Assembly (NCBI RefSeq): GCF_000828655.1
Contig: NZ_AP014509.1
Coordinates: 1,736,001-1,800,000, forward strand
Source: Thermotoga caldifontis AZM44c09
GTDB lineage: Bacteria; Thermotogota; Thermotogae; Thermotogales; DSM-5069
Reading direction: 5' to 3'
Length of the DNA: 64,000 nt
The number at the start of each line of letters is the position of its first letter. The stretch's first letter is position 1. A program made the translations under genes and the position numbers. This document shows, piece after piece, positions 1 to 64,000 of the stretch. Below the pieces are notes generated by a model. That model was not told where the DNA came from, did no database searches, and worked only from the letters and a program-made list of their open reading frames with translations.

Positions 1-37
1 CAGGGGGTCCTGGGTTCGAGTCCCAGGCGGGTCACCA
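1..37 (+). tRNA. tRNA 3' fragment (cut by window edge), possibly tRNA-Lys
   Basis: The T arm (ctggg, loop ttcgagt, cccag), the 3' acceptor strand gcgggtc, discriminator A and an encoded CCA are visible. The anticodon lies outside the window. The 3' half resembles bacterial tRNA-Lys genes, but identity cannot be proven. It begins a cluster with the next two tRNAs, only 2 bases from the following tRNA. Confidence 0.85.
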
Positions 38-39
38 GG

Positions 40-127
40 GCGAGAGTGGCGGAACTGGCAGACGCGCTGGACTTAGAATCCAGTGGACGATGAGTCCGTG
101 TGGGTTCAAGTCCCACCTCTCGCACCA
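40..127 (+). tRNA. tRNA-Leu (anticodon UAG)
   Basis: An 88-base tRNA with a long variable arm, as expected for a class II tRNA. The acceptor strands gcgagag and ctctcgc pair fully. The anticodon loop cttagaa (72-78) sits on a 5-bp stem and gives anticodon TAG at 74-76. The 3' CCA is encoded. It decodes CUA and probably other CUN codons. Confidence 0.97.
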
Positions 128-131
128 GATT

Positions 132-206
132 GCGGGCGTAGCTCAGCGGTAGAGCGTCTGCTTGCCAAGCAGAAGGTCGCGGGTTCGAAACCCGTCGCCC
201 GCTCCA
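132..206 (+). tRNA. tRNA-Gly (anticodon GCC)
   Basis: The acceptor strands gcgggcg and cgcccgc pair. The anticodon loop ttgccaa (162-168) gives GCC at 164-166. The T arm carries gttcgaaa, the discriminator is U and CCA is encoded. It is the last gene of the cluster and is followed at once by a terminator. Confidence 0.97.
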
Positions 207-210
207 AATA

Positions 211-242
211 ATCCCCCTGCACTGCAGGGGGATTTCTTTCAT
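211..242 (+). terminator. Rho-independent terminator of the tRNA cluster
   Basis: An inverted repeat (atccccct / agggggat, with further pairing inside) is followed by the T-rich tail ttctttc. It starts 4 bases after the tRNA-Gly CCA end. Confidence 0.85.
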
Positions 243-338
243 TGTGCCTGAAACGATCCCGACCCGGACAAACCTGCGTTAAAATTTTCAGGACGGATCG
301 ATAGTCAAAACCAGACGCCCGTACGGGGGTAGAGAGTC

Positions 339-3125
339 TTGAACGTCATCAGAATAAAAGGTGCGCGCGTCCACAATCTGAAGAACATAGATGTTGAGAT
401 CCCAAAGAACACCATCACCGTGATCACAGGTGTTTCTGGCTCCGGTAAGTCGTCTCTCGCCATGGACACCATATACGCCGAAGGTCAGCGCAGATACTTA
501 GAATCTCTCTCCGCTTACGCTCGGCAATTCCTTGGAGAACTGAAGAAACCCGATGTGGACAGCATAGAGGGTCTCTCGCCGGCCATAGCGATCGACCAGA
601 AGAGTGCGTCACACAACCCGCGTTCCACCGTTGGCACCACAACGGAAGTGTACGACCATCTCAGAGTGTTGTTCGCCAAGATTGGGGAGCCCCACTGTCC
701 ATCCTGCGGGAGGCCGGTCGAAAAGAAGAGCATCGACGAGATCGTCAAGGACGTGTTCTCCAGGTTCCCCGTCTCCTCACGCATTTACGTTCTCTCACCT
801 ATCGCGATAGACAAGAAAGGAACGTTCAAAAAGGAACTCCAGAATCTCGCTTCCAAAGGTTTCGTTCGCGTTGAGATAGATGGTCAGATCTTCAGAATTG
901 AAGAGGTCGGAGAGCTCGATAAGAACAAACGGCACACGATCAAACTCGTAGTGGACAGACTGGTGCTGTCAGAAACCGAAAAGCACAGACTCGCGGACGA
1001 CATCGAAATCGCATTCAGAGAGAGCAACGGTTTTGTCGAGATCAGAAACGTCGATACCAATGAAAGTTTGCTTTTCAGCGAGCACATGATGTGTCCTGTC
1101 TGTGGCATCGGACTTCCTGAGATAAACCCCAAGCTCTTCTCTTTCAACAATCCTTACGGAGCGTGTCCAAACTGCCACGGCCTTGGGTACAACCTCCAGA
1201 TAGATCCTGCACTCGTTGTCGACGAGCATCTGAGCATAGAAGAAGGTGCGTTGCTTCCTTTCGGTCACAGTGAGTACTACATGCCCATCATCAGGAAGAT
1301 CGTGAAGATGTTCGGTGCCTCCACCGAAGTCCCATTCAAAGAATTGCCTGCGATCGTTCAGGAAGCACTCCTTTACGGTTATGGAGACTTCGAAGGCGCG
1401 GTCAATTTTCTGCAGCGACGCTACGAACAGACCGCGTCGGAGGACATAAAAGAGTGGATCGAAAAGAATTTCATCGTTCAGAAGGTTTGTCCCGTTTGCA
1501 ACGGTAAAAGACTCAAACCCGAGGCGCTCGCCGTCACCATAAGGGGCCTCAACATCATCGACGTGACGAACCTCACCATAGAGAAGGCTTACAAATTTTT
1601 CGAAGACCTCCAGGCCTCTCTTACGGAGAGGGAAAGCAAGATCGTTGGAGATCTTTTGACCGAGATAAAGAAAAGACTCCAGTTCATGCTCGACGTGGGA
1701 CTGGGTTATCTCACCCTCTCACGACCCGTGAACACTCTATCCGGTGGTGAAGCTCAGAGGATCAGGCTCGCCACGCAGATAGGTTCCGGTCTGACCGGTG
1801 TGACGTACGTTCTGGACGAGCCAACGATCGGGTTGCACCAGAGAGACAACATCAGACTCATCAACACACTCAAGAAATTGAAGGATCTGGGAAACACCGT
1901 GATCGTGGTCGAACACGACGAAGAGATCATAAGGAATGCGGACTACATAGTCGATCTTGGACCTTTCGGTGGCGAGCGTGGTGGCAAGGTCGTGTTCGCT
2001 GGCACGGTGCAGAGTCTGATCGAAAATCCAGATGGATCTCTGACGGGAGAGTATCTGGCCGGCATAAGGAAGATAGAATTTCCGAAGGTGCGCAGGAAAG
2101 GAAACGGTAAATTCCTGACGATCGTGGGTGCCAGACACAACAACCTGAAGAACATCACCGTCAGTTTTCCACTCGGCACTTTTATATGCGTCACGGGCGT
2201 ATCTGGTTCTGGGAAATCTTCCCTGATCATCGACACGCTCTATCCTGCGCTGATGAACGCCATCTACAGAACGAAGATGCCCGTTGGCGAGCATGACAGG
2301 ATAGAAGGCTTGGAGAACGTCGACAAGGTGATCGCCATAGACCAATCGCCCATAGGAAGAACGCCCCGGAGCAACCCCGCCACCTACACGAAGGTTTTTG
2401 ACGATATCAGAGAGCTGTTCGCGATGACGCCAGAGGCACGCGCAAAGGGTTACACCAAGAGCAGGTTCAGTTTCAACCTGAAAGGGGGCCGCTGTGAGGC
2501 CTGCCAAGGGCACGGACTCGTGAAAATAGAAATGCTGTTTTTGCCGGACGTTTACGTCGAGTGCGACGTGTGCAAGGGGAGACGCTACAACGAGGAGACC
2601 CTACAGGTCAGATACAGGGGAAAAAACATTCACGAAGTACTCGAAATGTCCGTCGAAGAAGCGCTGGAATTCTTCAAGAACGTTCCAACGATTTACAGAA
2701 CGCTGAGTTTACTCAACGAGGTTGGACTCGGTTACATCAAACTCGGTCAACCGGCCACGACGCTCTCGGGTGGGGAAGCCCAGAGGATAAAGCTCGCCTC
2801 GGAACTGCGGAAAGTTGCCACCGGAAAAACTATCTACATACTCGATGAACCCACGGTGGGTTTACACTTTGAAGATGTGAGGAAACTCATCGGTGTGCTG
2901 CACAGGCTCGTCGATAAAGGAAACACCGTCATAGTCATCGAACACAACCTGGACGTGATAAAGAACGCAGACTACATCATCGACCTCGGACCCGAAGGTG
3001 GAGATGAAGGAGGTTACGTGGTGGCGACTGGTACACCCGAAGAGGTGGCGAAAGTTGAACAGTCTCACACCGCGAGATTCTTGAGAGAAGTGCTGAACGA
3101 AAGTCCTAAGTTTGCACACAGGTGA
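339..3125 (+). CDS. uvrA: Excinuclease ABC subunit A
   Basis: UvrA is the damage-sensing ATPase of nucleotide excision repair. It forms a dimer, loads UvrB on damaged DNA and acts in the cytoplasm. The 928-residue length is normal for the family. Two ABC ATPase modules are visible: Walker A GVSGSGKS at residues 31-38 and again near 620-628, with LSGGEAQR signatures near 467 and 809. Zinc-binding cysteine pairs occur as CPSC, CPVC, CPNC and CEAC...CDVC. The start is a TTG preceded by a GGGGGT ribosome binding site. It begins a plus-strand group with the PHP-domain gene (12 bases on) and tsaB. No clear promoter was found in 243-338. Confidence 0.97.
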
Positions 3126-3137
3126 GGAGGGAACAGG

Positions 3138-4856
3138 ATGCGAAAATTCCTTCTCGTCTTAGTACTTCTTCTTTTCAGCACGAGTTTTTGCTACCAATTT
3201 TATTTTGCCAACCTGCACGCGCACACCGCTTACTCGGACGGTGTTGGAACACCCGAGGAAGCCTTCGAACACGCGCGTAGATATGTTCACGTGCAGGCAA
3301 TAACGGACCATGCAGAGTATTTCGGTCAGAAGATCGACGGTCAGGACAAACTCCTGTTGACAAAAGCCGCCGCAAAGAGGGCAACAACCAAGGATTTCGT
3401 TGCACTCTGGGGTTTCGAATGGACCGGGGGAGTCGGTCACATCAACGTGTATTGCACCGATGAATGGATCGACAGAACCAGAAGTTTAAAGGAGCTGTAC
3501 GAATGGATCGTGAAAAAAAGGGTGCTCGCACAGTTCAACCATCCCATCGCGACGTTCGGCACGTTCTACGATTTCGAATACGATCCAAAGGCCGACGAGT
3601 TCATCAACCTGATCGAGGTTGGCAACGGTAGCTGGCGTGGGAGGATCATCAGCGACGAGATGTTCTCCAACTACGTCTTGGCGTTGAAGAAAGGCTGGCA
3701 CCTCGGTGCAACCGCTGGTCAGGACAACCACAAAGGTGGCTGGGGTTCAGCGAACGATGCCCGCACGGTGATCCTCGCAGATGAACTGGGCCTGGAATCG
3801 ATCCTGACTGCGCTCATGGAAAGACGTACTTATGCGAGTGAAGATAAAAGCGCAAAACTCTGGTTCTCGTGTGGCCAATCGGTCATGGGATCGATCGTCG
3901 AGACGAGCGAGGCTGTTTCGTTTGAAATCTGCTACGAGGACGATGAACCACTGGAAAGACTCTATTTGATCTCAGAGAGCGGAACAGTCACAGAGTGGAC
4001 AGTGAACAGCAATCACTTTGAGGCAATCGTGGATGTGACTCCACCCGATGCAAACGAGTGGTACTTTCTCTACGCTGTACAGAAAGACGGTGACAGGATC
4101 GTCTCGTCACCGATCTGGGTGAGGGCGTCCAAGATATATCCTGTGAACGTGCGATTTTCTTCTTCGCCAAGGACGTTGAATCTCTCTTTCGACCTGGTGA
4201 ACTTCTCGGATGCAGCTTCAAATGTGGAGGTAAAGATCGTGGTGGCTGACCGAACGGAAGAGCTGAGAGTTTTTTTGCAGCCCAAAACTAAAGTTGTTGT
4301 GAACAGATCTTACACCGACCTGACACCAGGTTCGGCAGAAATACGCATTGAACTGGCAGGATTGATCGGCTGGAAAGGGCGTGCCGAAGTACTCAGAGAT
4401 TCCATCCTCCTCGATGTGAGCCACGAGAACGGCGAATCCAGACTCACAGGATGGTTGAACGAAGCTTGCAAACGTTTCGGAATCGTGGTGGAGAAAAACA
4501 CAACTTATTTCAAAAAGGTCCCAAAGAATCGTCTCATCGTCCTGCCGTTGCCGAAGAAGGAAAGTTTTCCAGAGACCAGACAGTTGAACGATTTCGAAAT
4601 CGAGAACATCCTGCGGCACCTCGAAGCAGGTGGAAGAGTGGTGTTGATCTCGTACGATGGGGCCGTTGTTGACGAAAGCTTTGTAAAACTCGTGAAAGCT
4701 ATCGATCCAGATCTGAACCTATCACAAACCGAGGATCGTATCTTTTTGGAGGTGCGCGGAAAAGAGATGAACTATTACGTTTCAGACGGTTTCATCTTCG
4801 CGAAGGTGAACAGTCTGCAAGACGCGATCGAACTGCTGGAGGAATTACTGAGATGA
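3138..4856 (+). CDS. Secreted PHP-domain (CehA/McbA-like) metallohydrolase
   Basis: A 572-residue protein. The N-terminal stretch (residues 1-18, basic then hydrophobic) looks like a signal peptide, so export is likely. Residues 24-34 contain the PHP metal motif H27-A-H29 with D34, followed by AITDHAEY, NHP and a GQDNH motif near 195, all typical of PHP phosphoesterase-like enzymes of the CehA/McbA group. The C-terminal half (about 260-572) looks β-rich and carries no motif I recognise. The substrate is unknown; a phosphate ester or phosphonate-like compound is only a guess from the fold. The stop overlaps the tsaB start by 4 bases (ATGA), so the two are translationally coupled. Confidence 0.8.
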   Translation: MRKFLLVLVLLLFSTSFCYQFYFANLHAHTAYSDGVGTPEEAFEHARRYVHVQAITDHAEYFGQKIDGQDKLLLTKAAAKRATTKDFVALWGFEWTGGVGHINVYCTDEWIDRTRSLKELYEWIVKKRVLAQFNHPIATFGTFYDFEYDPKADEFINLIEVGNGSWRGRIISDEMFSNYVLALKKGWHLGATAGQDNHKGGWGSANDARTVILADELGLESILTALMERRTYASEDKSAKLWFSCGQSVMGSIVETSEAVSFEICYEDDEPLERLYLISESGTVTEWTVNSNHFEAIVDVTPPDANEWYFLYAVQKDGDRIVSSPIWVRASKIYPVNVRFSSSPRTLNLSFDLVNFSDAASNVEVKIVVADRTEELRVFLQPKTKVVVNRSYTDLTPGSAEIRIELAGLIGWKGRAEVLRDSILLDVSHENGESRLTGWLNEACKRFGIVVEKNTTYFKKVPKNRLIVLPLPKKESFPETRQLNDFEIENILRHLEAGGRVVLISYDGAVVDESFVKLVKAIDPDLNLSQTEDRIFLEVRGKEMNYYVSDGFIFAKVNSLQDAIELLEELLR

Positions 4857-5515
4857 AAATATTCGCGATCGATACGTCCAGTGAACAGATCTGTTTGGCC
4901 TACACCGATGGGAGGAACACCTACTCCGCCTCCTACGTCGGTGAGCAGAGGCACCTGGTCAAATTGGCTCCACTGGTAGAAGACTTTTCAAGGCTTGCCG
5001 GGATTCATTTCGAAGAACTCGACGCGCTCGCATGCGGTGTGGGACCTGGAAGCCTGACAGCACTCAGGATAGGCATCGCCACCGTTCAGGCCATCGCGTG
5101 CGCTCACGCTAAGCCCGTCATCCCCGTTGTTTCATCGAAAGTCATGGCCATGAACTTTCTTTTTCATGAAGGGCACGTCGTGGTGGTCAAACACGCGCGC
5201 GAGCATTTCGTCTATTTCTCGTGCTATCAGAAGTCCGAAGAGGTCCTATCCCCCAAGGTGCTCAGCTTTCAGGAAGCGTTCGAGCTTGCCCAGGGACTGA
5301 GGAATCCCATATTCGCTGGCGATGCCAAGCAGTTCTTTCAGCGCTACGGACGGATCAGTCCGGACGAGCTGGAAATGTTGAGGGGAGAACTGTTGATCCG
5401 AGAAGCGATGGAAAACCAAAAGCGTGGCGTGGTAGTCGAACCACACCGGGTTGAACCTCTGTACCTGCAAAAATCTATCGCCGAGATGAACCTTGAAAAG
5501 CGTCTGGGGGTTTAG
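4853..5515 (+). CDS. tsaB: tRNA threonylcarbamoyladenosine (t6A) biosynthesis protein TsaB
   Basis: TsaB is the scaffold partner of TsaD in making t6A37 on ANN-decoding tRNAs. The N-terminus MKIFAIDTSSEQICLA is the ASKHA-fold phosphate-1 strand of the family, and ACGVGPGSLTALRIGIAT (about residues 60-78) is the characteristic glycine-rich motif. Length (220 residues) is normal. The last 4 bases overlap the 3' end of the converging lon-like gene, so the two stop codons interlock and there is no room for a terminator between them. Confidence 0.93.
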   Translation: MKIFAIDTSSEQICLAYTDGRNTYSASYVGEQRHLVKLAPLVEDFSRLAGIHFEELDALACGVGPGSLTALRIGIATVQAIACAHAKPVIPVVSSKVMAMNFLFHEGHVVVVKHAREHFVYFSCYQKSEEVLSPKVLSFQEAFELAQGLRNPIFAGDAKQFFQRYGRISPDELEMLRGELLIREAMENQKRGVVVEPHRVEPLYLQKSIAEMNLEKRLGV

Positions 5516-7878
5516 GGATTCTTCTTTCGCTTCTTAGCTCCCTTTCTTTTCTCGATCTTTCCAGCTTTTTTGAGCGCCTGGACCACCAGGTAGTTGACCG
5601 ACCCTTTCTCGAAGTTTCCATCTTTTGTCACTCGGCCAGCTTTCTTACCAGTGAGTAGCTCGATGGCTTCGTCTATGTGTTCTATGGTCCAGATGTGGAA
5701 CTCTCCTTTCTTGATACTCTCCAGAACTTCGTCCTTCAGCAGGAGGTTCTTCAAGTTGGCCTTCGGTATCACCACGCCCTGGGTCCCGGTGAGACCCTGA
5801 AGTTTGCAGGCCCTGTAAAAGCCTTCAACTTTTTCAGTGACACCGCCCACGGGCTGGACTTCTCCGTGCTGGTTCATCGAACCCGTGACGGCTATGTCCT
5901 GCCTCAACGGCACATTGGTGATGGCAGAGATCAGGGCGAGCACCTCGGCCACCGAAGCACTGTCACCTTCGACAACGCTGTAGACCTGTTCGAAGCTCAG
6001 CGTCGCAGTGAGACCCAGCCGAACGTGTCTCGAGTACCTTTCCCTGAAGAAACCCTCGATCGTCAGTACCGCCTTGTTGTGTATGTTGCCACTCAGATCG
6101 ACCTCTCTCTGGATGTCTATCAGTCCACCCTCTCCCAAGTGAACCTTCGCCGTTATCTTGACAGGCACACCGAAGGAATGATCCTTCAGATCTATCACTG
6201 TCAGACCGTTGATTTGTCCCACACGACTGCCTCTGGTTTCTATCATCAGGTCCCGCGATTTGATGTGCTCATCGTACTTGGTCTGGAGGAGATTCACTCT
6301 CTCTTCTCGTCGCTTTATCGCTTCGTCCACGTCCCATTTCCTCACCGTGTTCGATCCGTTTTTCATCGCGATGTTGCACGCTTCCCTCACGAGACTGCTT
6401 ATCTCACCGAGCCTCATGGAAAGCTTTCCTCTATCACCCGCGATCCGTGAGGAATACCACATGATCTTTTCAACGGCTTGTCTTTCGAGGTGTGGCACGT
6501 TGAGCCTGCAACAGGTTGAGGAAATGAACCCGAGATATTTCTGTATGCTCTCCCTGTTCAGTTCCATCTCCCAGTCGAACTCACTCTTTATTCGAAAGAG
6601 CTTTTCGGCGTCCTCGTCGTACAGCTGAAGCAGATAATAGAGTCTCGGTGAACTGATCAGAAAGACTTTTACGTTGAGCGGTATCGGTTGCGGCTTGAGG
6701 GAGACAATACTCGAAAGGCCCAGCGCTGTTTCCAGATTTTCAATGATTATCTGCTCGGTCATCAAACACCTCTTCACGTACTCCCACGCGTACGGATATC
6801 TCAGTACGTTCTCCGCCTCCAGTATGAGGAATCCTCCGTTGGCGCGGTGAAAGGCTCCCGCTTTGATCATCGTGAAGTCTGTAAAGAGCATCCCACCTTT
6901 GCTGTAGTATTCGACCTTACCAGCCAGGTTCGCGTAAGTCGGATTTCGTTCGAACACAACGGGCGCCCCAACAACGGCGGAGTTGTCGACGATGAGGTTC
7001 ACCGAGTACCTTTTCTTGAAAGCGTTGCGCACCTCATCTTCTCCGCTTCGGAGCTGTGCGAGGTTCTCGAGTATATCGTTCTGAACGTTCGAAAGGTAAC
7101 GTACGATGTGTGGATTCGATTCGTACTGGTTCTTCAGTTCTTCGAACATGGTCCCGATGGTGAAAAGAGCGGCATCTTTATCCAGGGCCATGAGTTTTTC
7201 CCTGTATTCTCTATCCAGTCTCCGTGATTTGTAAAGCGTTCCTTCCACAATGAGTTTCAACTTTCTGCCGTTCTCGTTGAATGTTTGTCTCACTTCCTCT
7301 GGCAGCGTTTCGAACGCCTCCGGTGTGATCGGTTTTCCATCATGAACAGGTATCGTCACAACTCCCGTCGGTGTCAACTGGACGGCAAAGCCGAGTTCTG
7401 CGGCTTTCTGCTTCAGCTCTTCCCAGAGCTGCGTTTTTTTCTGCAAGTATTCGTCTTCCAGTTCCGATTTCCTCCTCGCATATTCGTCACTCTCGAATAT
7501 TTTTTCGAGTGCTTCCATAACCTCATCCGCGAGCTGTTGCATGTCCTGTTTGAATATCTTCCCCCTGCCTGGTTCGAGCGAGATCGCTTCAGGCTCCGCC
7601 GGGTTCGAGAAGTTGTAAACGTACACCCAATCTTTCGGGGTTGGCAAATTCGCAGCGACCTGTCTCAAATACGAGTTGACGAAACTTCTCCTGCCGGTAC
7701 CTGGCAGTCCCACAACGAACACGTTGAAACCCTTTTCTCTTATTTCAAGCGCTTGTTCGATCGCCCTGCGGGCCCTGTCCTGTCCTATGAAGCCGTGTGC
7801 CGGTTCTATCTCTTCAGTTGTTCTGAACCTTGGCATGTGGTCAATTCTGTAAAGCAAATCCCGATAGCTCACTTCCAC
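5512..7878 (-). CDS. Lon-like ATP-dependent protease (LonB/LonC type)
   Basis: A 788-residue protein with an AAA+ module (Walker A GLPGTGRR near residues 57-64, from the region VVGLPGTGRRSF) and a C-terminal Lon-type peptidase domain. The catalytic serine is probably S640 in EGDSAS and the lysine K683 in GGVTEK. The 43-residue spacing matches the Ser-Lys dyad spacing of classical Lon. The N-terminal LAN domain of LonA is absent and a helical insertion follows Walker A, as in bacterial Lon-related proteases of the YcbZ type. The C-terminus is very basic (KRKGAKKRKKNP). The start is GTG with a GGGTGGGAT upstream, 14 bases after the fmdB-like gene, so the two are probably one operon. Confidence 0.88.
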   Translation of the reverse strand: MEVSYRDLLYRIDHMPRFRTTEEIEPAHGFIGQDRARRAIEQALEIREKGFNVFVVGLPGTGRRSFVNSYLRQVAANLPTPKDWVYVYNFSNPAEPEAISLEPGRGKIFKQDMQQLADEVMEALEKIFESDEYARRKSELEDEYLQKKTQLWEELKQKAAELGFAVQLTPTGVVTIPVHDGKPITPEAFETLPEEVRQTFNENGRKLKLIVEGTLYKSRRLDREYREKLMALDKDAALFTIGTMFEELKNQYESNPHIVRYLSNVQNDILENLAQLRSGEDEVRNAFKKRYSVNLIVDNSAVVGAPVVFERNPTYANLAGKVEYYSKGGMLFTDFTMIKAGAFHRANGGFLILEAENVLRYPYAWEYVKRCLMTEQIIIENLETALGLSSIVSLKPQPIPLNVKVFLISSPRLYYLLQLYDEDAEKLFRIKSEFDWEMELNRESIQKYLGFISSTCCRLNVPHLERQAVEKIMWYSSRIAGDRGKLSMRLGEISSLVREACNIAMKNGSNTVRKWDVDEAIKRREERVNLLQTKYDEHIKSRDLMIETRGSRVGQINGLTVIDLKDHSFGVPVKITAKVHLGEGGLIDIQREVDLSGNIHNKAVLTIEGFFRERYSRHVRLGLTATLSFEQVYSVVEGDSASVAEVLALISAITNVPLRQDIAVTGSMNQHGEVQPVGGVTEKVEGFYRACKLQGLTGTQGVVIPKANLKNLLLKDEVLESIKKGEFHIWTIEHIDEAIELLTGKKAGRVTKDGNFEKGSVNYLVVQALKKAGKIEKRKGAKKRKKNP

Positions 7879-7892
7879 ACGCTATCCCACCC

Positions 7893-8093
7893 TCAGGAAC
7901 GTGAAGTGCAGGAAGAACAACTGGAACAACTACCATTACCGCAAGAACTACCAGTGTTTTTCAATTGCACACGTGGTATCTGTTTTTGCATCCCAGCTCC
8001 GCACTTTGGACACTGGGGGGCTTTATCGTTCATTCTCATCAGCAAAACCTGTTCCTCTCCACAGTTCGGACAAACGTATCTGTAGAGCGGCAT
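7893..8093 (-). CDS. FmdB-family zinc-ribbon protein
   Basis: A 66-residue protein starting MPLYRYVCPNCGEEQ, the FmdB/CxxC zinc-ribbon signature: C8-x2-C11 and a second CxxC (CPKC) bind zinc. FmdB-like proteins are small putative regulatory or assembly factors and the exact role is not known. The tail is unusual, with repeated CxxC/CxxxxC (SSCGNGSCSSCSSC) that could bind further metal. The start ATG has the ribosome binding site GGAGGTG seven bases upstream. It is immediately upstream of the Lon-like protease gene. Confidence 0.85.
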   Translation of the reverse strand: MPLYRYVCPNCGEEQVLLMRMNDKAPQCPKCGAGMQKQIPRVQLKNTGSSCGNGSCSSCSSCTSRS

Positions 8094-8117
8094 TCATTCG
8101 CACCTCCAACTGAAGTA

Positions 8118-8147
8118 TAAAACGAAAAGGGCGCCTTCGGGCGCCCC
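8118..8147 (-). terminator. Rho-independent terminator after the FMN-binding protein gene
   Basis: On the minus strand gggcgcc pairs with ggcgccc around a 4-base loop (8129-8146), followed by CTTTTCGTTTTAT. It lies between the FMN-binding gene and the fmdB-like gene. Confidence 0.8.
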
Positions 8148-8166
8148 AGCAAGAATTTCTCTTTTT

Positions 8167-8922
8167 TTATTGACGCGCTCTGGCCCATTCCAGTGCTCTT
8201 TGAATCGCCTGGATGAACTTGTTCGAACTTGAAGTCGCCCCGGTGTACACATCGACCTGGTACGTCTGTTTCTCAACGACGGCTTTCGCTATGGTCTTCT
8301 TGGCTTCATGGAACTCGGGCCACGGATAGTCGGAGCCTTTGAATACCCACACCGTTCTCCCTGCAGCATCGGTGACCACTTGTCCGTCCTTCACGGAAGG
8401 CGTGGTTTCCTCGAGCTCGACCTTGACGATCTTATCATTCTCGATCGTGACCCAGGCCACCGCATGACCCCTGGCGGTGAAGTCAGAAACACCCATGAAG
8501 GTGCCGTTGAGATACTTCGTCTCGCTCGGTTCAACCTTAGCCTTCTCCAGAGCGAACTTCACCGCCTCCATCACTTTCTTTGAAGTGCCCGTCGCACCGG
8601 TGAACACATCCACCTGGTAACTGTTCGCTTCAACGATCCGTTTTGCCAAAGTTTCGTGGGCTTCCTTCAGAACTGGGAAGTACTGCCCGTAGACTTCGTA
8701 GAGTTTTTCGACACCAAAGCCATCGAACTCTTTGATCCTGACATCTTTGATCTTGTCGTTTTCCAGAACCACCGTCACCATGACGTACCCGTACCTGTCA
8801 GCCTGGGAAACCGCCACGAACGTTCCATCCCTGTAAGTTCTGGTGGAACTGTTTCCATACATGAAAACGATCAGCGAGAGGGATAACACAGTGATGAGTG
8901 CAGATGAAATCAGCCTCCGCAA
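8167..8922 (-). CDS. Secreted protein with two FMN-binding domains (covalent flavoprotein)
   Basis: About 251 residues: a basic/hydrophobic N-terminus (signal peptide or single membrane anchor, about residues 1-22), then two tandem FMN-binding domains of the NqrC/RnfG-like family (PF04205 type). Each ends with a flavinylation motif, VDVFTGATGTS in the first and VDVYTGATSSS in the second. In this family FMN is attached through a phosphoester to the motif threonine by ApbE, so this protein probably carries two flavins outside the cytoplasm and passes electrons. No ApbE or membrane redox partner is encoded in the window. I chose the TTG start because AAAGGAG lies 8 bases upstream; an earlier GTG abuts that site. 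Confidence 0.85.
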   Translation of the reverse strand: MRRLISSALITVLSLSLIVFMYGNSSTRTYRDGTFVAVSQADRYGYVMVTVVLENDKIKDVRIKEFDGFGVEKLYEVYGQYFPVLKEAHETLAKRIVEANSYQVDVFTGATGTSKKVMEAVKFALEKAKVEPSETKYLNGTFMGVSDFTARGHAVAWVTIENDKIVKVELEETTPSVKDGQVVTDAAGRTVWVFKGSDYPWPEFHEAKKTIAKAVVEKQTYQVDVYTGATSSSNKFIQAIQRALEWARARQ

Positions 8923-8968
8923 CGGACTCACTCCTTTCGAACAGATTCACACCCTGTTTCCGCTTTTA

Positions 8969-8996
8969 ATTTTACCATAATATCTTGCCGCTGCAA
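8969..8996 (-). promoter_or_regulatory. Probable promoter of the FMN-binding protein gene
   Basis: Minus-strand TTGCAG (8996-8991), a 16-base spacer and TAAAAT (8974-8969) match a housekeeping-type promoter about 47 bases upstream of the start codon. Confidence 0.55.
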
Positions 8997-9213
8997 AGCA
9001 TGAATCAGAAAAGTAACAACGTAGAAAAATAAGATCACACCACGGCATTATCTTCTTCGAGCGTCATTGAAACTTCAGCTCCTTCCAGCTTTCGGCACGA
9101 CAGGGTTGCTCGTTGTCCAGCCCGATCATCGAATTTTTAACACTTTCATTCACATATCTTCAATTTTCGATGGCAACGCGATGAAGGCTGAAACGTAAAA
9201 TAGCTTTGGAGAA
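8997..9213. other. Intergenic region without a recognised gene
   Basis: This AT-richer stretch separates the divergent FMN-binding and mgtE transcription units. I see no ORF with a ribosome binding site, no rRNA or tRNA, and no match to the M-box (ykoK) magnesium riboswitch consensus. A TAAAAT at 9196-9201 could be a -10 element for mgtE but has no convincing -35 partner. Confidence 0.5.
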
Positions 9214-9238
9214 CACCTATACCAGGAGGTGAAAGGCC

Positions 9239-9277
9239 TTGGAAGGTACCAGTACTTCTCTGAGTTTGCCGCCATAA
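9239..9277 (+). CDS. Putative 12-codon leader peptide upstream of mgtE
   Basis: A TTG start is preceded at optimal distance (7 bases) by a perfect AGGAGGTG (9224-9231). The ORF reads MEGTSTSLSLPP and then TAA, ending 8 bases before the mgtE ribosome binding site. The 11-base string caggaggtgaa occurs both before this ORF (9223-9233) and before mgtE (9285-9295). CACCT at 9214-9218 can pair with AGGTG of either site. Magnesium transporter genes in enterobacteria have short leader ORFs with proline codons (mgtL), so a regulatory role is plausible but unproven. Confidence 0.5.
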   Translation: MEGTSTSLSLPP

Positions 9278-9298
9278 ACTGCATCAGGAGGTGAACCG

Positions 9299-10642
9299 AT
9301 GAAGGTAAAGGTGAAACTGGACATCAGGAGTTTCATCGAAAGAGGAGATTTCCGCACGTTGAAGATGATTCTCTCTCAGCAGGAGCCCGCAGACATACTC
9401 GAAATGATCGAAGAATTACCACCCGACGAAAAAATCGTCGTTTTTCGTCTTCTTCCGAAAGACCAGGCTGCGATAGTCTTCAGCGAACTCGAACCCGATG
9501 ACCAGATGGCACTCATCGAACTCTTCAAAGAAGAAAAATTGAAAGAGATCATTTCTTCCATGAGCCCGGACGATCGTGCTGAGTTGCTCGAGGAAATGCC
9601 AGCCAACGTTGTGAACAGGTTGCTCTCCTACCTGACACCCGAGGAAAGAAAAGAAACCCTTTCTTTACTCAATTACCCTGAAAATTCGGCCGGTCGTTTA
9701 ACGACTCCGAAGTGTGTGGAACTCCATCCAGAGATGACAGTCAGAGAGGCCCTTGACAAGATCAGGAGGGAAGGTAAAGACAAAGAGACCATCTACTTGA
9801 TGCCCGTGATAGACCACCAGAGGAAACTACTCGGAGTGGTGAGTTTGGAAGATCTGATCTTTGCTGATCCAGACGGGCTCGTTGAACAGGTTATGGACGA
9901 ACAGCCAGTCTACGTGTACGCAACCACGGACCAAGAAGAAGTAGCACAGATCATGAGAAAGTACGATCTCGTCGCTGTCCCTGTGGTCGACAGCGAGCAA
10001 AGGCTCATAGGTATCATCACCATAGACGACGTGGTGGACGTAATAGACGAAGAAGCGACCGAAGACATTCAAAAGATGAGCTCCATGGTTGTCACCGAGC
10101 AATCGTACTTTCATACTTCTTCTTGGCAATTTTTCACGAACCGTTTGCCGTGGCTTGTGGTACTGTTGTTGCTCGGTACTTTGAGCAGCGGTATCATCGC
10201 CAGGTTCGAATCCTTACTCGCATCCTTACCGATAATCGCGGCCTTCATGCCCGCGATGGTGGACACCGGAGGCAACATAGGCTCGCAGATATCCGCACTC
10301 GTGATAAGGGGTATGGCGCTCGGAGAGATAGAACAGAGAGACTGGTGGAGGGTGTTGCTGAGGGAGTTTCTCATTGGAGCCATGCTCGCAGGTGTACTCG
10401 CCCTGACGGTCTTGATCCGTGTTGTCTTCGTCACGAGGGTGAGTCAGGTCATGCTCGCCGTGTCGGTTGCCCTTTTTGTGGTGGTTGTTGTCTCCAACAT
10501 CATCGGTGCCGTGCTGCCGTTCATCGCCAGGGTCTTCAGAATAGATCCTGCGATAATGGCCGGACCTCTACTGACAACGATTGTGGACTTGATGGGTATA
10601 GCGATATATTTTGGGATTGTGAACCTTCTGCTCTCAGTGTGA
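9299..10642 (+). CDS. mgtE: Magnesium transporter MgtE
   Basis: MgtE is a dimeric Mg2+-gated Mg2+ channel of the inner membrane. The order of domains is as expected: an acidic N-terminal superhelical domain with DILEMIEELPPDEK-type repeats (residues 1-130), a tandem CBS pair (about 135-255, with the phrases LMPVIDHQRKLLGVV and VAVPVVDSEQRLIGII), then five membrane helices from about residue 280. The pore-lining signature PAMVDTGGNIGSQ is present. The length of 447 residues is normal. The ATG is preceded by AGGAGGTG. The gene stands alone with a short leader ORF in front and a cold-shock gene promoter directly behind the stop. Confidence 0.95.
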   Translation: MKVKVKLDIRSFIERGDFRTLKMILSQQEPADILEMIEELPPDEKIVVFRLLPKDQAAIVFSELEPDDQMALIELFKEEKLKEIISSMSPDDRAELLEEMPANVVNRLLSYLTPEERKETLSLLNYPENSAGRLTTPKCVELHPEMTVREALDKIRREGKDKETIYLMPVIDHQRKLLGVVSLEDLIFADPDGLVEQVMDEQPVYVYATTDQEEVAQIMRKYDLVAVPVVDSEQRLIGIITIDDVVDVIDEEATEDIQKMSSMVVTEQSYFHTSSWQFFTNRLPWLVVLLLLGTLSSGIIARFESLLASLPIIAAFMPAMVDTGGNIGSQISALVIRGMALGEIEQRDWWRVLLREFLIGAMLAGVLALTVLIRVVFVTRVSQVMLAVSVALFVVVVVSNIIGAVLPFIARVFRIDPAIMAGPLLTTIVDLMGIAIYFGIVNLLLSV

Positions 10643-10643
10643 C

Positions 10644-10671
10644 TTTACTTTCTCACAGGAAGGTGTATAAT
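10644..10671 (+). promoter_or_regulatory. Promoter of the cold-shock gene
   Basis: TTTACT (10644-10649), a 16-base spacer and a perfect TATAAT (10666-10671). The -35 box starts 2 bases after the mgtE stop codon. The transcript leader then contains the short hairpin cccc-gaga-gggg (10681-10692), a GNRA-type loop, before the ribosome binding site. Confidence 0.75.
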
Positions 10672-10718
10672 TGTGTCAAGCCCCGAGAGGGGAGTTCTTT
10701 GTAAGGAGGAGTTGCGTC

Positions 10719-10919
10719 ATGAGAGGTACTGTCAAGTGGTTTGACCCCAAAAAGGGGTACGGATTCATAACCAAGAAGGAGGGTGGAGACGTCTTCGTCC
10801 ACTGGTCTGCAGTGGAAATGGAAGGCTTCAAAACCCTCAAGGAAGGTCAGGAAGTTGAGTTCGAAATCCAGGAAGGCCCCAAAGGTCCACAGGCAGCCCA
10901 CGTGAAGGTTATAAAGTAA
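10719..10919 (+). CDS. csp: Cold-shock domain protein
   Basis: A 66-residue single cold-shock domain (OB fold) that binds single-stranded RNA and acts as an RNA chaperone. RNP1 is visible as KGYGFIT and RNP2 as VFVHW. The real start is the ATG at 10719, preceded by AAGGAGGAG. An upstream in-frame extension starts inside the -10 box and is not credible. It has its own strong promoter and a strong terminator, which is the usual monocistronic arrangement for csp genes. Confidence 0.95.
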
Positions 10920-10934
10920 CTCCTGACCATGATT

Positions 10935-10960
10935 AAGCCCCGGCATAGCCGGGGCTTTAA
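10935..10960. terminator. Terminator between csp and the converging gene
   Basis: A 10-bp perfect stem (aagccccggc / gccggggctt) with an ATA loop, followed by TAA and ATT. It sits between two converging genes and may work on both strands, though neither T-run is long. Confidence 0.8.
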
Positions 10961-10977
10961 ATTCCGATATCGATTTT

Positions 10978-11508
10978 TCAGAACTTTATGCTCGCTATGA
11001 CACCGACCGGTATCGAGGTGATCGAAGTGGATTTGTAGGTTCTCATCTCGATGCCTGCTCCGAGGCCGACGTTGAAGTCAACCATGTCGAAGACGTAGAA
11101 GACCCCAGCACCCACGATGTAACCGAGCTTGTCGAACTCTTTGAAACCTGGGATGGACAGACCGCCGTAACCTTTGATCATCACAGAAGAGAAGTCGTTG
11201 ATGGGTATGTAATACTTTGCGCTGACGACGAAGTCCAGTGCCCATTGAGTGGGAGTCGCAGCCTGCAACAACAGATTCGCCGTAGTCGCATCCGGCAAGA
11301 AGTACGCAAGGCCCACGCCTCCACCGATTTGAACCCCTTCCGTCACTTCGTAAGCTGCTTGCAGACCGAAGCTCAAATAGCTGATGCTCGCTGCAGCCGT
11401 TGGACTCGCAGACAGCGTGAAATGGTAATTCCCAAAGATGTCAAGGTTCACCGCGGCCAAGCTGAGAACGGAAACTATCAGCGCCGCCAAAACCAGGAAC
11501 TTCTTCAT
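10978..11508 (-). CDS. Secreted β-rich protein, probable small outer-membrane barrel
   Basis: A 176-residue protein with a clear signal peptide (MKKFLVLAALIVSVLSLAA). The mature part alternates hydrophobic and polar residues with many Gly/Tyr, and ends in SIKF, the aromatic C-terminus common to β-barrel proteins (SIPVGVIASIKF). I do not recognise a characterised family; similar short barrels are common in the Thermotoga outer sheath. The start is chosen at the ATG behind AAAGGAGGAG; a longer version would begin upstream of that site. Monocistronic by position. Confidence 0.6.
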   Translation of the reverse strand: MKKFLVLAALIVSVLSLAAVNLDIFGNYHFTLSASPTAAASISYLSFGLQAAYEVTEGVQIGGGVGLAYFLPDATTANLLLQAATPTQWALDFVVSAKYYIPINDFSSVMIKGYGGLSIPGFKEFDKLGYIVGAGVFYVFDMVDFNVGLGAGIEMRTYKSTSITSIPVGVIASIKF

Positions 11509-11546
11509 CCCGAACTCCTCCTTTCTCACACCTTACCGAAAGTATA

Positions 11547-13706
<2,160 letters not shown>

Positions 13707-13723
<17 letters not shown>

Positions 13724-14456
13724 TCCCTAAGTACGCTTCGATGACCTTCGGGTCCTTCATGACCTGCTCGGGGCCACCTTCCGCGATCTTGACACCATAA
13801 TCGAGAACGGTTATCCTGTGCGCAACCTTCACGGTGAATCTCATATCGTGCTCTATGAAGAGTATCGTCACGCCGAACTGGTTTATTTTCTTAACCACGC
13901 TTATCATCTCTTCCGTCTCGGCATCGTTCAAGCCAGAGACCGCCTCATCCAACAGGAGTAACTTCGGTTTCAAAGCCAGAGCCCTTGCGATCTCCACTTT
14001 TCTCTGCAGTCCCAGCGGTAAAGTACCCGCTGCCACACTGGCATATTTTTCTATGCCGAGCATTTCCAGAATTTCCCAAGCCTTTCTGACATGCTCCCTG
14101 TCAAAAGGTGAACGATGAAAGGCCGCTAAGCTGGGATAGTATTCCAGACCCAGACCTGCCAGGACATTTTCGAGAACACTCAGATTGGAGAAAGGCTTTA
14201 CGATCTGAAACGTTCTTGCGAGTCCCATCCTTGCGATCTCGCTCGGTCTCAGGCCGACTATGTTCTTGCCGTCGAAAATCACCACGCCGGAATCTGGCTT
14301 CAAGAATCCGTTTATCATGTTGAAGAGGGTTGTCTTTCCCGCCCCGTTTGGACCTATGATGGCCCTGATCTCACCCGCTTCGACATTGAAGGAAACGTCC
14401 TTAACTGCCTGCAACCCGCCGAATCTTTTCGATACGTTTCTCACTGAGAGCAGCAC
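13707..14456 (-). CDS. livG: Branched-chain amino acid type ABC transporter ATPase LivG
   Basis: A 249-residue ATPase with Walker A GPNGAGKT at residues 35-42, the phrase ARTFQIVKPFSNLSVLENV that is characteristic of LivG, and Walker B LLLLDEAVSGLN. It starts at GTG behind AAAGGAG and overlaps the livM 3' end by 56 bases, a longer overlap than usual. A later start is possible, but the conserved strand begins at residue 2, so the overlap is probably real. Confidence 0.9.
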
Positions 14457-15309
14457 CGTAGATCCGCTCCTTTATGCTTCCAACGATACCCTTGGGCATG
14501 AAGAACATCGTGAACACTATGATCAAACCGTAGATCAGCATCCTGTAATCCCTTGCGAACCTCAATATTTCGGGCAAGGTTGTCACGATAACCGCTCCGA
14601 CCAGTGGTCCGAAGAGCGTTCCAACGCCACCGACGACAACCATGGTCAGTATGCCTATGGACACTGGAAAAGCGAAGTTGTCAGGAAAGACGACGGTCAT
14701 GTAGTGCGCCCAGAGATTACCCGCAAGCCCGGCCAGGAGACCTGCTATCGTGAAGGCGTACATCTTGTACCTCGGTGAACTCACTCCAACCGACTCCGCT
14801 GCGTCCTCGTCTTCTCTCAGCGAATCGAACCCAAGTTTCACGTAAGTTTTGGAAAGGTATCTCACGAAGAGTATGACCAGGATGGTCCACACGAGCACGT
14901 AGATCGCGTACTCTCGCGTGCTGAACGCATGGTTGAACAGGCTGGGTCTTGGCAATCCGAGAATGCCGTACGGTCCACCGAAGAACTTGACGTAGTTGAA
15001 GATCGACACGACCACGAAGTTGATACCGATCGTCGCCAAGACCAGGAAATCTTCCTTCACCCTCAACGCAGGTAGGCCCAAAAGCAATCCAACGAGGCCA
15101 CTTATGAGGACAGAGAGTAAAAGTGCCAACCAGTAGTTCATACCGAATTTCACCGTGAGGATCGCCGATGCGTAGGCACCTATACCGAAAAACGCCGCGT
15201 GCCCGAGTGAAACCTGGCCTGCGTAACCTATCAGTACGTTCAAACTGAGTGCGAGTATCATGTTTATCATTGTGAAAACGGATACGGTCAGAAAGTAGTC
15301 TAAGCTCAT
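14401..15309 (-). CDS. livM: Branched-chain amino acid type ABC transporter permease LivM
   Basis: A 302-residue permease with 8-9 hydrophobic segments. The family phrases GYAGQVSLGHAAFFGIGAYA near the N-terminus and GGVGTLFGPLVGAVIV near the C-terminus are present. The ATG overlaps the livH stop by 4 bases. It forms the heterodimeric membrane channel with LivH. Confidence 0.9.
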   Translation of the reverse strand: MSLDYFLTVSVFTMINMILALSLNVLIGYAGQVSLGHAAFFGIGAYASAILTVKFGMNYWLALLLSVLISGLVGLLLGLPALRVKEDFLVLATIGINFVVVSIFNYVKFFGGPYGILGLPRPSLFNHAFSTREYAIYVLVWTILVILFVRYLSKTYVKLGFDSLREDEDAAESVGVSSPRYKMYAFTIAGLLAGLAGNLWAHYMTVVFPDNFAFPVSIGILTMVVVGGVGTLFGPLVGAVIVTTLPEILRFARDYRMLIYGLIIVFTMFFMPKGIVGSIKERIYGAALSEKRIEKIRRVAGS

Positions 15310-16166
15310 CTCTGCACCTTCCCAAACAAGCCTTCAGGTTTGAACATCAAAAGCACGATCATGGTGAGGAACGCGATGGCATCCCTGGGTAAAAGATAAC
15401 CGAGTTTGTACACCACGAACGTCTCCACGAGAGCCAGTATGTAGCTCGCGATGACGGCACCCCTGATACTCCCAAAACCTCCGAGCACCACAACCACGAA
15501 CGCTTTGTAAGAAGGTACGCTGCCCATCGTGGGATAGACCGTGTTGTCGTAGAGGCCAACGAGGATCCCCCCGAGCGCAGCCAGACAGGAACCGATCAAA
15601 AAACCGTAGGCGATCGTCCTGTCCGTGTTCACACCGAAAGCACCAGCGAGATGAAGATCGTTCGAACACGCCCTCAGTGATTTTCCAAGTTTTGTCTTCA
15701 TGAGTAGAAGATACAATACGAATACAACGATAACCGTGACTATCAACATTAGAACTCCTCTCGAACTGAGATACAGGTTCGGTGTCATGATGTCCGGCAG
15801 GCTCAGATAAACATCGAACGGACGCTTGTAAGGCCCCCATGCGAGCCTGTACAGATCTTCCATCGCGGCGAACAGACCTACGCTCATCACGAGTGGTACG
15901 ATTCGACCCCTGTCCAGTACATGTTTGTAAAAACCCCTGTAGATGAACACACCAAGAAAAGAAGAAGCAACGAGGGAAAGGACGATCGCCACCACGAAGG
16001 GAAAACCAAGTTCGTAGAGATAAACCGCGAAGAGAGCTCCGAACGCATAGATTCCCGCATGGGCTATGTGGAGTATCTTCAAAATCCCATACACGAGTGT
16101 CAATCCGACGGCGATCATCACATAACTGCTGCCGAGCACCAAAGCGTTCACGATGTTTTGCAGCAC
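15306..16166 (-). CDS. livH: Branched-chain amino acid type ABC transporter permease LivH
   Basis: A 286-residue permease with about eight membrane segments and the motifs GLTLVYGILKILHIAHAGIYAFGA and GGFGSIRGAVIASY. I place the start at the GTG before LQNIVNALVLG. The longer reading begins with TTG inside a GC-rich hairpin (16207-16221) and adds a proline-rich N-terminus foreign to the family. The ribosome binding site for the GTG is weak, which may keep its expression below that of the binding protein. Confidence 0.82.
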   Translation of the reverse strand: MLQNIVNALVLGSSYVMIAVGLTLVYGILKILHIAHAGIYAFGALFAVYLYELGFPFVVAIVLSLVASSFLGVFIYRGFYKHVLDRGRIVPLVMSVGLFAAMEDLYRLAWGPYKRPFDVYLSLPDIMTPNLYLSSRGVLMLIVTVIVVFVLYLLLMKTKLGKSLRACSNDLHLAGAFGVNTDRTIAYGFLIGSCLAALGGILVGLYDNTVYPTMGSVPSYKAFVVVVLGGFGSIRGAVIASYILALVETFVVYKLGYLLPRDAIAFLTMIVLLMFKPEGLFGKVQR

Positions 16167-16206
16167 TCTCCATTCCCCGCTTTCTTGGACGGTGTAGAAA
16201 GAGAAT

Positions 16207-16221
16207 GGGGGCAGAGCCCCC
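16207..16221 (-). terminator. Intercistronic hairpin (partial terminator) between livJ and livH
   Basis: On the minus strand gggggc-tct-gccccc is followed by ATTCTCTTTCT. Placed right after the binding-protein gene, it probably lets only part of transcription pass to the membrane and ATPase genes, or protects the upstream mRNA. Confidence 0.65.
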
Positions 16222-16230
16222 AACGACTCG

Positions 16231-17373
16231 TCACGGAGTTACAATCGCGGGATCTTTGATCTCCCAGAACCAGTGGAACCTGTTTCCAAGATAGATCTGA
16301 CACGTTATTGTCCTGAGCGATTCTCTCTTTTCTGTGAATCCCCTGAAACCCGTCACGAAATCTTCGAGCTCCACATCTCCCGCTTTAATGCTCGCGAGGG
16401 CATCCCTTATCTTCGCTGGATCGTAAGTGCCGGCGATCTGGATGGCCTTGGCCGCAACCATCACGGCGTCGAACGCGGAAGCTCCAACCATGTCCGCATC
16501 GAGGTTGTACCTCTTCGCGTATTCCTCAATGAACCATTTCACAATCGGTTTTTCGCTGTCCCTGTTCAGGTCAGTCGTTATGACCACTCCGTTTGCGGCA
16601 CCCGCTTCGGCGAGTTTCGCGAACTGAGGTGAATCGTAACCTTCCTGACCGATGATAGGAACGAAGATGCCCATCTGTCTCGCCTGTGTAACCAACCTTG
16701 CAGCTTCGGAGAAATAACCAGTCGCGTAAATGGCGTCAGGCTTCACAGCTTTGATGCGTGTCAGAAGAGGTCTGAAGTCCGTTTCACCGAGCGGGTATTT
16801 CTGCTCAAAGACTATTTCTGCACCCAGCTTGATCGCTTCTTCCTTGAAGCCGGCGGTGAGTGAAACTCCGAAGTCGTTGTCCACTGTGAGTATCGCGATT
16901 TTCTTTGCCCCGAGCTTTTCAACGGCCAAATGTGCCCCCGCTCTTCCCTGAACGGTGGCGAGTGTTCCGACCCTGAAGATGTACTCACCCGTCGCAACGA
17001 TCTCGGGGTGCACAGCGTAAGCAGAGATCATGGGCACCTTGAGTTGCTGGTAAATTCCCGCCGCTGCCCTGGTCATACCGCTGTAAGAACCGCTCACAAC
17101 CACCGCAACTTTGTCCTGCTGAACGAGCTTGTAGGCGATGTTGACTGCCTGATCGGCTTTGAAGTTGTCATCGTACCACACCAGCTCCACTGGTTGACCC
17201 AGTACTCCTCCGCGTGAGTTGATGTACTCCACAGCGAGCTGTGCCCCATGCAGCGCGCTTGCACCGTCTGCTGCTGCCGGACCGGTGAGCGGAGCGAAGA
17301 AACCGATCTTGATAGCAGCGAAACTCAGTAACGACAACACAGTGAGTAAAACTGCTACAGCTCTTCTTGCCAC
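16231..17373 (-). CDS. livJ: Branched-chain amino acid type ABC transporter substrate-binding protein
   Basis: About 380 residues with a signal peptide (MARRAVAVLLTVLSLLSFA) and a type I periplasmic-binding fold. IGFFAPLTGPAAADG, GYIFRVGTL-like GEYIFRVGT, ILTVDNDFG and DAIYATGYFSEAA are family phrases. The class also binds non-amino-acid ligands, and the co-transcribed GH4 gene leaves the true ligand open. Start: the GTG with AGGAGGG seven bases upstream, in preference to a TTG that abuts that site. Confidence 0.87.
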   Translation of the reverse strand: MARRAVAVLLTVLSLLSFAAIKIGFFAPLTGPAAADGASALHGAQLAVEYINSRGGVLGQPVELVWYDDNFKADQAVNIAYKLVQQDKVAVVVSGSYSGMTRAAAGIYQQLKVPMISAYAVHPEIVATGEYIFRVGTLATVQGRAGAHLAVEKLGAKKIAILTVDNDFGVSLTAGFKEEAIKLGAEIVFEQKYPLGETDFRPLLTRIKAVKPDAIYATGYFSEAARLVTQARQMGIFVPIIGQEGYDSPQFAKLAEAGAANGVVITTDLNRDSEKPIVKWFIEEYAKRYNLDADMVGASAFDAVMVAAKAIQIAGTYDPAKIRDALASIKAGDVELEDFVTGFRGFTEKRESLRTITCQIYLGNRFHWFWEIKDPAIVTP

Positions 17374-17407
17374 CAGCAATCCCTCCTCTGCAGGGCTAAC
17401 TGGTTAT

Positions 17408-17435
17408 ATTATAGGATATATCGAGATAAAAACAA
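17408..17435 (-). promoter_or_regulatory. Promoter of the liv/GH4 operon
   Basis: Minus-strand TTGTTT (17435-17430), a 16-base spacer and a perfect TATAAT (17413-17408), about 35 bases upstream of the binding-protein start. Confidence 0.7.
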
Positions 17436-17459
17436 AGTGCATCACACGAATGTTGATGA

Positions 17460-18365
17460 GTGTTAGAATCGATCTGGAATCGCGGGGGTGGAACGATCGG
17501 GAAGACGAGCCATTCAGGCTTTTTGAGAACGGTGCTGGTCTTCATCTTTGTATCGATTCTTTCGGCTCTCACTTTCCCAGAACGCGCTGAGGTGAATTTG
17601 CTTTTGTTCTCTCTCAGTCTTCTGGACTTCGCTTTCAGACTCCTGATAAGCTACGTGATCTATTCTTATCGGCACGTACCGATGAAGATGGGAATTTCCC
17701 TGATCACGTTTTCGGGTCTGCTGAACTTTCTGAACAGTCATTTGATAGTCCCACACTTTGACCTGATCAGTACCCTTTCGAACCTTTCAGGCTGTGCCAT
17801 CATGGCTTTGAGCCTTCTGTGGTTTTTCAGAGATTTCATCGCCGAGGAACTTCACAGGTTGATATACACGGATTATTTGACGGGAGCCCTCAACCGTCAG
17901 GCGTTCGTTCGACTCGCCAACAAAAAATTGCGCTCGCTGAAGGTTGGCAAAACAGCTTGCCTCATCTATCTGGACCTCGACAATTTCAAAAGGGTCAACG
18001 ATCTTTACGGACATCCTTTCGGCGATAAGTTGTTGCAGGCCGCCGTCAGGAGGATCAAAACTTCTATAAGATCTGAAGACCTGCTGGGTAGAATTGGAGG
18101 AGACGAATTCGTGGTGCTGCTTCCACACGCCGATGCGGAGACGGCGAAAGAAGTTCTGATGAGGATCCATGAAAAGTTCTGTCAACCGTTCAGCATCGAT
18201 GGAATCAGGATCGAACTGAGTTTGAGCGCCGGAACAGCGGTTTATCCAACGGACGGTCAGAACCTTCAGGATCTGATAGAAGTATCGGATAGAGCGATGT
18301 ATCGAACAAAGATGGCGAAGCGAGGTGAAACGCGTGTACGAAGAAGCGAAGAAGCTGCTGGTTGA
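17460..18365 (+). CDS. Membrane-bound diguanylate cyclase (GGDEF)
   Basis: A 301-residue protein that should make cyclic di-GMP from two GTP. The N-terminal half has four or so hydrophobic segments (about residues 20-125) forming a membrane sensor of unknown ligand. The GGDEF domain begins at DYLTGALNRQAF and carries an intact RIGGDEF near residues 211-217. An RxxD inhibitory site is not evident. The GTG at 17460 has no good ribosome binding site; a GGGGGTGG at about 17485 suggests the true start could be slightly downstream. The 3' end overlaps the aldolase gene by about 30 bases. Confidence 0.85.
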   Translation: MLESIWNRGGGTIGKTSHSGFLRTVLVFIFVSILSALTFPERAEVNLLLFSLSLLDFAFRLLISYVIYSYRHVPMKMGISLITFSGLLNFLNSHLIVPHFDLISTLSNLSGCAIMALSLLWFFRDFIAEELHRLIYTDYLTGALNRQAFVRLANKKLRSLKVGKTACLIYLDLDNFKRVNDLYGHPFGDKLLQAAVRRIKTSIRSEDLLGRIGGDEFVVLLPHADAETAKEVLMRIHEKFCQPFSIDGIRIELSLSAGTAVYPTDGQNLQDLIEVSDRAMYRTKMAKRGETRVRRSEEAAG

Positions 18366-18978
18366 GTACGGGAGAAAGATGCTCGAGTCCAACATGGTGA
18401 GTGGTACGGCGGGTAACTTGAGCGTCAGGGTTGACGAGAAACTTTTCGCGATCACGCCCAGCGGGATGCCGTACCACGAACTTGAACCTGAAGATATACC
18501 CATCCTCGACATGGAAGGTCGGGTGGTCGAAGGGAAAAGGAAACCGTCCATCGAGTTCAAACTCCACATGGAGATCTACAGAAACTTCTCCGACGTTCAC
18601 GCCGTTGTACATGCCCATCCAATTTACTGTGGCGTTCTTTCGATTCTGAGGCTTCCCCTGCCCGCTCTGAACGAAACGATGCTGCTGTACACCACACATG
18701 TTCCCGTGAGCGAGTACGCAAACTCCGGCACGGAGCAACTCGCAAGGAACGTCGTTGAAGCGATGAAAAAGAGTAAAGTTGTCATAATGGCGAACCACGG
18801 TCTGGTGTGCGGGGCGGAAAGCTTGAAAAAAGCTTTCGATATGTGCGAAACCATAGAGAGAACGGCCAAGATTTATGTACTCGCACTATCAACCGGCAGG
18901 ACGATCTATACGATAGACGAGCGAAGCGCACTCGAAGCGATGGAGTTTCTCAGGAAGAACTACGGACAGAGACAGTGA
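18334..18978 (+). CDS. Class II aldolase/adducin family protein (fuculose-1-phosphate aldolase-like)
   Basis: About 214 residues. The zinc-dependent aldolase fold is shown by NMVSGTAGNLSVRV, the TPSG motif (ITPSGMPY), the metal-ligand pair in VVHAHP and a third histidine in ANHGLV. Enzymes of this family cleave phosphorylated sugars such as L-fuculose-1-phosphate or L-ribulose-5-phosphate; the exact substrate cannot be read here. I prefer the GTG at 18334, six bases after GAGGTG, over a GTG nine bases earlier that is part of that site. It overlaps the diguanylate cyclase gene and, at its end, the converging phosphoesterase gene (29 bases). Confidence 0.85.
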   Translation: MYEEAKKLLVEYGRKMLESNMVSGTAGNLSVRVDEKLFAITPSGMPYHELEPEDIPILDMEGRVVEGKRKPSIEFKLHMEIYRNFSDVHAVVHAHPIYCGVLSILRLPLPALNETMLLYTTHVPVSEYANSGTEQLARNVVEAMKKSKVVIMANHGLVCGAESLKKAFDMCETIERTAKIYVLALSTGRTIYTIDERSALEAMEFLRKNYGQRQ

Positions 18979-19804
18979 AAGAATCGATGATCTCACCATT
19001 CACAGAGATGGCTTCGCACTCGATCCTATCCCTGTGGAGGTTCACCTTCACGAAGTGATGGACCACCGCTCCGACCAGAAGTCCCTCGATCGGATCTAAT
19101 CTGTACAGCGGGGCACCCCCTCCACCGGTGACGATGTACGTTATTCCATCCTTCACAATTCTTTGATAATTGTGATCGTGCGAGCTGAAAACTATAGGCA
19201 CGTTCAACTCTCGAAAAACATCGTGCAGAACCTGCAAGTTCTTCACAGTCTGCGTCCTTCCGTGGGGGCCACCGCTGAAGATGGGATAGTGCAAAAAAAC
19301 GATCGGAATTTTCCCGGACAGATCTATCGACCTGATGAAATTCTCACACCTCTTAACTCCTGTGTCTGGATCGAGGAAGATGAAAACGTAATCTTCCACC
19401 TTAGCCCAGTAGTTGTAAAGTCCGAAGTGCCGTCTGTAGTAAACATCGGGTTTCTCGTGGTTCCCCTTTACGGGCTGAAAGAAGGCGTAACTTCTCAGAG
19501 GCGCCGTGATTTCGAAAAAGATCTCCCACTCTTTTTCATTGTCCCCACTGTTCACCATGTCGCCCAGATGAACCACGATGGCGGGTCTGTACTCATCCAT
19601 GAGTTCAACGAGTTTCCTGTGGGTTTGGTTGCCCCAACGAGAATCGCCGTACACGATCATCGTGAGCGGGAGAGAAGGTTTTTCGACGAAGTTCTCTTCC
19701 CCAAAGATTTTCCAGCCGTCCTCGAACAGAATCTTGGTTGCTATCTGTGAAAAGAGACAAACTCCAGAAATTAGAAGGATCAGTACAAGTGCAGAACGCT
19801 TCAT
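18950..19804 (-). CDS. Secreted metallophosphoesterase
   Basis: A 284-residue calcineurin-like phosphoesterase with a signal peptide (residues 1-20). The metal-binding motifs are in order: YGDSRWGN (D54), HLGDMVNSGD (G81-D82), GNHE, LHYP and SSHDHNY. This arrangement is closest to purple acid phosphatase-like or phosphodiesterase enzymes acting outside the cytoplasm. The start ATG overlaps the stop of the upstream membrane-protein gene (ATGA). The last 29 bases overlap the aldolase gene on the other strand. Confidence 0.85.
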   Translation of the reverse strand: MKRSALVLILLISGVCLFSQIATKILFEDGWKIFGEENFVEKPSLPLTMIVYGDSRWGNQTHRKLVELMDEYRPAIVVHLGDMVNSGDNEKEWEIFFEITAPLRSYAFFQPVKGNHEKPDVYYRRHFGLYNYWAKVEDYVFIFLDPDTGVKRCENFIRSIDLSGKIPIVFLHYPIFSGGPHGRTQTVKNLQVLHDVFRELNVPIVFSSHDHNYQRIVKDGITYIVTGGGGAPLYRLDPIEGLLVGAVVHHFVKVNLHRDRIECEAISVNGEIIDSFTVSVRSSS

Positions 19805-20271
19805 TCAGACTTCCTCCCTGTGCTCCTGATCAGAATGGCCACGCCGAGCACTATCAGTAAAAATCCAAAAGTCACCCTCGCCCAGCCGATGCGAAAGAAT
19901 GCGGCAACGAAAAAGATCACAGACAGTGTGATCAAAACCATCGATGCCTTTAACGCGTTTCTGGACTTGTTCACAAAGTAAACTTGAAGAAGACCAAAAC
20001 CTGGGGCAAGGATGAACGACGGCCAAAGATAAGCCATTTTATCGTAACCAAAGATGGAGCAGACTAAAAGCACCGTTCCTATCACGATCAAGATGCCCGC
20101 TGGAACGAGCTGTCCAGCACCTTTACCCAACACACCGAACTCGAAGAGAAAACCGAGCGATAAGAGAAACAGCGGCCAGAAATGAGCCGCAGCAACGTTC
20201 ATTAGCAGGACGATCCCGATCAGTGTCAAGATGATACCAAACAGAAGAGCCACTCTGTCCAGCTTCGACAT
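19801..20271 (-). CDS. Small integral membrane protein (LiaI/LiaF-like transmembrane region)
   Basis: About 156 residues with five hydrophobic helices and short loops. The pattern GIILTLIGIVLLMN...FWPLFLLSLGFLFEF resembles the LiaF-like transmembrane region found in envelope-stress proteins, but the cytoplasmic/soluble domain of LiaF is absent. No function can be assigned. The start ATG has GAGGGTGAGG just upstream and lies 4 bases after the proC stop. Confidence 0.65.
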   Translation of the reverse strand: MSKLDRVALLFGIILTLIGIVLLMNVAAAHFWPLFLLSLGFLFEFGVLGKGAGQLVPAGILIVIGTVLLVCSIFGYDKMAYLWPSFILAPGFGLLQVYFVNKSRNALKASMVLITLSVIFFVAAFFRIGWARVTFGFLLIVLGVAILIRSTGRKSE

Positions 20272-20275
20272 TCCC

Positions 20276-21085
20276 TCACCCTCCGAGCTGATCGTTGAGT
20301 TCATTCTTCAATTGTAACGCTCTCAAGTAAGTTTCGTGGATCGTTTTCATGAGGGCACCCCTGACACCTTCTCTTTCCATCCTGTAAATGCCTTCGATCG
20401 TCGTGCCCGCAGGGGATGTGACCACGTGCCTGAACTCGCCTGGATGGTTCTCGAGCTTCAAAAGCAACTTCGCAGAACCAGCCATCGTTTCTAAAACCAT
20501 CAGGCGCGATTTCTCGTACGAAAGTCCCATCCTTATGCCCGCATCTATCAACGCCTCAAGGATGACAAAAAAGAACGCAGGTGCGCTTCCGCTGAGTGCC
20601 GTCACTGCCTCCATTTGCTCTTCTTTCACCTCGACCACGGTTCCCAGACATGAAAGAACTCGCAGACATGTCTGCCACGTTTCATCGTCGACGTGCGAAG
20701 ATCTGCACGCACCAACCAGACCTTCTCCAATCATCGCGGGAACGTTCGGCATGATTCTGACGATCCTCTTCGCGCGTGTCTTTCTCTCGATCCTGTCGAT
20801 GCTCACGGCGGTCATCGTGCTGATCAAGATCCTGTCTTCCGCTGGGCCAAGCTCTTCGAACATCCGTTCGCTGTCTTGAGGTTTGACGCACAGGAAAATG
20901 ATGTCACACAGTTTGGAGATTTCTCCCGTACCCGTTATGGCATAACCCCTTTCGATGAAAGGTTTGAGCTTTTCTGTCGATCTGTTGCTCAGAAACACCT
21001 CCTTTGGTTGAAAAAGCTTCGATTCGACCAACCTGTTTGCGATGATTCCACCGATGTTTCCAACTCCCACCACACCCACCTTCAA
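20276..21085 (-). CDS. proC: Pyrroline-5-carboxylate reductase
   Basis: Last step of proline synthesis: NAD(P)H-dependent reduction of 1-pyrroline-5-carboxylate. The N-terminal Rossmann motif VGVVGVGNIGG, the phrase ILISTMTAVSIDRI, RIMPNVPAMIGEG and the C-terminal dimerisation motif ALSGSAPAFFFVILEALIDAGIRMGLS are diagnostic. The length of 269 residues is normal. Start: TTG with AAGGAGGTGG upstream; the longer reading adds 16 residues before the Rossmann strand. It begins a minus-strand group with two membrane/secreted proteins. Confidence 0.93.
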   Translation of the reverse strand: MKVGVVGVGNIGGIIANRLVESKLFQPKEVFLSNRSTEKLKPFIERGYAITGTGEISKLCDIIFLCVKPQDSERMFEELGPAEDRILISTMTAVSIDRIERKTRAKRIVRIMPNVPAMIGEGLVGACRSSHVDDETWQTCLRVLSCLGTVVEVKEEQMEAVTALSGSAPAFFFVILEALIDAGIRMGLSYEKSRLMVLETMAGSAKLLLKLENHPGEFRHVVTSPAGTTIEGIYRMEREGVRGALMKTIHETYLRALQLKNELNDQLGG

Positions 21086-21119
21086 CGTTCCACCTCCTTT
21101 TTCCTGAAAGTTTATCACA

Positions 21120-21148
21120 TTGAACAGCAGCAAAGTTTGATGTACAAT
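21120..21148 (+). promoter_or_regulatory. Promoter of the tctCBA redox operon
   Basis: TTGAAC (21120-21125), a 17-base spacer and TACAAT (21143-21148), 33 bases before the tctC start. A near-consensus housekeeping promoter, divergent from proC. Confidence 0.8.
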
Positions 21149-21180
21149 GTTGGCAGAATACCTTAGAAGGAGGGATGAGC

Positions 21181-22167
21181 ATGAAAAAGTTTCTTGCAGT
21201 TCTTGTACTGTTTTCAGTCATTCTCGCGTTCGCAGAATGGAAACCCGCAAAATCCATAACCGTGATCGTTCCGTGGGCTGCTGGTGGCTCGACCGATCAA
21301 GTTACCAGGATGATCACAGCCCAGATGGAACCGTTGCTCGGCAGAAAGTTCATCATCGTCAACACGCCGGGCGGAGCTGGCTCGATTGGAACCCTCAACG
21401 CCTGGCAGGCACCACACGATGGTTACACCTGGACGGCAAACGCAACGCTGGACATCACCAAGTACGCTGTGCTGGGGTACATGAACATCACACACAGAGA
21501 CTGGACATACTTTCTGTGCGCCGAGGCTCCCAACGTGGTAGTTGTGAATCCGAACTCACCCTATCGGACGATAGTGGATCTCGTGAACGCGATGAAAGAA
21601 AACCCTGAGATACCGCTGTCTTCGGCAGGCACTGGTAGCGGTGGTCACGTGGCGCTCGAAATATTCGCGGAATACTTCAACGTGAAGTACAAACACGTCC
21701 CGTACGCGGGCGGAGCACCAGCCACGACCGCCGTCGTGACGGGCGAAGTGGTCGGAAACATGCAGTTCATTCACGAAGTAGCCGATATGGCAAGGGCAGG
21801 AAGACTGAGAATCCTCTGCACGCTGGCGGCAGAACCCATCAATTTACAAGGTTACGGCGAGATTCCATCCATCAGACAGTGGTATCCAGATTTTCCAGAC
21901 GTGCGCTTCCATTTCGGCTTGATCATCCCGAAAGACGTACCCGCTGAGGTTTTAAAAACCGTCGGCGAAGTCTTCGAAAAGGCAGTCAATTCGGATGCAT
22001 TCAAAGAGTGGGCCATCAAGCAAGGTCTCAAGCCAGTTTGTTACTACGGTGAAGAGGCGGAGAACATCGTGGAACAAGTTGCAAGAAGGGTAACCTGGTT
22101 GCTGTACGATCGTGGGATCGCAACGGTTTCACCTGAACAGTTCAACATTCCAAGGATCGGTCAGTGA
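21181..22167 (+). CDS. tctC: Tripartite tricarboxylate transporter substrate-binding protein (TctC/Bug)
   Basis: A 328-residue Bug-family periplasmic binding protein with a signal peptide (MKKFLAVLVLFSVILAFA). Family phrases: ITVIVPWAAGGSTDQVTR, VNTPGGAGSIG, SSAGTGSGGHVALE and KHVPYAGGAPA. Bug proteins bind carboxylated ligands (citrate, tartrate, aromatic acids and others) and deliver them to TctAB. The ATG at 21181 is preceded by GGAGGG at seven bases. First gene of the operon, followed by a strong hairpin before tctB. Confidence 0.92.
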   Translation: MKKFLAVLVLFSVILAFAEWKPAKSITVIVPWAAGGSTDQVTRMITAQMEPLLGRKFIIVNTPGGAGSIGTLNAWQAPHDGYTWTANATLDITKYAVLGYMNITHRDWTYFLCAEAPNVVVVNPNSPYRTIVDLVNAMKENPEIPLSSAGTGSGGHVALEIFAEYFNVKYKHVPYAGGAPATTAVVTGEVVGNMQFIHEVADMARAGRLRILCTLAAEPINLQGYGEIPSIRQWYPDFPDVRFHFGLIIPKDVPAEVLKTVGEVFEKAVNSDAFKEWAIKQGLKPVCYYGEEAENIVEQVARRVTWLLYDRGIATVSPEQFNIPRIGQ

Positions 22168-22172
22168 ATTTG

Positions 22173-22200
22173 GGTGCCCGCACGCGCGGGCACCTCTTTT
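22173..22200 (+). terminator. Intercistronic hairpin between tctC and tctB
   Basis: A 9-bp stem (ggtgcccgc / gcgggcacc) with loop acgc, followed by TCTTTT. It probably attenuates transcription so that the binding protein exceeds the membrane subunits. Confidence 0.75.
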
Positions 22201-22213
22201 GGGGGATTGAGCT

Positions 22214-22654
22214 ATGAGGGACCGGATATCCGCCCTGCTGTTCATGTCTCTTGGGATCTTCTTCCTCGTCGGTGCGTTGAGGATGCCAAGGGTGACAGAG
22301 TACGGTAAGTACGGAGCACCGGGAATAGTCCCGGCGTTCTTTTCGATAATGGTCATCCTTCTGTGTTTCATAATGCTCGTGAGAAAACATGAGTCGACCT
22401 CGGATACTCGCTCTGTTCCTGACGAGATTCGTCGTAAAGAGAACAGAAAGCTCATCCTCGCATCCGTCATGTTCCTCGTCTACGTTTTTCTCCTTGGAAA
22501 GATCAACTTCCTCATCCTGACCTCAGTTTTCTTGAGCGCAACTTCGATGGTCTTTCTCAGAAAAAGGTTCGTCCTCATCGCATTAACCTCGGTCGGTACG
22601 ACGCTGGGCATATACTATCTTTTTTCCAGAGTCTTTCTGCTTCCGCTCCCATGA
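22214..22654 (+). CDS. tctB: Tripartite tricarboxylate transporter small membrane subunit TctB
   Basis: A 146-residue protein with four hydrophobic helices (about residues 5-22, 40-57, 80-95, 100-145). Weakly conserved as usual for TctB, and identified mainly by size, topology (GKYGAPGIVPAFFSIMV) and its position between tctC and tctA. Its role is to support the TctA permease. Confidence 0.85.
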   Translation: MRDRISALLFMSLGIFFLVGALRMPRVTEYGKYGAPGIVPAFFSIMVILLCFIMLVRKHESTSDTRSVPDEIRRKENRKLILASVMFLVYVFLLGKINFLILTSVFLSATSMVFLRKRFVLIALTSVGTTLGIYYLFSRVFLLPLP

Positions 22655-22669
22655 AAGGAGTATCGAAAG

Positions 22670-24166
22670 ATGACCACACTGAAGGTCTTTTTTCAATCTA
22701 TGGGTTCAATTTTGACCAATCCGGTGTTCTTGTTTCATCTTTCCTGGTCCACCTTGCTCGGTATTGTGGTTGGGATCCTTCCCGGTCTGACAGCAACACT
22801 AGGTGTGGCAATATTGACTACTCTGACGTTCGGTTTTCCACCTGACATAGCGATACCTATGCTCTTGTGTGTTTACGTGGGTGCTATCTACGGTGGTAGC
22901 AGAACGGCGATCGTGCTGAACATACCAGGTACTCCGGCGAACGCCGCAACCACGGTGGATGGTTTTCCCCTGGCGCGCTCCGGTATGGCAGGTTTCGCAC
23001 TGAACGTTGCCACGATAATGAGCGGCATAGGATCCATCATGGGAGCAATCTTCATCGTTTCTCTGGCGCCAGCTCTCGGAGCCGTTGCGTTGAGGTTTGG
23101 TTCATGGGAATTTGCACTCCTCGCCATCTTTGGCACCATCATAGCGGGGAGTTTGACCGCTCCAAAAGATCCTCTAAAGGGATGGATCGCCGGATTCCTT
23201 GGCCTCATGATCGCGATGATCGGTCTGGATGAGATCGTTTCTTTCCCGAGGTACACCTTTGGGAACATACAGCTCTACGGTGGTATTTCGCTCTTGCCTG
23301 TGCTGGTGGGCGTCTATGGAATACCCGAGATTCTGACGAGTTTGAAGCGTGTTACGAAAGCCGAAGTGGTACTTGATTTCTCGACGAGAGGAAAGAAGCT
23401 TTCCTATCTTCAGACGATAAAGAAGAACGCTCTGAACCTGGTGAGATCTGGGTTGATCGGTGTCTTCATAGGCGTGATACCGGGCGTTGGTGAAGATGTG
23501 GCCGCATGGGTGGCGTACGACGCGGCAAAACGTATGAGCAAAGAACCTGAAAAGTTCGGTCAAGGTTCGATCGAGGGACTCACTGCCGCTGAAACCGCGA
23601 ACAACGCTTGCGTTGCTGGTGCCATCATACCTGTGCTCACACTGGCAGTACCCGGTAGCGCTCCTGCCGCGGTGCTGCTGGCCGCGATGTGGATACACGG
23701 TATAAAGGCCGGACCTCTGCTTTCCATAGAACACCCCGAGATGATAGGTTACGTCGCGGCTGCTTTCACGATCGCCACAATCTTGATGGTGCTTTTCGGT
23801 TTGATCGTCACGAGGCTTTTTTTGAAAATCCTTCTGGTTCCCACAGAGATTCTGATGCCCATCATTTTCGTGCTCTGCGTGGTTGGAACGTACGTTTTGA
23901 ACGGCAGGCTGTTCGACGTTTGGGTCATGCTCCTCTTCGGACTGCTCGGTTACTTCATGAGACTCAACGATTTTCCTGCCGCCCCATTCGTGCTCGGTTT
24001 CATCCTGGGGCCGATGGCAGACACGAACATCAGAAGGGCACTCATGTTGACCAACGGTAACGTATCATCCTTCTTCACACGGCCGATTTCGCTCGCATTG
24101 ATCATTGCGATCACCCTGGTGGTTCTCTCAAAATACTTACCTAAGAGAAGGGGTGGAAGAGCATGA
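22670..24166 (+). CDS. tctA: Tripartite tricarboxylate transporter large permease TctA
   Basis: A 498-residue permease with about 11-12 membrane helices. The family signature GILPGLTATLGVAIL near residues 36-50, the phrase YGGSRTAIVLNIPGTPANAATT and the second half repeat GVIPGVGEDVAAWVAYDAAKR are clear. It uses an ion gradient to import the carboxylate delivered by TctC. The ribosome binding site is AAAGGAG. It overlaps the next gene by 4 bases. Confidence 0.95.
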   Translation: MTTLKVFFQSMGSILTNPVFLFHLSWSTLLGIVVGILPGLTATLGVAILTTLTFGFPPDIAIPMLLCVYVGAIYGGSRTAIVLNIPGTPANAATTVDGFPLARSGMAGFALNVATIMSGIGSIMGAIFIVSLAPALGAVALRFGSWEFALLAIFGTIIAGSLTAPKDPLKGWIAGFLGLMIAMIGLDEIVSFPRYTFGNIQLYGGISLLPVLVGVYGIPEILTSLKRVTKAEVVLDFSTRGKKLSYLQTIKKNALNLVRSGLIGVFIGVIPGVGEDVAAWVAYDAAKRMSKEPEKFGQGSIEGLTAAETANNACVAGAIIPVLTLAVPGSAPAAVLLAAMWIHGIKAGPLLSIEHPEMIGYVAAAFTIATILMVLFGLIVTRLFLKILLVPTEILMPIIFVLCVVGTYVLNGRLFDVWVMLLFGLLGYFMRLNDFPAAPFVLGFILGPMADTNIRRALMLTNGNVSSFFTRPISLALIIAITLVVLSKYLPKRRGGRA

Positions 24167-25344
24167 ACAAGATCAGGGTTGGGATCGTTGGAGCCGGTTT
24201 CGTGTCTCACATTCACATTGCCGCTTACAGGGAAAACAGGGAATTCTTCGAAGTGGTTGGTGTTTGTGCCGCACACAGAGAGAACGCAGAAAGGCTGGCT
24301 CGACAGTACGGTATAGAAAGAGTCTTCGACAACTTCGAACAGCTTGCAGCCTGCAGAGACATCGATGTTGTAGACGTGTGCGTCCCCACCAATGTTCACG
24401 AGAGCGTGATTTTGACGGCGTGTGAGAACAAGAAACACATCATCTGTGAAAAACCCCTGACGGGTTATTTCGGTGAAGACAGACCAGAGATCGATCGCGT
24501 CGGTGATATAGACAAGGAACACATGTACAGGAAAGTTCTGGAAAAGCTTGCGAAGATAGACGAAGCTGTGAGATCGAGTGGCGTGAAGTTCATGTACGCA
24601 GAAAATTTCGTTTACGCCCCGGCCGTCACGAAAGCCAAAAGGCTCATCGCCGCATCGAAAGCTCCGATCCTGGAATTGAGGGCCGAGGAGAGCCACTCTG
24701 GTTCGCATGCGACCTACTCGAGACGGTGGCGTACCGCGGGTGGCGGAAGTCTTTTGCGCATGGGTTCACACCCGATCGGCGCGGTCATACACATGAAACA
24801 CTTTGAAGGTAAGCTTTTCTACGGAAAACCCATCCGTGTCAAGTCCGTCTTCGCAGAAACTGCAAGTTTGACCAAACTCGAACCTGTCAAACGTTTCGGC
24901 AAGCCGAGCATGGTGACGGACTGGTACGACGTGGAAGATTGGTCCTGTGCGATCCTGACTTTCGAAGACGGTTCCAAAGCGATCGTGATCTCGAACGACA
25001 TAAGCCTGGGAGGCGTGAAGAATCTGCTCCAGATAAACACCACGAATGGCATGATCTACTGCAACATGACTCCGAACAATATGATGCTCGCCTACACACC
25101 GAATCCAGACACCTGGAAAGACGAATACATCGCTGAGAAGATAGAGACCAAGGCGGGTTGGTCCTTCCCATCCCCAGACGAAGACTGGGTGAGGGGTTAT
25201 CCTCAGGAAATGAGAGACTTCGCGAAATGCTTGCTGGAGGGCAAGGAACCTGAGTCCGACTTCGAGCTCGCAAAAGAAACGGTGAAGGTCATCTACGCAG
25301 CGTACCTGTCGGCCCAGAAGGGCGAACGGATCGAGCTTCTGTGA
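24163..25344 (+). CDS. Gfo/Idh/MocA family oxidoreductase
   Basis: A 393-residue NAD(P)-dependent dehydrogenase. The Rossmann motif GIVGAGFVSHIHIAAY is at the N-terminus and the catalytic-region EKP motif (IICEKPLTG) near residue 95. A GSLLRMGSHPIGAVIHM stretch contains the expected GxH motif. Family members oxidise hydroxyl groups of sugars, inositols and related polyols. In this operon it is a likely first or second step in breaking down the imported acid. The start overlaps tctA. Confidence 0.9.
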   Translation: MNKIRVGIVGAGFVSHIHIAAYRENREFFEVVGVCAAHRENAERLARQYGIERVFDNFEQLAACRDIDVVDVCVPTNVHESVILTACENKKHIICEKPLTGYFGEDRPEIDRVGDIDKEHMYRKVLEKLAKIDEAVRSSGVKFMYAENFVYAPAVTKAKRLIAASKAPILELRAEESHSGSHATYSRRWRTAGGGSLLRMGSHPIGAVIHMKHFEGKLFYGKPIRVKSVFAETASLTKLEPVKRFGKPSMVTDWYDVEDWSCAILTFEDGSKAIVISNDISLGGVKNLLQINTTNGMIYCNMTPNNMMLAYTPNPDTWKDEYIAEKIETKAGWSFPSPDEDWVRGYPQEMRDFAKCLLEGKEPESDFELAKETVKVIYAAYLSAQKGERIELL

Positions 25345-25354
25345 GGTGATACGG

Positions 25355-26515
25355 ATGGATCTCTCTTGCGAATACGTTGGTCTGAAACTGAAGAATCCCA
25401 TCGTTGTGGCTTCGTCGGGTTTGACCGAAAATCTCAAGAACATGAAGAAGGCGGAGGAACATGGAGCCGCGTGTGTCGTTGTGAAGTCCCTGTTCGAGGA
25501 AGAAGTCTGCAGGATTTCTCCGACACCGAGATTCGAGATCATCGAACGAAGGATGGGCAAACTCAGATCTCACACGTTCTATTCCTTCGAACAAGCGAGT
25601 GGTTTCGATGAGCACCAGTACTTCGAAGAAATTCGAAGGGCCGTGAACAGCCTCTCGATCCCCGTCATTCCCAGCATAAATTGCATCAGCGAAGAAGGCT
25701 GGAAGAGATATGCAAGGATGGCAGAGGAAGCCGGTGCCCCAGCGTTGGAGCTGAACGTTTCGTGTCCGCACGGCTCGATATCCTTCAGAGGCGGGGATGT
25801 GGAAGAAAAGATTCTGAACGTGGCTCGTCTTGTTCGAGACACGGTCAAGATACCGATCATCGTGAAACTTCCCATGCAATTGTCCTCTCCAATCTCAATG
25901 GCTTCGATGTTGGAACGGATCGGTGTCAACGGCGTGGTGATGTTCAACCGCCTCACGGGTCTGGACATCGATGTGGAAAACGAAAGACCCATCATGCACG
26001 GTGGCTACGCCGGACACGGAGGACCGTGGTCCTTCAACGCCGTGCTGAGATGGATCGCAGCGAGCAGCCCACATTTGAACATCTCCATCGCGGCGTCTGG
26101 TGGTGTGGGAAGTGGCATCGACGTGGCGAAGTTCATCTACGCGGGTGCGGACGTGGTTGAAGTGTGCAGCCTCATCTATCTGCTCGGTTACGAAGCGATA
26201 GAGATGCTTCTGAAAGAACTCAAACAGTTCATGGAGAGAAAATCCTACACGTCCCTGGATCAGTTCAGGGGTAAGGTCAGTGGCCCGAAGATCCTCAACA
26301 ACGAACAGATAGATCGAAGACACATCTACGTTGCGAGGATCGATCCGGACCTGTGCAACATGTGCGACGTGTGCAGAAGAGTGTGCATCTACGATGCACC
26401 TTACAAGACACAGAAAACGTACGTGATCTCAGAAGCCTGCGATGGTTGCGGACTCTGTGTGAAGCTCTGCCCAACGAAGGCGATCAGTCTCGTACCAAGG
26501 GGGAAAGAGCCATGA
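25355..26515 (+). CDS. Dihydroorotate dehydrogenase-like FMN protein with C-terminal 2[4Fe-4S] ferredoxin domain
   Basis: About 386 residues. The first 300 form an FMN TIM barrel like PyrD and PreA (start PIVVASSGLTENLKNMKKAEEHGA, ELNVSCPHG, VKLPM, SGGVGSGID). The C-terminus holds two ferredoxin motifs, CNMCDVCRRVC and CDGCGLCVKLC. This is the arrangement of dihydropyrimidine dehydrogenase subunit PreA and of DHOD-like enzymes of unknown substrate, which reduce or form C=C bonds beside a carbonyl. The ATG at 25355 follows GAGGTGAT. It is unlikely to be the pyrimidine-biosynthesis enzyme given its neighbours. Confidence 0.87.
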   Translation: MDLSCEYVGLKLKNPIVVASSGLTENLKNMKKAEEHGAACVVVKSLFEEEVCRISPTPRFEIIERRMGKLRSHTFYSFEQASGFDEHQYFEEIRRAVNSLSIPVIPSINCISEEGWKRYARMAEEAGAPALELNVSCPHGSISFRGGDVEEKILNVARLVRDTVKIPIIVKLPMQLSSPISMASMLERIGVNGVVMFNRLTGLDIDVENERPIMHGGYAGHGGPWSFNAVLRWIAASSPHLNISIAASGGVGSGIDVAKFIYAGADVVEVCSLIYLLGYEAIEMLLKELKQFMERKSYTSLDQFRGKVSGPKILNNEQIDRRHIYVARIDPDLCNMCDVCRRVCIYDAPYKTQKTYVISEACDGCGLCVKLCPTKAISLVPRGKEP

Positions 26516-28290
26516 AAAAACTTTTCACAGACGTCGCGGTCATAGGCGGTGGGGGAGCGGGGCTTCGTGCAGCGATCGCTGCGAAGGAGAAAATTCCTTC
26601 TCTCAGGGTGATGCTTCTGAGCAAAAAGCCGCTCGGAGTTGGAGGCACCACCGCGATCGCATGTTCAGACAGAATGGCGTTCCATGCGACCTTGCCTTAC
26701 ACGTTACCCGAAAAAGACAACTGGCGCCACCACGCGATGGACATCTACAGGATAGGCGGTGAAGTTTCAGACTACAATCTTGCAGAAATCCTCGCGAAAG
26801 AGAGCGCTGACGCGCTGGAATACCTGTTGAGTTTGAACGTTCCGTTCGCGAGGACGAAAGATGGAAAAATAGATCAGTTCCTCACGGACGGTTCCATCTA
26901 TCCTCGCGCGTGCTACGTGGGGCCTGAAACGGCCGTGGAGATACACAGAGCCCTTCTGAGAAGGTTCAAAAGTTTGGACGTAGACCTTCACGAAAACGCG
27001 ATGCTGTACGATTTCATCGTGAAAGAGAAGAGAGTCGTTGCGGCGAAATTTGTCGATACGACGACAGACGAACCATTCTGCGTGTTTGCCAAGGCTTTCG
27101 TACTGGCAACGGGCGGTGCTGGAAGACTCTTCAAAAGAAATGTCTTTCCTTCGGAAATGACGGGAGACGGTTATGCGGCAGCGCTCAGAGCCGGTGCGGA
27201 GCTTGTCAATCTCGAATTCATGCAGATAGGCATCTGCCATCCGCACATCCTCTTCGCAAGCTCCGGTAGCATGTTCAGAAGCCTGCCACGCGTCGTGGAC
27301 GAAAACGGCGAAGAGTTCCTGATGAAATACCTCAGTTCAGACGACGTGAGCCGCCTCACGGAACTTCAGTTCAAAAAAGGTGCGCACTGGCCCGTTTCTT
27401 ACGAATCGCCAACGAAGGTCATAGACCTCGCCGTTTACGCACACCTTGAGAAGGGACACAGGGTGTTTCTCGACTTCACAAAGAATCCTTCCTACTTTTG
27501 CCCTGAGTCTGTACCGGAAGAGATACTCAAATGGAGCGAGAAGGTGGACACCAGACTCTTCTCTCTGCCAACACCGTACGAAAGGCTGTTGAAGATAAAT
27601 CCATCGGTTGTCGAATGGCTCAGAGAAAGACACATCGATCTGTCGAAAGAACCGCTGGAAGTGCAGAATGCACTCCAGCATTTCCAGGGTGGTGTCAAGA
27701 TCAACGAGCGCGCCCAGACGTCGCTGAAGGGGCTCTACGCGGCCGGTGAATGTGCGGGGGGCCAACATGGGGCGAACAGACCCGGGGGAAACTCGCTCCT
27801 CGACACGCAGGTGTTTGGAAAAATCGCGGGTGAAAATGCGGCGTCAGAAGCCCAGAACGCACACATCGTTGACCTTCCAGTGGAGGAAGAAAAACTCACT
27901 GGGGAGATTCCGGCGACGGAGGCGCGAAGCAGGATCGTAGAACTCGTCTCCAGGCATGGTTTTCTTGTGCGGTTCGACGACGAACTCAGAAAGGCACTCG
28001 ACGAGCTCGAAAGGCTCGAAGCGAAGGGTATCGCGAAGGACGAGAAAGGTCTCACGTTTCTCCTCGAGACGAGGAACATGCTCACAGTCGCCAGGGCTAT
28101 CCTCACGGCGGAACTGATTCGAAACGAGAGCAGGGGTCCGCATTTGAAATTCGAAATTTTCGATCCACCTACGATGAAGTTCGTGCCGAAGAAAGATGAA
28201 TGGAACAGATACATCGTCCTCCGCCTCGTGGATGGACGATTGCACTACGAAATCAGGGAACCTGTCAGGCCCAGGGAGGAAGAAAGATGA
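26512..28290 (+). CDS. Fumarate reductase/L-aspartate oxidase-like flavoprotein
   Basis: A 592-residue FAD enzyme of the succinate dehydrogenase/fumarate reductase flavoprotein superfamily. The FAD motif VIGGGGAGLRAAIAA is at residues 8-23, FVLATGGAGRLF in the middle, and YAAGECAGGQHGANRPGG plus NSLLDTQVFGKIAGENAA toward the end. No iron-sulphur or membrane-anchor partner of a true fumarate reductase is adjacent, but the preceding gene supplies a ferredoxin domain. Probably a dehydrogenase or reductase acting on the transported acid. The start overlaps the previous stop (ATGA); a much longer in-frame reading runs back into the upstream gene and is not real. Confidence 0.88.
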   Translation: MKKLFTDVAVIGGGGAGLRAAIAAKEKIPSLRVMLLSKKPLGVGGTTAIACSDRMAFHATLPYTLPEKDNWRHHAMDIYRIGGEVSDYNLAEILAKESADALEYLLSLNVPFARTKDGKIDQFLTDGSIYPRACYVGPETAVEIHRALLRRFKSLDVDLHENAMLYDFIVKEKRVVAAKFVDTTTDEPFCVFAKAFVLATGGAGRLFKRNVFPSEMTGDGYAAALRAGAELVNLEFMQIGICHPHILFASSGSMFRSLPRVVDENGEEFLMKYLSSDDVSRLTELQFKKGAHWPVSYESPTKVIDLAVYAHLEKGHRVFLDFTKNPSYFCPESVPEEILKWSEKVDTRLFSLPTPYERLLKINPSVVEWLRERHIDLSKEPLEVQNALQHFQGGVKINERAQTSLKGLYAAGECAGGQHGANRPGGNSLLDTQVFGKIAGENAASEAQNAHIVDLPVEEEKLTGEIPATEARSRIVELVSRHGFLVRFDDELRKALDELERLEAKGIAKDEKGLTFLLETRNMLTVARAILTAELIRNESRGPHLKFEIFDPPTMKFVPKKDEWNRYIVLRLVDGRLHYEIREPVRPREEER

Positions 28291-29378
28291 GGTTCAGGGC
28301 GATGGTCCTCGAGAAATTCAACGAACCTCTTAGAATGAAAGAGTTCGAGGTTGGCGAACTCCCAGAAGGCAGTGTGCTCGTGAGAATGCTCGCCAGCGGG
28401 GTTTGCGGGAGCGACGTTCACATCGCGAAGGGAGAAGATCCGAGAACACCGGTTCCGATCATCCTCGGTCATGAAGGTGTGGGAGAAGTGATAGAAGTCG
28501 CAGGTGAAAAGAAAGATCTGAACGGTGAACCCATCAAACCCAACGATCGCATCATCTGGAACAGGGGCATCGTGTGCAGGAAGTGTTACTGGTGCACCGT
28601 CGCAAAACAGCCACACCTGTGTCCGAACAGGAAAGTCTACGGTATAAACATGTCGTGCAAAGACTATCCTCACCTGCTCGGTTGCTACGCTGAAGCCGTT
28701 GTTCTGCTCCCCGAAGTGGAAGTGCTGAAAATTCCGGAGAACGTCGATCCAGCCTCCGTCGTGATCGCCTCCTGCTCTGGTGCAACGGCCATGAACGCAC
28801 TCGATTCTCTCTCAGAACCGCTCGCTGGAAAGAGCGTGGTGATACAGGGAATTGGACCTCTGGGGATCTTCGCGGCCGTGGCGGCGAAGAGCATGGGGGC
28901 TTCGATCGTCGCGGTCATAGGAGGTTCTCCCGAAAGACTGGGCGTCGCGAAGGATTTCGTCGACGTTTTGATCAACAGAAGAGAACTTTCAGAAGAAGAG
29001 AGGAGAAAGAAGATCCTCCAGCTCACACACAACCGGGGAGCGGACGTCGTCATAGAGGCAGCCGGGGATAGCCGCGCGTTGATGGAAGGGTTCAATTTGC
29101 TCAGACGTGGCGGGACTTATCTGATCGCGGGCGTGGCGGTTCCACAGGATCCGATCCCGGTCTCTGTCTATGAGAATCTCGTCCTCAAAGGCATCACACT
29201 CCGAGGTGTGTGGGTCAGCGATACGAAACATCTCGTGCAAGCCGTGAACGTGGTTACATCGCACGAATCGCTTTTTTCAAAACTCATCACGCACAGGTTC
29301 AGACTCGAAGAAGTGAACGAAGCTCTCAGATACGTTGAAGAGCGAAGAGCGTTGAAGGCCGTCATCCATTTTGAATGA
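28287..29378 (+). CDS. Zinc-dependent alcohol/polyol dehydrogenase (MDR family)
   Basis: A 363-residue medium-chain dehydrogenase. Catalytic zinc ligands C40 and H62-E63 (GHEGVG) and the structural zinc cysteines C97, C100, C103 and C112 are all present. The NAD(P) site appears as GIGPLGIFAAVAAKSMGA. Sequence style is that of sorbitol/threonine dehydrogenase-like enzymes. The ATG overlaps the flavoprotein stop by 4 bases. Last gene of the tct operon. In Thermotoga, Gfo/Idh and Zn-dehydrogenase pairs act consecutively in inositol breakdown, which is a precedent rather than proof. Confidence 0.9.
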   Translation: MRFRAMVLEKFNEPLRMKEFEVGELPEGSVLVRMLASGVCGSDVHIAKGEDPRTPVPIILGHEGVGEVIEVAGEKKDLNGEPIKPNDRIIWNRGIVCRKCYWCTVAKQPHLCPNRKVYGINMSCKDYPHLLGCYAEAVVLLPEVEVLKIPENVDPASVVIASCSGATAMNALDSLSEPLAGKSVVIQGIGPLGIFAAVAAKSMGASIVAVIGGSPERLGVAKDFVDVLINRRELSEEERRKKILQLTHNRGADVVIEAAGDSRALMEGFNLLRRGGTYLIAGVAVPQDPIPVSVYENLVLKGITLRGVWVSDTKHLVQAVNVVTSHESLFSKLITHRFRLEEVNEALRYVEERRALKAVIHFE

Positions 29379-29403
29379 AAAAACCGCGCGGAGAACCGCG
29401 CGG
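29374..29403 (-). terminator. Terminator of the surface/secretion locus
   Basis: The self-complementary ccgcgcgg occurs twice around loop agaa (29384-29403). On the minus strand it is followed by TTTTTTCATTC, a good terminator for the operon reading in from 35283. It lies 45 bases beyond the last stop codon and also separates it from the converging tct operon. Confidence 0.85.
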
Positions 29404-29448
29404 ACAACATAGCAACCACCCTGAAACAGGGGCGAGTGAAGTAACACG

Positions 29449-30603
29449 CTAAAAGTTCAGCCCAAAACCTATACTGAATGAAGGTCTCTTCGTTGAAAGA
29501 TCGTAAGCGGCTCCCATCAGTGCGAAGAAATTCTTTGTGAAGTTAAACTTGACCGCGCCCGAAAGGACGAACGTATTCTCGTTGAAGAGTCCCAGCGTTA
29601 TCGTGACTTCGTCGAAACCAATAACAGCCCCGAAGGACCACTCCGGGGATTTGAACGTCGCGTTCTGCAGCGATATCTTTATCGGATAGAGGCTCGCGAA
29701 GAGCGACAGAAAGTTCGTGAGCTTTGAAATGTCCGAAAAGCCCAGCAACAGGTACGTTTCTTCACCATGGTTGATCCTCGCCCCCACTCTCAAACCTTCG
29801 CTGCCGACCAGCTTCTCTAAGGTGGCAGAGAAATTGAGCGACGGTATTTCGACGTTCGCGCTCACCACGATGCCGAGCTCTGTCCACAAGACAAGATCGA
29901 TCTGACCTTTAAAGGTCCCATCGTAGATCAGAACGGCGTAGGCTTCGCTCGGCTGTTTCTCGCTCTCTTCGAAGAAGAGCTTTGTGATCTCGTCCAGATT
30001 TCCCGACGAGTACAAAGGTTCCTTCGGTAAGGTTGAAGCGACACTCGCCCTGGCGTATATCGCAACGTACTGAAACCCATCGTCCCTTTTCAGCGTGACA
30101 ACACCGATCAGAGAAAAATCATCCCTGCTTATTTCAAGTTCGCTGTCGAACCGTGTTGGACCGTAAGGATCGGCGATCGAGACCTTCGTCACGACGGAAT
30201 CGTCCAGCACCCGGGTTGGAGTGAGTTCGAATTTCAATCCTTTTCCAGTTCTAACACCTGTCGTCAACGAGAGTTCTTCGCTCGCTATCGTTATCGAAGC
30301 CTTCTGGTTCAGGACCGTGGACAGCCAGGGCCTTGTGGACGATCTACTTTTTTCTACCTTCTGGCCTGCTTCGAAGCTCATCTGAAGAAAGGGCAGGGCA
30401 ACGTTGAGCTGCATCTCTTTTGGAAGGTAGCTGAACGAGAAGAAGCTTCCATCCTTTGGAAACTCGGCCGTAAGCTCCTTCAGGTTGAACTTGGTCAGTG
30501 CCTCTTCGTTCAGCTGAACCATCTCGAACTGGTAGATGACGATCTCCACTGCCGTGACGAGAACAGAAAAAAGCATCAACAACAGAAGAACGATTTTTTT
30601 CAT
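29449..30603 (-). CDS. Secreted outer-membrane protein, possible degenerate secretin plus β-barrel
   Basis: About 384 residues with a signal peptide (MKKIVLLLLMLFSVLVTA). I know no named family for the whole protein. Residues about 95-165 (RPWLSTVLNQKASITI ... GKGLKFELTPTRVLDDSVV) can be aligned by eye with the secretin core of the adjacent gene (DPWIIAKENKPAKLFV ... GVGLDIVARVVGDNEIEV). The C-terminal half is rich in amphipathic β-strands and ends FSIGFGLNF, an outer-membrane barrel-like terminus. The ATG has GAGAGGGG eight bases upstream. Last gene of the locus, 14 bases after the secretin gene. Confidence 0.55.
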   Translation of the reverse strand: MKKIVLLLLMLFSVLVTAVEIVIYQFEMVQLNEEALTKFNLKELTAEFPKDGSFFSFSYLPKEMQLNVALPFLQMSFEAGQKVEKSRSSTRPWLSTVLNQKASITIASEELSLTTGVRTGKGLKFELTPTRVLDDSVVTKVSIADPYGPTRFDSELEISRDDFSLIGVVTLKRDDGFQYVAIYARASVASTLPKEPLYSSGNLDEITKLFFEESEKQPSEAYAVLIYDGTFKGQIDLVLWTELGIVVSANVEIPSLNFSATLEKLVGSEGLRVGARINHGEETYLLLGFSDISKLTNFLSLFASLYPIKISLQNATFKSPEWSFGAVIGFDEVTITLGLFNENTFVLSGAVKFNFTKNFFALMGAAYDLSTKRPSFSIGFGLNF

Positions 30604-30617
30604 GACGGATGCCCCTC

Positions 30618-31775
30618 TCAAAGTTTCTCAACGCTCAGGAATATGACCAGTTCTCGCTGCGAGGACGACTCCGATCTGGTTCCGAAAAGATACCTCAACA
30701 AGGGTATCCTCGACAACAACGGCAGGCCAGAGTTGCTCTGAGAATCGCTCTCGACAGTCAGACCGCTCACCACCACGGTCTGACCGCTTCTGATGATCAC
30801 CGTGGTTGACATCTCGTTCCTCTTCGTCGAGAGCGTTCTGGTCGTTCGACCGTTCGAAAAATAGCTCACACTCGGTGTGAGCGATACCTCTATCTCGTTA
30901 TCGCCCACGACTCTCGCCACTATGTCCAGCCCTACGCCCACGTCGACGGTCTGTATCGTCGCGGCGGCCCCTTCAGGTTGAACTATTATGATCTCTCGCT
31001 GTCCGACGAACAGTTTCGCCGGCTTGTTCTCCTTCGCTATGATCCAGGGATCTGCCTTTATCTTCGCCTGACGCTGTTCTTCGAGGGCGGCTATCCTCGC
31101 GACGATCTGTCCAAACACGTCCGTTTGAATCGCGAGCACACCCGAAACGAGTCCCGTTATCGCCTGCCAGTTCTCGTTGAACTGCTGGTTCGCACCGAAG
31201 CTGTAACCGATTTCTTCCAGGCCGAGGTCTGAAAGTTTGTCCTTTGATATCTCGGTGACTAACACGCTGATCTTCACCTGACTGGGTGCGACGTCTATCT
31301 GATCGAGCACCTTCTCAAACTCTTTCACGATCTCTTCCGGTGCCGTGATCGTGATCTGGTTCGTTTCGGCATCGAACTTCAAGAACGGTTCGAACGTCTT
31401 GGGTATCAGATTCCTGATCGAATCCACACTCAGATACTTCGGTTTGAACGTCTTCGTCCTGGCGATGTGTCTGAAGGCCGGATTGTTCGGATCCGGTGAA
31501 CCTACGAAATAGAAACCGTCCAGTTTCACGTACGTGTATCCTCCGGGCATGAGTATCATCTTCAGCGCCCGTTCCAGCGGAACATCCTGCAGTTCTATGG
31601 TCACAAAACCGCTCACGGTGTTGTCCGCAATGATTGGTACACCGGTCTGTGCCGAGATGTCCGCTAAGGCGTCCAGGATGTACGTGTCCTGGAATATGTT
31701 CGTCACTAAAGGTTCCTCTTCAAGAAAACACAGTGTACTGAGCAGTAACAGCGAAAAAACTGTCCTCCTTCTCAT
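30618..31775 (-). CDS. Orphan secretin (GspD/PilQ superfamily)
   Basis: A compact 385-residue secretin. A short hydrophobic N-terminus is followed by an STN/N0-like domain (FQDTYILDALADISAQTGVPIIAD to about residue 90), an N1-like domain (about 110-165, KYLSVDSIRNLIPKTFEP), and the C-terminal multimerisation domain (about 165-385) with the classic end VVSGLTVESDSQSNSGLP and PLLSRIPLLRYLFG. It should form an oligomeric outer-membrane pore. No type II secretion, type IV pilus or type III genes are in the window; the partners here are putative surface proteins. The start overlaps the upstream stop by 4 bases. Confidence 0.87.
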   Translation of the reverse strand: MRRRTVFSLLLLSTLCFLEEEPLVTNIFQDTYILDALADISAQTGVPIIADNTVSGFVTIELQDVPLERALKMILMPGGYTYVKLDGFYFVGSPDPNNPAFRHIARTKTFKPKYLSVDSIRNLIPKTFEPFLKFDAETNQITITAPEEIVKEFEKVLDQIDVAPSQVKISVLVTEISKDKLSDLGLEEIGYSFGANQQFNENWQAITGLVSGVLAIQTDVFGQIVARIAALEEQRQAKIKADPWIIAKENKPAKLFVGQREIIIVQPEGAAATIQTVDVGVGLDIVARVVGDNEIEVSLTPSVSYFSNGRTTRTLSTKRNEMSTTVIIRSGQTVVVSGLTVESDSQSNSGLPLLSRIPLLRYLFGTRSESSSQRELVIFLSVEKL

Positions 31776-33391
31776 TTCTCCTCGCCCCTTTCTATTCTGA
31801 TTCTCTGCTTGTTGACGATCGGCTCCAGACCTTCTGCCTCCAGCCGCGCCGTGACCACGTACTCGCCACTCTTCAAATCGGCGTCAAGAACGACCATGAA
31901 AAGTCTCTGCGTTCCTGGAAGTATCGGGTTTTCTTCGGTGTACGAGGCGCTGACAACGCGCTCGGTCGATTCAGGGTATATGATCCCGTTCTCCTCCCGC
32001 TGCGGGACGACCCTCTCCAGCCCGACAGTTATCGAAGGAAGAATGTGAATGTTTCCCTCGTTGGTAACGAGTAAGTCGATGGCCAAGCCCTGCTCGGTTG
32101 GAAGGATGCGCGCGATCTGCATCGAAGACTTCTTAACTACTTCTTCGTCCTTTCCAACGAACACGAGCAGGTTGGCACCCTGTTCGACCTTCAGATCTTC
32201 CGCGGTCGCAACGAACAGAAGATCGAAATACTGACCCCCCCTGATCCCCTCTGGAGGTCTCGCACTGATCCTCACCTTTCTGCTCTGGTTTGGTTTAAGC
32301 TGAAACGAAGTCGGACTGACCTCGATCCAGTCCGGTGCCTGGCCTCTCACCTCTATGGGAACCAGTTCGCCTGTCAGATCGTAGACCAGAGGATACACGG
32401 CACCTGACACGTTCACGGTCTGTTTTCCTCTGTTGAAGATCTCAACGGTGGTGCTGCGAAAAGCGGACGGCAAACATTTCAGTTCGACGTTGCCGGGCTC
32501 CACGAAGATCAGAGGTGCCTCCGTCTGTTTCTGGACCTGAGTGCCGACCTCAGCTTCCGCCACGTTCAGTTCCGCCTCTAAAATGGCCGGTCTGTAGCCA
32601 CCGTAATAGACCATGGCCCTCGCGATGTAACTTCCTGGAGAAAACTGTCTGGCGGTTATGCTCCTCAGCTCGACCTCCGCCCCGGGGAGAATGGTTCCAC
32701 TGCCCAAAGGAAACTTTGCCAGCGTCCTTCCTTCTCTGGTCTTGATCGTCAGTTCGCCGGAAACCTGCACGTGTATGTTCCCTCTGTTCGTAACGGTGGC
32801 AGTGAAAACGTTGGCGTTTGGACCGATGGTTTCCTGAACCAACGCCAGGGACGGTATTTCGCTTATCTTTTTGAGAGAAAGATCCGTGACGTACAGCTCC
32901 CGCCTCGCTCTGACAGAATCGATGCTGAGTTCGACGAAGGTGGCGATCTGATAGTCCAGCATGAGGGCAAAACCCATCGCTTCTTCCATGGTGGAAGGTT
33001 CCTCCCGCTCCGTAACGATCTTGAGCACAACAGATGCGTACCTTCCACCGCTCACTCCACGTGGAACACTTATTTCGACATCAATCCTCCGAGTACTCTT
33101 GGCTGGCACAGAGAATTTGGTTGGCGTTACCTTGACCCATTTCGCCGCAGAATAATTAGTCGAACCTGCAGGTGCCACGTTGTAGCCACCGTCTTTGCTT
33201 TGAACGACATCCGCCACCAGAACCTCAAAGTCAACGGCTTCGAATTCGTCAGCGTTCTCAACGAATATTGAAAAGGAAGTTCCTTCGCCCGCTTTGACCG
33301 CTCTGCTCACCAGAACGGGATCGATGCGAACGCTGAACGAGAAGACCATCAAGCATGCCAGAATCATAGCAAAAATCGTTATCTTTCTCAT
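31772..33391 (-). CDS. Secreted duplicated Ig-fold protein resembling WxL-interacting/chaperone-like proteins
   Basis: A 539-residue exported protein (signal peptide in the first 22 residues). It consists of two similar halves of about 260 residues. Each half has a first domain ending in a strand set like WVKVTPTKFSVPAKSTRRID (copy 1) or WIEVSPTSFQLKPNQSRKVR (copy 2) followed by a GG(R/Q)Y turn, then a second Ig-like domain starting TVTNRGNIHV (copy 1) or LVTNEGNIHI (copy 2). This domain pair matches the DUF916-DUF3324 layout of WxL-interacting proteins and is similar in fold style to pilus chaperones. No catalytic motif. The ATG follows GGGGTGAG. It lies behind a strong hairpin and is coupled to the secretin gene. 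Confidence 0.7.
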   Translation of the reverse strand: MRKITIFAMILACLMVFSFSVRIDPVLVSRAVKAGEGTSFSIFVENADEFEAVDFEVLVADVVQSKDGGYNVAPAGSTNYSAAKWVKVTPTKFSVPAKSTRRIDVEISVPRGVSGGRYASVVLKIVTEREEPSTMEEAMGFALMLDYQIATFVELSIDSVRARRELYVTDLSLKKISEIPSLALVQETIGPNANVFTATVTNRGNIHVQVSGELTIKTREGRTLAKFPLGSGTILPGAEVELRSITARQFSPGSYIARAMVYYGGYRPAILEAELNVAEAEVGTQVQKQTEAPLIFVEPGNVELKCLPSAFRSTTVEIFNRGKQTVNVSGAVYPLVYDLTGELVPIEVRGQAPDWIEVSPTSFQLKPNQSRKVRISARPPEGIRGGQYFDLLFVATAEDLKVEQGANLLVFVGKDEEVVKKSSMQIARILPTEQGLAIDLLVTNEGNIHILPSITVGLERVVPQREENGIIYPESTERVVSASYTEENPILPGTQRLFMVVLDADLKSGEYVVTARLEAEGLEPIVNKQRIRIERGEEK

Positions 33392-33421
33392 CTTCACTCA
33401 CCCCTGATCTCTCAGACTTGG

Positions 33422-33450
33422 AAAAAACGGGGGGACGTTTGTCCCCCCGT
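33422..33450 (-). terminator. Strong intercistronic terminator-like hairpin after the 229-residue protein gene
   Basis: A 10-bp perfect stem (acggggggac / gtccccccgt) with a 4-base loop, followed on the minus strand by six T. It divides the locus: the two putative subunit genes lie upstream, the assembly genes downstream. Read-through should be limited, giving more subunit than assembly mRNA. Confidence 0.85.
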
Positions 33451-33474
33451 CGCTGCTGAATCACTCTTTCCCTA

Positions 33475-34164
33475 CTATGGTAACTGCGTGTAGTTGAAGT
33501 CTGGCTTAAAGAAACCAGTATCCGGATCTATCCAGGGTTTTATCCTCTGAAGTGTCAGAACGATCGTTCCGCTCGTGCTGTAGTTGCACGCAGAGTTGCA
33601 TTCCGCAACAAATATCTTGTTCCACAGCTTCGTTTGGAGACCATAGTGCAACGCATTGCTGTCTGGTATTGTGAAACTCACGTTCGCTATGTCGGAAGCT
33701 GCCGCGAACTGGATGTTGTTGATGCCGGAGCCAAAACCGTACCACATGTCGATGTAGTTTTTCACTGTCGAATACGGTCCTTGATACGTTGGGCTTGCGA
33801 GGCCAGTGAAGGAAACAAGAACTTCACCGTTGCTCGCGATCGTCGCTGTGATGCAGTCTGTCAGATACGTGCCTGGTTTCCTAACGTACCACAGCCACTT
33901 GGTTCCAGTGAGACTGAAATCGATCCACTGAGCAACCGAAACGTCGACTCCAACTTGGATTTGCCATTGTCGCTTGTTGCACGCGCCACTTGCTCCACCG
34001 ACTGAGAACGCCCAGGCGTCGGCTTGAACATCTTCAGGTTCGTCGCTGATCGAAACCCACTCTCCGTCAACCCACTTCCATACTTCCAATTGCTGACCGG
34101 CAGCAATTGCGAAAACTGTGAACGCTACAAACATGGCCACGAGTATCAACGTAAGTTTCCTCAT
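33475..34164 (-). CDS. Secreted putative surface-structure subunit (229 residues)
   Basis: I do not recognise a named family. There is a clear signal peptide (MRKLTLILVAMFVAFTVFAIA) and the mature part is predicted β-rich with many aromatic residues (VWKWVDGEWVSI, KWLWYVRKPGTYL). Four cysteines (CNKR, DCIT, ECNSACNY) could form disulfides. It shares a core with the upstream gene product: WYVRKPGTYLTDCITATIA here against WYVKKPGQYVARFLTATIV there, and both end with a similar strand (GTIVLTLQ / ATVTFTLQ). A structural or filament subunit is inferred from secretion, abundance-type expression signals (AAGGAGGGAAGG, terminator behind) and neighbours. Confidence 0.6.
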   Translation of the reverse strand: MRKLTLILVAMFVAFTVFAIAAGQQLEVWKWVDGEWVSISDEPEDVQADAWAFSVGGASGACNKRQWQIQVGVDVSVAQWIDFSLTGTKWLWYVRKPGTYLTDCITATIASNGEVLVSFTGLASPTYQGPYSTVKNYIDMWYGFGSGINNIQFAAASDIANVSFTIPDSNALHYGLQTKLWNKIFVAECNSACNYSTSGTIVLTLQRIKPWIDPDTGFFKPDFNYTQLP

Positions 34165-34197
34165 AAACCTTCCCTCCTTTTCACACCTTCCAGCCTG

Positions 34198-35283
34198 TTA
34201 CTTTCCACCTTGCCCACTTCTACCTTCGATGTGATTTTGTACGGCTTGGAGTGTGAACGTTACCGTCGCGGTGTTTCTGTACGTTCCAGCCTGTTGAGTT
34301 CCAACAACAATCCTGTGCAACATGTTCATCGTCTGCCCGTTCTGTAAGGTCAGCGACTGGTTGTTCAGTTCGCTTGCCCTTATCCAGCCCTGCACGCTTG
34401 AAAGATCCTCTGCGAACGAGTAATAGACGGGCAGTTTCTCCTCTCCACCCCCTTCCAGAGAAAGATCGTCGAAATCAGAAAAAGTAACGAGGACAGGATG
34501 ACTCGCCGTCACTATCGTTGCTGTCAGAAATCTGGCAACGTACTGCCCCGGCTTCTTGACGTACCAGGCAACTTGACTGTTGCTCACCTGGATGCACATC
34601 CCGGTTTCTTCCTCTTCACCCGCCCACGCTGTTTCCTCGTCTGATCCGTTAGAAACCTTCAAATGCAACAGAATGTAGATCGTGGAAACTTCGGTCGCCG
34701 GGAGCATCACTGTGTAGGTATCTTGGTTCACCGCTGGTGAATATCGCTTGCTGTAGGGAAACTGTCCAGGTGCCAGATCGTTGTTGCTCAAGTCTGCTGG
34801 TTCTTCGGTGAGAAGACGCAGATGAGATTCATCCGCAACCCAGCTGCCGAAGAGAGAAAAGGATACAGACAAGCTGTCGTTTTCGTTCTTAACCGTCGCC
34901 CTCCCGATCCATTCGTTCTGTCCAGCGATGATCTTGTAGTACCGCTCGACGCCATCGAGCTGGTATGCCATGTAGAAGTACCATTTTCCGCCGCCACCTT
35001 GCCCTTTTGTGGTCACAAGCTGCGAGCCCACCTGTTTCGATGTGGGAGGTTCCAAAACTATGGTTCCCGTTATCGGGACAGACGCGTTGCTGTTGAGAAA
35101 CTCTCGGACAGAGGGTAACTCAACTTTGATTTCAGACTCACTCTCATCTACCACTTTCCAAAGACCTGTTTTTGGATCGTACCTGTAAACTGTCGGTACA
35201 TAGGCGAGTGCCCCTGAAATAAGGAAAACTACAGCAAAGACAGCTAAGCTTGTTTTAAGAACCTTCCTTGGCCACCCACCCAT
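34198..35283 (-). CDS. Secreted putative surface-structure protein, paralogue of the 229-residue protein
   Basis: A 361-residue exported protein with a signal peptide ending near SGALA. Its C-terminal 150 residues are homologous by eye to the downstream 229-residue protein. The N-terminus of the mature chain also matches in layout (YRYDPKTGLWKVVDESES against VWKWVDGEWVSISDEPED). The extra central region (about 90-230) is Ser/Thr/Gly rich and acidic. No enzyme motif is visible. It begins the operon; the ATG follows GAAGGTGAT. It could be a tip or anchor protein of the same structure, but this is a guess. Confidence 0.6.
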   Translation of the reverse strand: MGGWPRKVLKTSLAVFAVVFLISGALAYVPTVYRYDPKTGLWKVVDESESEIKVELPSVREFLNSNASVPITGTIVLEPPTSKQVGSQLVTTKGQGGGGKWYFYMAYQLDGVERYYKIIAGQNEWIGRATVKNENDSLSVSFSLFGSWVADESHLRLLTEEPADLSNNDLAPGQFPYSKRYSPAVNQDTYTVMLPATEVSTIYILLHLKVSNGSDEETAWAGEEEETGMCIQVSNSQVAWYVKKPGQYVARFLTATIVTASHPVLVTFSDFDDLSLEGGGEEKLPVYYSFAEDLSSVQGWIRASELNNQSLTLQNGQTMNMLHRIVVGTQQAGTYRNTATVTFTLQAVQNHIEGRSGQGGK

Positions 35284-35350
35284 GCACAATCACCTTCTCT
35301 GAGCTACATGCTACTCATGGGGCTCAAAGTGTACTGTAAATTAACTTTCA

Positions 35351-35385
35351 ATCGGCTAAAAATTTACTCAACATCGGCTAAAAAT
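35351..35385. repeat. Two 13-bp direct repeats upstream of the surface/secretion locus
   Basis: ATCGGCTAAAAAT occurs at 35351-35363 and 35373-35385, a 22-bp period (about two helical turns). The pair lies 68-102 bases upstream of the first gene. On the minus strand TTGAAA (35351-35346) abuts the first copy but has no good -10 partner at 16-18 bases. The layout suggests an operator for a dimeric regulator. Confidence 0.6.
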
Positions 35386-35390
35386 GTGGG

Positions 35391-35420
35391 GAAAAAGAAG
35401 GCGAGCGCCCGCTCGCCTTC
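35391..35420 (-). terminator. Terminator of trpB2
   Basis: An 11-bp perfect inverted repeat (gaaggcgagcg / cgctcgccttc) begins inside the trpB2 stop codon region and is followed on the minus strand by TTTTTC. Confidence 0.85.
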
Positions 35421-36690
35421 AGGAAACGTACGCGCTGAGGTCGAACAAACCGTGGCCACTGAGGTTGAAAACGATGACTTCCTCTCTCTTTTCTTCTTTT
35501 GCCCTGAGCGCCTCCCTGATCGCCCCGTTGATCGCGTAGGAGCTTTCCGGTGCGGGCACGATCCCTTCGAGCTTTGCGAACAGGCGTGCCGAATCGAAAA
35601 CCTCTTCCTGGTCGAAGGCGACCGCTTCGACCAGACCTTCCTTAACGAGTCTCGAAACGATCGGTGCGGCTCCGTGGTATCGCAGACCTCCCGCGTGGAT
35701 CTTCGGTGGGATGAAATCTTTACCGAGGGTGTACATCTTCAGAAGCGGTGTCAGACCGGCCGTGTCACCGTAGTCGTACTCGAACCTTCCTTTTGTGAGT
35801 GATGGACACGCCGTTGGCTCACAGGCTATCAACCTTATGTTCTTTCCGGACAGTTTGTCTGGTATGAACGGAAGTATCGTACCTGCGAAGTTCGATCCTC
35901 CACCGTGACAGCCCAAAACGATCGTGGGCGTCTCGTTCAACAGCTGGAGCTGTTTCTTGATCTCGAGCCCTATCACGGTCTGATGCAGAAGCACGTGGTT
36001 CAGCACGCTGCCGAGCGAGTACTTCGTGCTCGGATCGGACAGCGCGACCTCGATCGCTTCACTGATCGCGATGCCCAGACTGCCCGGCATCTCGCCGTTC
36101 TTTTCAAGCAAAGATCTTCCAAAGTTCGTCCTGTCGCTCGGACTCGGCACCACGTCGCCACCGAAGAGTCTCATCAGGTACTTCCGCATGGGTTTCTGCT
36201 CGTAGCTGATCCTCACCATGAACACGTTCACGGTGAGTCCGAACTTGGCGCCGGCGTAGCACAGGGCGCTTCCCCACTGTCCCGCACCCGTTTCAGTTAC
36301 CAGCCTCCTGGTGCCAGAGATCTTGTTGTAGTACGCCTGAGCGAGGGCCGTGTTCGTCTTGTGACTGCCCGTCGGGCTGACACCTTCGTACTTGTAGTAG
36401 ATGCGCGCCGGTGTCTGCAGATACTCTTCCAGATAGGTAGCTCTGTACAGCGGGGTGGGTCTGTAAACTGCGTACTCTCTCAGCACGGGCTCGGGGATGG
36501 GGATCTCTCTCTGCTCACTCACTTCCTGTTCGATGAGAGGTTCCGGAAAGATCGCAGAGAGCGCCTGGGGAGAAATGGGCTGTTTCGTTTTTGGATCGAG
36601 CGGAGGATCGAGTTTGAAAGGCAGATCCGCAAGCACGTTGTACCAATGCCTCGGCATGTCCTCAACCTTCAAATCCACCCTGACTCTCAC
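35419..36690 (-). CDS. trpB2: Tryptophan synthase β-like protein TrpB2
   Basis: A 423-residue PLP enzyme of the TrpB2 branch, which is longer than TrpB1 and lacks the usual TrpA contact region. The PLP lysine is in GSHKTN (about K111), the substrate loop in ETGAGQWGSALCYAGA, and the phosphate-binding loop in GCHGGGSN. TrpB2 condenses indole with serine or O-phosphoserine; it is often encoded outside the trp operon and its role has been debated. Here it stands alone behind a Trp-codon leader and attenuator, which argues that it serves tryptophan synthesis in vivo. Start: GTG with AGGAGGTGG upstream. Confidence 0.93.
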   Translation of the reverse strand: MRVRVDLKVEDMPRHWYNVLADLPFKLDPPLDPKTKQPISPQALSAIFPEPLIEQEVSEQREIPIPEPVLREYAVYRPTPLYRATYLEEYLQTPARIYYKYEGVSPTGSHKTNTALAQAYYNKISGTRRLVTETGAGQWGSALCYAGAKFGLTVNVFMVRISYEQKPMRKYLMRLFGGDVVPSPSDRTNFGRSLLEKNGEMPGSLGIAISEAIEVALSDPSTKYSLGSVLNHVLLHQTVIGLEIKKQLQLLNETPTIVLGCHGGGSNFAGTILPFIPDKLSGKNIRLIACEPTACPSLTKGRFEYDYGDTAGLTPLLKMYTLGKDFIPPKIHAGGLRYHGAAPIVSRLVKEGLVEAVAFDQEEVFDSARLFAKLEGIVPAPESSYAINGAIREALRAKEEKREEVIVFNLSGHGLFDLSAYVS

Positions 36691-36712
36691 AGTTCCACCT
36701 CCTGACGATTTC

Positions 36713-36748
36713 AAATAAAAAAGGGGCTCTCTTTTTCAAGAGAGCCCC
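36713..36748 (-). terminator. Attenuator terminator of trpB2
   Basis: On the minus strand ggggctctctt pairs with aagagagcccc (11 bp, 4-base loop), followed by TTTTTTATTT. Its 5' arm shares GGGG with the competing antiterminator helix. Confidence 0.93.
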
Positions 36749-36797
36749 GATTCGATGCGAGGTTAAAGCACGCGGTGCTTACCCCGTCGAATCGGGG
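36745..36797 (-). promoter_or_regulatory. Antiterminator of the trpB2 leader
   Basis: Minus-strand CCCCGATTCGA (36797-36787) is perfectly complementary to TCGAATCGGGG (36755-36745). The upstream arm lies over the last leader codons, just after the three Trp codons. The downstream arm overlaps the 5' arm of the terminator, so the two helices exclude each other. A small hairpin (36766-36780, aagcac-gcg-gtgctt) lies between the arms. Confidence 0.88.
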
Positions 36798-36856
36798 CAG
36801 CACCACCACCAGTTGTTCTCAACGAAAATGTTCCTCGAAACTATCAGCTTACTCAA
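36779..36856 (-). CDS. trpL: trp leader peptide with three consecutive Trp codons
   Basis: A 25-codon ORF starting TTG, five bases after GGGGTGA. It reads MSKLIVSRNIFVENN, then WWW at 36811-36803, then CCPDSTG and TAA. Three adjacent TGG codons are very unlikely by chance, and they sit just before the alternative helices. When Trp-tRNA is scarce the ribosome stalls at the TGG codons and leaves the antiterminator arm free. When Trp is plentiful it moves to the stop codon, covers that arm and lets the terminator form. Too short to appear in a usual gene call. Confidence 0.9.
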   Translation of the reverse strand: MSKLIVSRNIFVENNWWWCCPDSTG

Positions 36857-36880
36857 AGGTTTCACCCCAGCTTTGGCTAC

Positions 36881-36910
36881 ATTATATCACTCTGCAAACC
36901 TGTCTGTCAA
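36881..36910 (-). promoter_or_regulatory. Promoter of trpL-trpB2
   Basis: Consensus TTGACA (36910-36905), an 18-base spacer and consensus TATAAT (36886-36881) on the minus strand. It is back to back with the uxuA promoter, whose TACAAT -10 element is at 36932-36937 on the plus strand. Confidence 0.92.
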
Positions 36911-36957
36911 ATTCTCTCCAGAATCTGCGGGTACAATAAGGAATAGAGGTGAAGAAC

Positions 36958-38040
36958 TTGAAGATCGTTTTTCGCTGGTTCGGTGAAGAAGACCCCGTGA
37001 AACTGGAACACATAAGGCAGATCCCGGGTGTGGAAGGCGTCGTGGCCGCGCTGTTCGATGTACCCGTGGGAGAGGTCTGGCCACTCGAGAAGATCATGAG
37101 TTTGAAGAGAAAGGTCGAAGCACACGGGTTGAAATTCGAAGTCATCGAGAGTGTCAACGTGCACGAAGACATAAAGCTCGGTCTTCCTTCGAGAAAAAAG
37201 TACATCGACAACTACAAAGACACGATCGTGAACCTCGCAAGGGCGGGCGTAAAGGTTGTCACTTACAACTTCATGCCCGTCTTCGACTGGCTCAGGACGG
37301 ATTTGAGGTACAGACTCCCTGATGGTTCTGAAACCATGGCGTACGACGATGAGCTCGTTCGAAGCATCACCCCGAGACAGCTCGTGAAGATGGTGAAAGA
37401 AGGTTCCTCGAACTTCGTCCTGCCAGGCTGGGAGTGGGAAAGACTCGGGGAGCTCGAAAAAACTCTGCAGATGTACGAAGGCATGAGTGAAGAAGATCTC
37501 CTGGAAAACTTGATCCACTTTCTCAAAGAAGTCGTTCCGGTGTGCGAACAGTTCGGCATCAAACTGGCCATCCATCCGGACGATCCACCGTGGAGCGTTT
37601 TCGGTCTGCCCAGGGTCGTGACGTGCGAGGAGAACATAGAAAAGATATTGCTCTCGGTGGACAGCCCTTCCAACACGCTCGCACTCTGCACGGGTTCGCT
37701 CGGTGTGAACACGAAGAACGATTTACCAAAGATGATACGCCGTTTCGGTTCGATGAAAAGGATAAGCTTCGTACATTTGAGAAACTTCAAACTCATCGGT
37801 GAAAAGAAGTTTTACGAGAGCGCACACCCAACCTTCTGTGGCTCACTCAATATGTTGCAGATCGTCAAAGCCCTGCGTGAGATAAATTACGATGGTTACC
37901 TAAGACCCGACCACGGAAGAACGATCTGGAACGAGAAGGCAAGGCCAGGTTACGGGCTCTACGACAGGGCCCTCGGTGTGTGCTACATCCTCGGACTCTG
38001 GGAGGCGGTGAGTTCAGAAAATGGAAACGCTTGGGAATGA
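36958..38040 (+). CDS. uxuA: Mannonate dehydratase
   Basis: Dehydrates D-mannonate to 2-keto-3-deoxygluconate in glucuronate breakdown. The 360-residue chain starts MKIVFRWFGEED, then RQIPGVEGVVAALFDVPVGEVW, VIESVNVHEDIKLG, AIHPDDPPWSVFGLPRVV, CTGSLG and RPDHGR, the metal and substrate motifs of UxuA. Start: the TTG six bases after GAGGTG; the upstream GTG is part of that site. It would connect functionally to the GH4 glycosidase if that enzyme is an α-glucuronidase. The end overlaps the copA start by 20 bases. Confidence 0.95.
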   Translation: MKIVFRWFGEEDPVKLEHIRQIPGVEGVVAALFDVPVGEVWPLEKIMSLKRKVEAHGLKFEVIESVNVHEDIKLGLPSRKKYIDNYKDTIVNLARAGVKVVTYNFMPVFDWLRTDLRYRLPDGSETMAYDDELVRSITPRQLVKMVKEGSSNFVLPGWEWERLGELEKTLQMYEGMSEEDLLENLIHFLKEVVPVCEQFGIKLAIHPDDPPWSVFGLPRVVTCEENIEKILLSVDSPSNTLALCTGSLGVNTKNDLPKMIRRFGSMKRISFVHLRNFKLIGEKKFYESAHPTFCGSLNMLQIVKALREINYDGYLRPDHGRTIWNEKARPGYGLYDRALGVCYILGLWEAVSSENGNAWE

Positions 38041-40198
38041 ACGTCTGAACGAAAAGCGGTTCAGAAAGACCTTCACCGTCACCGGGATGACGTGCGCGAC
38101 GTGTGCGAGGATCGTTGAACAGGCTTTGAAAAGCATCGAGGGTGTGGAGTTCGCATCGGTCAACCTGGCCACGTCCACAGGGTTCATCCTGGCCGAAAGA
38201 GAGATAGATTTCGAGACGATAAAAAAAGCCGTCGAAGAAGTTGGGTACGGTGCCGAACTGAGCGCCTCGCAGGACGTTGAGGCGAGAAGGTTCGCCCAGG
38301 CCAAAAGGAACCTACTACTCGCGTGGCTCGCCACAGGCCCGCTCATGGCTCTGATGTTCTTTCACATGGTGCTTCACGCACGCCAGCTTCTCTGGCTCGA
38401 GCTCGCGCTCTCCACGTTCGTGATTTTCTACGTCGGGAGAAAAACTATCAGGGGTGCCGCGATCGCTGTAGTTCACAAACACGCCAACATGGACGTGCTC
38501 ATCTCTCTCGGTGCCATCAGCTCGTGGTTGACTGGACTGCTCTCACTTTTGAAACTCCCTGTGAACTCTTTCGCCGCCGTGGGTGGCATGATCGTGGCTT
38601 TCCACATCACGGGCAGGTTCATAGAATCTTACCTGAGAGACAGAGCGGCCAAACAACTGAAAGCCCTGCTCCAGCTCCAGGCAAAGCAGGCACGTGTTCT
38701 GGTGGATTCGAAAGAAATATTCTTGCCCATCGAAGCGGTGAAGGAGGGCTTCACAGTCGTTGTCAATCCGTCGGAACGCATACCCATAGACGGCGTGATC
38801 GTGGAAGGATCGAGCTTAGTCGACGAATCCATGATCAGTGGAGAATCTGTTCCCGTGCTCAAGAAGGTGGGTGATTCTGTCGTTGCGGGCTCGATGAATC
38901 TTTCTTCGACGATAAAGGTCAGAGTCACGAAGATTGGCGAAGACACCTTTCTGGCCCAGATGCTCAGGCTCGTTCAGGAGGCACAGGGTTTCAAAGTGCC
39001 CATTCAAGCCCTCGCGGATCGAATAACCAACTATTTTGTGCCCGTGGTTTTGTTGTTGGCCCTATCGAGCGCGTTGTTCTGGTACTTCAACTACGAGAGG
39101 TTCTCCGCGACGTTCGAAAAACTCGCCCGCATTCTTCCTCTGCCTGTTCACAACGCCGAACCGCTGAGCTTTTCGATCTTCGTCTTCGTTGCCACGCTGG
39201 TTGTGGCATGCCCATGTGCGCTTGGGCTCGCGACACCCATGGCCCTGCTGGTGGGAACGAGTCAGGCAATGAAAAAAGGTCTTCTTGTTCGAAACGCCGA
39301 AGCGATACAGACCATCAAAGACATAAAATTCATCCTGACAGACAAAACCGGAACGCTCACGCTCGGAGAACCCATCGTCGTTGAACACAACCTGGACGAA
39401 GAAACCTTGAACATCGTGGCCAACGTTGAGAAAAGATCGAACCATCCTTTCGCGAGGGCGATAGCGAAACTTGCAAGCGATCACATCGAAGTACAGCAGT
39501 TCGAAGAGATCGCCGGCGAAGGTGTGAAGGCTGTTGTGGATGGGAAAGATTATTTCATTGGAAGGCCTCTGGATTATTCTCGCTACGATGAACAGATCGA
39601 ACATGGAAGGACGGTCGTGGAGGTCAGAGTGGATGGAAACGTTGTGGGGTTCTTCGCGCTGGAAGACGCCCTGAGGGAGGATGCCAGAGAGACGGTGGAC
39701 AGGTTGAAACGAATGGACATAGAGGTCATAATGGTCACGGGAGACAGCGAACGCATCGCCAGGGCGGTGGCGAGGAAGGTGGGTATAGAAAGAGTTCACG
39801 CGCAGGTGAAACCAGCGGAAAAGCTCGAGCTGGTCAGAAAGTACCAGGCGTCGGGCAGAAAGGTGGCGATGGTGGGAGATGGCATGAACGACGCCGCCGC
39901 ACTCAAAGCCGCGGACGTGGGTATAGCCATGGGCTCAGGCATGGACATCGCCGTGGACAACGCGGACATCGTCGTTGTGAAGGGTGGTCTATCCAGATTG
40001 GTCGAGATGGTAGAGATCTCGAAGAGAACCTTTCGAAAGATCAGGCAGAATTTGTTCTGGGCGTTCTTCTACAACATCGTGGCGATCCCGGCAGCGATGG
40101 CGGGATTGGTTCATCCCGTCGTGGCGGAACTCGCCATGTTGATGAGCTCGATCAGCGTGGTGCTGAACTCGTTGAGTTTGGGGAGGGAAAGATCGTGA
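38021..40198 (+). CDS. copA: Copper-exporting P1B-type ATPase
   Basis: A 725-residue heavy-metal P-type ATPase. One N-terminal HMA domain carries GMTCATCA (residues about 21-28). The transport-site CPC motif is in VACPCALGLATP (about 393-404), the phosphorylated aspartate in DKTGT (about 440), the SNHPFARAI histidine-proline motif follows, and GDGMNDAAALKAADVGIAMG closes the P domain. CPC with this context indicates Cu+ export. The ATG is preceded by GGAGGCGGTGAG. It overlaps uxuA by 20 bases and is followed by a chaperone gene with a 4-base overlap. Confidence 0.95.
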   Translation: METLGNERLNEKRFRKTFTVTGMTCATCARIVEQALKSIEGVEFASVNLATSTGFILAEREIDFETIKKAVEEVGYGAELSASQDVEARRFAQAKRNLLLAWLATGPLMALMFFHMVLHARQLLWLELALSTFVIFYVGRKTIRGAAIAVVHKHANMDVLISLGAISSWLTGLLSLLKLPVNSFAAVGGMIVAFHITGRFIESYLRDRAAKQLKALLQLQAKQARVLVDSKEIFLPIEAVKEGFTVVVNPSERIPIDGVIVEGSSLVDESMISGESVPVLKKVGDSVVAGSMNLSSTIKVRVTKIGEDTFLAQMLRLVQEAQGFKVPIQALADRITNYFVPVVLLLALSSALFWYFNYERFSATFEKLARILPLPVHNAEPLSFSIFVFVATLVVACPCALGLATPMALLVGTSQAMKKGLLVRNAEAIQTIKDIKFILTDKTGTLTLGEPIVVEHNLDEETLNIVANVEKRSNHPFARAIAKLASDHIEVQQFEEIAGEGVKAVVDGKDYFIGRPLDYSRYDEQIEHGRTVVEVRVDGNVVGFFALEDALREDARETVDRLKRMDIEVIMVTGDSERIARAVARKVGIERVHAQVKPAEKLELVRKYQASGRKVAMVGDGMNDAAALKAADVGIAMGSGMDIAVDNADIVVVKGGLSRLVEMVEISKRTFRKIRQNLFWAFFYNIVAIPAAMAGLVHPVVAELAMLMSSISVVLNSLSLGRERS

Positions 40199-40398
40199 GG
40201 TACGAACTCCACGTTCCCGATATTTCGTGTGGCCATTGCAGAAACAGAATTTCGAAGGCGCTGGAAGAACTCGGTGTGAAGCAGTACGAAATAGACGTGC
40301 AGGCGAAGAAAGTCTATCTCGATACGGACAACGTTGAGCTGGTCCTGAAAAAGCTCGGGCAGATGGGTTATCCCGTGGAAAGTTACAGACAGCTGTGA
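40195..40398 (+). CDS. copZ: CopZ-like copper chaperone (HMA domain)
   Basis: A 67-residue single HMA domain. The metal site is DISCGHCRNRI (CxxC near residues 12-15). It probably carries Cu+ to CopA. The GTG start overlaps the copA stop (GTGA), so the two are translationally coupled. Length and spacing are normal for CopZ, although the usual methionine before the first cysteine is replaced by serine. Confidence 0.88.
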   Translation: MRYELHVPDISCGHCRNRISKALEELGVKQYEIDVQAKKVYLDTDNVELVLKKLGQMGYPVESYRQL

Positions 40399-40437
40399 CG
40401 GATCGACCCACGAGCCACACCGGATCGTGAAATTCGT

Positions 40438-40647
40438 TCATCGTACCAGCTTGACCAGCTTCACGATCAGAAAGATCAAAAAACCCAAAAACAGAACGGG
40501 CAACGCGACGATGAACAATCCAAGCAGTGCCAGCACAACGACCGCGATACCGAGCGCGACGGCGAACAGTCCGGCGAAAAATGGGAAGAACCTGAAGAAA
40601 AGATAGATCAGAAATATCACGCCAAGAAACGCGAGAAAGTAAAGCAT
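40438..40647 (-). CDS. Small hydrophobic membrane protein
   Basis: A 69-residue protein made of two long hydrophobic segments (MLYFLAFLGVIFLIYLFF and the stretch around residues 25-62) with a basic C-terminus (KLVKLVR). GGGGGTGGTAGG lies just before the ATG, so translation is credible. No family recognised. It lies downstream of htpX (66 bases) and may be part of that envelope-stress group. Confidence 0.6.
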   Translation of the reverse strand: MLYFLAFLGVIFLIYLFFRFFPFFAGLFAVALGIAVVVLALLGLFIVALPVLFLGFLIFLIVKLVKLVR

Positions 40648-40713
40648 CCTACCACCCCCTTCGCTTCTGTGCGGGGTTGTGTGGAAGCGTCGAACGCATT
40701 TCTGAAGTCGTCC

Positions 40714-41694
40714 TCAATTTTCCTGCAGTTCTTTCAGAACGACCTCTTCCGGCACATGCTCCAGCAAAGCGATGCGTTTGTGTATGGGCGGATGCGTGCT
40801 GAAAAGGTTGGCAAAGAATCCCTCTCTGTCGTTGACCTTCCTCTTCAACGGGTCTGCGATGAAAAGGTGCGCCGTGGCGATGGTGGCGTTCTTCACTCTG
40901 GGTTTTGTTTTCTGCATCTTCGCGATCTTCCTGAGCGCGTTCGCCAGACCCTTCGGGTTCCTCGTTAGCTCAACTCCTTTGGCGTCCGCGAGGTATTCCC
41001 TCGTTCTCGACACGGCGAACATTGTTACTCTACCGATGAAAGAAAACAGCGTGGCGAGCAGTGCGATCACCAGCAACGCCAGGATTATGTAACCGGTGCT
41101 GTCTTTTCCTTTCCTTCTCGAAGATCTACCGTATCCCGACCAAAGCATGACCCTGAGGGACCTCCAGGCAAAGAGCTGCACCAGCACCATCGCACCAAGG
41201 ATCGCGCTGATCGTAGTCATCAAGAGTGTGTCTCTGTTGATGATATGACTTATCTCGTGCGCCACAACGCCTTCGGTCTCTTCCCTGTTGAGATGCTTCA
41301 GCAAACCTGTGGTGACGCACACAGCGCTGTCTTTCTGTTTGAAGCCCGTCGCGAAGGCGTTTATGTTCTCATCCTCCATCACGTAAACTTTCGGTGGTAC
41401 TTCGAGACCTGCGGCGATCGAAAGCTCCTCAACGATGTTCTTGAGCTGTTTCTCTTCGAAATCTTTTCCGATCACTGGCTTCGCTCCAACTGAGTGAAGT
41501 ACCAGGGAAGCTCCCGCGCTGACACCGACGAGCGTCTGGATCAGCGCGATGAAGAGCAGAACGATCGTTCCAAATGGAAAAATCCCGAACAATCCATCGA
41601 TCACGAGCCCGAGAAAACCCATCATGAGAACGAAAACAAAAACGAGCAGGTAGGTGTTGCGAACGTTCTTCTTCTGGATCGACACGTAGTCCAT
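40714..41694 (-). CDS. htpX: HtpX-like M48 membrane metalloprotease
   Basis: A 326-residue zinc protease of the inner membrane. Two N-terminal helices (about 15-65), the zinc motif HEISH (H146, H150), a second pair of helices (about 160-220) and the third-ligand region SRTREYLADAKG are in the expected order, with the conserved FSTHPP near the C-terminus. It degrades damaged membrane proteins. Coupled with lemA just upstream (10-base gap), a common pairing. Confidence 0.93.
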   Translation of the reverse strand: MDYVSIQKKNVRNTYLLVFVFVLMMGFLGLVIDGLFGIFPFGTIVLLFIALIQTLVGVSAGASLVLHSVGAKPVIGKDFEEKQLKNIVEELSIAAGLEVPPKVYVMEDENINAFATGFKQKDSAVCVTTGLLKHLNREETEGVVAHEISHIINRDTLLMTTISAILGAMVLVQLFAWRSLRVMLWSGYGRSSRRKGKDSTGYIILALLVIALLATLFSFIGRVTMFAVSRTREYLADAKGVELTRNPKGLANALRKIAKMQKTKPRVKNATIATAHLFIADPLKRKVNDREGFFANLFSTHPPIHKRIALLEHVPEEVVLKELQEN

Positions 41695-41703
41695 GCTTTC
41701 ACC

Positions 41704-42261
41704 TCAGAAGGATAGATCCACCTTTGGCGTTTCCTTCTCCGCCTCCGCAGCCTGGAAGAACGGGAACGGTGTGAAGTTGAACATCCTCGCGACGATGTTG
41801 GTTGGGAACATCTCTATCGCGGTGTTGTACTTCATGACGGTGTCGTTGTAGAACTGCCTCGCGTAGCTGATCCTGTTCTCCGTGCTGGTGAGTTCCTCCA
41901 TGAGCTGTTTCACCTGCTCGTTGGCTTTGAGCTCGGGATATCTTTCAAAAACGGCGAGCAAACGTGCGAGAGCACCGGAAAGCTCACCTTCCGCCTTTAT
42001 GCGATCGTCTATCGAACCGCCAGCGATCGCCTTCGCACGCGCGTTTATAACCGCTTCCAAAGTTTCTTTCTCGAACTTCATGTAGCCTTTCACCGCGTTC
42101 ACCAGGTTTGGAATCAGATCGTGCCTTCGTTTGAGCTGAACATCGATCTGGCTCCAGGCGTTTTCGACGCGCTTCTTTTTTGAAACGAGCGAGTTGTACG
42201 TTCCCACAAACCAGACGACCAGAACGATCACTATCGCCACGATGATCCCAGCGATCAGCAT
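41704..42261 (-). CDS. lemA: LemA family protein
   Basis: A 185-residue protein with one N-terminal membrane helix (MLIAGIIVAIVIVLVVWFV) and the LemA helical bundle: YNSLVSKKKRVENAWSQIDVQL, RRHDLIPNLVNAVKGYM and YNTAIEMFPTNIVA. Function is unknown but it is regularly found with HtpX-type proteases. Start: the ATG behind AAGGAGGTG, not an earlier in-frame codon in the upstream terminator tail. Confidence 0.92.
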   Translation of the reverse strand: MLIAGIIVAIVIVLVVWFVGTYNSLVSKKKRVENAWSQIDVQLKRRHDLIPNLVNAVKGYMKFEKETLEAVINARAKAIAGGSIDDRIKAEGELSGALARLLAVFERYPELKANEQVKQLMEELTSTENRISYARQFYNDTVMKYNTAIEMFPTNIVARMFNFTPFPFFQAAEAEKETPKVDLSF

Positions 42262-42292
42262 CCTCACACCTCCTTGGTCATATGGTACCACA

Positions 42293-42320
42293 AAGAAAAA
42301 ACCCCGGCCGAAGCCGGGGT
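42293..42320 (-). terminator. Terminator of the Ompα-Ompβ operon
   Basis: accccggc / gccggggt with loop cgaa (42301-42320), followed on the minus strand by TTTTTTCTTT. It lies 19 bases after the Ompβ-like stop. Confidence 0.9.
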
Positions 42321-42338
42321 CATTCGAACCTCACGTTT

Positions 42339-43250
42339 TCAGAAGCTCACGCTGACCGTCCAGGCAACCGTTGCCTTTGGCTGCGCGAAATCGATAGAGA
42401 CTTTGTGGCTCAGCAGTTCGCTCGTCCATGTTGCATATGCGCCAAGCGAAATGTCACCAAATCCAGTCAGAGTTGTTGGCAGTTCCACGTAACCTCCAAG
42501 TGTGACGGGTGAGAGAACCGTTGTTTCAAAGCTGGCACCGATTGTGTCAGGACCTTCGAAGTAAGCTCCACCAGAAAGTTTGTCGATTCCGAAGCTCACA
42601 CCAAACTTGTAGTTTGGCAGCATGCCCATACCAGTCGCGTTTGGATCAATTTTGAGGTTAGCGTAAGCGCTGAGTGAAGCATTCTCGATGCTCAAAGCCT
42701 TCGCAAGATCAATCGTTGCGTCGAGTCCGATCAGCGGGAACGAACCAGCGCCAGCAGAAACCACACCTTTTGCAAAAGCTGCCAAGGTCACGAACGTGAA
42801 GCTGAGTTTGTTGTAAACATCCGCATCGACCAGTGTACTACCACCAGCGGGGAAGTAGACGAAAACGCTCAGATCGTCCTTGACATCTCCCGAAGCGATG
42901 GCAAAGTCGAGTGCAAACGCTCCGCCGCTGTTGCTAACATAAGTAGTGCCCCTGCTCAGAGTTCCAAGTCTGTACTTGACTGAGAACGCATCGGATGTGT
43001 AGATCTTTTCCCAGACATAAGCGCTTGATACTCCAAAACCACTGAAACTGACAGAGAATCCCGTCTTCTGACCGACGTTGCCAGAGAGAACGAGTCTCAC
43101 AGATCCACCAGACGTTATGGTCGGCGTTGCCTGAGGCGTCGCAGTGTCGAACTCAACTGAGAGCTTTGCCCAGGCACTTCCAGAGATGCTGACCGCTGCG
43201 AATGCCGCGACTGTTACCAGGGCGACCAGCAATACGAGCAGTTTCCTCAT
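42339..43250 (-). CDS. Ompβ-like outer-sheath (toga) β-barrel protein
   Basis: A 303-residue exported protein: signal peptide MRKLLVLLVALVTVAAFA, then a Gly/Ser/Ala-rich, strand-alternating chain ending in VSVSF, as in outer-membrane porins. Its place directly downstream of the Ompα gene is the arrangement of ompα-ompβ in Thermotoga, where Ompβ is the main porin-like protein of the toga. Assignment rests on position, size and composition rather than on a sequence motif. Confidence 0.75.
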   Translation of the reverse strand: MRKLLVLLVALVTVAAFAAVSISGSAWAKLSVEFDTATPQATPTITSGGSVRLVLSGNVGQKTGFSVSFSGFGVSSAYVWEKIYTSDAFSVKYRLGTLSRGTTYVSNSGGAFALDFAIASGDVKDDLSVFVYFPAGGSTLVDADVYNKLSFTFVTLAAFAKGVVSAGAGSFPLIGLDATIDLAKALSIENASLSAYANLKIDPNATGMGMLPNYKFGVSFGIDKLSGGAYFEGPDTIGASFETTVLSPVTLGGYVELPTTLTGFGDISLGAYATWTSELLSHKVSIDFAQPKATVAWTVSVSF

Positions 43251-43296
43251 AACTCAACACCCTCCTTCACTTGTAATTTTTACCCCAAGTGGGGTT

Positions 43297-44523
43297 TCAC
43301 ATTGCACCCACGATCATGGCGGCGACTGCCAGTATTATAGCACCGATGACGGCTCCTGTGAGCGCCGCGTTGGCTTTGGACAGCTCATCGATCTTCTTGA
43401 GGAGTTCAGCCTTGGTGTCATCGATGGATTTGGTGACGGTCTGGAAGCGTGCCTCGGAATCTTCCCTGATGGCGAACAGACCATCCCTCAGCTCGGACAG
43501 TTGCGTGTTCACAGAATCGAGCTCATCGAGCACGTAGTTGATCTGTTCGTCGTGCGTGGCCTGGAACTCGTTCAGCTTGGACTCAAGTTCGGATGTCTTC
43601 GCGCTGATCGCATCGTTGAGTTTGGCGACATCTTCGTTGTGCTTCTTCTCAAGCTTGGCGATCGATTCGTAGAGGTTGAAGATGTCTTTGTCGTGGATGT
43701 TCACCGTCTGCTTGAGTTCCTCGAGCGATTTTGCCAAGCCCGCGGTCGATTCTTTCAGGTTGGCTATCTCGGACTCGTTGGCACTGACCTTGTTGCTTAT
43801 ACTATCGACCTTCTCGCTCAGTCTGTCCAGCTTGATGGACACATAACCGAGCGTCTTGACGGCGTTATCGAGCATTGCTGAGAGATCCCCAACCTGGTTT
43901 TCGAGCGCCGTTATCCTGTTGGACTGAGCGCGCGTGTAGGAAGTCAGATCCGCGACGATGTTCTTCACGGGCTCCAGTGCGAGCAGTTTTTTGTCGAGAT
44001 TAGCGATCTTGCCTTCCAGCTTGGAAATCACCGCTTCGAACTCTTCCTTCTGTTCGGCAAGCTTCGCGTCCATCTCATCGCTCAGCTTTGCGATGTCCTC
44101 GCTGTGCTTTTTCTGCAACTTGCTCACTGAATCGAAGAGGTTGAAAACGTCCTGCTCGTGGGTGCCAACCATTTGCTGGAGCTCTGCAACTTTCTTCTCA
44201 ACCGCGTCGACTTTCTCGATGGTGGAACCCAGTTTAACGCTGATCGCATCGAGCACCTTCAGGACATCGCTGATGTAAGGGCCAACGATCTCGGTCTCGA
44301 TGAGTCCGATCAGTCTGCTGATCATTGCGGCTTCTTCGTAGCGCGTGATGTTGCGATCACCCTTGAAAGTGCCATCGGGATACCCGATGACGATACCCTT
44401 ATCTTTGAGATGCTTCACGTACTCATAGGCCCAGTGCTTTTCTGGAACATCAGGAAACATTCCTGAAGCGAACACCCCAACGGCGACGAACAATGCCACG
44501 ACTGTGAGAAGAAGTTTCTTCAT
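43297..44523 (-). CDS. Ompα-type outer-sheath anchor protein (SLH, coiled coil, C-terminal membrane segment)
   Basis: A 408-residue exported protein. A signal peptide (to about residue 19) is followed by one SLH domain (FPDVPEKHWAYEYVKHLKDKG to about residue 75), a long heptad-repeat coiled coil (about 80-375) and a C-terminal hydrophobic helix (ALTGAVIGAIILAVAAMIVGAM). Ompα spans the large periplasm of Thermotoga, linking cell wall (SLH end) to toga (C-terminal end). The coil contains an internal duplication: FNLFDSVSKLQKKHSEDIAKL and FNLYESIAKLEKKHNEDVAKL. The ribosome binding site is AAGGGAGG. Confidence 0.9.
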   Translation of the reverse strand: MKKLLLTVVALFVAVGVFASGMFPDVPEKHWAYEYVKHLKDKGIVIGYPDGTFKGDRNITRYEEAAMISRLIGLIETEIVGPYISDVLKVLDAISVKLGSTIEKVDAVEKKVAELQQMVGTHEQDVFNLFDSVSKLQKKHSEDIAKLSDEMDAKLAEQKEEFEAVISKLEGKIANLDKKLLALEPVKNIVADLTSYTRAQSNRITALENQVGDLSAMLDNAVKTLGYVSIKLDRLSEKVDSISNKVSANESEIANLKESTAGLAKSLEELKQTVNIHDKDIFNLYESIAKLEKKHNEDVAKLNDAISAKTSELESKLNEFQATHDEQINYVLDELDSVNTQLSELRDGLFAIREDSEARFQTVTKSIDDTKAELLKKIDELSKANAALTGAVIGAIILAVAAMIVGAM

Positions 44524-44605
44524 AACGCCAACCTCCCTTCTGATTATTCTCGGTGGGAAACCTTCCCCCCACTTGTCAAAGACCAGAACACCCAGTTCAG
44601 AACCG

Positions 44606-44635
44606 ATTATAACACCCGAGTACGAGCAAAATCAA
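44606..44635 (-). promoter_or_regulatory. Promoter of the Ompα-Ompβ operon
   Basis: Minus-strand TTGATT (44635-44630), an 18-base spacer and a perfect TATAAT (44611-44606). The roughly 75-base leader contains a hairpin with arms gtggg and cccac about 20 bases before the ribosome binding site, which may stabilise the message of an abundant protein. Confidence 0.7.
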
Positions 44636-44647
44636 GTCTTCAACCTT

Positions 44648-45841
44648 TTACCCACGAACGAGTTTGAAGAACTGCCTCTTTCCAACCCTGAGAATTCTCT
44701 CTCTGTCCAGAGTAATTTTAGCATGGATGTCTATGACCTTTTCACCGTCGAGTTTGACGCCGCCTTGCTGGATCAACCTCTTTGCTTCGCTCCTGCTCGA
44801 AACCACGTTCAGTTTCACGAGTAATTCTACCAGTTCGCACTGGTCCATGTCAAGATGAACGATCGGCATTTCTTCTGGAAGTTCTCTTTTTGAAAAAACT
44901 TTTATGAACTGTTCCTGAGCTTCCCGCGCCGCTTCTTCACCGTGGAAGAATTTCGTTATCTCGAAAGCGAGTCTCATCTTCACGTCCCTTGGGTTCATCT
45001 TGCCCTGGTTCATGAGCTTTTCGTACTCTTCTATCTCTTCTACAGGGATCTTCGTCAAAAGCTTCATGTACTTCGTGATCAGCCAATCTGGTATCGACAT
45101 TAGTTTTCCGAACATCTCGTTCGCCGGATCGTTGAAGGCGATGTAGTTGCCGTAACTTTTGCTCATCTTCAGTTTTCCGTCCGTACCTTCAATGATGGGC
45201 ATAGTCATGACGATCTGAGGTTCCTGTCCAACCTGTTGCTGGATGTGTCTTCCCACCAGGAGGTTGAAGTACTGATCCGTTCCGCCGAGCTCGACGTCCG
45301 CTTCGACCACCACAGAATCCTGCGCCTGCGCGAGTGGATAGAGAAATTCTGCGATCGAAATGGGAACGTTTTCTCTGTATCTCTTCGCGAAGTCGTCACG
45401 CTCCAGCATGCGTGCGACCGTGTACTTCGCCGCGAGTTTTATCACGTCCACAAAGCTCATCCTGGCGAGCCACTCGCTGTTGAATCGAAGTTCTGTTTTC
45501 TCTCTGTCGAGGATCTTGAACGCCTGCTCCGCGTAAGTCTGCGCGTTCTTTTTGACCTCCTCCTCGCTGAGCATGGGCCTCGTGCTGTCTCTACCAGAAG
45601 GATCTCCTATCTGAGCGGTGAAATCACCTATGATGAGCACGACTCTGTGACCGAGTTCCTGAAACTCTCTGAGCTTGAACAAGACCACCGCATGGCCAAG
45701 ATGAAGGTCAGGCCTCGAAGGATCCACACCCAGCTTGACGCGGAGCTGTTTTTTCCTTTTGAGTTTGTCCAGAAGCTCTTCTTCACTGACGAGATCGACC
45801 ACGTTCTTCTTCAAAATCTCGAGCTGTTTTTCTGGTTCCAT
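44648..45841 (-). CDS. tyrS: Tyrosyl-tRNA synthetase
   Basis: A 397-residue class I synthetase. The HIGH-type motif is HLGH (residues 47-50), the tyrosine-site region GGTDQYFNLLVGR follows, and KMSKS occurs near residue 224. A C-terminal S4 RNA-binding domain (VVSSRSEAKRLIQQGGVKLDG) is present. Length and the IGDFTAQIGDPSGR phrase fit the TyrZ-type subfamily. The leader shows no T-box, as expected outside the Firmicutes-like group. It is 4 bases downstream of secG. Confidence 0.95.
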   Translation of the reverse strand: MEPEKQLEILKKNVVDLVSEEELLDKLKRKKQLRVKLGVDPSRPDLHLGHAVVLFKLREFQELGHRVVLIIGDFTAQIGDPSGRDSTRPMLSEEEVKKNAQTYAEQAFKILDREKTELRFNSEWLARMSFVDVIKLAAKYTVARMLERDDFAKRYRENVPISIAEFLYPLAQAQDSVVVEADVELGGTDQYFNLLVGRHIQQQVGQEPQIVMTMPIIEGTDGKLKMSKSYGNYIAFNDPANEMFGKLMSIPDWLITKYMKLLTKIPVEEIEEYEKLMNQGKMNPRDVKMRLAFEITKFFHGEEAAREAQEQFIKVFSKRELPEEMPIVHLDMDQCELVELLVKLNVVSSRSEAKRLIQQGGVKLDGEKVIDIHAKITLDRERILRVGKRQFFKLVRG

Positions 45842-45845
45842 CGCA

Positions 45846-46076
45846 TCACCTCGAGATGAAGAAGGCCGTCAAGATGCTGCTCACCATGAAGGCGATCGCA
45901 AGTCCGAGCGTGATCTTGCCGGATGTGTCCAGACCTTTCTTTCTTCCGAACATCGTGTACAGCGAGCCACTTCCAAAGGCTCCACCGAGTTCGGCGAACT
46001 TGCCCATCTGGTTGAGCACCATGTAGATCAGCGCGGCACTGATGAGTGAGTGAACGATTATCATGAACGTTTTCAC
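45846..46076 (-). CDS. secG: Preprotein translocase subunit SecG
   Basis: A 76-residue protein with two membrane helices (IIVHSLISAALIYMVL and ITLGLAIAFMVSSILTAFF) and the conserved cytoplasmic loop rich in Gly/Phe (GGAFGSGSLYTMFGRKKGLD). SecG assists SecYE in protein export. Start: GTG behind AAGGAGGTG. A longer in-frame reading runs back through the tRNA terminator and the tRNA itself and is not real. secD, secF and yajC are also in this window but in a different operon. Confidence 0.92.
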   Translation of the reverse strand: MKTFMIIVHSLISAALIYMVLNQMGKFAELGGAFGSGSLYTMFGRKKGLDTSGKITLGLAIAFMVSSILTAFFISR

Positions 46077-46108
46077 AAACACACCTCCTTCAAGCCGTAT
46101 ATTACCAC

Positions 46109-46138
46109 AAATAAAATGAGGCAGCTCAACGCTGCCTC
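46109..46138 (-). terminator. Terminator after tRNA-Met
   Basis: gaggcagc / gctgcctc with loop tcaac, followed on the minus strand by ATTTTATTT, directly after the tRNA CCA end and before secG. Confidence 0.8.
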
Positions 46139-46215
46139 TGGTGGCGGCGGTGGGACTCGAACCCACGACATAGTGATTATGAATCACTCGCTCTGACCAT
46201 CTGAGCTACACCGCC
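46139..46215 (-). tRNA. tRNA-Met (anticodon CAU)
   Basis: 77 bases with encoded CCA. The 5' acceptor strand GGCGGTG pairs with CGCCGCC (one G-U). The anticodon loop TTCATAA on a 5-bp stem gives CAU. The first acceptor pair is G-C, so it is not an initiator tRNA of the usual type. Elongator Met is most likely; a lysidine-modified tRNA-Ile(CAU) cannot be fully excluded by eye. Confidence 0.9.
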
Positions 46216-46270
46216 ACTCACCATGTATGATACCACAACACTGTGTCGGGTTCAAGTAACCCCGCAATCC

Positions 46271-47512
46271 TTATCTGGCCAAGATCAATATCAGATCGTT
46301 CACGTTCGTTCCCGTTGGTCCTGTGATCAGAAGATCGCCCGCAATTTTCAGAGCTTCGTAGGAGTTGTTGTCTTCGAGCAGTTCAGCTGGATCAAAACCT
46401 GCATCCTTGATTCTTTGCACCGTTCTTCCGTCCACGATGCCACCTGCGGCGTCCGTGGGACCATCGGTGCCGTCCGTGCCGACCGAACAGACGACGACGT
46501 TTTCAAGACCCGCTATTTTGATCGCCGAAGCGAGTGCAAGCTCTTGGTTTCTTCCACCCTTCCCTTTGCCTTTCACACGCACGACGGTCTCTCCACCTAA
46601 CACGATGGCGCACGGTTTTTTCAAAGGTCTTTCGTGCAGGACGATCTCTCTCGCGATCGCACCGATGAAGAAACCCGCTTCTTTGGCTTCACAGTCCAGA
46701 CTGCTGGTCAGAATCGTCGCGCTGTAACCGAGCCTGCTGGCAACTTCGGCGGCCTTCTCACACGCCAGCTTCACGTCCGCGATGATGTAACTTTCCACGT
46801 TCGAAAGCTGTTTCGGTGTTTCTTCTTTCAGCTCTTCGAGAACGTTCTCATCGACCTTGATGTTGTATCTTTCAAGTATCCTCAAAGCATCTTCACAGCT
46901 GCTCGCATCCGGGTGCGCCGGGCCCGACGCGATCACGTCGAGCCTGTTCGAAAGAACGTCTGAAAGGATCAGGCACACGACACGTGCGGGCTGAACCTTC
47001 TGCGCGAACCTGCCACCCTTCACTTCGGAAAGATGTTTCCTCACGGCGTTGATCTCTTCTATGTTCGCACCGCTCCTCAAAAGCTGGTCCGTGATGTTTT
47101 GAAGTTGCTGCAGCGTGACAGTGCCTTTTGGTTTTTCGAACAGTGCAGATCCACCGCCTGAAACCAGAAACAGGACGGTGTCTTTCTCGCTCAGACCTTC
47201 AACGATCTCGAGCGCACGCTCCGTGGCTTTGATCGTGTTCTCGTCGGGTATGGGATGACCGGCTTCGTAGATCTCCAGATTCTCTATCTCGCCTTCGCTG
47301 TGGCCGTACTTGGTGATGACGATGCCTTTCTTTATCTTTTCTTTCAGCGTCTCTTTCGCCGCCTTCGCCATGCGCCAGGCAGCCTTTCCTATGGCTACGA
47401 GCACGACGTTCGACAGTTCCAGTTCCTCAAGCTTTTTCCTCACCGCAACGTCTGGAAGGACGAACCCGATGGTTTCTTCAACGATCGTCAGAGCGTCCTG
47501 CCTAAGGTTCAT
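46271..47512 (-). CDS. Glycerate 2-kinase (MOFRL family)
   Basis: A 413-residue kinase phosphorylating D-glycerate to 2-phosphoglycerate, as shown for the Thermotoga homologue. Visible motifs: VAIGKAAWRMAKAA, YEAGHPIPDENT, LFLVSGGGSALFEKP, LILSDVLSNRLDVIASGP and the MOFRL-domain GRNQELALASAIKIAG and VGTDGTDGPTDAAGGIVDG. It feeds glycerate from serine or sugar-acid breakdown into glycolysis. The ATG overlaps the stop of the upstream membrane-protein gene (ATGA). Confidence 0.95.
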   Translation of the reverse strand: MNLRQDALTIVEETIGFVLPDVAVRKKLEELELSNVVLVAIGKAAWRMAKAAKETLKEKIKKGIVITKYGHSEGEIENLEIYEAGHPIPDENTIKATERALEIVEGLSEKDTVLFLVSGGGSALFEKPKGTVTLQQLQNITDQLLRSGANIEEINAVRKHLSEVKGGRFAQKVQPARVVCLILSDVLSNRLDVIASGPAHPDASSCEDALRILERYNIKVDENVLEELKEETPKQLSNVESYIIADVKLACEKAAEVASRLGYSATILTSSLDCEAKEAGFFIGAIAREIVLHERPLKKPCAIVLGGETVVRVKGKGKGGRNQELALASAIKIAGLENVVVCSVGTDGTDGPTDAAGGIVDGRTVQRIKDAGFDPAELLEDNNSYEALKIAGDLLITGPTGTNVNDLILILAR

Positions 47513-48093
47513 ACTTTTCTCTCCCTGAAGAGTTTTTCTGCGAAGCGGATTGCGAAGTAACTTCCGAAGATGTTGAAGATCAGATCAAACATCGTATCGT
47601 CCAAGCCTCGCTGAGCGTTCAAACTGAAGAGTTTGTCCGCAACGAATTCGGAAATTTCCCACAGCACACCCGCGAAATTCGCAAGAAGAAAAGATACGAA
47701 GCGAGACAGTCTTTCACTGAGCGCACTCCAGTATTTCGAATCTTGGCTCAGGACAAAACAAAAGGTGCACGCGATGATGAACGAACCGAAGAAGTGCAGC
47801 GCTTTGTCCCAGAGGGGTACGAGATCGTAGAATCTGAGAAAATGACCGAAGAAAGAGTGGAACACCAGATGGAGCTTGAGGAGCTTTCTGAGTCCGTCGG
47901 ACAGTTCCTGCCGGACGATGCGTTCGTAGATGTCGATGAACCTGTCAGCGAAGACGTAAACGAAATAACCAATACTCTGAACGAGCCTCCCGAAGAGGAG
48001 GCTCGCCACGAAAGGTACGAGCAACAGGATGGAGAAAAACGTTTCCACAGTTCTACTGAGTGAAAACTTTCTCTCAGCTTCCACGTGCCGCAC
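47509..48093 (-). CDS. Integral membrane protein (DUF2238/VanZ-like topology)
   Basis: A 194-residue protein with about five hydrophobic helices. WDKALHFFGSF, GVLWEISEFVADKLF and GLDDTMFDLIFNIFGSYFA are conserved-looking polar/aromatic motifs within membrane helices that resemble the DUF2238 group. Function unknown. Start: GTG ten bases after GAGGTG. It lies between the amidohydrolase (14-base gap) and glycerate kinase genes in the same direction. Confidence 0.7.
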   Translation of the reverse strand: MRHVEAERKFSLSRTVETFFSILLLVPFVASLLFGRLVQSIGYFVYVFADRFIDIYERIVRQELSDGLRKLLKLHLVFHSFFGHFLRFYDLVPLWDKALHFFGSFIIACTFCFVLSQDSKYWSALSERLSRFVSFLLANFAGVLWEISEFVADKLFSLNAQRGLDDTMFDLIFNIFGSYFAIRFAEKLFRERKV

Positions 48094-48107
48094 GGTTCGA
48101 GAACACC

Positions 48108-49370
48108 TCAGAGCAAGTTCTTGATTATCTCTCCTTCTTTGATAACCATGACTACGTTTTCTTTGTTCATCAGCGATTCCACATCTTCAAGCGGATTCTT
48201 TTTCAGAACTATCATGTCTGCCAGCTTGCCCACTTCTATTGTACCAACCTGTCTGGAAAGACCAGCAGCTTCCGCCGCGATCTTTGTGGCGCAAACCAGC
48301 GCTTCTTCCGGTTTCATCCCGAGCTTCTGTACGAACAGAACGATCTCGAGCGCGTTGTCGCCATGTCTGAAAGCCTTCGTCCCGCCGAGAAAGTCCGTCC
48401 CGGTGGCGAGTTTGACACCGCGCTGGTACGCGAGTTTTATGTTTTCAACGTGAGCTTTGTAAACTTCCTCGGATTTCTTCAAGCCCCATTCGGGTATGCC
48501 TATCTCTTTCCCATAGCGCATGATGTGCTCAACGATCGAGAGCGTCGGAACAACTATGGCATCGAATTTCTTTGCCAGTTCACAGCACTCTTCGTCTATG
48601 TATATGCCGTGCGCGATGACTTTGACCCCTGCCAGCAGTGCGTTCTTGATCCCTTCGGTTCCCTGCGCGTGGGAATGAACGAACTTACCCGCGTGCCTCG
48701 CCTCCTGAACGATGGCTTCGATCTCTTCTTTCGTGAACTGCACCTGTTCCGGTCTGTCCCTCTCCGACAGGACTCCGCCCGTGGACATGATCTTTATGAA
48801 ATCTGCCCCGCAGCGCAAAGCGTACCTCGCAGCTTTTCGACATTCGTCCACACCGTCGCAGATGAGCGAACCGAACGGAGTTTTGAATCTGGAACTCCTT
48901 GGATCGACGTATTCGATGGGCAGATAGTGCGCATCGCCATGACCGAAGGTCTGTGAGAGCGAATGGCCCGCAGCGACGATCCTCGGTCCAACGATCGTCT
49001 TCTCCTGAACCGCCTTTTTCAGGTTCACCGCAATGGAACCACCCGCGTCTACGATCGTTGTGAAACCTGCTCCGATGAGGGATTCCAGATCCTTCACGGC
49101 GCGTGCAACGAGCGTTTCGTAAGGAACCAGTAAATGTTCTTTGATCGTGTCACCCGAGCGCATGCCTGTCAGGTGCAGATGCGCATCGATGAGACCGGGC
49201 ATGAGGAAGAAACCGTCAAGGTTGATACGGAAAAAGTCGGCGGGGATCGTGGTTGAATCTGCCTCAGACACTTTCACGATGCGGCCCTTCTCCACGAGCA
49301 CGGTGGCATTCTCAAGGATGGAACCGTCGCCAACGAACAGTGTGGCGTTGAGCAACGCGAAACGTTCCAC
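48108..49370 (-). CDS. Amidohydrolase family protein (prolidase/imidazolonepropionase-like)
   Basis: A 420-residue metal-dependent hydrolase. The N-terminal β-sandwich is followed by the TIM barrel with H64-x-H66 in LIDAHLHLTG, a lysine in DFIKIMSTGG that is a candidate carboxylated metal bridge, histidines in FVHSHAQGTEG and VIAHGIYID, and the aspartate in LATGTDF. This is the architecture of Xaa-Pro dipeptidase-like amidohydrolases; the substrate is not clear. Start: GTG five bases after GGGAGGTG. In the NamZ/ABC operon it could cleave an amide in an imported peptide or muropeptide, an inference from context. Confidence 0.87.
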   Translation of the reverse strand: MERFALLNATLFVGDGSILENATVLVEKGRIVKVSEADSTTIPADFFRINLDGFFLMPGLIDAHLHLTGMRSGDTIKEHLLVPYETLVARAVKDLESLIGAGFTTIVDAGGSIAVNLKKAVQEKTIVGPRIVAAGHSLSQTFGHGDAHYLPIEYVDPRSSRFKTPFGSLICDGVDECRKAARYALRCGADFIKIMSTGGVLSERDRPEQVQFTKEEIEAIVQEARHAGKFVHSHAQGTEGIKNALLAGVKVIAHGIYIDEECCELAKKFDAIVVPTLSIVEHIMRYGKEIGIPEWGLKKSEEVYKAHVENIKLAYQRGVKLATGTDFLGGTKAFRHGDNALEIVLFVQKLGMKPEEALVCATKIAAEAAGLSRQVGTIEVGKLADMIVLKKNPLEDVESLMNKENVVMVIKEGEIIKNLL

Positions 49371-49448
49371 AAAAACACCTCCCTCAATTAGCAGTGCGAA
49401 CTTTTTCAGATATGATAGCTCGATCTGCGTGTTTCGTCAAGGGCAAAC

Positions 49449-50519
49449 TTACTTCAAGTTGCAGGCTATCTCCACCAGCTCGTAGCTACGACTTCCAAGG
49501 CCGATCCGTTCCGCGTAGGCGAGTTGAGTCTCCCACTGTACGTTCGGATGGGCCTTCAGGAAGGGATCTTCATTCGCGGCTTTCAAGATCAGATCCATGC
49601 ACGCCTGATCGAGCGCGACGGGATCTGTGCTCACCGCGATGCCGATGTCCGGTGCGACGGCGGGCCTGTTCATGTGCCAGCAGTCGCAATCCGGTGAGAC
49701 GTTCATGATGAAATTGATGAACAGAGCCCTCTTGTCTTTCAACACGGCCTTCGCGTACTCGACCATCTTCATGCTCAAAAGCTCAGTCGAATCGCTCCAA
49801 ACAGGTTCCACGGCTCCGTAGTTGCACACCGCAACGCACTGGCCACAGCCGATACAGATCGTGTAATCGATCTTCGCCACTTTCACGACCTTGATGGCCC
49901 CGGTTGGACAGAACCTTTCACACGTTCGACACGAGACGCAACGCTCTTCGACAACCCTGGGTTTCGATTCGGAATGCTGCTCGAGTTTGCCCTGTCTGGA
50001 TGCACAACCCATGCCGACGTTTTTGAGCGTGCCTCCAAAACCCGTCTGCTCGTGACCTTTGAAGTGAGTGACGAAGATCAGAACGTCCGCCAGCGCGATC
50101 GCAGAGGCGATCTTCGCCTCTTTGACGTATTTTCCATCTACCTTTACAGGCACGTACTCACTACCTTTCAGACCATCGGCGATGATCACCGGTGCTCCAA
50201 CGACATCCATCGTGAAACCGTTGAGGTACGCGTTCAGAAGGTGGTCCACCGCGTTGCTGCGGTGACCCGTGTACAGTGTGTTGGCGTCCGTTAAAAAGAC
50301 CTTCGCGCCGGAAGGCTTCAATCTATCGACCAGCACTCGAAGGTACTGCGGCCTGATGAACGCGAGATTGCCGTACTCACCGAAGTGCACTTTTATAGCA
50401 ACGAATTCGTCTTTCTTCGCTAAAGAATCCACAGCGACCTTGTCGAGCAGGAGAGAGAATTTCTGTAGCAGGTTCATGTTGCTGTTGGTGGTCATGTCCG
50501 TGAAATAAACTTTCGACAC
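49449..50519 (-). CDS. DUF362 domain protein with 2[4Fe-4S] ferredoxin domain
   Basis: A 356-residue protein. DUF362 motifs are visible (VAIKVHFGEYGN, TDANTLYTGHRS, HFKGHEQTGFGGTLKNVGMG). Within the chain at about 190-240 are two ferredoxin clusters, CVSCRTCERFC and CIGCGQCVAVC. A CDCWHM motif follows. Proteins of this family are widespread in anaerobes and their reaction is unknown; an electron-transfer role is likely. The GTG start has AAGGAGGT at seven bases. It lies 14 bases after the NamZ-like gene. Confidence 0.88.
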   Translation of the reverse strand: MSKVYFTDMTTNSNMNLLQKFSLLLDKVAVDSLAKKDEFVAIKVHFGEYGNLAFIRPQYLRVLVDRLKPSGAKVFLTDANTLYTGHRSNAVDHLLNAYLNGFTMDVVGAPVIIADGLKGSEYVPVKVDGKYVKEAKIASAIALADVLIFVTHFKGHEQTGFGGTLKNVGMGCASRQGKLEQHSESKPRVVEERCVSCRTCERFCPTGAIKVVKVAKIDYTICIGCGQCVAVCNYGAVEPVWSDSTELLSMKMVEYAKAVLKDKRALFINFIMNVSPDCDCWHMNRPAVAPDIGIAVSTDPVALDQACMDLILKAANEDPFLKAHPNVQWETQLAYAERIGLGSRSYELVEIACNLK

Positions 50520-50533
50520 GCGGTAGACCTCCT

Positions 50534-51694
50534 TCAATACAGTCTGTACTTTTCCACTCTGCGAGCGAAGTCAGAGGATTCTTCAATCCAGATTCTATCA
50601 AAGTCTCTCGACGTGGCACCCTCATCGATCGCCTTTCTGTAAAGATCGCTCCCGATGAGCAGATCGAAGTGATATCTCTCCGTCTCATCGTGCACGTAGC
50701 TGTCCCATTTGAAATCGTGCGGGTGGAGCTTCTTCAAGCAGGCGATGACGTCGATGGCGAGATGCAGTGGCTTTATCTTTCTTTTTTCGGTCACGAAGAA
50801 CTCGAGCCCTTTACAGAGCAGGCCAGACAGTTTGAACGCGAAAGGAACGAAGTACCTCTCTCTGAACGCCACACCTTCGTGGTTGAACTTCTTCAGTTCC
50901 TCGTACAGCTTCGACGAATCGATCCACGGTGCGCCGATGAATTTGAACGGATGTGTCGTTCCGCGCCCAACAGAGACGTTCACACCTTCCAGCAAACAGA
51001 AACCAGCGTAGAGTATCGTGTGTTCGAGCGAAGGTAGATTTGGCGAAGGCGTGTTCCACAGTAAGCCCGTCTCATCGAAGTAACTCTCCGGATCGTAGTT
51101 CTCCATTCTCACGACTTCGAGATCGACGTTCATGCGAAACTCCTGATTCAAATAGTTGGCGAGTTCTCCGACCGTCAGACCGTACCTGAGCGCGAGTCCG
51201 TAACCTCCCACGAAGCTTTCGAACCCTTCTCTCATGGTTGGACCTTCGATCCTTCTGGAAAGCGGGTTCGGCCTGTCCAGGACAACGAACTTGATGTTTC
51301 GCTTACCGCACTCTTCCATGCAGTACGCCATCGTGTAAATGTAGGTGTAAAAACGAAGACCCACATCCTGAATGTCGTAGATCAGCACGTCCAGATCCGA
51401 GAGCATCTCAGAGGTTGGTCTCACCGTCCGACCGTACAGCGAATGAATCTTTACACCGTACTTCGGCTCGACATCGCCCGAAACCTTCGCTCCATCCGGT
51501 GCGGCGGTGAAGATGCCGTGTTCGGGTCCAAAGAGTTTGACGAGCTTCAGACCCTTCCCTATGAAAAGATCGACGTTCCTCTTCAGTTCACCGTCGATGC
51601 CCGTGGCGTTGGTGATCAGACCGATCCTCAAATTTCTGTAGCGCTCGGCGTGTTTTTCCAGAAACACATCCAGGCCAAGTTTGACGGTCTTCAC
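50534..51694 (-). CDS. NamZ-like DUF1343 protein (putative exo-β-N-acetylmuramidase)
   Basis: A 386-residue member of the DUF1343/YbbC family, now linked to exo-N-acetylmuramidase activity (GH171). Family phrases: RIGLITNATGIDG, LFGPEHGIF, VKIHSLYGRTVRPT, DIQDVGLRFYTYIYTMAYCME, VLDRPNPLSR and the GRGTTHPFKFIGAPW region. No signal peptide is visible, so it probably acts in the cytoplasm on an imported sugar. The GTG start overlaps the stop of the upstream permease gene. The adjacent ABC sugar transporter supports MurNAc-glycoside uptake as the role. Confidence 0.88.
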   Translation of the reverse strand: MKTVKLGLDVFLEKHAERYRNLRIGLITNATGIDGELKRNVDLFIGKGLKLVKLFGPEHGIFTAAPDGAKVSGDVEPKYGVKIHSLYGRTVRPTSEMLSDLDVLIYDIQDVGLRFYTYIYTMAYCMEECGKRNIKFVVLDRPNPLSRRIEGPTMREGFESFVGGYGLALRYGLTVGELANYLNQEFRMNVDLEVVRMENYDPESYFDETGLLWNTPSPNLPSLEHTILYAGFCLLEGVNVSVGRGTTHPFKFIGAPWIDSSKLYEELKKFNHEGVAFRERYFVPFAFKLSGLLCKGLEFFVTEKRKIKPLHLAIDVIACLKKLHPHDFKWDSYVHDETERYHFDLLIGSDLYRKAIDEGATSRDFDRIWIEESSDFARRVEKYRLY

Positions 51695-52518
51695 TTTATC
51701 GCCCCCTGCGTCATACCGGCGATGAAGAACCTTGAGAAGATCAAAAACAGTATCACCGTGGGTGCTATCGACAGGGTGAGTCCTGCAAACAGCAAGGGCC
51801 ACTGGATCGAATACTCACCAAAAAAGATGGACACGGCGAGCGTTATGGTCGCCTTGGAACGATCGTTTATCAGGATCAGGGGGAAGAAGAAATCGTTCCA
51901 GACGTTCACGAAGGTGACTATTGCGACTATGGAGAGCGCAGGTTTGACAAGTGGAAGGATGAGCTTGTAATAGATGTATCCAACACCTGCCCCATCCATC
52001 CTGGCCGCTTCGCACAGCTCGTTTGGAACTGCATCGATGAAGTTCTTAAGGATGAAGATCGAAAAAGGTAGATTGGTCGAAGCATATACCAGAACGAGCC
52101 CCGCCAGGGAGTTCGTCAAATTCAGATTCCGAAGCAGAACGAATATGGGGATCACTGCGAGCCTTGCAGGCAAAGCGAGCCCCAGCATGGTGTAGAGGAA
52201 CATACCCCTCCTGAAAGAAAAATCGTACTTCGAGATCATGTACGCGAACATGCTCGCAAGTAGAATGACGATCAAGACCGTCACGCTCGCAACGATCAGA
52301 CTGTTCCTGTAACCTGTACCTATGTTCGCAAACTTCCATGCCTTGGCGAAGTTGTCAAACCTGAAGGTCGATGGGAGAGAGAAAGGTTTCATGAAGAGTT
52401 CTCTCATGGACTTGAAGGAGTTCAGCACCATCATCGCGAACGGTACGACTATGATCAAAGCGTAGATGGTCAGAAACACATAACTGAGAAATTTTCCAGC
52501 CTTCGTGAACCTCACCAT
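51691..52518 (-). CDS. Carbohydrate ABC transporter permease (MalG type)
   Basis: A 275-residue CUT1-family permease with six membrane helices. The EAA loop reads EAARMDGAGVGYIYYKLILPLVKPA, and YALIIVVPFAMMVLNSFKS marks the first helix. It overlaps the upstream permease gene by 7 bases and the NamZ-like gene by 4. No ATPase is encoded in the operon, as is common for CUT1 transporters that share an MsmK-like ATPase. Confidence 0.92.
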   Translation of the reverse strand: MVRFTKAGKFLSYVFLTIYALIIVVPFAMMVLNSFKSMRELFMKPFSLPSTFRFDNFAKAWKFANIGTGYRNSLIVASVTVLIVILLASMFAYMISKYDFSFRRGMFLYTMLGLALPARLAVIPIFVLLRNLNLTNSLAGLVLVYASTNLPFSIFILKNFIDAVPNELCEAARMDGAGVGYIYYKLILPLVKPALSIVAIVTFVNVWNDFFFPLILINDRSKATITLAVSIFFGEYSIQWPLLFAGLTLSIAPTVILFLIFSRFFIAGMTQGAIK

Positions 52519-53414
52519 GATCTTTCTCTCCCTTCGACCAAAAAGACGTAAAGGATAGAAAGTGGCATGACGATGGCGAAGATGAAAACCGTAACGGCGG
52601 CACCGAGCCCCATGTCGACGTACGCGCTACCCAGTCCTCCGAACGCGGTGCGGTAGAAGACGGTGCCGAGCACGTCCGTCTTCCTGAAAGGACCTGCCTG
52701 AACTCCCGTCATCGCGTAGACCATGTCGAAAACGTTGAAACTACCTATGAAAAGCAAGGTCAAAAGCGTCCTGAATGTGGGTAAAACCATCGGAAAGACG
52801 ATGCGCGAAGCGATCTTCCAGTTGCTCGCCCCATCGATGTACGCAGCTTCGATCAGATCCGGTGGGATGTTCAAAATCGCTGCGAGGATCACCAGAACGT
52901 AAAAGCCAAGGTGTCTCCACACGTTCACCAGGATAATGCTCGTCAGGGCGGTCGAAGGATCACCCAGCCATGGCCTTGCCAGAGCTTTCAAACCCACGAG
53001 TTTCAAAAAACTGTTCACGAGTCCTATCTGCGGATTGAGAAAAAGGCTCCACATGAACCCAACGATCACCAGCGGGATCATGTTCGGCATGTAAACCACT
53101 GTGCGGAACAGTTTCGCACCCTTCAGCTTGCTCGCCAGAAGGAAGGCTATCAGAAAGCCCAGGCCCAGCTCGAGAACGGTCGCGAGTGAAAAGAAATAGA
53201 CGTTGTGGAAAAAGGCGTTGAAGACTTCTTTTGAAAAATTACCAAACAGCATCTCCCTGAAATTCTTCAACCCGACGAAGATCTTTGGTCCCACACCCTT
53301 CCACGAGTAGAAACTCAGAGCCAGACTATCCAGCAACGGATAGACTACGAACAGACTGTAGAGGATCAGCGCAGGCAGAGTGAAAAGAAGAACGTACTTT
53401 GTCCTGACCTTCAT
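52512..53414 (-). CDS. Carbohydrate ABC transporter permease (MalF type)
   Basis: A 300-residue CUT1-family permease with six membrane helices. The EAA loop is EAAYIDGASNWKIASRIVFPMVLPT. The N-terminus MKVRTKYVLLFTLPALILYSLFVVYPLLDSL is typical. I place the start at the ATG in this phrase; the longer reading begins inside the upstream hairpin. Confidence 0.92.
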   Translation of the reverse strand: MKVRTKYVLLFTLPALILYSLFVVYPLLDSLALSFYSWKGVGPKIFVGLKNFREMLFGNFSKEVFNAFFHNVYFFSLATVLELGLGFLIAFLLASKLKGAKLFRTVVYMPNMIPLVIVGFMWSLFLNPQIGLVNSFLKLVGLKALARPWLGDPSTALTSIILVNVWRHLGFYVLVILAAILNIPPDLIEAAYIDGASNWKIASRIVFPMVLPTFRTLLTLLFIGSFNVFDMVYAMTGVQAGPFRKTDVLGTVFYRTAFGGLGSAYVDMGLGAAVTVFIFAIVMPLSILYVFLVEGRERSW

Positions 53415-53440
53415 CGCACGTTCACCCCGATTTTTGAAAA

Positions 53441-53460
53441 CCCCAGCCCGAAGGCTGGGG
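53441..53460 (-). terminator. Intercistronic hairpin between the binding-protein and permease genes
   Basis: ccccagcc / ggctgggg with loop cgaa. On the minus strand it is followed by TTTTC. It falls 11 bases after the binding-protein stop and probably limits read-through into the permease genes. Confidence 0.75.
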
Positions 53461-53471
53461 CACACTCCGAT

Positions 53472-54719
53472 TCACTTTCCGAGTCTCTTCTTGAGTGGTT
53501 CGTACCACTGAGATATGGCTTCCTGAGCTCTCTTCGAGAGTTCCTCGGGCGTGATCCTACCTGCGTACATCTCCTGCATGCCCGGGCTCAACACATCGTC
53601 GTAGAGCGAAGGCTTCTGGGTGACGAACACAGAACCCACCCAGTACACGTACGGAGAGGCGTGGTTGAGGTACACGTCCACGATTTCTTCGAGCAGTGGA
53701 ACTTTCGGAAGCTGGGCACCGGAGACTGCGGGGATGTTGTACGTGACGTTGGCGAAGATGGTGCCGAATTTTGGCGTCGCGCAGAATTTCAGAACTTCGA
53801 TCGAATCGCTGAGGTTCTTGACGTTCGAGGTGAGCGTTATGGCTCCGTCCATGTAGACGTACGCGTACGGTTTTTGATCTTTCGAAACAGGTGGAACCAT
53901 GAAATAACCCACGTTGATGTCCGGATTCAAATTCTTCCAGTTCTGATAACCCCAGATGCCGTAGAAGACCATGGCGGCCTGACCGAAAGCGAAAGCGGCG
54001 TCCATGTCCGTCGTGGAGTTCGCCAGGAAACCATCCTGATAGTAAACTTTGAGCTCGTTGAGCCTGCGGTTCAGGTCCGTGAACTTCGGATCAAGAAAGT
54101 CGGTTTCTCCATCGATCAACTTCTTGATCCACTCAGGCCCCAGCACACTCACACCGCACATGGCGTGTTGCATCGCCAAAGCCCATGCCTCTTTACCAGG
54201 TATGAAGAAAGGAGTGATACCGTTCTTCTTCAAAGTTTTGGCGATCTCAACGAGCTCGTCCCAGGTCTCAGGTTCCCTCAGTTTGAACTTGTCAAAGTAA
54301 TCTTTGTTGTAGAATATGCCCACCACTTGTACCGCGAACGGCACACCGTACTTCTTACCCTGATAGGTCACGGACTTGAGGATCGTTTCTGAGAAGTTCG
54401 AAAAGTCGACGTATCCGTCAATGGGCAGATACAGTCCGTTCTCGATCATGGTCTGCGTTCAGCCGGGAAGCTTTCTCGAGTAAACGATGTCCGGACCCGT
54501 ACCCGTTTGGAGCGCGACGGTTATCTTTGCATCGTATTCGGTCGGAGCGAACGCCGTGAAGTTGATCTTGATGTCCTTACCCATCTTCCTCAGTTCCTGC
54601 TCGACCTGTTTCCACACATCTGCGTCCTGACTTCTCCAGCTCCAGATGGAAACTTCTCCCGCAAGCAGTACCACACACAACGCGACCACAAACAACACCA
54701 GCAGTTTTCTCATATCCAC
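53472..54719 (-). pseudogene. Sugar ABC transporter substrate-binding protein interrupted by one in-frame TGA
   Basis: A CUT1 extracellular binding protein of about 415 codons with a signal peptide (MDMRKLLVLFVVALCVVLLA). Residues 1-86 (54719-54462) and the remainder (ATG at 54449 to 53472) are in the same frame, separated only by TGA at 54461-54459 and three sense codons. The sequence runs ...GPDIVYSRKLPG, stop, TQTMIENGLYLPID..., so an Arg, Gly or Trp codon would restore the family pattern. There is no frameshift, and codon use and conservation on both sides look intact. Possible causes are a recent point mutation, a sequencing error or read-through. The C-terminal part lacks a signal peptide if translated alone. 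Confidence 0.8.
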
Positions 54720-54743
54720 ACCCCCTGTGGTTGAGTCTGATTT

Positions 54744-54749
54744 ATTATA
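54744..54749 (-). promoter_or_regulatory. -10 element upstream of the sugar ABC operon
   Basis: A perfect TATAAT on the minus strand, 25 bases before the binding-protein start. No convincing -35 hexamer is found at 16-18 bases, which would fit an activator-dependent promoter. Confidence 0.45.
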
Positions 54750-54822
54750 TCAAAAAGACAAACTGGGTAAGATGAACGTATCAAGGTGGCGAGTCTGACC
54801 AAAAACTTCATTGCTGTGCTGC

Positions 54823-54828
54823 TATAAT
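54823..54828 (+). promoter_or_regulatory. -10 element upstream of the Wzi-like gene
   Basis: TATAAT, 20 bases before the start codon. The region 17 bases upstream (caaaaa) is not a good -35 match. Confidence 0.45.
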
Positions 54829-54847
54829 TCTGTCAGGAGTGATGTTT

Positions 54848-56101
54848 TTGAAGCGAAAGATCGTGATACTGCTCTTCCTTTCCGCGATCACATTCGGTGC
54901 GGTGTTCCAGATACAGACTCAGCTCGAGTACGGTTTCGAGCAGATTGTTGATTCGATCAAATTTGGCCTCGTGGTGCCCTTCATGGGAACGAACTTTCGT
55001 GCGAGCGGGGGATTCGTCAGGGACAACGCGGTGGTCCCACCTTATTCAGATTTTCTTAAGAACCATTACTGGTACTGGGATGAAGGTTATTTCGAATACC
55101 GCAGTCAATGTCTTCAGATCGACGTCGGTGTGAAGCAGAACAGAGTCGGGCCAGCAAGTTTTTACAATCTGTTCCTCTCCGAAAATGGATTCTCTTATCC
55201 CACAGTCAGGGTGTCGTGGAAAGATGAAACACAGAAAATTGCGGTTGAGACTCTGTGGGCAGGTTTGAGGCCATTCGCAACCAATGACAGACCAATCAAG
55301 GGTTTGATATACAGAAGGCTCGCCATGTTACCATTCGACGGCTTGGAAGTTGGTTACGAGGAATCGGTGCTCTTCCTCAACAGGTATTTCGATCCTTATT
55401 ATTATTTCGTGCCCATACCGATTCCGGCTATTCAGGAATTTTGGCATCTTTCGGCACCGTGGGGTGTAAGTTCGGACCAGCTGGACGACAATTCGATGGT
55501 TGGAGCTTACGCGGTTCTCCGTGGGAAGGAATGGCGTGCTTATGCTGAGATCCTCGTCGATGATATCAACATGAACAGGTTCATCTCGCCAGAAAGTTAT
55601 CAAAATCCTGACAAAATCGCGTTTCTGGTCGGATTTTCCGGTCGAAGCGATCCTGTCAAGTTCACAGTCGAAGTGGCGGGTGCGACCGCTTTCACGTTCG
55701 AAAGGACTCATACAGATCGGCCTTACGAGTACGTCTTCTTTGAAGGATCTAACTATCCCATCGAGAAGAACATGATCGGTTACAAATACGGTGAGAACAA
55801 CATCGCGTGCACGATCGATTTTGAATATTCCTTCTCGAATTGGTCTTTCAACTTGAACTGGGAATCTGTGATCTTCGGAACCAGAACGCCGAGTCGACCT
55901 TGGCACGGTAGACCGAAGCCAAACAGTACAAAGTGGTTGATCGGGCAGATCGAGTCTGTGAGCACCCTGAAAGCCGGTGCGACCTATCGATTGTCGAACC
56001 TGTTCAGCATTTTCAAGGATGTGTTTCTGAGCGGTGTAGTTGGTCTGAGAAACTCACAAGCCTTTTTCGGATTTTCGTTCAGCCTATCGGTTGAACTTTG
56101 A
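54848..56101 (+). CDS. Wzi-like capsule-assembly outer-membrane protein
   Basis: About 418 residues with a signal peptide (MKRKIVILLFLSAITFGA) and an aromatic-rich β-barrel-like chain ending FSFSLSVEL. The order RRLAMLPFDGLEVGYEESVL, a PIPIPAIQEFWHL segment, DDNSMVGAYAVLRG and AYAEILVDDINMNRF follows the pattern of Wzi/capsule-assembly proteins (host-type barrel with a DDN and a ‘liDD’ strand). Wzi is a surface lectin that retains capsule; a Thermotogota homologue would bind sheath polysaccharide. Start: TTG eight bases after AGGAG, although an ATG six bases earlier is possible. It is 14 bases upstream of the sugar nucleotidyltransferase gene. Confidence 0.6.
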   Translation: MKRKIVILLFLSAITFGAVFQIQTQLEYGFEQIVDSIKFGLVVPFMGTNFRASGGFVRDNAVVPPYSDFLKNHYWYWDEGYFEYRSQCLQIDVGVKQNRVGPASFYNLFLSENGFSYPTVRVSWKDETQKIAVETLWAGLRPFATNDRPIKGLIYRRLAMLPFDGLEVGYEESVLFLNRYFDPYYYFVPIPIPAIQEFWHLSAPWGVSSDQLDDNSMVGAYAVLRGKEWRAYAEILVDDINMNRFISPESYQNPDKIAFLVGFSGRSDPVKFTVEVAGATAFTFERTHTDRPYEYVFFEGSNYPIEKNMIGYKYGENNIACTIDFEYSFSNWSFNLNWESVIFGTRTPSRPWHGRPKPNSTKWLIGQIESVSTLKAGATYRLSNLFSIFKDVFLSGVVGLRNSQAFFGFSFSLSVEL

Positions 56102-56115
56102 GGGGGTAGATCGAA

Positions 56116-57183
56116 ATGAAGGGTTTGGTCCTGTGCGCGGGTAAAGGAACCAGGCTCAGACCTTTGACTTACACGACGGCCAAGCATTTGATACCCATAG
56201 CCAACAGGCCTGTGATACTTTACACGCTCGAGTTCATGAAGAACGCTGGTGTGACAGATGTGGCGATCGTGGTCAGTCCGGAGAACGAAGTTCTGTTCAG
56301 AGAAACTCTGCAGGATGGATCGCATTTTGGCATGCACATCGAGTACATCGTTCAACCTCAACCCAAAGGCATAGCGCACGCTGTGTACATATCGAGAGAA
56401 TTCCTCGACGATGAACCTTTCCTCCTCGTGCTCGGGGACAACCTCGTTTTTGAGGACATTGCGGGCGTGGTGAAGAGTTTCGAGTCAGAGAAGGTGGACG
56501 GCTACATCCTCCTGGCCCGAGTGAAGGATCCGAGGGCTTACGGTGTGGCTGTGGTGGAGAATCAGAAGGTGGTGCACGTGGAGGAGAAACCCAAAGAACC
56601 GAAGAGCGATCTTGCGATCGTGGGGGTTTATCTGTTCAGACCGATCATCTTCCATGCGATAGAAAACATCAAACCTTCGTGGAGGGGTGAGCTTGAGATC
56701 ACGGACGCGATAGGTTATTTGGTCGAAAAAGGTTACAGCGTGAAGGCACACACGATACAGGGATGGTGGAAAGACACGGGAAAGCCGGAAGACCTACTTG
56801 AAGCCAACAGGCGCATACTGGACACGATCGAGGACGGCCAATGCGCTGGAAAGATCGATGAAACTACAACGATTCAGGGTAGAGTATGTGTTGCGAAAGG
56901 TTCCATCATTGTCGGATCACTCATAAGGGGTCCCGTGGTGATAGGAGAAGACTGTAAGATCGTGAATTCCTACGTCGGTCCTTACACGTCCATCGGGAAC
57001 AGGGTTGTTCTGGAAAATTGCGAGGTGGAAAACTCTATATTGATGGACGAAAGCAAGATAAGCAATCTTTCGAGCAGGATAGATTCTTCTCTGATCGGCA
57101 AAGGTGTAAGGATAAGCCAGAATGGAAGGTTACCCAAAGCGATGAAATTCGTCGTTGGAGATCTCAGTTCCTTAGAATTGTGA
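56116..57183 (+). CDS. Glucose-1-phosphate thymidylyltransferase-like protein (long form)
   Basis: A 355-residue nucleotidyltransferase. The N-terminal domain has GLVLCAGKGTRLRPLTYTTAKHLIPIANRP and the product-site GDNLVFED, typical of RmlA-type enzymes. The C-terminal 110 residues (from about 245) form a left-handed β-helix (IIVGSLIRGPVVIGEDCKIVNSYVGPYTSIG), as in the long, archaeal-like RmlA forms. It makes an NDP-sugar, probably dTDP-glucose, for surface polysaccharide. Operon with the Wzi-like gene supports this. Confidence 0.88.
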   Translation: MKGLVLCAGKGTRLRPLTYTTAKHLIPIANRPVILYTLEFMKNAGVTDVAIVVSPENEVLFRETLQDGSHFGMHIEYIVQPQPKGIAHAVYISREFLDDEPFLLVLGDNLVFEDIAGVVKSFESEKVDGYILLARVKDPRAYGVAVVENQKVVHVEEKPKEPKSDLAIVGVYLFRPIIFHAIENIKPSWRGELEITDAIGYLVEKGYSVKAHTIQGWWKDTGKPEDLLEANRRILDTIEDGQCAGKIDETTTIQGRVCVAKGSIIVGSLIRGPVVIGEDCKIVNSYVGPYTSIGNRVVLENCEVENSILMDESKISNLSSRIDSSLIGKGVRISQNGRLPKAMKFVVGDLSSLEL

Positions 57184-57206
57184 AAAACCCCCAGCGGGGC
57201 TGGGGG
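57183..57206 (-). terminator. Terminator of the yajC-secD-secF operon
   Basis: cccccagc / gctggggg with loop ggg, followed on the minus strand by TTTTT. It begins 1 base after the secF stop and lies between two converging genes. Confidence 0.9.
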
Positions 57207-58100
57207 TCATCTGTACTTTACCCACTTCATAACGAGCGGCACCGAAACGAAGATGGACGAATATGTTCCAACCAGCACACCCACACTCAGACCGAACGCG
57301 AAAGGCTTGATCGTGTTGCCTGCAAACAGCAGAAGCACAAAAACGACGATGAAGGTTGTTAAAGACGTGTTTATCGTCCTCGTCAGAACCTGGTTGATAC
57401 TGTCGTTGATCAGCGCTGGTATATCTTTACCTTTGAACTTCTTCATGTTCTCCCTGACTCTATCGTAAATGACGATGGTGTTGTTCAACGAATATCCTAT
57501 GAGTGTGAGCAATGCTGCGACCGCTGGCACGTTGATCTCGTAGTTGAACATGGAGAAGAATCCCAGAGTAACTATCACGTCATGCACGAGTGCCGCTACG
57601 GCGCCCACACCGAAGATGAAGTTGAAGCGCAGAGTTATGTACGCCAGAATGGCAGCCAGGCTAATCAGTATGGCCCTCCAGGTCAACCTTCTTATTTCTT
57701 CCGCAGCGGTGCCACCAGTCTCGTTGAAGGATACCACTTCCGCCTTGAACCCCTTTTGTGCGAGTTTGCTTTCCAGTTGCTCAATGATTTTCGTCTTCTC
57801 TTCGACTTCGAATGTTTTCGACACCGTCACAGAGAACTTCACAACGTTGGCTGGATCGCCCACCGATCTGACCCTCGTGACACGCGCGGCACTGAAATCG
57901 GGAGAGATCTCGACCAGGGCCTGCCTCAGATCTTGTTCAACCATGTTCCCTTCCGCACGAACGAGTATCTCGCTACCACCGACGAACTCAACGCCGAGGT
58001 TGAAACCTTTAGTGAAGATGAAAACCAGAGAGAGCACAACGAAAAAGGCTGCGACGCTCAACCAAACGAGCCTCTTGTTCACAACGTCGATCTTTTTCAC
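57207..58100 (-). CDS. secF: Protein translocase subunit SecF
   Basis: A 297-residue RND-like membrane protein with six helices. FNLGVEFVGGSEI is the conserved periplasmic-side motif, and ALVHDVIVTLGFFSMF, AALLTLIGYSLNNTIVIYDRVREN and RTINTSLTTF are SecF signatures. With SecD it uses the ion gradient to pull exported proteins out of SecYEG. The GTG start overlaps the secD stop (GTGA). Confidence 0.96.
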   Translation of the reverse strand: MKKIDVVNKRLVWLSVAAFFVVLSLVFIFTKGFNLGVEFVGGSEILVRAEGNMVEQDLRQALVEISPDFSAARVTRVRSVGDPANVVKFSVTVSKTFEVEEKTKIIEQLESKLAQKGFKAEVVSFNETGGTAAEEIRRLTWRAILISLAAILAYITLRFNFIFGVGAVAALVHDVIVTLGFFSMFNYEINVPAVAALLTLIGYSLNNTIVIYDRVRENMKKFKGKDIPALINDSINQVLTRTINTSLTTFIVVFVLLLFAGNTIKPFAFGLSVGVLVGTYSSIFVSVPLVMKWVKYR

Positions 58101-59521
58101 GGCTCAACTCCCCTTTCTGCAGCCTTCGGCACACGTATCAAGTTGTGGAAAGCGTCGGTGAGCAGCCTCGAAAGTACCATGTTCACGAAGAAGCTACCAG
58201 CCACACCTATGATCAGAGTTATCGCAAAACCTTTCACCGTACCGGTACCGAAGTAGTAGAGCACCAGGCCGGCGATGATCGTGGTCAGGTTCGCATCGAA
58301 CAGGGTGATGAAGCTTCTATCGAAGCCAGCAGTGATCGCGGCTTTGATGGACTTACCAGCCCTGAGCTCTTCCTTTATGCGCTCGGCTATGATTATGTTT
58401 CCATCCACCGTGGTGCCTATGGTGAAGAAGATGCCCGCGATGCCAGGCAGAGTCAGGATCGAACGCGTCGCAGCCATGACTCCGAGCAGCAGGATCGTGT
58501 TGTAGATGAGTGCGATGTCAGCCACGACACCCTGTATGCCGTAGAAGACGATCATGTAGATCATGACTAAGATCAAACCGATGAGTCCTGCGACCAGAGA
58601 GCTCTTGATGATGTCAGATCCCAGCAACGGTGCCACCCAGCCAGTTGAAACTTTCTCCAACCTGGCAGGCAGGGCACCACTTCTCAAAATCGCGGCGAGC
58701 TGCTTTGCTTCCTCGAGCGAGAAGTTACCCGTGATCTCCGCTTTGCCATCGGGGATGACAGAAACCACATAGCCTGCGAACTGTACAACATCGTCCAGAA
58801 CGATCGCGAGCCTCTTTTCCTTCGCCGCAGCGGTGCCTATCGCAGTCTCCGGTACGACGAGTTGCTGGGTGATCCGCTTGAACACCTCGGCATCTTTGCT
58901 CGCCAGTTCGAAGGTGACTTTGTAGCCGAAACGTCCTACGCGCGTTTCTGGAACGGGACTGGCCGTGATTATACGCGGTGAAACGAGCTTGAGATCCTTG
59001 ACGAGCATGATCTCTTCTCTGACCAGATACCACACCTTACCGTCACGTGAAGGAAGCCATCTCGCTTTCTTTATCTTCGCAAGGTCCATCAGCCTGGGAT
59101 CTGTGGAAGGATCCGACGCACTCTCATCGAGTACCTGTCCGAAGAACATCACGCCGATGGATCCGAGCAACTTCTCTGCGCTCGTTGTGTCGGCCACATC
59201 CGGTATTTCAACAACGATGAAAGACTGGTTCTCCCTGAAACTCTTTCTCAACGTTGCTTCCGTGTAACCCGCCGCGTCGAGCCTGTTCCTCAGAACTGTC
59301 CAGACATCGTCCACCACCTGACTCGGATTCTCAACACCGGGTTCGACGTCGACCCTGTACTCGAGCCTCGCGCCACCCCTGATGTCCAGACCCAACCTCA
59401 CGCGCTGGAAAAATTTTGCCAATCCTTTGTAAGTCTGGTTTGGCGTTGGCCAGAGCAGGGCCAGCAGCGCCAGGAAGAACACGGCGAGCACGACGATCAA
59501 TCTCACGCGTTCCGCTTTCAT
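58097..59521 (-). CDS. secD: Protein translocase subunit SecD
   Basis: A 474-residue protein: one N-terminal helix, a periplasmic domain (about 45-300) containing RLGLDIRGGARLEYRVD and the residues VLDDVVQFAGYVVSVI, then five helices with LIGLILVMIYMIVFYGIQGVVAD, LTLPGIAGIFFTIGTTVDGNIIIAERIKEELRAG and LFDANLTTIIAGLVLYYFGTG. The periplasmic domain is moderately long, as in other Thermotogota. Gene order yajC-secD-secF is standard. Confidence 0.96.
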   Translation of the reverse strand: MKAERVRLIVVLAVFFLALLALLWPTPNQTYKGLAKFFQRVRLGLDIRGGARLEYRVDVEPGVENPSQVVDDVWTVLRNRLDAAGYTEATLRKSFRENQSFIVVEIPDVADTTSAEKLLGSIGVMFFGQVLDESASDPSTDPRLMDLAKIKKARWLPSRDGKVWYLVREEIMLVKDLKLVSPRIITASPVPETRVGRFGYKVTFELASKDAEVFKRITQQLVVPETAIGTAAAKEKRLAIVLDDVVQFAGYVVSVIPDGKAEITGNFSLEEAKQLAAILRSGALPARLEKVSTGWVAPLLGSDIIKSSLVAGLIGLILVMIYMIVFYGIQGVVADIALIYNTILLLGVMAATRSILTLPGIAGIFFTIGTTVDGNIIIAERIKEELRAGKSIKAAITAGFDRSFITLFDANLTTIIAGLVLYYFGTGTVKGFAITLIIGVAGSFFVNMVLSRLLTDAFHNLIRVPKAAERGVEP

Positions 59522-59537
59522 GTCTGAAGCCCCCTCT

Positions 59538-59891
59538 TCAATCCTGCTTTTCTTCCTCTTTCTCTTCTTCTTTCTCCTTGAAAACGGAAGCTATCGCCCG
59601 TTTGGTTATCTCAAGCTCTGTGGTCATGGCCGTTTTGATCTTCACTGTATCTTTTTTGATATCGATGACCTTGCCAACGATACCACCGATGGTGACGACT
59701 GTGTCACCACGCTTGAGCTGTGAGATCATCTGCTGAAACTGCTTCTCTCTCCTTCTCTGAGGGAGTATGATGAGAAAGTAGAACATGGCGAAGAGCATCA
59801 CCAGAAGGAAGATGAAGCTCCAGCCAGAGCCGGTTGTTGTAGTAGCACTCGGCGCGGTTGCACCTGGTGCAGCACTGTAGAGTATGTTCAT
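59538..59891 (-). CDS. yajC: Preprotein translocase subunit YajC
   Basis: A 117-residue protein with one N-terminal helix (SFIFLLVMLFAMFYFLIILPQRRREKQFQQM) and the conserved cytoplasmic patch LKRGDTVVTIGGIVGKVIDI. A strongly charged tail (KEKEEEKEEEKQD) ends it. Start: ATG seven bases after AGGAGGT. Confidence 0.94.
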   Translation of the reverse strand: MNILYSAAPGATAPSATTTTGSGWSFIFLLVMLFAMFYFLIILPQRRREKQFQQMISQLKRGDTVVTIGGIVGKVIDIKKDTVKIKTAMTTELEITKRAIASVFKEKEEEKEEEKQD

Positions 59892-59896
59892 CCACA

Positions 59897-60379
59897 CTAC
59901 CTCCTTTCGGTTTCACCTAATTTTACCAGAAGTCTTTTAACCTCAGGTAGCAACAACACGTTCAACAGCAATCCCACCAGGAAGATCAAAATTTCTCGAA
60001 ACTCCCGGCTGTTCAAAACGGTGTACTGAACGAACCGCGAAACCCACCAGGACAGAGTGAAGGCGAAAAAAACGGATTTTCTGATTCCCGTACGGTGAAA
60101 AAAGAGCGAAAGAAAAAGAGCGAAAATCGTGAGTTCGAGTGTGTGTATCAGCATCAAAAAGGAATCGAACGGTCTGAGCGCCATGTAATCGAGCGCTGGT
60201 AACAAAAGCGCAACCACGAAAGCCGTTGAAAAACCGTGGCAAAGGCTGCTCAAACCCACGGTGAAGTAGGTTGGAATCATCAAAACTTGATACCTGTGGG
60301 CACCGAGCCACGTGAAATAGCTGAGGGCCACCCCAAGCGAAAGCCACAGGCAGATCGCGACGATCTTCTTCAAGCCCAT
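59897..60379 (-). CDS. Uncharacterised membrane protein upstream of yajC
   Basis: About 160 residues with five or six hydrophobic helices. The phrases YFTVGLSSLCHGFSTAF and LHTLELTIFALFLSLFFH suggest a small transporter-like or S-component-like fold, but no family is recognised. The ATG overlaps the flavoenzyme stop by one base and the gene ends six bases before the yajC start, so it bridges the flavoenzyme and sec genes. Its ribosome binding site is weak. Confidence 0.6.
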   Translation of the reverse strand: MGLKKIVAICLWLSLGVALSYFTWLGAHRYQVLMIPTYFTVGLSSLCHGFSTAFVVALLLPALDYMALRPFDSFLMLIHTLELTIFALFLSLFFHRTGIRKSVFFAFTLSWWVSRFVQYTVLNSREFREILIFLVGLLLNVLLLPEVKRLLVKLGETERR

Positions 60380-61518
60380 CACACCACGTTCATCTCCCTG
60401 ACGATCACTTTCTCGAACCTGTCAACGTTCAGCTCTGAAATGCTCACATGTCTGGGCTGACCAAAGAGTATCTTCTCCGCCAGCGCCTCACCCACAGCCG
60501 GTGCGAGCATGAACCCGTGACCGCTGAAACCAACAGCGTAATAGAAGTTGGCGATCTGTGGTGATTCTCCGATGATGGGCTGCGCATCCAGAGACATGTT
60601 GTAATGTCCTGACCAGTGTCTCACGATGCGTATCTTCCTCATGAAAGGGAGCAAAAAGCACATCTTCTTCGCGAGACTTTTCTCGAACCCGAAGGTCACG
60701 TTGTAGTTCAGTCCGGGCTTTTCATCTTTATCTCCCTGCCCCATGATGAAATGACCGTGCTTGGTCTGTCTGACGTAAAAGTTTCCGGAGAAGCTTATCA
60801 GCATCGGATCGACGAAGTTTTTCACAGGTTCTGTGACCATGATCTGGTGTCTGTAACTCTCCACCGGAAGGTTCAAACCCACCATGGAGGCAACGTGGCC
60901 GGCGTAAGCGCCCGCAGCGTTGACCAGGATTTGAGATTCAAACTCACCTTTGCTGGTGTAAACTCTGAACTTCGAACCTGTCGCCTCGATGCCAACAACC
61001 TCTGTGTGAGTCATCATCGTCACACCGAGTCTTTTCGCCACGTGCGCGTACGCGAAGTTCGCCAAGTGTGGATTGGCATGACCATCGGTCTGACAGAAAG
61101 TGGCCAGCAGGACATTCTCCACGTTAACGTACGGGAACCTCTTCTTGACCTGTGTGGGTGTGAGCAATTCAACGTTCAACCCGAGTTTTCTTTGCATTTT
61201 CACGTTCTCTTCGAACTGAACTGCCTCTTTTTCGTCGTAGGAAAGTATCAGATAACCGCCCTGTTTGTACTCTATGTCGAAACCGGTTTCTTCATGCAAC
61301 CTTTCAAAGAGTTTCACGCTCCTCATCGCCAGCAGGACGTTGTGCGGGGAGCTCCATTGTTGCCTGATCCCACCGGCACACCTGCCCGTGGAGCCGGAGC
61401 TTATGTAACTCTTTTCAAGCACGAGAACGTTGTTCTCTCCGAATTTCGCCAGATGGTAAGCGATTGAGCAGCCGACGATACCTGCCCCGATGACTATCAC
61501 CCTGTACTCAGTCCTCAT
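60379..61518 (-). CDS. FAD-dependent amine/amino-acid oxidoreductase (DAO family, HcnC-like)
   Basis: A 379-residue flavoprotein of the glycine oxidase/sarcosine oxidase β family. FAD motif VIVIGAGIVGCSIAYHLAKFG is at the N-terminus, STGRCAGGIRQQ is the typical flavin-contact stretch and GFSGHGFMLAPAVGEALAE closes the FAD domain. With the two preceding genes it forms an HcnABC/dye-linked proline dehydrogenase-like complex; the substrate could be proline, an opine, glycine or a sarcosine-like amine. The ATG behind AGGGGTG overlaps the upstream gene by 11 bases. Confidence 0.88.
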   Translation of the reverse strand: MRTEYRVIVIGAGIVGCSIAYHLAKFGENNVLVLEKSYISSGSTGRCAGGIRQQWSSPHNVLLAMRSVKLFERLHEETGFDIEYKQGGYLILSYDEKEAVQFEENVKMQRKLGLNVELLTPTQVKKRFPYVNVENVLLATFCQTDGHANPHLANFAYAHVAKRLGVTMMTHTEVVGIEATGSKFRVYTSKGEFESQILVNAAGAYAGHVASMVGLNLPVESYRHQIMVTEPVKNFVDPMLISFSGNFYVRQTKHGHFIMGQGDKDEKPGLNYNVTFGFEKSLAKKMCFLLPFMRKIRIVRHWSGHYNMSLDAQPIIGESPQIANFYYAVGFSGHGFMLAPAVGEALAEKILFGQPRHVSISELNVDRFEKVIVREMNVV

Positions 61519-63307
61519 TCGTTTCACCCCTCAGGATCGATTCGAACTTGACCGGCATCACTGGGGGCCTGAAGCGACCTTTGAGCAGTTCTCCGGGTGA
61601 TTTACCGAGCTTCTGAGAAAGGATCGACAGCACAGTGCTCCTGCACGTTCTGCCACCGCACATTCCCATACCTACGCGCAGATAACGTCTCAGTTCCTCG
61701 TAGTCTGTGAAACCCAGCTCTATCGCCCTTTCAACTTCCTCGAGTGTCACTTCCTCACACCTGCACACCAGGACGTTTCCACGCTTCAACGTTCGAAAGT
61801 TTCTCACACGTTCAGAGTAACCTGCGGGTACCTTCAGGTAGATCAAATTCGTCATGTCAGGGAAACGAAGGACCTTCACAACCTGTGCTTCACAGACTTC
61901 TTTTCCTTCTCTGTCCAACGCGATGACCCGTTCATCCTTCTCTGGCAGGGGAACCATTTCGTACGGGATGACCACCAGGTCGAAACCAGGTTCGACGTTT
62001 TCCTGAACCATGAAGATCGCAAGACCCGGGCATTTAGAAACACAGATACCACAACCGGTGCACTTTTCATAATCTATCCTCGGGAGACTGTTTATGTTCC
62101 CCGGCACCTCGATCGCGCCCGCCGGGCAGGAGGTCTGACAAGGATTGCACGGGATGTTTTCATAACACTCAATGATGGGTCTGAGCTTGCCCACGGGGCC
62201 TTTGTCAGTCTGTGGCTGACGAGAAAATTCAACCGTTCTCTGCGGGAAAAACCTCGAAAGGCCTTTGCGCACTTTTTCGGAGAACGGGCCGGATCTGAAC
62301 TCGACGAGCTCGTTCTGCAGGGCTTCTATTTCTCTGGAGAGATCCGTTCCAACGATGGATTGCGCTACCGTCAGGCCGGCGATGCGTCCCTCGATCATCG
62401 CCGTCGTGGCTTCCTCTATGCCCGCAAGATCGCCTGCGATGAAGATGTTTTCGACGTTGGTTCTCATGTTTTGATCCCTGTAAGGCACAAACCCGCCGAG
62501 TTCCGGAACGTATTCGATCTTCACGTTCGCCATGGCTGCAAGTTCTACAGAAGGGGTCAAACCCGCCGCGATGCATATGACGTCCACCGCAAACTCTCTC
62601 TCTGTTCCTCCGATCGGACGGAATTTTTCGTCCACCTGCACGACCACGGCGCCCGTGACCTTCTCCTCTCCAAGTGCTTTCTTGATCGTGTGTCTCAGCA
62701 GCACCGGGACGCCGAACCTTTTGATTTTGCGCAGATGTACATCGTAACCACCCACTCTATCCGCTATTTCAACGATCGCGGCCACCTCTGCCCCGGCCTG
62801 GAGAAGCTGGTAGGAAACTATCAGTCCTATGTTTCCAGAACCGACCATGAGGAACCGTTTGCCGGGAAGCACCATGAACTGGTTCATGAGCGTTTGAACT
62901 GCACCTGCACCGTAGACACCGGGTAGATGGTTGTTCTCGAACTGTATGAACCTTTCGGATGCTCCCGTCGCAAGGAGGATGTAATCAGCCTGCACCTCGA
63001 AGGTGCGATCTTTCTCTCTGTTGTACAGTACGACAACGTCTTCGTAGATGCCCACGACGGTGGTCTGTAGCATCACCTTGACGTGATGGTTCAACTGATT
63101 CTTCAACCTTCTTGCGATCTCGAATCCTCTCACGGAAGCAAAAAAACCTTCGTGACCGAAGAACTTGTGCGTCTGTTTAACGAGCTGGCCTCCGAGTTCC
63201 ACCCCTTCGTCCACAATGAGTGTTTCAACACCGTATCTGGAAGCTTCTATGGCGCCACAGAGCCCGGCAGGACCCCCACCGACGACGAGCAGTTGCGTTT
63301 TCATCAT
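61508..63307 (-). CDS. NAD/FAD oxidoreductase with ferredoxin and [2Fe-2S] (BFD-like) domains, HcnB-like
   Basis: A 599-residue protein. The N-terminal disulfide-reductase-like fold has FAD motif VVGGGPAGLCGAIEA and a second dinucleotide site VGSGNIGLIVSYQLL. Two ferredoxin clusters follow near 390-430 (CNPCQTSC and CTGCGICVSKC), then a BFD-like [2Fe-2S] domain (CRCEEVT ... CGGRTC, about 500-560). It passes electrons from the DAO-type subunit. Fusion of a dicluster ferredoxin into the chain is less common than the plain HcnB form. Overlaps neighbours on both sides. Confidence 0.88.
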   Translation of the reverse strand: MMKTQLLVVGGGPAGLCGAIEASRYGVETLIVDEGVELGGQLVKQTHKFFGHEGFFASVRGFEIARRLKNQLNHHVKVMLQTTVVGIYEDVVVLYNREKDRTFEVQADYILLATGASERFIQFENNHLPGVYGAGAVQTLMNQFMVLPGKRFLMVGSGNIGLIVSYQLLQAGAEVAAIVEIADRVGGYDVHLRKIKRFGVPVLLRHTIKKALGEEKVTGAVVVQVDEKFRPIGGTEREFAVDVICIAAGLTPSVELAAMANVKIEYVPELGGFVPYRDQNMRTNVENIFIAGDLAGIEEATTAMIEGRIAGLTVAQSIVGTDLSREIEALQNELVEFRSGPFSEKVRKGLSRFFPQRTVEFSRQPQTDKGPVGKLRPIIECYENIPCNPCQTSCPAGAIEVPGNINSLPRIDYEKCTGCGICVSKCPGLAIFMVQENVEPGFDLVVIPYEMVPLPEKDERVIALDREGKEVCEAQVVKVLRFPDMTNLIYLKVPAGYSERVRNFRTLKRGNVLVCRCEEVTLEEVERAIELGFTDYEELRRYLRVGMGMCGGRTCRSTVLSILSQKLGKSPGELLKGRFRPPVMPVKFESILRGETNED

Positions 63308-63609
63308 ACCACATCACTCCGTCCCAACTGCCTCTGAACCCGCATGCCTTCCTTCACGAGCGTGATGCACACTCTCACGTTCGGTTCACCGTCGACCACC
63401 ATCAGGCAGGACGAACATTTGCCTATGGCGCAGAAAAAGCCTCTTGGCCTTCCATGCTCACTCTCACCGAAGACATCGATCCCATTGGCGATCAACGCCG
63501 CCGCGATGGTTTCGCCTTCCAGAGCTTCCAGCTCTTTATCTTCAAAGTAGAACTTAACTGTGCGCGCAGTTTTCGCCTTCAGGATGGGATGTTCCACGAT
63601 GCGCCTCAA
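63304..63609 (-). CDS. [2Fe-2S]-binding protein, HcnA-like
   Basis: A 101-residue plant-type ferredoxin-like subunit. The cysteine pattern FFCAIGKCSSCLMVVDG with a further C in VRVCITLV binds one [2Fe-2S] cluster. TTG start five bases after GGGGTG; the longer reading runs into the preceding gene. Third subunit of the flavoenzyme complex. Confidence 0.87.
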   Translation of the reverse strand: MRRIVEHPILKAKTARTVKFYFEDKELEALEGETIAAALIANGIDVFGESEHGRPRGFFCAIGKCSSCLMVVDGEPNVRVCITLVKEGMRVQRQLGRSDVV

Positions 63610-63622
63610 CGTCTCACCCCAT

Positions 63623-64000
63623 TCACAGATGGATGGGCCTGTCAACGATACCCTCTATCGCCCCGAGCAGCGTTTCACTCAGCGTGGGGTGCGGGTGAAT
63701 GGTTTTCTCGAGTTGTTCAGCCGTTAAACCGTTTCTGACAGCGATTGCAGCCTCCATTATGAGTTCTGTGGCGTAAGGGCCCACGATCGTCGCGCCGAGA
63801 ATCCTTCCAGTTTTCGAGTCGGCGATGAACTTTGCGAAACCATCTTTCTCGAGCATGGTTCTGGCACGACCGTTGGCCATCAATGGGAAGGAGAAGATTT
63901 TCACGGTCGATGGGTCCACGTCTTTCTCCTTAATCCCGACGCTCGCGACCTCGGGTTCGGTGAATATAACACTCGGTACGGCCGAGTAGTCCATCTTCGC
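63623..64000 (-). CDS. lpdA: Dihydrolipoyl dehydrogenase, C-terminal part (cut by window edge)
   Basis: The last 125 codons of a pyridine nucleotide-disulfide oxidoreductase. AVPSVIFTEPEVASVGIKE is the start of the dimerisation domain and HPHPTLSE contains the catalytic histidine that ends the active site in lipoamide dehydrogenases. The frame is open to the window edge. It is 13 bases upstream of the HcnA-like start and is probably in the same operon; a lipoamide dehydrogenase beside an amine oxidase complex would fit glycine or related amino-acid oxidation. Confidence 0.87.
   Translation of the reverse strand, partial: AKMDYSAVPSVIFTEPEVASVGIKEKDVDPSTVKIFSFPLMANGRARTMLEKDGFAKFIADSKTGRILGATIVGPYATELIMEAAIAVRNGLTAEQLEKTIHPHPTLSETLLGAIEGIVDRPIHL

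Follow-up and report, generated by a model that had tools for sequence, protein, structure and literature searches.

In the trpL leader of Escherichia coli (Rfam family RF00513, Trp_leader), tandem Trp codons lie in the 5' arm of a hairpin 1:2, which belongs to a set of mutually exclusive 1:2, 2:3 and 3:4 helices with an intrinsic terminator. Predicted trp attenuators of Corynebacterium and Streptomyces likewise possess two or three TGG codons and alternative antiterminator and terminator structures (PMC1262725). According to a survey from 2010, leader-peptide attenuators had previously been known only from Proteobacteria and Actinobacteria, to which that survey added the Firmicutes (PMC2965389). 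An origin of amino-acid attenuators in the gamma-proteobacteria, followed by few transfers, was put forward as a possibility by a study of Rfam motifs that included 11 Thermotogales genomes (PMC3766115). Searching the open-access literature, we found neither trp nor trpB2 attenuators described for Thermotogota.

We analyzed a stretch of 64,000 nucleotides (the window) from the genome of Thermotoga caldifontis AZM44c09 that contains a trpB2 gene. The role of stand-alone TrpB2 enzymes has been debated for two decades, and their enzymology used Thermotoga maritima. From the leader sequence and its modeled folding, we put the probability at roughly 90% that a ribosome-mediated transcription attenuator sensing charged tRNA-Trp controls this single gene.

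Architecture of the trpB2 leader region

The features of the locus are compiled in Table 1. The promoter proposed in an earlier note on this DNA (TTGACA-18-TATAAT) agrees with the consensus at all 12 positions; its boxes (TTGACA, 36910-36905; TATAAT, 36886-36881) are separated by an 18-nt spacer, and TG precedes the -10 box. No second promoter-like site was present between 36300 and 37300, where shuffles lead one to expect 0.4, and TTGAC occurs at the equivalent position in the family alignment upstream of trpB2. This short upstream region is common to trpB2 and the divergently oriented uxuA gene (mannonate dehydratase; 36949-38040, plus strand). The 25-codon reading frame with GGGGTGA and three TGG codons was found exactly where the note had placed it. 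Its frame, start and WWW are kept in relatives, its N-terminal part diverges and its length changes; a short ORF, a WWW run, a ribosome binding site and a frame preserved in divergent relatives together mark it as a putative leader peptide. The trpB2 gene likely starts with GTG 36690 rather than with the mechanically assigned TTG 36714, to judge from the ribosome binding site AGGAGGTGG, which lies after the terminator as the note had it (36703-36695); TTG 36714 falls within the terminator T tract.

The previously proposed 11-bp antiterminator (36787-36797 with 36745-36755) is exact and extends to 12 bp through an extra pair (36798:36744), followed inward by a longer imperfect hairpin. Four G are indeed common to antiterminator and terminator, or five bases if the twelfth pair is counted, and the 11-bp terminator (36748-36723) runs into its T tract TTTTTTATTT as described, which places an intrinsic terminator between the leader and the structural gene. 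A third hairpin (36804-36774), absent from that account, completes the classical 1:2, 2:3 and 3:4 set. Its 5' arm opens in the last TGG codon and includes the CCCC of the antiterminator arm, and its 3' arm spans the stop codon. Sequence comparison and masked folding both have the antiterminator excluding the terminator and the third hairpin excluding the antiterminator. The leader region folds with a z score of -5.4 relative to dinucleotide shuffles, none of 200 being equally good. At its other end, trpB2 runs into its own terminator (35420-35397) and is therefore a monocistronic transcription unit. A secretin-family gene (30618-31775, minus strand) is located downstream of trpB2 among unassigned proteins; we saw no tryptophan link for it.

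Table 1. Features of the trpB2 locus, in window coordinates
Feature	Position	Strand	Evidence or remark
Promoter TTGACA-18-TATAAT, extended -10 (TG)	36881..36910	-	12/12 consensus matches
Putative leader-peptide ribosome binding site GGGGTGA	36862..36868	-	Sequence; GAGGTG/GGGGTG in relatives
Putative leader peptide ORF MSKLIVSRNIFVENNWWWCCPDSTG	36779..36856	-	TTG start 36856, 25 codons, TAA 36781-36779
Regulatory codons TGG TGG TGG	36803..36811	-	In 9/9 family members and nearly all Thermotogota leaders
Hairpin 1:2 (H1), 12 bp, one bulge	36774..36804	-	G-C/A-U exchanges visible in relatives
Antiterminator 5' arm GCCCCGATTCGA	36787..36798	-	Pairing; covariation in relatives
Antiterminator 3' arm TCGAATCGGGGC	36744..36755	-	Overlaps terminator 5' arm by five bases
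Intrinsic terminator, 11-bp stem, 4-nt loop	36723..36748	-	100% paired in nine relatives, nearly invariant
Terminator T tract TTTTTTATTT	36713..36722	-	Sequence
trpB2 ribosome binding site AGGAGGTGG	36695..36703	-	Sequence; equivalent position in relatives
trpB2 (TrpB-like PLP enzyme)	35419..36690	-	GTG start (likely); NCBIfam profile scores
Intrinsic terminator directly 3' of trpB2	35397..35420	-	Sequence

Identity of TrpB2 and its metabolic setting

The gene product is a TrpB2 protein (COG1350/TIGR01415), scoring above the curated cut-off and above TrpB1: it attains 683 bits with TIGR01415 (cut-off 519) and 701 bits with NF009057 (cut-off 366), compared with 155 bits for the trpB profile TIGR00263, far under the cut-off of 392. 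Its closest solved relatives include PDB entries 4qys and 6hte (tryptophan synthase beta chain 2). Profile searches of its own genome, a single contig of 2.015 Mb that is 99.9% complete, gave no match for trpA (PF00290) or trpC (PF00218) and none over the cut-off for trpD (TIGR01245) or tryptophanase (TIGR02617); the weak trpD match has the same extent as those in nearly all genomes. Since trpA, trpC, trpD and tryptophanase were not detected in these searches, the most likely function of trpB2 is to make tryptophan from scavenged indole, controlled by tRNA-Trp, and the gene content suggests that this heat-loving bacterium is probably unable to make tryptophan de novo. The earlier note had read the leader as a sign that the cell treats trpB2 as a tryptophan-biosynthetic gene. 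The predicted control by Trp bears this out, but in a genome without trpA, trpC and trpD the enzyme likely serves indole salvage and not the last step of the pathway. The genome has 23 further TGGTGGTGG sites, none of which combines a short ORF with a good terminator or is leader-like. A one-gene tryptophan regulon for indole salvage would be the most economical reading of this genome.

Distribution of the leader in Thermotogota

We searched 103 genomes of the class, 98 of which contain TrpB relatives and 71 of which have readable DNA upstream of trpB2. A Trp-rich leader precedes trpB2 in 64 of these 71 genomes, from nine families; several of the 64 are near-copies, so that the independent cases are fewer. 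A run of three or four TGG codons is located about 90-230 nt ahead of the first matched trpB2 codon in 60 of the 71, each within a short ORF that begins with a start codon and in most cases follows a recognizable ribosome binding site. The further leaders are those of genomes G066 and G068, displaced upstream, that of G036, which has three TGG codons, and that of G014 with WYWW, the only one of the 64 in which the Trp run is kept in interrupted form. Of 70 upstream regions of Thermotogota trpB2 genes, 60 contain three consecutive TGG codons; the same motif occurs in 5 of 1400 dinucleotide shuffles and in none of the 70 antisense sequences. The upstream alignment suggested in the earlier note thus recovers the same elements ahead of trpB2 across Thermotogota families, namely a TGG run, alternative helices and a terminator, with arm sequences that differ. 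Leader loss in close relatives that keep trpB2, named beforehand as evidence against the attenuator, was looked for as well, and every close relative retains the leader. A trpA gene scores over the cut-off in nine of the 64 leader-bearing genomes (G006, G018, G019, G020, G025, G076 and G100-G102); 55, some of them incomplete assemblies, have none over it.

We considered G066 and G068 as leaderless exceptions and rejected this assignment when the leader was found farther upstream, behind an inserted gene or IS element. In G066 (L234, 1858 minus strand; 542-1705), a WWWW attenuator is followed by a gene for a periplasmic binding protein (Peripla_BP_6) and then by trpB2; this protein is a candidate for the uptake of tryptophan, indole or another aromatic compound. 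In G068 (L235, 380-1537), an IS110-like transposase gene is located between an intact WWW attenuator and trpB2.

Seven trpB2 genes are without a leader. They come from two genera (g12 and g13), which we take to be Thermotoga and its sister genus, and all seven genomes possess trpA, trpC and trpD (trp operon). Phylogenetically, the Thermotogota TrpB2 proteins form one group (100/99) and the seven leaderless genes one nested clade (99/97), which fits a single loss of the leader. It is to this leaderless clade that T. maritima, the source of the enzymology, belongs. We lean toward a history in which the leader is ancestral in the phylum and disappeared a single time, on the branch of Thermotoga and a sister genus, where the trp operon is complete, the tryptophan regulon of most Thermotogota having shrunk in auxotrophs to an attenuator and a salvage enzyme. 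The trpB2 matches of the Thermotoga-like genome G091 (L236) occur in gapped pieces, so that the gene is apparently broken, and its trp pathway is complete. Pieces of a second TrpB in G008 (L243), one with internal stop codons, probably represent a decayed gene.

Comparative evidence for the alternative helices

Structure was scored in 65 leaders, 60 of them from Thermotogota whole genomes or their records and the rest from other phyla. A terminator with a median stem of 11 bp lies downstream of the TGG run in the scored leaders, and in 60 of the 65 the antiterminator arms outperform shuffled arms in pairing, with no more than 10 of 200 shuffles equalling them; the five leaders that fail are all from other phyla. 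Arm sequences vary by family (CCCCGATTCG, CCCCTTC, GGCAATTGTCC and CCGGTGGTTGTCC), and in nearly all families a distance of about 4-6 nt separates the TGG run from the core of the antiterminator arm. Little sequence outside the helices is kept between families; the reading frame and the TGG run are. Within nine members of the window's family, 3 of 14 antiterminator pairs have changed in both bases; the paired share of cells is 98.4%, falling to 22-50% when the partner is slid. The terminator shows no covariation in the close family because its stem barely varies. Hairpin 1:2, which we judged sequence by sequence since the family-wide MAFFT alignment shifted its bulges, opens in or beside the Trp codons in every one of the 60 leaders tested.

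Predicted effect of ribosome position on terminator formation

We modeled the ribosome by barring pairing within an assumed 27-28-nt footprint around the A-site codon, with folding at equilibrium. For the window RNA, the pairing probability of the terminator base is 0.94 at 37°C and 0.98 at 70°C without a ribosome, 0.01 and 0.03 with TGG1 in the A site, and 1.00 and 0.99 with the ribosome at the stop codon. The model predicts that a ribosome stalled at the regulatory codons would free the antiterminator arm. Mean predicted read-through in 59 leaders is 0.34 with TGG1 and 0.33 with TGG2 in the A site, about 0.05 upstream of TGG1 and about 0 from codon 3 through codon 12; it rises again at codons 13-15, where the footprint covers the antiterminator 3' arm or the terminator itself. 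The logic laid out in the earlier note, with stalling at TGG freeing the arm and a ribosome at the stop codon covering it, is thereby reproduced in the model, where release of the antiterminator arm gives read-through only near the Trp codons. By this peak at TGG1 and TGG2, the Trp codons are placed where the structure requires them.

At equilibrium, 21 of the 59 leaders have a terminator probability below 0.5 at TGG1, and a full switch, with more than 0.5 at the stop codon as well, appears in only 18 of them; the other leaders would therefore need an antiterminator that forms first and persists. A pre-terminator proxy gave a sequestration of 0.98 at TGG1 but of 0.86-0.98 upstream too, which makes it supportive, not position-specific. 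The distance from the TGG run to the stop codon is 33-60 nt in leaders that are Fervidobacterium-like, Thermosipho-like or from Marinitoga. A ribosome at such a stop codon is too far away to mask the arm, which leaves termination dependent on hairpin 1:2; for several leaders with a distant stop codon, the model predicts no termination at that codon.

From the anatomy of the leader, the compensating changes that accompany its conservation, the effect of ribosome position in the folding model and the missing pathway genes, we infer the following course of events in the cell. A ribosome would initiate the leader at TTG 36856 and, when charged tRNA-Trp is scarce, stall when the first TGG enters the A site. 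The leading edge of the stalled ribosome would stop just short of the antiterminator 5' arm, with the outer half of hairpin 1:2 covered. Bases 36798-36787 would then pair with 36755-36744, which would sequester the base of the terminator stem and let RNA polymerase continue into trpB2. With charged tRNA-Trp available, the ribosome would cover the arm from TAA 36781, or hairpin 1:2 would form after its release; either way the terminator (36748-36723) should fold and transcription stop. The TrpB2 enzyme made under Trp starvation most likely produces tryptophan from externally acquired indole and serine or phosphoserine.

Alternative explanations

The leader could be constitutive, an ordinary terminator preceded by a chance ORF. 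Short ORFs are common, but conservation in nine families, covariation, codons positioned to match the structure and a TGG3 frequency of 0.4% in shuffles leave this reading hardly any credence. We regard as equally improbable a metabolite- or tRNA-binding RNA (a riboswitch or T-box) in which the short ORF has arisen by chance. ACCGCG at 36776-36771 bears a faint resemblance to a T-box sequence, but the T-box covariance model (RF00230) found no match in the window even at E values up to 10, no Rfam family scored above threshold at the locus, whether in the window or in any of seven relatives, and it is the frame and the TGG run that are conserved between families, with little of the sequence outside the helices. 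The best Rfam match, BjrC68, was discarded; it is below the gathering score and matches a terminator-like hairpin pair. Were the terminator and ORF real, the signal sensed might still be something other than Trp, such as general translation or, given the TGC TGC that follows WWW, cysteine. The CC pair recurs after WWW in four more members of the window's family, yet relatives replace these Cys codons by Tyr, His-Ser, Gln-Glu, Ile-Ser and others and retain the Trp run, and predicted read-through is maximal at TGG1/TGG2 and not at codons past the run; a non-Trp signal is thus very unlikely.

A Trp-sensing attenuator might also be real while TrpB2 does something other than indole salvage, either deaminating serine or catalyzing the synthase step with an unrecognized internal source of indole. 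A second function has been argued for, in that a serine deaminase role was predicted, that activity itself being reported as poor (PMC1854888). A Trp-specific sensor in front of trpB2 is hard to explain unless the gene product relieves tryptophan shortage; Thermotoga TrpB2 has been reported to bind indole with high affinity (Hettwer and Sterner 2002, cited in PMC11917138), and the absence of detectable trpA, trpC, trpD and tryptophanase from the organism's own genome also argues against such a role, which we consider unlikely. We therefore retain indole salvage under Trp control as the preferred reading. The occurrence of a tRNA-Trp sensor ahead of trpB2 throughout the phylum, in genomes that mostly have no trpA, points to relief of tryptophan shortage as the role of the enzyme, with indole salvage as the simplest route to that end.

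Comparison with known attenuators

Leaders with a run of Trp codons and similar terminators also precede trp pathway operons of other Thermotogota (L199-L206 and L209), or trpBA alone in G028. Two Trp codons are present in the operon or trpBA leaders of G025 and G012 and three in eight others; a few of these leaders have weak antiterminator statistics in a simple test. G018, G020 and G025 carry such a leader on both the trp operon and trpB2. In G028 (L210; L242, 2182-4334), trpB and trpA stand behind a WWW leader, and trpC and trpD have no match over the cut-off. Since these runs and terminators recur before trp operons, leader-peptide attenuation is widespread in Thermotogota, to which the classical mechanism is hereby extended. 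Outside the phylum, short ORFs with three or four TGG codons precede trpB2 in a few genomes of Calditrichota, Ignavibacteriota, Bacteroidota and others (L007, L009, L018, L041, L042 and L052); three consecutive TGG codons were found in 7 of 75 trpB2 upstream regions from other phyla, one of them probably intragenic.

The trpB2 leader scores under the threshold of the Rfam Trp_leader family (RF00513); it is predicted to work alike, by the same logic as E. coli trpL, with no match to the sequence model. E. coli trpL has two Trp codons, whereas the Thermotogota trpB2 leaders have three to four, and it governs a five-gene operon, in contrast to a lone trpB2 in a cell without the pathway. The predicted actinobacterial attenuators belong to trp operons, one of them before a trpB2A that contains trpA (PMC1262725), unlike the solitary trpB2 without trpA described here. 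The mechanism is classical; what appears to be new is its setting, a lone salvage gene across a phylum.
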